This document shows positions 1-22,894 of a stretch of DNA of 22,894 bases, piece by piece (the stretch's first letter is position 1; the number at the start of each line of letters is the position of its first letter). The notes under the pieces were generated by a model, which had not been told where the DNA came from, did not search any database, and saw only the letters and a program-made list of their open reading frames with translations. A program made the translations under genes and the position numbers. Source of the DNA: Candidatus Tectimicrobiota bacterium (GTDB lineage Bacteria; JACPSX01); assembly GCA_016193065.1 (NCBI GenBank), contig JACPSX010000255.1:1-22894 (forward strand). The letters are read 5' to 3'.

Positions 1-1673
1 GCCATGGCCACGGCCATGTGCGTGTACTCCACCCGGTCGTACCCTTCGATGCCGGTGGGATCGCTGCCCAGTTCCTTGAGCCTGTGATCGAGCAGGATCC
101 GGGTACCGGCTCCCTTCTGGCGGTTTACGAACTTCAGCCCTTTCCTGCCCAGGTCCTTGAGACCTTCAATCCCCTTGGGGTTTCCCTTGGGGATGATGAG
201 CCCCTGCTCTCTCAGGGCTAGGTGCACCACGGTCACCTCGACGCCTTTCAAGTAGCGCTCGATGTAGGGGAAGTTGTAGCGTCCGGTCTCCGTATCCAGC
301 AGGTGAGAGCCGGCCAGGTGGGCCTCCCCGTTTTTGAGGGCCATGAGTCCCCCCAGGCTCCCCACGTTTGTGGAGGAGAGGCTGAGCTCCGGGTGTCGGC
401 GGCGCAGCTCCGTGTAGAGGAGGTCGAGAGTCAGGTCGTGACTGCCGATGACCACCACGCTGTTTTCAATCTCCTCTTCCGAACGCAGAAGGTCGGCCTC
501 GACGATCTCCCCCTGGTTGATCCCTTCGGAAAAGCGGGAGATCTTGATGATCCCGTCCGCCTTTACCAGGGAAGTAATCACGGCGGCTCCCCGGCTCAGG
601 GGAGAGGCGATGATCTTGTCTCCCACCTTGCCCAGCTTCACCCGCACGTACTCGTCGTTGCCCAATCGGGAAGGAATATTGCGGGGTACCAGAACCTTGA
701 CTTTTTTCGGTGCGGGCATGGGGATGCCCAGAAACTTGTACATCAGAGGCCGCACGAACTCCTCGAAGGAAATAATGGCCGAGACGGGGTAGCCGGGGAT
801 GCCGAGCACGGGCTTGTCGCGGACGACGCCGATCACAGTGGGCTTACCGGGCATGATGCTCACCCCGTGCACCAGGAGCTTGCCCAGATCGCCGATGACC
901 CGGGCTGTAAAATCCTCGCGGCCCGCCGAGGAGCCCGCGTTGATAGTCACGATGTCGCAGGTCTCCAGGGCCTGGTTGAGAGCTCGGCAGAGGTCTTCGT
1001 AGCTGTCCTTGACGATGGGAAATCGGACTCCTTCCCCTTCCCACTGCTGCGCATATGCGCACAGGACCCGGGAATTAAATTCGATGATGTCCCCGCTCTT
1101 GAGCGGGATCCCGGGCTCCACGAGTTCATCCCCCGTGGGGATCACGGCCACCCGGGGGCGGCGGCGCACGGGCACACGGGTGATCCCGCCGGCCAAAAGG
1201 GCGCCCAGGTCGCAGGGACGGATCCGGTGGTTTTCGGGGAGGATGAGCTCCGTGACCACGATGTCCTCGCCAGCCACCCGGACGTAGTACCAGGGGGGGA
1301 CGGAGGCGACAATCTCGATGGCCTCTTCTCCAATAGGCTGCACGTCTTCAATCTTGATGACGGCGTTCATGCCGGAGGGCAGAGGATCTCCGGTGTCCAG
1401 GGGCACGGCCTGTTCCGGGATCTGCAGGCGGACCGGCTCGCGCTCGCTGGCTGTATAGGTCTCCTCGGCACGCACGGCGTAGCCGTCCATGGCGCTGGCG
1501 TGAAAATGAGGCGAGGAGATCGGAGCGAAAATGGCCCTGGCGGTGATGCGCCCCAGGGACTCCGCGACGTCCACTTCTTCCCAGGGCCGGGGGGAGGGGA
1601 AGTGAACCTCGGAGAACAGGAGGGTTCGCGCCTCCTCGAGAGGTTTCTTGTCCAGATAGACCTTGCGCTCCAT
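1..1673 (-). CDS. moeA: MoeA-type molybdopterin molybdotransferase fused to a periplasmic-binding-like domain (partial, C-terminus off the left edge)
   Basis: Reading the minus strand from the ATG at 1673 gives 557 codons with no stop before the window edge. Residues about 1-400 are a full MoeA: MDGYAV at 62-67, PTGDELVEPG at 179-188, NAGSSAGREDF at 245-255, PGKPT at 275-279 and GIPGYPVSA at 291-299. MoeA inserts molybdate (or tungstate) into adenylylated molybdopterin in the cytoplasm. From about residue 405 (VVVIGSHDLTLDLL) a second domain begins. It resembles the substrate-binding fold of LysR regulators and PBP_like proteins, a known MoeA fusion type that may sense or bind the oxyanion. 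A purine-rich GGGGGAAG lies just upstream of the ATG, and no earlier in-frame start is seen. It lies 123 nt downstream of a second moeA in the same direction. The domain calls are firm; the ligand of the C-terminal domain is unknown. Confidence 0.93.
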   Translation of the reverse strand, partial: MERKVYLDKKPLEEARTLLFSEVHFPSPRPWEEVDVAESLGRITARAIFAPISSPHFHASAMDGYAVRAEETYTASEREPVRLQIPEQAVPLDTGDPLPSGMNAVIKIEDVQPIGEEAIEIVASVPPWYYVRVAGEDIVVTELILPENHRIRPCDLGALLAGGITRVPVRRRPRVAVIPTGDELVEPGIPLKSGDIIEFNSRVLCAYAQQWEGEGVRFPIVKDSYEDLCRALNQALETCDIVTINAGSSAGREDFTARVIGDLGKLLVHGVSIMPGKPTVIGVVRDKPVLGIPGYPVSAIISFEEFVRPLMYKFLGIPMPAPKKVKVLVPRNIPSRLGNDEYVRVKLGKVGDKIIASPLSRGAAVITSLVKADGIIKISRFSEGINQGEIVEADLLRSEEEIENSVVVIGSHDLTLDLLYTELRRRHPELSLSSTNVGSLGGLMALKNGEAHLAGSHLLDTETGRYNFPYIERYLKGVEVTVVHLALREQGLIIPKGNPKGIEGLKDLGRKGLKFVNRQKGAGTRILLDHRLKELGSDPTGIEGYDRVEYTHMAVAM

Positions 1674-1796
1674 GAAAACTTCCCCCGCAATCCCGGTAGC
1701 GTTCCAACTGGATGTGCCCGATCTGAGCGAATTGACGGGCGGCAAAATTATAAACCCTGCGAACCGGGAACGTAGCCCAAAATCGTTGGAACGGTA

Positions 1797-3029
1797 CTAG
1801 AAGAGGATCACTTCGACTTCCTGCCCTTCTCTGAGACCTTCCGAATTCAGGTCGATCCGAATGTAACCATCGGCCTTTACCATCGTGGAGATCATGCTGG
1901 ACTTCCCCAGTACCGGCTGTGCCACCCAACCTCCGTTGGACTTCTCGAGGGCGACCCGGATGTAGTCTTCACGCCCCTGGGCCGAGGCCACGTTTCGCGA
2001 CAGGCGAGCGTGCAGCGTTCTTCGCCAGTTCCCCCCCTCGATCGGCAGCCCGGCCAAGTGGCGGATCAGAGATTTCCCAAAAACCTCGAAGACGATCATG
2101 GCCGACACGGGATGGCCCGGCAGCCCGATGACCGGCTTGCTTCCGACCCGAGCCACGATCGTGGGCTTGCCCGGGCTGATGGAAATGCCATGGACGAGAA
2201 CACCGGGTTCCCCCAGCGATTCGATGATCTCCACCGTGAAATCCTTGCGCCCGATCGAGCTGCCGCCCGAGATGAGGACAAGATCCGTGCGCTCCAGGGC
2301 ATCGGTGACCACCTGGCGGATGGTTTCATAATCGTCGCGAACAATCCCGCGGTGATCGACGACCCCTCCGCACTCCTCGATCATGGCCCCGATGGAGTAC
2401 TGGTTCAGGTTGCGGATCTGGCCGGGAGCAGGAACCTGTTCGGGATCGACCAGCTCATCTCCCGTGGCGATCAGGGAGACCACAGGCTTGCGGTAGACCC
2501 GCAGGCGGGTAATCCCCAGCGCGGAGAGGGCGCCGATCTCCTGAGGCCGTATGAGCCTGCCGGCCTCCAGGATCACGTCGCCCCGGCGCACGTCTTCTCC
2601 CGCCCGCAGCACTCCGTCCCACGGCGCACAGGCGCGGGTCACCTCCAGCGTGCGGTCGTCCGGCAGGTTCGTATACTCTTCCATAACCACCGCGTCCGCG
2701 CCCGGAGGGAGCATCCCCCCCGTGGCGATCTTGATCGCCCGGCCCGCGCTGACGGGCTCGCGGGCTTCCTCCCCCATGGAGATTTCTCCGGTCATCTCCA
2801 GGTAAACGGGCACTCCATCCGAAGCTCCGAACGTGTCCTTGGCCAGGACCGCGTAGCCGTCCACGGTGGCTCGATGAAAGGGGGGGAGATTTTCCGGAGA
2901 GGTGACCGGTTCGGCCGTCACGCGCCCCAGCGCCGAGGATGTAGCCGTCTCTTCCTTTGATGCGGGTGGGAACTCCCGCAGGATTTCGAAAACTTCGCCG
3001 GGGGTTTTCACCTGAAAGAAAGGCTTCAT
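1797..3029 (-). CDS. moeA: Molybdopterin molybdenumtransferase MoeA
   Basis: This is a 410-residue protein of normal MoeA length. It has the N-terminal VDGYAV motif (56-61), the central GDEL (190-193), SGGSSIGRKDF (254-264), a GKPT motif and GLPGHPVSAM, followed by a C-terminal beta-barrel. MoeA catalyses metal insertion into AMP-molybdopterin, the last common step of molybdenum cofactor synthesis. The ATG at 3029 has only a weak ribosome binding site, and an upstream ATG is closed at once by a stop. The gene precedes the MoeA-PBP fusion on the same strand, so the two are probably co-transcribed. Paired MoeA paralogues are often read as serving different metals (Mo and W) or different cofactor forms; that is inference here. 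No moaA, mobA or modABC is in view. Confidence 0.95.
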   Translation of the reverse strand: MKPFFQVKTPGEVFEILREFPPASKEETATSSALGRVTAEPVTSPENLPPFHRATVDGYAVLAKDTFGASDGVPVYLEMTGEISMGEEAREPVSAGRAIKIATGGMLPPGADAVVMEEYTNLPDDRTLEVTRACAPWDGVLRAGEDVRRGDVILEAGRLIRPQEIGALSALGITRLRVYRKPVVSLIATGDELVDPEQVPAPGQIRNLNQYSIGAMIEECGGVVDHRGIVRDDYETIRQVVTDALERTDLVLISGGSSIGRKDFTVEIIESLGEPGVLVHGISISPGKPTIVARVGSKPVIGLPGHPVSAMIVFEVFGKSLIRHLAGLPIEGGNWRRTLHARLSRNVASAQGREDYIRVALEKSNGGWVAQPVLGKSSMISTMVKADGYIRIDLNSEGLREGQEVEVILF

Positions 3030-3100
3030 CTCATGGTTCCATGCCGTTTGCTGGCGGGTGCTGTAAAAGACGATACGCCCTTACTCTAGGGCACCCCACC

Positions 3101-3120
3101 CCCCTTGTCAAGCAAAGGGG
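3101..3120 (-). terminator. Possible hairpin between the aminotransferase and moeA
   Basis: CCCCTT (3101-3106) and AAGGGG (3115-3120) can pair around an 8-nt loop, downstream of the aminotransferase stop and upstream of moeA. There is no clear T-run, so termination may be weak or factor-dependent, or the hairpin may have another role. Confidence 0.3.
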
Positions 3121-3137
3121 TCCCTGACGATGGGTTC

Positions 3138-4331
3138 TCAAGCATCGAGGAAGGCTTTCTCCGCGGTCTGCAGGCTTGCGCCCGGCTTTTCCAGACGCCC
3201 CTGGGCGCGCAGGATCTGTTCCAGTGCGGACAGCAGGGTGAGTACCGTGGCCAGAGTGGCGTTTTGCCCCATGAGGCCGATCCGCCACACCTTACCGCGC
3301 AAGGGGCCGAGCCCCGCGCCGATCTCGATGTTGTGATCCTCCAGCAGGCTTTGACGGGTTCTGGCCTCATCGAGACCGGAGGGGATTTTTACCGTTGTGA
3401 GACTCGGCAGCCGGTAGGGCGTGGGTACGTGAAGCTCAAACCCGAGGGCGGCGAGGCCGCTGTACAACGCCAGAGCGGCCCGGCGGTGGCGATCGAAGCG
3501 GGCTTCGAGTCCCTCTTCCAGGATCACGCGCAAGGCCTCCCGGAGGGCGTAGATGAGCAGCGTCGGCGGCGTGTGGTGGTAAACCCGCCCCCGGGACCAG
3601 TACTGCTCGATCAGCTTCAAATCCAGATACCAGACTCCGCAGGGGGATTTCCGCGCCTTGATGGCCTCCAATGCACGATCGCTCAGGGTCAGGGGTGAGA
3701 GCCCCGGAGGGGCATTGAGGCATTTCTGGGTACCGCTGTAGCAGAGGTCAATGTGCCAGGAATCGACCTCCACGGCGGCTCCGCCGAGAGAGGTTACCGT
3801 ATCGACGATAAAGAGGGCCTGATGTTCCCGGCACAACCGGCCGATTTCGGACAGGGGCTGCAATACTCCCGTCGAGGTTTCCCCATGGATCAGAGCCACC
3901 GCCTTGATGGGGCCGCGGGTCTTTAAAACCTCCTCGATCTGGGCAGGATCGATGGGAGAGCCCCACGCGGCTGCGATCTCGATCAATTCGCCCCCGTGGC
4001 GGCGGACAATCTCGGCCATTCTCTGCCCGAAGAGGCCGTTGACGCCAACGGCTACCCGGTCACCGGCCTCGACCATGTTGGCCAGGACTGCTTCCATACC
4101 GGCCGTCCCCGGGCCGGAGAGAGGGAAAGTCAGGCGATTCGCGGTGCGGAAGAGGGCCCGGAGAAGTTCCATGGTTTCGTCCAGGAGGGTGAGAAAGTAG
4201 GGGTCCAGGTATCCCAGGATGGGAGCGGACAGGGCCCGGACTACACGGGGGTGAAGGTTGCTGGGCCCCGGCCCCAGCAATAACCGGACCGGCGGGCTGA
4301 ATTCACCGAAGGACTTGGATTCTGTGGTCAT
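3138..4331 (-). CDS. Class V PLP-dependent aminotransferase (alanine-glyoxylate / serine-pyruvate type)
   Basis: This 397-residue fold-type I aminotransferase is of the serine-pyruvate / alanine-glyoxylate group. It opens with LLLGPGPSNLHPRV (17-30). The cofactor-ring aspartate is in VDTVTS (D177), and the Schiff-base lysine is in YSGTQKCLNAPPGLSP (K203). The family moves an amino group between small amino acids and glyoxylate, pyruvate or hydroxypyruvate in the cytoplasm. Substrate preference cannot be read from motifs alone. The ATG at 4331 is preceded by a G-rich stretch (GGGAGGGAGGG) at loose spacing. It sits between a C-rich inverted repeat upstream and moeA downstream, with no clear functional link to cofactor synthesis. 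Phosphoserine aminotransferase or cysteine desulfurase are less likely given the GPGPSN start and overall length. Confidence 0.9.
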   Translation of the reverse strand: MTTESKSFGEFSPPVRLLLGPGPSNLHPRVVRALSAPILGYLDPYFLTLLDETMELLRALFRTANRLTFPLSGPGTAGMEAVLANMVEAGDRVAVGVNGLFGQRMAEIVRRHGGELIEIAAAWGSPIDPAQIEEVLKTRGPIKAVALIHGETSTGVLQPLSEIGRLCREHQALFIVDTVTSLGGAAVEVDSWHIDLCYSGTQKCLNAPPGLSPLTLSDRALEAIKARKSPCGVWYLDLKLIEQYWSRGRVYHHTPPTLLIYALREALRVILEEGLEARFDRHRRAALALYSGLAALGFELHVPTPYRLPSLTTVKIPSGLDEARTRQSLLEDHNIEIGAGLGPLRGKVWRIGLMGQNATLATVLTLLSALEQILRAQGRLEKPGASLQTAEKAFLDA

Positions 4332-4430
4332 TTTCAGCTCGCCCTCCCTCCCACTTCCCTACACCTTTGCGGGGCATTAACGTCTAACCCAAACGCGCAA
4401 ATACTTTTTCTTGATGCGCCCCTCACCCTT

Positions 4431-4466
4431 CCCCTCTCCCCTCAGGGAGAGGGATAGGGAGAGGGG
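4431..4466. repeat. C-rich inverted repeat (intergenic hairpin)
   Basis: CCCCTCTCCC at 4431-4440 is exactly complementary to GGGAGAGGGG at 4457-4466, with a second possible partner at 4445-4453. It lies downstream of the lytic transglycosylase stop and upstream of the aminotransferase start. It could act as a terminator or be one copy of a dispersed intergenic repeat, since a similar structure occurs at 14977-15010. Confidence 0.55.
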
Positions 4467-4554
4467 ATTCGAACGTATCAGGACTGAATGCGTTTGTATT
4501 GGTCCGGGTCCGGGCGCAGATGCAATGGTACAACAGAATCGGGAAAGGTGCGAT

Positions 4555-5841
4555 TTAGTTTTCCGTATAGATCACGAGCTTCTGTCCGAGCGAGAGATGC
4601 TTGCGGTTTCCCAGATTGTTCCACTCGCGGATCGAGTTTACGTAGACCTTGTAACGGCTGGCGATGTCCCACAAGGTATCCCCCTTCTTGACCGTGTAAT
4701 ACACCTTGTTGCCGTCTCGGGCGATCTTCTCCTCGGTGACTTCCCGTTTATCCGGAGTCCAGGCCTTGAAGTTGGCGGCGAAGAAGGAAGTGCTCCCCTT
4801 GGGGATGTTGACCTTGTGGGTCCCCGGCGGGAGGGAGTCCTGGCTCAGCTCCGGGTTCAGTCTGCGGATCTCCCGGTAGTAGGAACCCGCGGCCTCGGCG
4901 ATGACCCGGAGATGCAATTTCCGCTTTACGTTTACGGTCACCATGTCAAATTCCATGGGGGTGTAGAGCTCTTCCCGCGGCAGAGCGTAGCCGTAGCGGG
5001 CGGGATTGCTCAGGATCAGCTTGGCGGCAATGATTCGGAACACGTAGCGCTCGGTCTCGTTGGGCAGGGCGAGCTGGTAGTAATTGCTCACGTGCTGCTC
5101 TTCCATGGCCTTGCGGACTCTGGACTCCCCGGCGTTGTAGGAAGCCAAAGCCAGGGGCCAGTTGCGGAATTCCCGGTTCAGATCCGAGAGGTAGCTCACA
5201 GCCCCCTCTGTGGCTTTCTCCACATTGCGCCGTTCATCCTTCCAGTTGTTGCTCTCCATCTTGTAGCGCCGCCCCGTGGAGGTGATAAACTGCCAGACCC
5301 CCGAAGCTCCGGCCCAGGACTGGGCGCCGGTCTGTAGACCGCTCTCGGCCAGGGTCACGTACTTGAGGTCGTCGGGTAACCCCCGCTCCTTGAGCTTCTT
5401 TTCAATCATGGGGAAGTGGCGGCCGCTGCGCTTGAGCCAGAGGATGATCTGGGGGGCATCTCCGACCATCAATAGGAATTCCCGCTCCAGGCGTTCCTTG
5501 ACGTCCCATTTATCCAGGGGGACTGGCTGCCCGGCGAAGTCCACCTTGTCCGGCAACCGGTAGGTGCTTAGGATCGAGGAGCGGGGAGGAGTCTTGGTTC
5601 CATGCTCGAGGGCCTCCAGGTGCTTTTCAAGCTGTTGGTTTTCGCCCTGGAGGGTGCGGATTTGATCCTGGAGCTTGCGGATTTGCTCCAGGACGGGCTG
5701 TGCCTGGATCTGGGCCAGCGCAGCGCCGCCGGGACCGGGCATTTCCTGGGGGTTGGCAGCGACCGAAAAGACCAGGAGAGTGGATAGGGTTGTGACCGAG
5801 GCCCGGATTGAGCGGCTTGCAATACCTATTAAGAATCCCAT
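4555..5841 (-). CDS. LysM-containing lytic transglycosylase (MltD-like)
   Basis: This is a 428-residue secreted or periplasmic murein hydrolase. The N-terminus is hydrophobic (about 15-30), followed by a coiled coil of about 30 residues (50-80, heptads such as LEQIRKLQDQIRTLQ). A family 1 SLT lysozyme-like domain follows, with the catalytic glutamate in LAESGLQ (E166) and the typical GASGVWQF motif (178-185). A single LysM peptidoglycan-binding repeat closes the protein (about 381-426, YTVKKGDTLWDIA). The enzyme cleaves the MurNAc-GlcNAc bond, giving 1,6-anhydro ends. MltD proteins often carry two or more LysM repeats; only one is clear here. The ATG at 5841 has GGGGGAT about 5 nt upstream. 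It begins 41 nt after the glutamate dehydrogenase stop, so read-through is likely. Confidence 0.93.
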   Translation of the reverse strand: MGFLIGIASRSIRASVTTLSTLLVFSVAANPQEMPGPGGAALAQIQAQPVLEQIRKLQDQIRTLQGENQQLEKHLEALEHGTKTPPRSSILSTYRLPDKVDFAGQPVPLDKWDVKERLEREFLLMVGDAPQIILWLKRSGRHFPMIEKKLKERGLPDDLKYVTLAESGLQTGAQSWAGASGVWQFITSTGRRYKMESNNWKDERRNVEKATEGAVSYLSDLNREFRNWPLALASYNAGESRVRKAMEEQHVSNYYQLALPNETERYVFRIIAAKLILSNPARYGYALPREELYTPMEFDMVTVNVKRKLHLRVIAEAAGSYYREIRRLNPELSQDSLPPGTHKVNIPKGSTSFFAANFKAWTPDKREVTEEKIARDGNKVYYTVKKGDTLWDIASRYKVYVNSIREWNNLGNRKHLSLGQKLVIYTEN

Positions 5842-5882
5842 TCGTATCCCCCATGAGGCGATGAGGTTGCTCTTGTTGACTA

Positions 5883-7205
5883 TTACCTGATCGGCCGCTT
5901 CTGCAAAATCGTTGAGGAGATTCGCGGGTCCAGGGGCTCATTGCCGCGCAGTTTTTCGGCCTCCGCCACTTTCCGGATGGCCAGCATGTAGGCGGCCGTC
6001 CGCAGGGGAACTCGCTCTTTTCTCGCTACCTCCCGGACCTGAACGTAGGCCCTGACCATGATCTTTTCCAGCTCGCTGTTTACCTGGTTCTCCTCCCACT
6101 GGAACTGTTGCAGGTTTTGCACCCACTCGAAGTAGGAAACCGTGACCCCCCCCGCATTGGTCAGGATGTCGGGAAGCACGTGGATCCCCCGGTCGTTGAG
6201 AATTTCGTCGGCGGAGGTCGTGGTGGGGCTGTTGGCCGCCTCCGCTACGATCCGGGCCTTGATCCGGTCTGCGTTGAGCTTCGTGATGACCCCACCCAGG
6301 GCCGCGGGGACCAGGATATCGCACTTAAGCTCAAGGAGATCCTCGTTGCTGATTGCGTCCGCTTCCCGGTAGCCACCCACGCTGCCCTGCCGTTTGGCAT
6401 GCTCGAGGACTTTGGACACATTGAGACCCTTAGCGGAGTAGATTCCTCCCTGGACGTCGCTGATGGCGAGGACCTTGGAGCCTGCTTCAGCGGCCAGCAG
6501 AGCCGTGTTTGAACCCACGTTTCCAAAGCCCTGGATGGCCATGGTGGCTCCCTTCAGGTCCAGCTTGAAATCGCGGGCCGCTTCCCGGATCACGAAGACG
6601 ACCCCCCGCCCGGTGGCCTGCTCTCTCCCCTTTGACCCCCCCAGGTGCAGAGGTTTTCCCGTGACGATGCTTGGCGTATGGCCGTAGTGCGCTCCGTATT
6701 CATCCATGATCCAGGCCATGACCTGGGCGTTCGTGTTTAAATCCGGGGCGGGAATATCGCGGTACGGCCCCAGGACGATGCTGATGCGGGAAATGAACTT
6801 GCGGGTCAGACGCTCGAGTTCCAGGCTCGACATCTGGGTGGGGTCGCAGGTGACTCCCCCTTTGGCTCCGCCAAAGGGGATATCCACCAGGGCGGTCTTC
6901 CAGGTCATGAGGGAAGCCAGCGCCTTCACCTCGTCAAGGTCCACGTCCGGGTGGTAGCGGATTCCTCCTTTCTGAGGGCCACGGGCGCCATTGTGCTGCA
7001 CCCGGTACCCCAGGAAGACCACCAGCCGGCCATCGTCCAGGCGCACGGGAATCTGAACAGTCACCTCGCGAAACGGGGTTTTCAGGAGAACCCGCATGGA
7101 TTCGTCGAGGTTCATTTTGTCTGCGGCAATGTCGAATTGATAGTTCGTGTTTTTAAATGAGCTGACCTTCCCGTGGGGCTTTTGACGGTTAGAGACTTTT
7201 ACCAT
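5883..7205 (-). CDS. gdhA: Glu/Leu/Phe/Val family glutamate dehydrogenase
   Basis: This 440-residue hexameric-type dehydrogenase interconverts glutamate and 2-oxoglutarate plus ammonium with NAD(P). The substrate domain shows GPQKGGIRYHPDVD (76-89), K103 in LMTWKTALVDIPFGG, and the catalytic lysine in PFGGAKGGV (K115). The nucleotide-binding fold has the GFGNVGSNTA glycine motif. A longer reading from 7385 would add 60 Pro/Ala-rich residues that overlap the FmdB-type gene on the same strand. The ATG at 7205 has GAAAGG about 9 nt upstream and gives the normal family N-terminus, so it is preferred. It lies in a same-strand run between the zinc ribbon gene and the lytic transglycosylase. NAD or NADP preference is not decided by what I can see. 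Confidence 0.95.
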   Translation of the reverse strand: MVKVSNRQKPHGKVSSFKNTNYQFDIAADKMNLDESMRVLLKTPFREVTVQIPVRLDDGRLVVFLGYRVQHNGARGPQKGGIRYHPDVDLDEVKALASLMTWKTALVDIPFGGAKGGVTCDPTQMSSLELERLTRKFISRISIVLGPYRDIPAPDLNTNAQVMAWIMDEYGAHYGHTPSIVTGKPLHLGGSKGREQATGRGVVFVIREAARDFKLDLKGATMAIQGFGNVGSNTALLAAEAGSKVLAISDVQGGIYSAKGLNVSKVLEHAKRQGSVGGYREADAISNEDLLELKCDILVPAALGGVITKLNADRIKARIVAEAANSPTTTSADEILNDRGIHVLPDILTNAGGVTVSYFEWVQNLQQFQWEENQVNSELEKIMVRAYVQVREVARKERVPLRTAAYMLAIRKVAEAEKLRGNEPLDPRISSTILQKRPIR

Positions 7206-7290
7206 TGCTGGGCCTTTCGGCGGTGCGGGGAGGAAGGGAACCGGGACCGGGATTTCTCCCTCGACTGTGGCTGGAGATGGCAGCAAACCT

Positions 7291-7512
7291 TTAGTGGCAG
7301 TTCGCACACCCTCCCGGGTTGCCGCAATGGCTGCAACCCTTCCCGGCAACGGAACTGTTGAACTTCCCTCCGCTCTGGAAGGCAAAGACGGAAAGCTTGC
7401 GTTCCAGGTCGTGGCCGCCGCAGCGTGGGCAGGAAACGGTGGCTCGGGAATTCATGACCAGGGTTTCAAAGTCATTCTCGCAGGCCGGGCAATGGAATTC
7501 GTAGATCGGCAC
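7291..7512 (-). CDS. FmdB-type zinc ribbon protein
   Basis: This is a 73-residue protein. The family usually begins with PIYEF; here that is VPIYEFHCPAC, so the GTG at 7512 is chosen, with AGGGGAT about 10 nt upstream. A longer reading from a GTG at 7539 lacks a ribosome binding site and would nearly abut the transaldolase stop. Two CxxC knuckles (C8/C11 and C28/C31) form the zinc ribbon. The C-terminus adds two more CxxC pairs (C60/C63 and C69/C72) in a Gly-rich tail. The family was named from an operon for formamidase regulation, but most members have no known role. It lies 13 nt after the transaldolase stop and 85 nt before glutamate dehydrogenase, so co-transcription is likely. Confidence 0.88.
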   Translation of the reverse strand: MPIYEFHCPACENDFETLVMNSRATVSCPRCGGHDLERKLSVFAFQSGGKFNSSVAGKGCSHCGNPGGCANCH

Positions 7513-7525
7513 GGCTTTGGATCCC

Positions 7526-8221
7526 CTATCGATTGGCACCCGCAGGGCGGGTACCCGGCACGGCGGTCTCTTTCAGGTTTTTGGAAAGCTTTTCCCAATC
7601 CGCCAGGAAGCGCTGCAGTCCCACGTCGGTGAGGGGGTGCTTCCAGAGCTGGGTCATCACGCTGTAGGGCATAGTGGCGATGTGGGCCCCCATCAGAGCG
7701 GCATCGAGAACGTGCACCGGGTTTCGGATCGAGGCCACGATGACTTCGGTTTCGATTCCGTAGTTGTCAAAGATCGTCAGGATTTCCTCGACCAGATCCA
7801 TCCCTCTGTGGCTCACGTCATCCAGACGACCGACGAAAGGGCTCACGTATGCGGCCCCCGCCTTGGCAGCCAGAAGGGCCTGGGTGGCGGAAAAGATCAG
7901 GGTGACGTTTACGGCAATCCCCTCTTGTTTTAAAAGGCGGGTGGCCTTGAGACCGTCCGGAGTCATGGGGACTTTGACCACGATGTTGGGGGCCACGGAG
8001 GCGAGCTCCCTGCCTTCCCGGACCATCTCTTCGGCCCGGGTGGCGACGACCTCCGCATTGACCGGACCCTCGACGATGGAGCAAATCTCCCCGAGAACTT
8101 CGCGAAAATCCCGCCCCTCCTTGGAAACCAGGGTGGGGTTGGTTGTGACCCCATCCACCATCCCCAGGCTGTGGCCTTCCCGGATTTCGGTAATCGCCGC
8201 TGTATCTAGAAAAAACTTCAT
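7526..8221 (-). CDS. tal: Transaldolase / fructose-6-phosphate aldolase-like protein
   Basis: This 231-residue class I aldolase is of the short TalC/FSA type. It starts with MKFFLDTA and contains [14 protein letters not shown] (23-36). The Schiff-base lysine is in VVKVPMT (K83). Other family markers are [11 protein letters not shown] and [12 protein letters not shown]. It transfers dihydroxyacetone units in the non-oxidative pentose phosphate pathway or, if FSA-like, cleaves fructose-6-phosphate; the sequence does not separate these. The ATG at 8221 has GGGGAGGA about 9 nt upstream, so the 54-residue upstream extension is not used. The gene follows the small membrane protein by 28 nt and leads into the FmdB gene. 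Confidence 0.94.
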
Positions 8222-8249
8222 TTGTTTATCCTCCCCGGAGCCTTCCAAC

Positions 8250-8522
8250 TCAATCCTTCTGGTTTTTCCCCTGGCGCTTGTAAGTCCGGACACATTCCTC
8301 GCTGCAAAAGTAGTGCTGGTCTCCTCGAATCCGCCTGCGAAGTGCAGTCCCCTTGGGGATATACACTTGACAGGCGGGATCAAGGACCAACTCGTCGGCC
8401 TGCGGGCCCTGCACCGCGGCTATCCTCTTCTTCCAACTGAACCAGAAACGAAGAATCCGATATAAGAGCCAAATCCCATAATAAGCCAGGATGGCCAGGA
8501 AAAAGAATAAAAAGAAGCGCAA
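8250..8522 (-). CDS. Small single-pass membrane protein with a Cys-rich (PP0621/YHS-like) C-terminus
   Basis: About 90 residues. The N-terminus is a strong membrane segment ([19 protein letters not shown]) followed by basic residues. The soluble part carries [11 protein letters not shown] and then [11 protein letters not shown], a Cys arrangement like metal-binding YHS/TRASH or PP0621-type proteins. No enzymatic role is known. The start is a TTG: AGGAG lies 6 nt before the TTG at 8522, while the alternative TTG at 8528 directly abuts AGGAG and is too close. It is the first gene after the strong promoter at 8551-8578, heading the minus-strand run with transaldolase 28 nt downstream. Confidence 0.75.
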
Positions 8523-8550
8523 TACCAACTCCTAAGCGTCTGGAAAGTGG

Positions 8551-8578
8551 AGTATAACAGCGGGGGCGCCATTGTCAA
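8551..8578 (-). promoter_or_regulatory. Strong sigma70-type promoter for the minus-strand gene run
   Basis: On the minus strand TTGACA (8573-8578) is followed, 16 nt later, by TATACT (8551-8556). Transcription would start near 8544, giving a leader of about 20 nt that contains AGGAG before the TTG start at 8522. The match is seen directly in the sequence; activity is inferred. Confidence 0.7.
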
Positions 8579-8593
8579 GCCGCCGTTTTCCCG

Positions 8594-8622
8594 TTGACAG
8601 GCCGGCGGGTTCACGCTAGTAG
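8594..8622 (+). promoter_or_regulatory. Candidate divergent promoter for the MBL-fold gene
   Basis: TTGACA (8594-8599) is followed after 17 nt by TAGTAG (8617-8622), a good -35 with a weak -10. It is back to back with the minus-strand promoter, with the two -35 boxes only 15 nt apart, so the pair could share a regulator. Confidence 0.4.
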
Positions 8623-8672
8623 TGATTCACTACCGGACCAGAAAAAAACCTCTTTCCACCCGGAGGTTCCCG

Positions 8673-9314
8673 ATGATTGTGCGGACCTTTGAAGTCGGCT
8701 CGGATCAAAACAACACCTATCTTTTGGCCTGCGAGAAGACTCGAATTGGGGCCATTGTGGATCCGTATCTGGAAGTTCCCGGCATCCTCCAGGCGGCCCG
8801 GGATGAAAAGATACGGATTGAGTACGTCCTCCTCACTCACACCCACCGCGATCATTGCCTGGGCGTCCCCGAGGTCGTGATGGCCACGGGAGCGACGGTT
8901 TACGTCCACGAAAAGGAGGCCGAAAGGGTCCCGGGGGAGGGGAAACTCCTGACCCTGAAGCAAGGCAGCCGCGTGCAGGTTGGCGAGATCATCCTGGAGG
9001 TATTTCACACGCCGGGACATACGCCGGGCGGGGTCACGTATTACCAGCCGGACTCCGCAGGGGCCATCACCGGGGATGTCCTCTTTGTGGGCTATTGCGG
9101 CCGGGCCGACCTGCCCGGCAGTGACCCGAGAGCCCTGTGGCGAAGCCTGCAAGCCCTTGCAAAGCTTCCCGATCACACGGTCATTTACCCCGGCCATAAT
9201 TACGGCAAGACCCCCGGTTCCACCGTGGGCTACGAAAAATCCTTCAACCCGTACTACCAGTGCCGTACGGAGGAGGAGTTCGTTCAACTGCGCCTCTACG
9301 GCAAGGTCGAGTAA
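8673..9314 (+). CDS. MBL-fold metallo-hydrolase (glyoxalase II / persulfide dioxygenase-like)
   Basis: This is a 213-residue metallo-beta-lactamase fold protein. Metal ligands are visible: THTHRDH (H56, H58, D60, H61), HTPGHTPGG (H112 and H116), GDVLF (D135) and YPGHNYG (H175). The stretch GYCGRADLPGSD resembles the conserved segment of ETHE1-type persulfide dioxygenases, but glyoxalase II-like hydrolases share much of the pattern. The ATG at 8673 has GGAGG 7 nt upstream and removes a 17-residue extension without a ribosome binding site. It would act in the cytoplasm on a thioester or persulfide. It lies 96 nt before the MoxR operon and could be read with it or separately. Confidence 0.9.
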   Translation: MIVRTFEVGSDQNNTYLLACEKTRIGAIVDPYLEVPGILQAARDEKIRIEYVLLTHTHRDHCLGVPEVVMATGATVYVHEKEAERVPGEGKLLTLKQGSRVQVGEIILEVFHTPGHTPGGVTYYQPDSAGAITGDVLFVGYCGRADLPGSDPRALWRSLQALAKLPDHTVIYPGHNYGKTPGSTVGYEKSFNPYYQCRTEEEFVQLRLYGKVE

Positions 9315-9410
9315 GTCTCTTTTCCCCTCTGAGTCCATTTTTTTCCTGGTATGAAAATTGCTTAATGTGCCGATACGTCTCCTGTGCGGTGCTCTACCAG
9401 GGAGGTGGAA

Positions 9411-10403
9411 ATGGTCGAAGCGTCTATAGCCGGTATTCTCAGCGAGCGGGAAAAAGTTGACAGCATTGTTCGTGAAGTCAAGAAGATCATTCTTGGGCAA
9501 GATGAACTCATCGGCAAAATTCTCATAGCGCTTTTTGCCGGGGGGCACGTGCTTCTGGAGGGAGTTCCCGGGCTGGCCAAAACCCTGCTGGTTTCCGCCA
9601 TAGGCAAGACCATTGGCGGCACCTTCCGGCGCATCCAGATGGTGCCGGACATGATGCCCAGCGACATCGTGGGAACGTACATCTATGCCAGCGGGCGCTT
9701 TGAGGCGGAGAGGGGTCCCGTCATCGGGGCCCACGTCGTTCTGGTGGACGAGGTCAACCGGGCCCCCGCCAAGACCCAGGCGGCTCTCCTGCAGGCCATG
9801 CAGGAGCGCCAGGTCACGATCATGGGAAAGGAGACCTTCGAGCTTCAGGACCCCTTCATGGTCCTGGCCACCCAAAATCCCATCGAGCAGGAGGGGACCT
9901 ATCCTCTCCCCGAGGCCCAGTTGGACCGCTTCCTCTTTAAGCTGCTCGTGGATTACCCGAGCCGGGAGGAAGAGATTCAGATCCTGGAAAATACCCACCT
10001 CGACCGGCGCAACCAGATCGAGGCGGTAGAGAATGTCATTACCCCCGAAGACATTGTGGCGCTGCGGGAAGAGATCCGCCGAATTGTACAGGTCGGCCGG
10101 CCGGCCCACGCTTACATGGTGGACCTGTGCCGGGCCACCCGGCACCCCGCGGATTACGGGCTCGGCGAATTGGGGGAGAAGATCCGCATTGGGGCCTCAC
10201 CTCGGGGGATTCTGGCCCTGCGGGATGCCGCCAGGGTTTACGCCTTCATAAAGGGGAGGCGCCATGTCTACCCGGAAGACATCCAGGCCATTGCCAAGGA
10301 GGTCCTGCGCCACCGGATACTCCTGGAGTACACCGCCGAAATGGAGGGGATCAGAGCGGACGATGTGATTCAGATGATCCTCAGTGGAGTCAGCGTACCG
10401 TGA
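9411..10403 (+). CDS. moxR: MoxR-family AAA+ ATPase
   Basis: This is a 330-residue ATPase. Walker A is GVPGLAKT (51-58), Walker B is LVDEVNR (111-117), sensor 1 is in LATQNPIEQEGTYPLPEAQ (152-170) and an LDRF arginine motif follows at 171-174. MoxR proteins act as chaperone-like ATPases that help load metals or mature partner complexes, usually with VWA-domain proteins encoded next door, as here. The ATG at 9411 has GGGAGG about 6 nt upstream; a start 27 nt earlier is less well placed. It is the first gene of a six-gene block with overlapping ends, and its TGA overlaps the GTG of the DUF58 gene. In methanol-dehydrogenase clusters the equivalent is mxaR. Confidence 0.95.
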   Translation: MVEASIAGILSEREKVDSIVREVKKIILGQDELIGKILIALFAGGHVLLEGVPGLAKTLLVSAIGKTIGGTFRRIQMVPDMMPSDIVGTYIYASGRFEAERGPVIGAHVVLVDEVNRAPAKTQAALLQAMQERQVTIMGKETFELQDPFMVLATQNPIEQEGTYPLPEAQLDRFLFKLLVDYPSREEEIQILENTHLDRRNQIEAVENVITPEDIVALREEIRRIVQVGRPAHAYMVDLCRATRHPADYGLGELGEKIRIGASPRGILALRDAARVYAFIKGRRHVYPEDIQAIAKEVLRHRILLEYTAEMEGIRADDVIQMILSGVSVP

Positions 10404-11278
10404 AAGAGATCTTGCAGCGGCTCAAGCAGGTCAACTACTTCATCAACTGGTACTCGCTTTCGCTGCGGCCCGGGAAGTGGTTCAGCGTGTACCGGGGAGC
10501 CGGGATGGAGTTCGAGAAGATCAGCCGCTACGATTTCGGCGAGGATCCGCGCTGGATCAACTGGAAGGCAACGGCCCGCTTCGGCGGCATGAGGACCTAC
10601 AAGAACACGTATTTCGAGGAGCGCGAGCTCAGGCTCATGCTGCTGGTGGATTTGAGCGGCTCCATGGACTTCGGCAGCGGCCGGGCCAGCAAAAGGCGCC
10701 TGTCCGCCGAAGTCGCGGCCGTTCTGACCCATTCCGCTCTGCGCTTTGGGGATTCGATCGGCTGCATCGGCTACAGCTCCGGCATCGATGTGTACTGGCC
10801 TCCCGGCAAAAAGAGGGAATACATTTACCAAATTCCGAACAGCTTACTCGCCGCCCGGTCTGCCACCCGCAGCGGTAGTGGCCTGTCCCTGGCAGTGGAG
10901 AGGCTGCCCAGGAAACGGGCCCTCGTCTTCATACTGTCGGATTTTTTCGATGATCCGCCTGTGCTCGGCAGAGCCCTGGAAGCGGCCCGCCGCCGCCACG
11001 ATGTGGTCCCCATCATGCTCCGGGACCGCAGGGAGAGCGAGCTTCCCGCCCTGCGGGGGAGTTTTCGCCTGCGGGATCTGGAAGACGGCGGGGTGCAGCG
11101 GGTCTGGATTGGAGAGAAGAAAGCCCGGGCGTTTGCAGAATACGTGGAGGGGCAGGACAGGGAAGTGCAGGCTCTTTTTTCGCGGTACCGGTTGGACGGG
11201 CTGCGGCTGTGTCCCGATGAGGATTATATCCCGCCGCTGGCCCGCCTGTTCCTGAGCCGCCGCCGGAGGCGGGCATGA
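10400..11278 (+). CDS. DUF58 domain protein (MxaS-like)
   Basis: This is a 292-residue protein translated from the GTG at 10400, in a GTGA overlap with the MoxR stop. It has the DUF58 hallmark DPRWINWKATARFG (49-62) and a degenerate VWA-like metal site DLSGSMD (84-90). DUF58 proteins are almost always encoded just after MoxR ATPases and are thought to act with them as adaptors. This one lacks the N-terminal membrane helices that many DUF58 proteins have and so looks cytoplasmic, as MxaS does. Its last codons overlap the ATG of the next gene (ATGA). An upstream in-frame extension to 10127 lies within moxR in another frame and is rejected. Confidence 0.93.
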   Translation: MKEILQRLKQVNYFINWYSLSLRPGKWFSVYRGAGMEFEKISRYDFGEDPRWINWKATARFGGMRTYKNTYFEERELRLMLLVDLSGSMDFGSGRASKRRLSAEVAAVLTHSALRFGDSIGCIGYSSGIDVYWPPGKKREYIYQIPNSLLAARSATRSGSGLSLAVERLPRKRALVFILSDFFDDPPVLGRALEAARRRHDVVPIMLRDRRESELPALRGSFRLRDLEDGGVQRVWIGEKKARAFAEYVEGQDREVQALFSRYRLDGLRLCPDEDYIPPLARLFLSRRRRRA

Positions 11279-12417
11279 AATCAGCCCTGCGAGTTGCGGT
11301 CGAGATCTCCATCCTGGTCTTGCTTGCAAACACGGTTGTGACTTTCCCGGCGCAGCCGGCGGAAATCCCCCAGCCTCCTGCCGCGGGTGCACCCTCGGGA
11401 GAAGGGCCTGGAGACAGGGAACCTCCTCCGGGCGCTCCGGCCAAGGCCCCGGAGGCTCAGAGCGAATCCCCCGAAGAGAGGAGCGGCCCGTTCCCCATCC
11501 GGGTCCGCTACGAGGTGGAGCGGGACTTCGGATACCACATCGGAGATGAAGTCCCCGTGGTTGTGGTCCTGACCATCGAACCGGGAACCATCGTGGATCT
11601 GGTGAAGCTGCCTGGAGTCGGTGACTTCCACGGCCCCTTTCAGGTGCGCCAGCTCAAGATCGAACCCGGCCAGGAAGGAAGGTTGAAGACCTACCGGATC
11701 CGGTACGTGGTCCAGTTATTCCGTCCTTCTCTGGCCGTCGATGAGGTGAAGTTTCCTCCCCTGGAAATCCTCTTTGCGCGCTCCCAGTCCCACCTTCCTC
11801 CGGGGGGATACCGTTACCGCAGTCTTCTCACCCCTCCCCAGGCTCTGCAGTTCTCCAGGACCGCTTCCTACTCGAGCACAATGCGCGGGATCAAGGGACC
11901 TCTGGAGGATCCCCGCCCGTTCATGACCTGGGGAGCTTTCGGACTGGGCCTGTTCTTGCTGGCCTTTGCCGGCGGGAACTTGGGGCTTGATGTTTACCGG
12001 CGCTGCCGGGACCGGAATCTGAACAAGGAACTTGCCCCGGTGGAGAGGGCCCTGGCCTCTTTCCGCGAGGCCCAGCACAAGTACCTGATCGAGGACGATA
12101 ACGTCTCCCTCCTGTTCGCGGAGGTGAGCAGGGTCTTCCGTTCTTTCCTGTCGGAAGTGTATCCGGTCCACGCTCTGAACCAGACTCCGGAACAGATCCG
12201 CGCGTCCTTCTCAGACAATCCCCGGCAGGTGGAAATTTTCGACGTCCTCAAATGCTGCAACCAGATTCTCTACGAGGGCCACGAGCCTTCCGCCTTCGAG
12301 CGCGAGCAGATCATGAGCCGCCTGGGCACCCTGGTCGTCGATCTGAGCTGCGAGAACGGGGCCTCCGGCCGCAACGGGAAAACCAACCACGGGGACGGAC
12401 ACGATGCGCCTGGCTAG
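11275..12417 (+). CDS. Membrane protein of the MoxR/VWA operon (MxaA/BatD-like position)
   Basis: 380 residues. There is an N-terminal signal-type segment (about 10-30), then a Pro/Ala/Glu-rich linker (about 30-75) and a periplasmic beta-rich domain (about 80-205). A transmembrane helix follows (about 220-240, FGLGLFLLAFAGGNLGL), and the C-terminal domain is helical and cytoplasmic (about 255-360). The layout of an exported beta domain, one helix and a C-terminal helical tail is like BatD and MxaA proteins, but the sequence itself is not strongly diagnostic. The position third after MoxR and DUF58 matches mxaA. It overlaps the DUF58 gene by 4 nt and the next VWA gene by 14 nt. It likely anchors the complex and contacts a periplasmic partner; that is inference. 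Confidence 0.75.
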   Translation: MKSALRVAVEISILVLLANTVVTFPAQPAEIPQPPAAGAPSGEGPGDREPPPGAPAKAPEAQSESPEERSGPFPIRVRYEVERDFGYHIGDEVPVVVVLTIEPGTIVDLVKLPGVGDFHGPFQVRQLKIEPGQEGRLKTYRIRYVVQLFRPSLAVDEVKFPPLEILFARSQSHLPPGGYRYRSLLTPPQALQFSRTASYSSTMRGIKGPLEDPRPFMTWGAFGLGLFLLAFAGGNLGLDVYRRCRDRNLNKELAPVERALASFREAQHKYLIEDDNVSLLFAEVSRVFRSFLSEVYPVHALNQTPEQIRASFSDNPRQVEIFDVLKCCNQILYEGHEPSAFEREQIMSRLGTLVVDLSCENGASGRNGKTNHGDGHDAPG

Positions 12418-13306
12418 TTTTTACCTTCTCGCAGTGGGTTTCCTGTTTTTCCTGTGGCGTTTTCCCAGGGCGCGGCAGGCCGTGGGATTTTCCCGTCTGG
12501 CGCTGTGGCGGGCAGTCTCCGGGTCCACCCCGTGGGCCCGGCTACCGGGTTTGCTGTTGGGTGCGGGCCTCTTGCTCTTTCTCCTGGCCCTGGCCCGCCC
12601 GCAATGGGGCCAGGTCGTCGAATCCGAGCGGCTCATGGCGCGGGATATCATTCTCGTTTTGGACCTCTCCTACAGTATGGATTTTCCCCTCTTGGGGGCA
12701 AAGGACGTGAAGAAGCTCGATCTGGCGAAACAGGCCGCCCTCGAATTTCTCTCCCGCCGGAAGAAAGACCGGGTGGCCCTCATGGTCTTTGGCGATGAAG
12801 CGTACGGGGTGTGGCCGCTGACCACGGATATGGAAATCCTGAGCCGGGCCGTTTCCCGCCTGGGGGACCGGTATTACGGAGGCACAAACCTCGTCAAACC
12901 ATTGCGGGAAGCGCTCGGACACTTCCAGGAGATGGGCAGGTCGCGGGAGAAAGTGCTGATCCTCCTCTCTGACGGCGATGCCCCCATTGCGGAAGGAGAC
13001 CGGGTTTGGATCAGCCAGCGCATGAGAGAGCAGGGGATTCATTTCTACCTTCTCGGAGTCCAGCTCAGCAATGCGGGGGACATCTTGAGCGTGGTTAATT
13101 CGGTGCAGGGCCGCTACCTGGACATTCAAAAGCCCGAGGAATTTTCCCGGGCCTTTGCCGAGATTGCGCGCCTGGAGCCTTCCCGGATCGCCGTGGCCCG
13201 CCGCCTCAAATACCGGGAAATTTACCCCACGGCGGTGCTGGCGGGGCTGGGCTTCTTCTCCGTTTTCCTGGTTTTGGAGAACACCGTTCTCTTGAGGGTG
13301 CCATGA
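12404..13306 (+). CDS. VWA-domain membrane protein (MxaC/BatA-like)
   Basis: 300 residues. Two N-terminal membrane helices (about 4-20 and 46-66) are followed by a von Willebrand A domain and a last helix near the C-terminus (about 272-295). The MIDAS metal site is complete: DLSYS (D87, S89, S91), T161 in YYGGTN and D190 in LLSDGD. The ARPQWG motif after the second helix is typical of Bat-type VWA proteins. Such proteins pair with MoxR ATPases in envelope stress tolerance or enzyme maturation. It overlaps the preceding gene by 14 nt and the TPR gene by 4 nt (ATGA), which argues for translational coupling. It sits in the mxaC position. Confidence 0.9.
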   Translation: MRLASFYLLAVGFLFFLWRFPRARQAVGFSRLALWRAVSGSTPWARLPGLLLGAGLLLFLLALARPQWGQVVESERLMARDIILVLDLSYSMDFPLLGAKDVKKLDLAKQAALEFLSRRKKDRVALMVFGDEAYGVWPLTTDMEILSRAVSRLGDRYYGGTNLVKPLREALGHFQEMGRSREKVLILLSDGDAPIAEGDRVWISQRMREQGIHFYLLGVQLSNAGDILSVVNSVQGRYLDIQKPEEFSRAFAEIARLEPSRIAVARRLKYREIYPTAVLAGLGFFSVFLVLENTVLLRVP

Positions 13307-13893
13307 TAACCGTTTCCTCTTTCTTTAATAAACGCTCCTGGCGCTGGGTGTGGCGGCTGGCCCTGATGCTGGTTGGAGCGGCGCTGATGGCCGGAGCTCT
13401 CTACCAGAAGTGGGGGTACAGTGATCTTCTCAGGGCCGGCAATGAGGCGGTGGGCTGGCGCCAATTCGACAGCCTCGCCTACGAGAAGGCCTCCGGTTAC
13501 TTTTTGGCCGACCCCGACGTTGTGGCCTACAACATCGGGGTGAGGGCCTATGAGGCCAAGAGCTACAAGAAAGCCGCCGAATCTTTCCGCGATGTGGTCA
13601 ATTCGACCAGTTCCCCCGAACTGAAACGGAGGTCTTATTATAACCTGGGAAACCTCTTGACCTTGATGAGTCAACCCCGGGAAGCGGTGGCCATGTATGA
13701 GGAGGCGCTGCGCCTGAACCCCGGAGATTGGGACGCAAAACACAATCTGGAAAGGCTCTTCGTCTTCCACGCCGCCGAACTCGGCGAGGAAAAAAATTCT
13801 GTCCCCTTAAAGCAGGCCCCCGGCAGCCGCCAGCCCGGCAACGGCAATCCGGGACAAGGGAGCGGGACCGGTACCCCCGATCCCGGGATCTAG
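13303..13893 (+). CDS. Membrane-anchored TPR protein (MxaK/BatC-like position)
   Basis: 196 residues. A single N-terminal membrane helix (about 16-34) is followed by tetratricopeptide-like helices (about 60-155). The best repeat is RSYYNLGNLLTLMSQPREAV, ending in ALRLNPGD. A low-complexity Pro/Gly/Asn tail closes the protein (about 170-196). TPR proteins between two VWA genes are usual in Bat operons and probably scaffold the VWA proteins; mxaK holds this place in methanol-oxidation clusters. The start overlaps the preceding stop (ATGA), and 42 nt separate it from the next gene. The TPR and helix calls are good; identity with MxaK is by position only. Confidence 0.8.
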   Translation: MITVSSFFNKRSWRWVWRLALMLVGAALMAGALYQKWGYSDLLRAGNEAVGWRQFDSLAYEKASGYFLADPDVVAYNIGVRAYEAKSYKKAAESFRDVVNSTSSPELKRRSYYNLGNLLTLMSQPREAVAMYEEALRLNPGDWDAKHNLERLFVFHAAELGEEKNSVPLKQAPGSRQPGNGNPGQGSGTGTPDPGI

Positions 13894-13935
13894 TTTCGTG
13901 TCTCCTCCCTCACGCCGGCCATTGGGGAGGTCAGG

Positions 13936-14928
13936 ATGATCCTGCCGTTCTACTTCAAGAATCCCGCCTTTCTCTGGCTGCTCCTGTCCCTGGTGCCGCT
14001 GACCGGCCTTCTCCTGCTGGGCCACAGGAGGCGATCGGAACTGCTGCGGCAATTCGGACGAACGGAGCTGTTGCGCGAGTTTTCCTATCTCTCTTCGGGC
14101 CGCTCCCGGTTTTTATCCGCAGCGATTCTCGGCGCGTTTTTTGTCCTGGTCGTGTTGGCTCTGGCCCGCCCCGTTTTGCCGGGCCAGCACGTGCGGGTGA
14201 AGGAGGGCATTTTGGATGCGGTCATCGTCCTGGACGTATCCAAAAGCATGGCGGCGGAAGACTATCCCAACTCCACCTCGAGACTGAAAAAAGCCAAAGA
14301 GGTGATCGAGAGCTTTCTGGAGATCTTGCAGGGCAATCGAGTCGGCCTGGTCACGTTTGCGCGGGAGGGATTTCCCCAGGCAGAGCTCACGGACGATTTT
14401 CTGGCTCTGAAGTTCGTGCTGAAATATTGGGTGGAGATTGAGTCAGCGCCCGGCGGCGGCACGGCATTCCGGCCGGCCATCAAGGAAGCGCTCCAGCTCT
14501 TTGATCAGAAGCCCCGGAACAAGCTTCTCGTCCTCCTGAGCGACGGTGGGGATGAAGCCCCGGAGACCCTAGAGCCCCTGCTGGCGGAAGTGCGGGCGAA
14601 AGGGATCAAGATCATCAGCCTGGGCCTTGGCCGGCCTGAGGGGAGCCCGATTCCTCTCTACGACGAGAAGGGACAGTTCAAGGACTGGATTCAATATCAG
14701 GGGAGCCTGGTTCTGACCCGTCTCAACGACTCCCCGTTGAAGAGCCTGGGCGAGGGCACGAGCGGGATCTATCGCCGGATCAGGACAGGCCTCGAGATCC
14801 GTCCTCTGTTCCGGGACCGGCGCGTCGTGGAGAGCAGGCTGATCGAGGGGGAAATGGAACTTTATCAGATTTTTCTAGGTCTTGGTCTCGCGCTCTTGTG
14901 GTGGAACCGCTTTTCCCTGGACCCGTAG
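13936..14928 (+). CDS. VWA-domain membrane protein (MxaL/BatB-like)
   Basis: 330 residues. Two N-terminal membrane helices (about 11-29 and 58-77) are followed by a VWA domain and a C-terminal helix (about 308-325). The MIDAS site is complete: DVSKS (D100, S102, S104), T176 in GGGTAF and D203 in LLSDGGD. ALARPVLPGQ after the second helix is the Bat-type linker. GGGGAGG lies about 5 nt before the ATG at 13936. It is the last gene of the block and is followed by an inverted repeat that may end the transcript. Together with the earlier VWA protein it would give two MIDAS-bearing membrane partners for one MoxR ATPase. Confidence 0.92.
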   Translation: MILPFYFKNPAFLWLLLSLVPLTGLLLLGHRRRSELLRQFGRTELLREFSYLSSGRSRFLSAAILGAFFVLVVLALARPVLPGQHVRVKEGILDAVIVLDVSKSMAAEDYPNSTSRLKKAKEVIESFLEILQGNRVGLVTFAREGFPQAELTDDFLALKFVLKYWVEIESAPGGGTAFRPAIKEALQLFDQKPRNKLLVLLSDGGDEAPETLEPLLAEVRAKGIKIISLGLGRPEGSPIPLYDEKGQFKDWIQYQGSLVLTRLNDSPLKSLGEGTSGIYRRIRTGLEIRPLFRDRRVVESRLIEGEMELYQIFLGLGLALLWWNRFSLDP

Positions 14929-14976
14929 TGCCCAACCTTTACCAGCGCCTCGAACAACTGTTGAACCCTTTAAAAT

Positions 14977-15010
14977 CCCCTCTCCCCCGCGGGGGACAGG
15001 GACAAGGGGG
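14977..15010 (+). terminator. C-rich inverted repeat after the VWA operon (possible terminator)
   Basis: CCCCTCTCCCCCGC pairs imperfectly with GGGGGACAGGGACAAGGGG. It resembles the repeat at 4431-4466, so it may be a dispersed intergenic repeat that also ends the operon. There is no T-run. The gene-free stretch 14929-15273 holds only this hairpin and element copy A. Confidence 0.4.
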
Positions 15011-15052
15011 GTGCTCCGTCTGTACACACCCTCTTTCTAACTCACCACACTA

Positions 15053-15226
15053 GTCCCCTCGATACCCCGTCCCATCACGTGAAGCTGGGTCCCGGGGGCA
15101 TCTAATCCCAACTGTCTGGGCGTGCCTTCTCATTCCCCCAAGGAGGTGAACCTGCCAAGTTCATTCAGAAACAACGTCCCTTCGCGCGCGGGAACATCAC
15201 AAAGCTATTTTTAAGCCTGACCCTTT
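15053..15226 (-). mobile_element. Element copy A: decayed RAYT-derived miniature element
   Basis: This is the right part of the element seen seven times in the island. On the minus strand it starts with the inner end of the terminal repeat (GAAACAACGTCCC on the plus strand, 15168-15180). It then shows the transposase start with the initiation codon changed to ACG, followed by residues like PRQLGLDAPG and VMGRGIEG. The opposite terminal repeat is missing. A shared outer flank (CGCGCGGGAACATC, then AAGCCTGACCC) extends to 15226. Confidence 0.7.
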
Positions 15227-15273
15227 CTTTCTTTTGCTTTCTTGCTGGAGCCAGTTGTTAGAATCAGATATGG

Positions 15274-15498
15274 TCAAGACGCCTTTTCCAGACGCTCTGC
15301 GACCCAGACTTTGATAATGGCTTGGCGAGGCACACCCAAACGTTTAGCCTCTTTGTCCAATAAGTGAACCATCCACAGAGGAAAATCTACATTCACTCTC
15401 TTTTGCTCTTGCCCCGGCCTCCTTGCTTTTGACATATCAAGATATTTGGAAATATCCTCACCCTCGTCAAACTTCTTATCAAATTCACGCGCTTTCAT
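15274..15498 (-). CDS. brnA: BrnA-like / ribbon-helix-helix antitoxin
   Basis: This is a 74-residue protein. The N-terminal half is charged and would wrap the toxin. The C-terminal half (KRVNVDFPLWMVHLLDKEA, then LGVPRQAIIKVWVAERL) is a ribbon-helix-helix DNA-binding unit. It follows the BrnT gene with a 14-nt overlap, the usual toxin-first order for brnTA. The ATG at 15498 has AGGAGG 9 nt upstream; a TTG 9 nt earlier is rejected. As a BrnA-type antitoxin it would neutralise BrnT and repress the shared promoter at 15758-15785. No truncation is seen, so this module looks intact. Confidence 0.85.
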   Translation of the reverse strand: MKAREFDKKFDEGEDISKYLDMSKARRPGQEQKRVNVDFPLWMVHLLDKEAKRLGVPRQAIIKVWVAERLEKAS

Positions 15499-15748
15499 AT
15501 ATATCAACCTCCTCCTTTCGCGACCGCCTCACGGAAATAATTCTTATCTTTTCCCCCCGATGCGTTACGACTCCTGACCAGTATCTTCCTTCGATCTTGC
15601 CGATTACTATGAATCGCGGTTCATCGCTGGTTTTCGCAGGAATCTCCATGAAATCAGGATCGTCCCAAAGCGCCTGGGCTTCATAGAAATCAATACCGTG
15701 TTTTGTCTTATTGGCTTGGCTTTTCTTAGGATCGAACTCAAATTCCAT
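15485..15748 (-). CDS. brnT: BrnT-family toxin (type II toxin-antitoxin)
   Basis: 87 residues, normal length. BrnT features are visible: FEFDPKKSQANKTKHGIDF at the start, a middle EPRFIVIGKIEGRYWSGVV strand pair and the closing RIISVRRSRKEEVDIYE. BrnT is a RelE-fold ribonuclease that blocks translation when free of BrnA. There is no ribosome binding site before the ATG at 15748. The -10 box ends only 9 nt upstream, so the message is probably leaderless or nearly so. It is followed by the overlapping antitoxin. Base composition is more AT-rich than in the left half of the window, in keeping with acquisition from elsewhere. Confidence 0.88.
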   Translation of the reverse strand: MEFEFDPKKSQANKTKHGIDFYEAQALWDDPDFMEIPAKTSDEPRFIVIGKIEGRYWSGVVTHRGEKIRIISVRRSRKEEVDIYESA

Positions 15749-15749
15749 C

Positions 15750-15785
15750 GTATAATTACTATACCTTTTATATACCAGTAGTCAA
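15750..15785 (-). promoter_or_regulatory. brnTA promoter with overlapping inverted-repeat operator
   Basis: On the minus strand TTGACT (15780-15785) is followed after 16 nt by TATAGT (15758-15763). GTATA and TATAC form an inverted repeat around 5 nt at 15750-15764, covering the -10 box, where a dimeric antitoxin could bind. The -10 lies 9 nt from the ATG. Confidence 0.55.
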
Positions 15786-15952
15786 CCTGCTAAATTCTTT
15801 TCTAACATATTCAAGGATGGAGCAACACGGTTACGGATCGTAATGACGGCAAAGGATCAGTCAGGCAGGTGGATGGAAAACGAGAAGGTCAGCGAAAAAT
15901 AATCAGGTTCAGAGAGGCAGCACTACCGTGAAGCGGTTTCGTTCAACGTGAA

Positions 15953-16282
15953 TTAGGCAGTAGCTTGCTGCTGCCTTTGTTTCCGCTGCTGAAGCCATCG
16001 CTCGAATGAGGCAGCATTTTCTGCGGACTTTTTGCCAAGCAACAATCCCTCAACACCGATATCCTCGTCGGGATCAGGCCAATGGATCCCGTAGCCTGCG
16101 CCGTTGATCTGAAGATTGGCGCGCTCGGCTGGTGTGCCCTGGGCCAGACGTGGATGCCAGCCGATGGGAACAGAGATCGTGCGCCCGTCTTCGAGATCTA
16201 CGGACAGGGAATTTTCTGTAACCATCACGCTCACAACTCTAGTCAGTGTGAGTGTAACCGCCGCAGAATGCATCCCATTCAT
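15953..16282 (-). CDS. DUF2442 domain protein
   Basis: Up to 109 residues. The DUF2442 core is clear: SLSVDLEDGRTISVPIGWHP, then TPAERANLQI and IHWPDPDEDIGVEGLL. The family has no proven function, but its genes usually follow a DUF4160 gene and behave like toxin-antitoxin partners. Here the start lies inside the remnant of such a DUF4160 gene, as in intact pairs. The exact start is uncertain among several ATG codons between 16282 and 16225. The C-terminus is Gln/Arg-rich (RWLQQRKQRQQQ). The stretch between its stop and the brnT promoter (about 165 nt) holds nothing I recognise. Confidence 0.82.
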   Translation of the reverse strand: MNGMHSAAVTLTLTRVVSVMVTENSLSVDLEDGRTISVPIGWHPRLAQGTPAERANLQINGAGYGIHWPDPDEDIGVEGLLLGKKSAENAASFERWLQQRKQRQQQATA

Positions 16283-16375
16283 TTCTCAGGACCTCCAGAT
16301 TCTCACGGATAACGCGCTCAATGTCGCGCAACTCCTTGCGAGTATGGCGAGTTGATAAAACAGCCTCCTTCTTGG
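16239..16375 (-). pseudogene. DUF4160 gene remnant, N-terminus replaced by element copy B
   Basis: The minus-strand frame ending at the TAG at 16239 reads LSTRHTRKELRDIERVIREN and then LRNEWDAFCGG. This matches the C-terminal helix of DUF4160 proteins. The upstream part that should carry the DUF4160 beta domain is absent, and the frame runs directly into element copy B. The partner DUF2442 gene is intact and overlaps it. I infer that insertion of, or recombination at, the element removed the 5' two thirds of the gene. Confidence 0.6.
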
Positions 16376-16380
16376 AGAAC

Positions 16381-16529
16381 GGGGCTGGGTCCCGGGGGCA
16401 TCCAACATCGACTGTGTGGGCATGCCCTTTCATTACCCCACCCCAAGGAGGTGAACCTATCAAGTTCATTCAGAAACAACATCCCGTCGCGCTGCAAACA
16501 TCGAAAAGCTATTGTGCAAGCCTGACTGT
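16381..16529 (-). mobile_element. Element copy B: decayed RAYT-derived miniature element
   Basis: On the minus strand the inner terminal repeat (GAAACAACATCCC on the plus strand, 16473-16485) is followed by the transposase start MPTQSMLDAPGTQP, where homology stops at the junction with the DUF4160 remnant. The other terminal repeat is missing. The shared outer flank with AAAGCTATTGTGCAAGCCTG runs to about 16529. Confidence 0.7.
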
Positions 16530-16591
16530 ATGCCACTCCTCTTTGTAAACGCCAGCTAGACGCGTCCTTTTCCACTGTGGTCCAAGACAGT

Positions 16592-16850
16592 CTATTTGCC
16601 ACTAGCCAAGATCGCGCTCAGGGCAGATTTGATCGCTTCAAGCGGTTCCTGCTTGAGAACGCCAACCTCTGCTACTATGAGAGCCGAATTTGCCGTGAAC
16701 AGTTTTGACGGACGGACATAGCTCTCGATTCGCAGAGACCCAGACCGAAAGCTTTCGTCGGTCAAGCGAATCGCGTGAGGATCGCCGTACGGATTGCTGG
16801 TGATCTGACAGAGGATCCAGTCGTCACGTCCCGCCTCGGCGAGGACAGGA
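16592..16850 (-). pseudogene. MazF/PemK-family toxin lacking its N-terminus
   Basis: The minus-strand frame ending at the TAG at 16592 reads PVLAEAGRDDWILCQITSN, then PHAIRLTDESFRSGSLRIES, YVRPSKLFT and a closing EAIKSALSAIL. This is a MazF/PemK endoribonuclease core. The expected start (a GDVVLVPFPF-type segment and the following RPALV, about 25-30 residues) is missing. The frame has no start codon before it runs into the antitoxin gene. A deletion at the antitoxin-toxin junction explains this best. The stretch 16530-16591 holds nothing recognised. Confidence 0.72.
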
Positions 16851-17072
16851 CTACCGCTCCCGCTGCAGATGGGACCATGCAGCGTCCTCCTCGGGTCGGT
16901 TCCAGTCCTGCGCCAGTGCGGGTTCGCTCAGAAGGGACGACTCGTGGACACCAGCGTCGGCGGGATCATCGAGGATCATCACAAAGGCACGACGCGTGCC
17001 CAGCAGCTTGACCGACTCGAGGAGGCGAACGTTACCTTGCTCGTCAACTACGGCTTCGATCGCTCTAACCAT
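16851..17072 (-). CDS. Antitoxin of a MazF/PemK-type module
   Basis: 73 residues. The N-terminus (MVRAIEAVVDEQGNVRLLE) is the beta-strand start of small AbrB-like or DUF2281-like antitoxins. The C-terminus (LAQDWNRPEEDAAWSHLQ) is the acidic toxin-binding tail commonly seen ahead of MazF/PemK toxins. The ATG at 17072 has AGGAGG 7 nt upstream and a TATAAT -10 box at 17090-17095. It immediately precedes the truncated toxin at 16592-16850. It appears intact, so the cell may keep an antitoxin without its own toxin. Family name is uncertain; role by context is likely. Confidence 0.75.
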   Translation of the reverse strand: MVRAIEAVVDEQGNVRLLESVKLLGTRRAFVMILDDPADAGVHESSLLSEPALAQDWNRPEEDAAWSHLQRER

Positions 17073-17089
17073 GAGGCGCCTCCTGACAC

Positions 17090-17108
17090 ATTATACCATA
17101 GCATGGTA
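17090..17108 (-). promoter_or_regulatory. Antitoxin promoter and palindromic operator
   Basis: TACCAT and ATGGTA form a perfect 6-bp inverted repeat around AGC (17094-17108). It overlaps a minus-strand -10 box TATAAT (17090-17095) for the antitoxin gene. This is the usual arrangement for antitoxin self-repression. No clear -35 box is seen, and element copy C begins only 14 nt further upstream. Confidence 0.55.
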
Positions 17109-17122
17109 AGCGCGAAGGAAAA

Positions 17123-17328
17123 GGGGGACGTTGTTGCCGGGTGCACGACCTTCGTCCCCTCGATACCCTGTCCCATTACGTGATGCAGCGTCCCGGGGGC
17201 ATTCAATCTCGACTGCCTGGGCATGCCCTCTCATTACTCCAAGGACGTGGACCCGTCAAGTTCATTCAGAAACAACGTCCCCTCGCGCCCGGGAACATCA
17301 AAAAGCCATTTTGCAAGCCTGATCCTTT
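17123..17328 (-). mobile_element. Element copy C: RAYT-derived miniature element with both ends
   Basis: A nearly complete copy of about 160 bp. The plus-strand left end is GGGGGACGTTGTTGCCGGG (17123 on) and the right end GAAACAACGTCCCC closes near 17282. Between them the minus strand reads MPRQSRLNAPGTLHHVMGQ, then GIEGTKVVHP. This is the first ~25 codons of a RAYT transposase joined directly to the terminal repeat. The shared outer flank (CGGGAACATC, then TTTTGCAAGCCTG) continues to 17328. It separates the MazF-type antitoxin promoter from abiE. Confidence 0.8.
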
Positions 17329-17411
17329 CCAGACCCTTTTCCTGGCACTCAAAAACAGCTCGATAAATCTATCGCGGATTCTTACAATCAACTTTATAAT
17401 TTGCAACCGAA

Positions 17412-18218
17412 ATGAAAAGGCGATCTTCCCTCACGGCCGGCCAGTTTATCGAAGAGCTCCTGGGGCAGGGACGCTACACGTTCGCCCGGGAGGAGGCAGA
17501 GCGACGCCTCGGAACGTCGCAGGCGGCCGCCTACATGACCCTGCACCGCCTGGTCAAGGCGGGTCGCTTGGTCATGCCCCGGTCCGGGTTCTACGTCATC
17601 GTGGACCCGCAGCACCGCGCCGCCGGTACCTTGCCCCCGGAGTGGTTCATCCACGAGCTCGTGAAGGGCATGGGAAGGCCTTACTATGTCGGCCTGCTGT
17701 CGGCTGCCCAGATACACGGCGCGGCGCACCACCGCCCTCAGGAGTTCCAGGTTGTGATCCCGACGCGGACCATCCGGCCGATCCGCGTGGGGAACGTGCG
17801 GATCCGCTTCTTCGGCAAAGGGCCGTTCGACTGCTCCGAGACGGTCGAGGTCAAGACACCCACGGGCTTCCAGAAAGTGTCTACGCCCGAGACCACGGCC
17901 TGGGACTTGGTCCGCTATCCCAGAGCCGCCGGGGGCCTCGGGAATGTGGTCACGGTGCTCTCCGAACTGGAGGAGCACCTGGACGTGGCCAAACTCCGCA
18001 AAACGGTCAGGCGGCACGATGATCTCCTTGTGGCGCAACGACTGGGCTACCTGCTCGACCAGCTAAGCCGCAGGGACCTCACCAGGGGACTGGCTGACTG
18101 GGTCCAGAAGGAGGACGCCCCACTCCGTCCTCTAGATCCGGCCTTGCCCGTCGCGCGGGGCTCGGAGAGCCGGAAGTGGCACCTCGTGATCAACGCTGAG
18201 CTGGAGCCCGAGGCGTGA
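17412..18218 (+). CDS. abiEi: AbiEi antitoxin (type IV toxin-antitoxin)
   Basis: 268 residues. An N-terminal winged helix (LTAGQFIEELLGQGRYTFAR, then LGTSQAAAYMTLHRLVKAGR) binds DNA. The AbiEi antitoxin domain follows, with PRSGFYVIVDP and YYVGLLSAAQIHGAAHHRP as family markers. AbiEi counteracts the AbiEii nucleotidyltransferase without direct toxin binding and represses its own operon. There is no ribosome binding site, and a TATAAT at 17395-17400 ends 11 nt before the ATG at 17412, so a very short leader is likely. The length is complete. Its TGA overlaps the GTG start of abiEii, the normal arrangement. Confidence 0.9.
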   Translation: MKRRSSLTAGQFIEELLGQGRYTFAREEAERRLGTSQAAAYMTLHRLVKAGRLVMPRSGFYVIVDPQHRAAGTLPPEWFIHELVKGMGRPYYVGLLSAAQIHGAAHHRPQEFQVVIPTRTIRPIRVGNVRIRFFGKGPFDCSETVEVKTPTGFQKVSTPETTAWDLVRYPRAAGGLGNVVTVLSELEEHLDVAKLRKTVRRHDDLLVAQRLGYLLDQLSRRDLTRGLADWVQKEDAPLRPLDPALPVARGSESRKWHLVINAELEPEA

Positions 18219-18754
18219 TCCCCCAGGCCGCCATCACCCACTGGCGGAACGTGGCACCCTGGCCCCAGGATGCGCAGGTCGAGCAGGACCTTATCCTCTG
18301 CCGCGCCCTGATCGAGATCTTCCGGGACACAGATCTCTCCAGGCGCGTAATTCTCCGAGGCGGCACGGCCCTGTATAAGCTCTACGCGCCCGCCCCGCTG
18401 CGCTACTCCGATGACATTGACCTGGTCCAGCACGCACCCGAGCCCATCGGATCCCTTTTAGACGGCCTCCGGTCACGGCTCGACCGGATCCTGGGGACTC
18501 CACGGCGGGAGAACAATCCCGATAACGTGACCCTGCGCTACCGCATGGAGTCCGAAATCCCGCCGGTGGTGCCCCTGCGTCTCAAGATCGAGATCAACAC
18601 CCGGGAGCACTTTGACGTGTACGGAGTGGTCGTGCGTCCCTTGGCTGTTCGGTCGCCCTGGTTCAATCTCGCCTCCCGCCCGTTCAATGATGATCTGCGG
18701 CTGTGTGAGCCCTTCCCCCCATTTCCCCAAAAGCAAGGGCATGTAGCCCGATAG
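18215..18754 (+). pseudogene. abiEii: AbiEii nucleotidyltransferase toxin, C-terminally truncated
   Basis: The GTG at 18215 overlaps the AbiEi stop. Residues 1 to about 155 are a good AbiEii: VILRGGTALYKLY (45-57) and LRYSDDIDLV (62-71) give the G-G and D-x-D metal and nucleotide site. After SPWF (about residue 153) the expected C-terminal helical part with the TKLRALYQRRKGRD-type motif is absent. An unrelated tail (FNDDLRLCEPFPPFPQKQG) runs to the stop. The family is usually about 230-300 residues; this is 179. Element copy D starts 28 nt after the stop. The loss of about 100 residues probably inactivates the toxin. Confidence 0.78.
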
Positions 18755-18782
18755 CGGCCAGTCCCTTCGTCGGTAGCGAACA

Positions 18783-18927
18783 GGGGGAGGTTGTTTCCGG
18801 GTGGACGGCCTTCCTTCCCTCGATACCCCGTCACATCAGTCAGAAGGAAGTGGAAGATTATCTCGGCATGCACTACTCGACGGTGAGTAAGCTTTTAGCA
18901 GTGCCAAGATCCAAGGACCTGACCCTA
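18783..18927. mobile_element. Element copy D: chimeric RAYT remnant
   Basis: Positions 18783 to about 18838 are the left end of the element (GGGGGAGGTTGTTTCCGGG and, on the minus strand, RGIEGRKAVHPETTSP). At about 18839 it switches to a plus-strand coding fragment, QKEVEDYLGMHYSTVSKLL. This resembles the C-terminal helix-turn-helix of RAYT-type transposases, and it ends in a GGACCTGACCCT flank. The two pieces are in opposite orientation, so this is a rearranged copy or two overlapping remnants. Confidence 0.6.
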
Positions 18928-18940
18928 TGACTTCTATGAC

Positions 18941-19423
18941 TTGCTGCTTCGGGTCCCTTTGGAAACCTTGACCGACCGGGAGCTCTGTGAGCTTGCTATT
19001 GCCGAAGCTGTTGACCTCACCGCTTGTGCCCGGGAGGAAATGCCAGGCATGTACGTAGTGCACGACAGAAGGGCGCTCGTGGCTAGGCTCCAAGAGCGCC
19101 GCGAGAAAGTGCGAGCTGCACGGTCAGATAGAAAGGCCACCATTGCTCTGTGGCTGTCACTTCTCAGCCTCGCTGCCGCCGTTGCGAACACCATGATCAA
19201 CGTGTTTGCTCAAGTACCTCGCAGGCAAGTGAGGGATCCGGGTATACCTTACTTAATTTGTTACCCTCCTTGCTTCCATCGGGCCTGGCTTCTGCCACCT
19301 CAGTGTCCGCTCTACGACCAGCTCCAGCATCCAATCTGGACTTTCTGGGCAAGGGCTCTCTTTACCCCCGAGGAAGTGAACCTTGGAAGTTCATTCAGAA
19401 ACAACGTCCCCTATCGCTGGTGA
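18941..19423 (+). CDS. Unassigned, probably chimeric ORF with one membrane helix
   Basis: I do not recognise this protein. It begins with a TTG and no ribosome binding site directly after the RAYT remnant, so the 5' end may be lost. Residues about 5-80 are charged (TLTDRELCELAIAEAVDL, then RALVARLQERREK). A membrane segment follows (about 68-92, LWLSLLSLAAAVANTMINVF). From about residue 97 the frame runs through non-homologous sequence into element copy E, so the last third is not native. It is best seen as the remains of a small membrane protein. Confidence that it is expressed is low. Confidence 0.3.
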   Translation: MLLRVPLETLTDRELCELAIAEAVDLTACAREEMPGMYVVHDRRALVARLQERREKVRAARSDRKATIALWLSLLSLAAAVANTMINVFAQVPRRQVRDPGIPYLICYPPCFHRAWLLPPQCPLYDQLQHPIWTFWARALFTPEEVNLGSSFRNNVPYRW

Positions 19424-19530
19424 CGTCCCCTATGGCTGGCCCAGCGCATTGCCAGCGCGGGCAGGCCAGAGGCGAATCCATTCTCCAAGCAGCAAAAAGC
19501 AATTATGCAAGCCTTCTCTGACCCTTCCCT
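19327..19530 (-). mobile_element. Element copy E: decayed RAYT-derived miniature element, right end
   Basis: Positions 19327-19411 match the right part of the element, including the minus-strand transposase start region and the end GAAACAACGTCCCC. The left part is absent. A variant of the outer flank, AAAAAGCAATTATGCAAGCC, lies around 19494-19515, separated by about 80 nt of extra sequence. The remaining stretch to 19570 shows nothing else. Confidence 0.6.
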
Positions 19531-19570
19531 GCTTCCTGCTGTGGGTTAGGCGCCTCCACCTTTTGACTGT

Positions 19571-20092
19571 TCATGGAAAGAACTTTGCAAACTCCTCGAG
19601 GTCTTTGGCGAATGTCGGATCGGCACGGCTTTTCCGTTTTGCGTCGATAACCGAATAATGAAGTCGGAAGAACGTCCGCGCTTCGCTGCCAAAGAACGCC
19701 TTCGCGGTTGCTGCATCACAAATATCGCTGCGTACGCAAATTTGCAGAACGCCAAAAAAGTCGATGACGGCAAGGACGTCACTCGTCAGCTTCTCATTTT
19801 TTACAACAGTGCGAACAAAACTCACCCATTGATCTGTTCGTAACTTGGGATCATCAAGAAGCGCATCCATTCGTGCTTCGTATTTGAGCCAAGCGTTTGT
19901 TATTCGTTGCCAGCTGTCATATGTTGGTGGTTTATGGAACCTCTCGACGAAGGACAGACTTTCCTTTACGCGGTCGGCTTTTTCTTTTTCCAAGTACTGG
20001 TATCCTGCAAATATTCCTCCAATGAGGGCCCCTATCACCGTAACAGCTATGCCAACTATTTCAGTGATGGTTTTCCATTCGTCAAGTTTCAT
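19571..20092 (-). CDS. Hypothetical membrane-anchored protein
   Basis: 173 residues from the ATG at 20092, which has AGGGG about 6 nt upstream; the longer start at 20110 is poorly placed. A short amphipathic start (MKLDEWKTITEIVG) leads into one membrane helix (about 13-35, rich in Gly/Ala/Ile). A cytoplasmic helical domain with many Lys, Asp and Phe residues follows (for example SLSFVERFHKPPTYDSWQRI and DVLAVIDFFGVLQICV). The overall design recalls DUF4760-like bacterial proteins of unknown role, but I cannot assign a family. It follows the secreted Lys/Pro-rich protein by 8 nt, so the two are almost certainly co-transcribed and may act together. Confidence 0.65.
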   Translation of the reverse strand: MKLDEWKTITEIVGIAVTVIGALIGGIFAGYQYLEKEKADRVKESLSFVERFHKPPTYDSWQRITNAWLKYEARMDALLDDPKLRTDQWVSFVRTVVKNEKLTSDVLAVIDFFGVLQICVRSDICDAATAKAFFGSEARTFFRLHYSVIDAKRKSRADPTFAKDLEEFAKFFP

Positions 20093-20100
20093 AGCATCCC

Positions 20101-20373
20101 CTATTTGCATCCTGGGAGATCGGGCTTCTTGAGACAGGGATCAGGTAGTTGTAGGACGTCCGGAGGCATTGGCTTATCCTTCGAGGGAAATTCCGGCTTC
20201 TCCTTTGAAGGAGGCTCCTTTCCCTTTTCGGGGAGTGCTTTCTCAGGAGCGCTTTTTCGGGGCGATTCGATTACAGGCCTGTCCTTGGAAGGCTTCTCCT
20301 GGGCATAGGAGGCCGTTGGGGTGACGATAAACATTCCAACCACACAAGCAAGAATAGCCAACCGCAGTTCCAT
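20101..20373 (-). CDS. Small secreted Lys/Pro-rich protein
   Basis: 90 residues. The ATG at 20373 has GGGTGA about 7 nt upstream. An earlier start would add 20 residues ahead of a typical signal peptide and is rejected. The signal peptide is MELRLAILACVVGMFI and so on, with a likely cleavage site after ASYA. The mature part is low-complexity and charged, with imperfect repeats of the kind EKGKEPPSKEKPEFPSKDKP. It ends in PDPCLKKPDLPGCK with two cysteines that could form a disulfide. No function is known. It leads the two-gene unit with the membrane protein downstream. Confidence 0.65.
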   Translation of the reverse strand: MELRLAILACVVGMFIVTPTASYAQEKPSKDRPVIESPRKSAPEKALPEKGKEPPSKEKPEFPSKDKPMPPDVLQLPDPCLKKPDLPGCK

Positions 20374-20462
20374 TTCGTTGTCACCCCCGGGTTTCAGGTT
20401 TCCAGGTCCGACAGCAAGGAGGGCTCCTGGCAATCCATAAGTAAGCGCCTCACGGGACGAAA

Positions 20463-20734
20463 GGGGAACGTTGTTTCCGGGTGAACTGAAAGATATCGCT
20501 CAGGACCCAGAAGACCATCGGATCGAGCCGCCCGGACAACCGCGGAGGCCGTCACGCCTGGAAACCGAGCCACCTGTGCTCCAGGATACCCCATCTTGCC
20601 TAACTTCCCTCGATACTCCGTGCCATCACGCGATGCAGGGTCCCAAGGGCATCCCCAATCTCGACTGTCTGGGCATGTCCTCTCATTATCCCAAGGAGGT
20701 GAACCTATCAAGTTCATTCAGAAACAACGTCCCC
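20463..20734 (-). mobile_element. Element copy F: RAYT gene with internal deletion, both ends present
   Basis: The longest copy (272 bp). The left end GGGGAACGTTGTTTCCGGG and right end GAAACAACGTCCCC are inverted repeats. On the minus strand the transposase start MPRQSRLG (with a 1-nt insertion after it) leads to VMARSIEG. Then a join follows to LGKMGYPGAQVARFPGVTAS and AVVRAARSDGL, the C-terminal helix-turn-helix of RAYT transposases. The whole catalytic middle (HUH and tyrosine motifs) is missing. This shows the origin of the family. Confidence 0.85.
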
Positions 20735-20750
20735 TATCGCGCGCCGACAA

Positions 20751-20899
20751 TTCAATTCCTTCCCCCCGGGTACCCTCTGGGTGCGGGGAAGGGCGGGATG
20801 GGGGTGTTCTTCCAAATCAGAGCGGAATCACTTCCAGAAACGATCTCGTTGCTATAGCGAAGAGTTTTTCGTCAACGGAGTTTTCTGCTCTTGACAGCC
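20751..20899. repeat. Second repeat family (R2), copy 1
   Basis: CAATTCCTTCCCC with a GGGGAAGG partner (20785-20792) is followed by GGATGGGGGTGTTCTTCCAA and AGAGTTTTTCGT, ending near GACAGCC. It matches 21921-22082 over about 150 bp with several differences. It lies directly after copy F, separated by about 17 nt. No gene is evident in 20735-20931. Confidence 0.75.
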
Positions 20900-20931
20900 C
20901 GTGGCCTCATAGGTGGCTGGAGTGCCACCGC

Positions 20932-21165
20932 TTATGGCTTGGAGCGGCCTGGTAGTGCCGAGATCACGGAGCGCAGTAGGGTGTTGACGGACTCCGACGA
21001 CTCGAAGACCTCTGCGACGTCCGGATCAAGAACAACCGCGATCGTCCCAGCTCCCATCTGAGCGGCAAAGCGGTTGGGTTTGGCCTTCGTGTAATCGAAG
21101 CGATATTCCCGACGCATCTCTTCGGAAAGAACCGGCGATTTCTTACGAGCTGACGTTTTCTTCAT
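20932..21165 (-). CDS. Antitoxin partner of the second BrnT toxin
   Basis: 77 residues from the ATG at 21165. The N-terminus is very basic (MKKTSARKKSPVLSEEMRRE), followed by YRFDYTKAKPNRFA, a segment typical of antitoxins encoded after BrnT genes. The C-terminal half (TIAVVLDPDVAEVFESSESV, then LLRSVISALPG) is the likely DNA-binding or dimer part. It overlaps the toxin gene by 23 nt. AGGAGGG lies about 14 nt before this ATG; a longer start at 21201 is possible. It differs clearly from the BrnA at 15274-15498, so the two modules are not recent duplicates. Confidence 0.8.
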   Translation of the reverse strand: MKKTSARKKSPVLSEEMRREYRFDYTKAKPNRFAAQMGAGTIAVVLDPDVAEVFESSESVNTLLRSVISALPGRSKP

Positions 21166-21430
21166 AGTCCTGGCGTTCCCTCCTTGTCGCTTTCCGTGCA
21201 CTAAAGATGCGGATCGACGCTCCCCGAGCGGTGAAGCATACTAACAGCAGACGATGCTGCGTCGAATGTCCAATGATGATTTCGCGCTCTTCCTCACTTG
21301 AGTGATCCTCGTCGTCGAAGATGCGGGCGAGAGGATCCGAAAAGGCCGTGAGACCCTCTTCAAATGAGACGCCATGCTTCGCGAGGTTTGCGGCAGCCTT
21401 CTTTGGATCCCATTCGAAGCGTAAACTCAT
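21143..21430 (-). CDS. brnT: BrnT-family toxin, second copy
   Basis: 95 residues. It starts RFEWDPKKAAANLAKHGVSF, has the middle REIIIGHSTQHRLLLVCFT strand pair and closes with RIFSARKATRRERQDYEE, all BrnT hallmarks. It is a RelE-like ribonuclease in the family's known cases. It shares the general plan of the BrnT at 15485-15748 but differs through most of its length, so it was acquired separately. The ribosome binding site before the ATG at 21430 is weak. The downstream antitoxin overlaps it, so the pair looks complete and probably working. Confidence 0.88.
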   Translation of the reverse strand: MSLRFEWDPKKAAANLAKHGVSFEEGLTAFSDPLARIFDDEDHSSEEEREIIIGHSTQHRLLLVCFTARGASIRIFSARKATRRERQDYEENVSS

Positions 21431-21591
21431 TGCCAGTTTGAAATCCTACCGCCTCTGTGAAAACTTTCAAGCTCTCCGAGCGGGACGGTTGAAGACACTC
21501 TATTGAGTATACTGGTCTGCATAGCACGGTTGCCGAAACTTCCCACAACAGCCATGATTCTCTTGCCTTTCCAAGGAGTTGTCAAGGCATC

Positions 21592-21690
21592 TTACCCTTC
21601 GTCTCCTGCCGAAATACCCCACACGACGTGTAGCGGCTGCCCCTCGTGATCATGTTGTAGAACCAGAACACACGGTCCCTTCGAAATCAT
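21592..21690 (-). pseudogene. Possible DUF4258-type toxin remnant
   Basis: On the minus strand the frame ending at the TAA at 21592 reads SMISKGPCVLVLQHDHEGQP and then LHVVWGISAGDEG. The order of a cysteine-containing strand, an acidic turn and then PLHVVWGI is like the C-terminal part of DUF4258 proteins, which often sit beside a YgiT-type antitoxin. The rest of the domain and the TAYRPDP-type end are missing. The match is short, so this is tentative. The other parts of 21431-21769 hold nothing recognised. Confidence 0.35.
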
Positions 21691-21769
21691 GCTCACTGAG
21701 ACCCCTTCCCGAGCATCCCGCTTGGTAAACCCAGGTCGATCCCAATAATCTTTAGGGAGCAGACCTCAT

Positions 21770-21907
21770 ATGAGATTTTACACCAAACAGCACCTACAAT
21801 ACTGCGGAATCCCTCTGCGCGCCCAGGCCGTGTACGTCTGCATCCCGGACCAGGAGGGCGAGATGGAGTTCCATAGAAACATGCCAGACAGCCGCAGTTT
21901 TGACTAG
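21770..21907 (+). pseudogene. IS110-family transposase fragment
   Basis: 45 residues starting MRFYTKQHLQYCGIPLRAQA and continuing VYVCIPDQEGEMEFHRNM before a stop. This resembles the start of IS110/IS1111-type transposases, where the segment CGIDLHART carries the first catalytic aspartate. Here the aspartate is replaced by proline (CGIPLRAQ), and the rest of the roughly 400-residue enzyme is absent. It is a dead fragment next to repeat R2 copy 2. Confidence 0.65.
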
Positions 21908-21920
21908 GCTCGGAATCGGC

Positions 21921-22082
21921 TCAATTCCTTCCCCCTCGATGGGGGAAGGTGTGCAGACCGGAGTCAAGGGTAAGGGCAGGATGGGGGTGTTCTTCCAAGT
22001 CAGAGCGGAATTACCCCCAGGATTGAGGTCGTCTTCGAGGCGAGGAGTTTTTCGTTCAGGGAGTTTTCTGCGTTTGAAAGCC
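21921..22082. repeat. Second repeat family (R2), copy 2
   Basis: It opens with a perfect 9-bp hairpin, CCTTCCCCC (21927-21935) and GGGGGAAGG (21941-21949). GGATGGGGGTGTTCTTCCAA and GAGTTTTTCGTTCAGGGAG follow, matching 20751-20899. It abuts the left end of element copy G (22099). So R2 lies just right of copy F and just left of copy G. Confidence 0.75.
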
Positions 22083-22098
22083 GGAATCCTTGCGGAAA

Positions 22099-22257
22099 GG
22101 GGGACGTTGTTTCCGGGTGGACGACCTTCGTCCCCTCGATACCCTTTCCCATCACGTGATGCAGGGTCCCGAAGGCATCCAATCTTGACTTTCTGGGCAT
22201 GCCCTCTCATTACCCCTAAGGAACGCAACCTGTCAAGTTCATTCAGAAATAACGGCC
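22099..22257 (-). mobile_element. Element copy G: RAYT-derived miniature element with both ends
   Basis: About 159 bp. The left end GGGGGACGTTGTTTCCGGG is near perfect; the right end GAAATAACGGCC has drifted. The minus strand reads MPRKSRLDAFGTLHHVMGKG, then IEGTKVVHPETTSPF. This is the best-preserved transposase N-terminus of all copies, joined directly to the terminal repeat. The frame continues into R2 and stops near 22000. The stretch 22258-22431 downstream shows no gene that I recognise. Confidence 0.82.
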
Positions 22258-22431
22258 TCTGTCCTTCCCGGGCTGTTGAGTTACACCCCTCCCCGGAGGG
22301 ATACCCCTGCGCTTCACCACATCCGGTCGCCCGGATGCAGCGGGAGCCCGCTACATGGCTCTCTGGTGATTACCACGACCGGACTTCCACTGGTACGTTG
22401 TCAGTGCCTTTCAGGGCAAATGAATGCGTTG

Positions 22432-22894
22432 CTAGGTTGCCGGCCCACTATCCACTAGCCTCCATATGGCTTCCGAGTCGACATTGAATGTGACTAGCAA
22501 GTCAAGAAGCTCCCGAATTCGCGAGTACACCCCGTTCTCCCTGGTCCTAAGCGGAAACCGAATAGGACGAACACCCAAGATTTCCAAATCACGATCGAAT
22601 AGACTTCGGAACATCGCGTCTCGCTCAACCTCGTCGATCGATCGCGGCAAGAACGCAAAGTGCCTGTGCGACGACACTGGTCGCCCGAGTCGAAGAAAAC
22701 GTCGGACGTTGGGATCGGTCATCGAGCTGCCGACGAACACGCACGTCGATTGGGACAGGTATCCAATCAAGATGACGTCGGGCCACGCGTAAGGCGTGCG
22801 GGAGTGTTGGAAGTAGTCATCTTCCCCAAGGACGAGCTGGGTCACAGGGCCACCACCAAGCCTGAGATAGCCGTGCGGGTGTACAACGGGTAGC
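22432..22894 (-). CDS. SIR2-like domain protein (partial, N-terminus off the right edge)
   Basis: The frame is open to the window edge (16 more codons upstream of the GTG at 22845), so the gene starts outside. Visible parts are VVHPHGYL, then QLVLGEDDYF, YAWPDVILIGYLSQSTCVFV and GSSMTDPNVRRFLRL. This is the pattern of SIR2_2-type proteins: an HG motif, an acidic EDDY segment, and a GSSxxDPN segment at the end of the Rossmann fold. A C-terminal extension of about 85 residues follows. SIR2-like proteins of this kind often act as NAD-consuming effectors in anti-phage systems; that role here is inferred from family and island context only. About 153 residues are visible. Confidence 0.78.
   Translation of the reverse strand, partial: LPVVHPHGYLRLGGGPVTQLVLGEDDYFQHSRTPYAWPDVILIGYLSQSTCVFVGSSMTDPNVRRFLRLGRPVSSHRHFAFLPRSIDEVERDAMFRSLFDRDLEILGVRPIRFPLRTRENGVYSRIRELLDLLVTFNVDSEAIWRLVDSGPAT

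Follow-up and report, generated by a model that had tools for sequence, protein, structure and literature searches.

Between positions 15053 and 22257 of the window (all 22,894 nt of contig JACPSX010000255.1, from a Candidatus Tectimicrobiota bacterium), a repeat alternates with small gene modules, many of them toxin-antitoxin (TA) genes. Is this repeat the seam of a system that exchanges TA cassettes, or a transposon relic that accumulated in the same DNA as the modules? In the following, C233 denotes the contig that carries the repeats (its coordinates are those of the window), and other contigs of the same genome are labeled likewise.

Copies of the element

The island contained seven copies of the repeat (A to G), far above chance expectation, and genome-wide matches to copy C (E = 3e-86 to 5e-3) placed them where the initial annotation had done. 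The right-hand 100 nt were 76–91% identical between copies. As annotated, all copies pointed the same way, the minus strand carrying their transposase remnants, and they kept the first transposase codons (MPRQSRL(N/D)APGTLHHVMGxGIEGTKV). Inverted ends, described as common to all copies, were both present only in C, F, and G. At least three structural classes were distinguished. Copy C (17124-17282, followed by a terminus of a sister element, F2, to ~17323) was a complete MITE of the short type of this family (F1), and copy F (20464-20734) was a complete MITE of the long type, in which the C-terminus of the transposase was retained as well as the N-terminus. Copy G (22100 to ~22258) was of the short type, with a decayed right end. 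The left end was missing from copy A (15053-15181, with its right end present, then an F2 terminus remnant to ~15224) and from the long-type copy B (~16343-16486, then an F2 terminus to ~16526). Copy D (18784-18838, short type) was a left-end stub and copy E (19327-19411, then a longer F2 terminus remnant to ~19516) was a right-end stub; the two may be halves of one disrupted copy.

Parent transposon and family assignment

A full-length parent was found in Deltaproteobacteria bin55 (L036:4593-5668). It was 1,076 bp long, with 25-bp inverted termini (25 of 26 terminal bases paired) and a 332-aa transposase whose N- and C-termini matched the remnants inside the copies. A full-length RAYT elsewhere had been anticipated; the window's own genome did carry a larger transposase copy, on C158 (66% identical to that of the parent), but with an in-frame TAG inside, and the full-length element was that of bin55. 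The copies, short and noncoding with inverted ends and a related autonomous element, are MITEs, miniature versions derived from a Y1 transposon. The Y1 (IS200-like) core of the transposase was recognized by PF01797 (43.3 bits vs. a cut-off of 23), with an HFH/HVH-type HUH motif conserved in homologues, and the C-terminal helix-turn-helix resembled Bac_DnaA_C (E = 0.0018 in the parent and 0.00035 in the C158 copy) and HTH_23 (E = 0.013), all under the curated cut-offs. These are the C-terminal domains named for TnpA_REP subclass 2.1 (Quentin et al. 2018, PMC6006769). The parent had no relative among PDB sequences at E up to 1.

Strict REP/REPIN identity was rejected: the ends had no GTAG/GTGG tag, single ends folded no better than shuffled sequences and formed no hairpin of their own, and the parent scored 61.2 bits against the NCBIfam RAYT model NF047646 (cut-off 80). 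The parent was a better fit to the TIRYT/TIRtron group (terminal-inverted-repeat tyrosine transposases; Di Nocera et al. 2013, PMC3733652) than to REP-associated RAYTs. TIRYTs correspond to RAYT group 1 (Bertels et al. 2017, as cited in PMC6006769). The elements shared with this group the Y1/HUH transposase, the DnaA-like C-terminal helix-turn-helix, long terminal inverted repeats (TIRs) in place of REPs, and genomic families of TIR repeats. They differed in the F1 termini (GGGGACGT), which depart at two positions from GGGGWSAS, a TIR motif common to some but not all published members; the termini of F2 (GGGGTCAG) and of a third element, F3 (GGGGACAC), fit the motif. The initial label of RAYT-derived miniature was therefore right about derivation from a RAYT-like Y1 transposase, and the family name is better given as TIRYT/TIRtron. 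The copies resembled the RAYT/REPIN system (Bertels and Rainey 2011, PMC3116915) in being nonautonomous and doublet-like, in deriving from a related tyrosine transposase, and in that the entire element can fold into one long hairpin; unlike REPINs, they had ends that are not REPs, were few and island-clustered, and had a parent under the RAYT cut-off.

Compound seams

Remnants of at least two more TIRYT-type elements (F2 and F3) surrounded the F1 copies and were fused to them. Joined to D was a C-terminal stub like that of another Y1 transposase (SQKEVEDYLGMHYSTVSKLL..., 18838-18930, plus strand, weak helix-turn-helix match only), and joined to E was an F3 terminus remnant of the GGGGACACCTTACTTAATTT type (19237-19328; 88% identical to C207:20447-20537 and 78% to C67:74-163). 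A further repeat (21500-21600) was 89% identical to C73:987-1087 and 90% to C73:4699-4780, and another, R2, occurred twice (20785-20899 and 21968-22082).

These seams suggest a possible exchange of TA modules between islands by homologous recombination, with near-identical seam repeats as homology arms. The long-type copy F, approximately 50 nt, and the first R2 formed one compound seam (20464-20899) shared with C73 (1264-1776); it adjoined BrnTA on C233 and ParE/Unstab_antitox on C73, with the TA stop codon 13–33 bp past the seam in both. IS110-like debris (21692-21921), the second R2, and the left end of copy G were collinear on C233 (21692-22122) and C292 (4896-4450), although the reading of 21770-21907 as IS110 obtained no confirmation from Pfam. 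One F1/F2 joint was common to five copies. However, seams were 80–91% identical over 100–350 bp, which makes them poor substrates for recent events; the islands had no TA module in common at the DNA level; the copies belonged to differing internal-deletion classes; and the half-copies D and E were not reciprocal products. We consider such recombination unlikely.

Modules between the copies

A different small module had been described between successive copies, and this held for most gaps. Gap A-B contained BrnTA (BrnA antitoxin, 15274-15507, NCBIfam NF047399, E = 1.3e-38, above the cut-off; BrnT toxin, 15485-15748, PF04365, E = 6.9e-27) and a DUF2442 protein (15953-16282, PF10387, E = 4.8e-21), all on the minus strand. 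DUF4160 is the usual partner of DUF2442, and the 3′ remnant of a small gene severed at the edge of copy B (16240-16342, minus strand) resembled the DUF4160 C-terminus, a resemblance only, with no Pfam match. A PemK/MazF toxin remnant (16607-16822, minus strand, PF02452, E = 7.7e-4, under the curated cut-off) occupied gap B-C. On the plus strand of gap C-D were an AbiEi antitoxin (17412-18218, PF09407, E = 1.7e-35) and an AbiEii toxin without its 3′ part beside copy D (18215-18754, 179 aa, PF08843, E = 8.1e-14, profile positions 6-127 of 238). Gap E-F held a DUF4760 membrane-type protein (19571-20110, minus strand, PF15956, E = 1.2e-9) and a small ORF, and gap F-G held a second BrnT (21143-21430, minus strand, PF04365, E = 5.5e-28) overlapped by a BrnA-like gene (20932-21201, minus strand) without a family match, assigned by position only. 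Gap D-E was the exception, with no TA module and debris of other Y1 transposases instead. Past copy G was a fragment of a SIR2-like domain protein (22432-22845, minus strand, PF13289, E = 1.3e-6).

With copies similarly spaced and oriented one way, and with most gaps holding a small module of their own, the island looks like an array made by a site-specific cassette system of the integron or dif kind. In chromosomal integron arrays, too, small modules, TA genes among them, are separated by repeats that share one orientation. However, the ends of the six tested copies showed no attC R″/R′ pair (RYYYAAC/GTTRRRY), and integron attC identity was rejected; C73a and C73b had a single RYYYAAC match, well inside the end. 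The repeat was fully accounted for by transposon ends and transposase codons, and a site-specific system can hardly be credited. More generally, the findings did not demonstrate the proposed role of the element as the seam of a cassette system: the copies were old and structurally varied, several were half-copies, modules were truncated at the seams, and copies in other genomes often had no TA neighbor.

Distribution and proximity to TA genes

In the window's genome, 15 pieces of the element were found on only 4 of 294 contigs (C233, C207, C73, and C292), and none of 20,000 random draws was as clustered. Orientation was uniform inside each island (chance 2^-11). TA genes adjoined the element or its transposase on all five contigs concerned (these four and C158), and in a second genome as well, so the link to accessory modules, as opposed to an even scatter, was upheld. 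Unrelated repeats joined by assembly or binning could conceivably give such islands in a draft metagenome-assembled genome of 294 contigs, several of whose element-bearing contigs end near copies. This is very improbable, as the copies vary in sequence and length, the C233 island is continuous with backbone genes, and similar neighbors occur in an independent genome.

Using complete counts of four toxin families, 7 of 50 toxin matches lay within 1 kb of an element in the window's genome (0.42 expected, approximately 17-fold), and 4 of 41 did so in G060, an unrelated Thermodesulfobacteriota genome (0.25 expected, approximately 16-fold). As a control, 96 small ORFs were taken from randomly drawn contigs in the two genomes, and none matched a TA family. 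The pairing is statistically real in these two genomes; outside them it was weak or absent, and the copies examined in bin55, G061, and G062 had no TA neighbor. Neither the element nor the N-terminal peptide had a match in phages or plasmids, and two pattern scans of viral contigs were also negative. Among 59 genomes drawn as relatives, nearly all of them related only at the level of domain, a copy was found in none except the window's own. A phylum scan allowing up to two mismatches matched 25 of 395 genomes but was noisy (approximately 14 matched the reversed control pattern), with many single matches inside coding genes.

One reading of the pairing is that the TIRYT transposase moves segments lying between two element ends, with TA pairs as passengers. 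The TA modules of the window do sit between like-oriented ends, an antitoxin-like ORF and a ParE toxin follow the damaged transposase copy on C158, and the association was seen again in G060. However, most G060 sites had a single element beside a single TA rather than a flanking pair, no TA module plus element was seen duplicated as a unit in the window's genome, and the C158 copy has an internal stop, which leaves co-mobilization rather improbable.

Discussion

We think it probable that copies A to G are old, nonautonomous TIRYT/TIRtron-type relics, nested with sister elements, that accumulated in accessory islands where TA modules accumulated as well. Full-length elements with an HUH/Y1 transposase and terminal inverted repeats would have inserted into these islands and lost their middles by several different routes, and F1 elements would have become nested in or fused to sister TIRYT elements, while TA modules gathered in the same DNA. 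Insertion may have made use of single-stranded DNA of the lagging strand, and this would account for the one orientation seen in each island. The islands may owe their persistence to the difficulty of losing TA loci and to a tolerance of the DNA for insertions. The elements would neither carry nor exchange TA modules actively; they, or deletions ending at them, would erode modules at the seams, where we observed the truncated AbiEii beside D and the gene remnant beside B (a PemK remnant also lies in gap B-C). The data show the origin from a full-length parent, the several internal-deletion types, the nesting, the nonrandom clustering, and the proximity to TA genes. Against the relic reading, C233 and C73 have similar compound seams next to TA pairs that differ, which also fits module exchange, and simple co-accumulation by itself does not predict that TA genes should be enriched approximately 16-fold in two genomes unrelated to each other. 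Functional coupling is a tentative, somewhat unlikely alternative: TIRYT elements would insert preferentially at TA loci or carry them, or TA addiction would shelter the elements, and recombination between compound seams would swap TA modules slowly, much as an integron does but with no integrase involved.

The initial annotation knew of no named system in which repeats delimit TA cassettes, a statement that overlooks integron cassettes and the pdif (dif) modules of Acinetobacter plasmids, which are Xer sites acted on by XerCD (PMC6449649). As in the island, TA and other small modules lie between repeated pdif sites like beads on a string; unlike pdif, the repeats are transposon relics, and shuffling of modules is documented only for pdif (PMC6449649). 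Integron arrays differ in their attC core sites, absent from the repeats tested here. The TA neighborhoods and compound F1/F2 MITEs found no mention for TIRYT/TIRtron elements in the consulted parts of PMC3733652 and PMC6006769, and a search of the open-access literature for RAYT or TIRYT with toxin-antitoxin returned no paper on such an association.

TIRYTs are a little-studied branch of Y1 transposases, and the anatomy of a full-length parent, its deletion derivatives, and compound MITEs is useful for understanding them. That TA genes lie close to these elements in two genomes that are not related offers a concrete lead, open to testing, on the growth and decay of TA islands in chromosomes; if the cause were targeting or carriage and not permissive DNA shared by both, TA modules would have a new route of movement.

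Structure and origin of the F1 elements

When copy C was used as a DNA query against the whole genome, 15 matches were obtained, confined to the window contig (C233) and contigs C207, C73 and C292 of 294; a second query added short F1 ends, again on these four contigs. The seven repeats of the window (copies A-G) were found where the initial annotation had placed them, but both of the ends that they were said to share were present only in copies C, F and G. Copies A and B had lost the left end; D and E were stubs, of the left and the right end respectively. Complete elements started with GGGGACGTTGTTTCCGGGTGGAC and finished with GTTCATTCAGAAACAACGTCCCC, with small variations, and their minus strand coded for MPRQSRLxAPGTLHHVMGxGIEGTKV. 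Copy F and two C73 copies also retained the C-terminus of the same transposase; the miniature forms therefore arose by internal deletion.

A pattern scan with a single genome for each species identified a full-length element of 1,076 bp in Deltaproteobacteria bin55 (CP070704; L036:4593-5668), with both ends as in F1 (25 of 26 bases matching between them) and one 332-aa gene. The protein scored 43.3 bits with Pfam Y1_Tnp (cut-off 23) and matched Bac_DnaA_C and HTH_23 weakly at its C-terminus; against the NCBIfam REP-associated transposase it scored 61, below the cut-off of 80. A 66%-identical transposase, interrupted by the contig end and by an in-frame TAG, was located at the start of contig C158 of the same genome as the window. 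In Thermodesulfobacteriota Yes70-24, the same transposase had independently given rise to deletion derivatives (C136:2634-2985 and C376:6738-7089), in which roughly aa 48 is fused to aa 266.

TIRYTs (TIRtrons) are RAYT-like transposases bounded by terminal inverted repeats, not REPs (PMC3733652). They are mostly equated with TnpA_REP subclass 2.1, in which the C-terminal extension is similar to Bac_DnaA_C, HTH_23 or HTH_28 (PMC6006769). The F1 parent fits this published group, and the F1 elements add new members to a known transposon group. The published TIR motif GGGGWSAS fits the sister families F2 and F3, but F1 only in part. Single-stranded copy C formed a single long hairpin by pairing of its inverted ends (z = -3.2; no shuffled sequence out of 200 was as stable), REPIN-like in shape but not a REP; the individual ends of the bin55 parent folded no better than shuffles.

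The 15 F1 pieces of the four islands had a uniform direction within each island (2^-11 by chance). This would follow if TIRYTs acted on the lagging-strand template, the substrate of the related IS200/IS605 transposases (PMC6006769); local duplication, as the origin of several copies, would likewise give uniform orientation.

Nested relics within the islands

Copies A, B, C, E, C73b and one on C292 were bordered on the right by a second conserved stretch that ended in AAGCCTGACCC; this stretch is the terminus of another element family, F2 (GGGGTCAGGCTTGCATAATTG). F2 was also present on C48, C131, C188 and C199, beside sequence that reads like a Y1 transposase C-terminus, with no family match. 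The same F1/F2 joint was common to five copies, and thus the compound relic was itself multiplied. F3 (GGGGACACCTTACTTAATTT) had a Y1 gene on C67 (C67:70-857) and an internal-deletion derivative at C207:20443-20807, joining 70-256 to 682-857 of C67. An F3 stub was fused to copy E, and copy D was followed by a stub resembling a fourth Y1 C-terminus. The repeat R2 (AGCGGAATCACTTCC...GGCGAAGAGTTTTTCGTCAACGGAGTTTTC) occurred twice in the window (20785-20899 and 21968-22082); its six or seven other copies (C73, C207, C292 twice, C196 twice, C164) were mainly within these islands. Rather than a single clean repeat, the island is therefore made up of several related relics nested in one another.

On C196, R2 adjoined HigBA and a HicB-like gene. 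An additional dispersed repeat in the same islands linked window positions 21500-21600 to C73:987-1087 and C73:4699-4780 (88-90% identity). G+C, about 0.60 in the backbone, dropped to 0.50 where the island starts, at about 15000 in the window.

Toxin-antitoxin neighbors

Toxin-antitoxin (TA) genes adjoined F1 on every F1-bearing contig of this genome: BrnTA twice, AbiEi/AbiEii and a PemK remnant on C233; PemK on C207; ParE with Unstab_antitox on C73; BrnT, DUF433/DUF5615 (which we take to be a TA-like pair) and an orphan CcdA on C292; and ParE beside the transposase on C158. The CcdA antitoxin (C292 3170-3592; PF07362, E=8e-27) was followed by a HAD-type gene, and no CcdB was seen beside it.

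Toxins abound in this genome, so BrnT, ParE, PIN and PemK were counted genome-wide. Seven of 50 matches lay within 1 kb of F1 (24 kb covered; 0.42 expected), as did 4 of 41 in Yes70-24 (0.25 expected). The binomial values (2e-7 and 1e-4, respectively) are indicative only, since the copies in the first genome are clustered, one PemK match was below cut-off and three families were picked after being seen in the islands. Nearly all Yes70-24 sites were on separate contigs, so clustering does not explain the proximity there. Fifty small ORFs beside F1 in Yes70-24 gave 13 families, including PIN, nucleotidyltransferase, HepT, PemK, HicA and DUF2442; a random-contig control of 96 small ORFs, drawn from both genomes over about 190 kb, yielded 15 Pfam families, none of them TA. 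The proposed link between F1 and accessory TA modules held on all F1-bearing contigs here and in Yes70-24.

Two observations would also fit an exchange of TA modules at the seams (the repeats between modules). F plus R2 on C233 was collinear with the equivalent C73 compound (80-87%), yet different TA pairs followed, their stop codon 13-33 bp past the seam; IS110-like debris, R2 and the F1 left end were likewise collinear between C233 and C292. However, seams were short and diverged, copies fell in different deletion classes, D and E were unmatched halves, and no TA module was common to different islands at the DNA level. Modules were also damaged at seams (AbiEii truncated at D, a gene remnant at B, the PemK remnant in B-C). 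The history of the islands looks like accretion and decay. What the initial annotation observed holds in part, and so does its interpretation as a RAYT-like miniature element linked to TA modules; a dedicated cassette system is unsupported.

Extent of the association

No TA neighbor was found at the intact bin55 element or its second copy, at end-pattern sites in two other genomes (G061 and G062), or at F2 on C48 and C188:3587. Outside the islands, F2 adjoined VapBC on C199 and PemK on C131, and in the phylum sample a PIN or nucleotidyltransferase gene was close to about 3 of the roughly 13 intergenic sites judged plausible (L184, L199, L202). TA proximity is therefore not obligatory; it is real in two genomes and common to sister elements. 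The more economical explanation is shared permissive accessory DNA. No report of a TA association with such elements was found in the open-access literature searched, and the association is a worthwhile lead.
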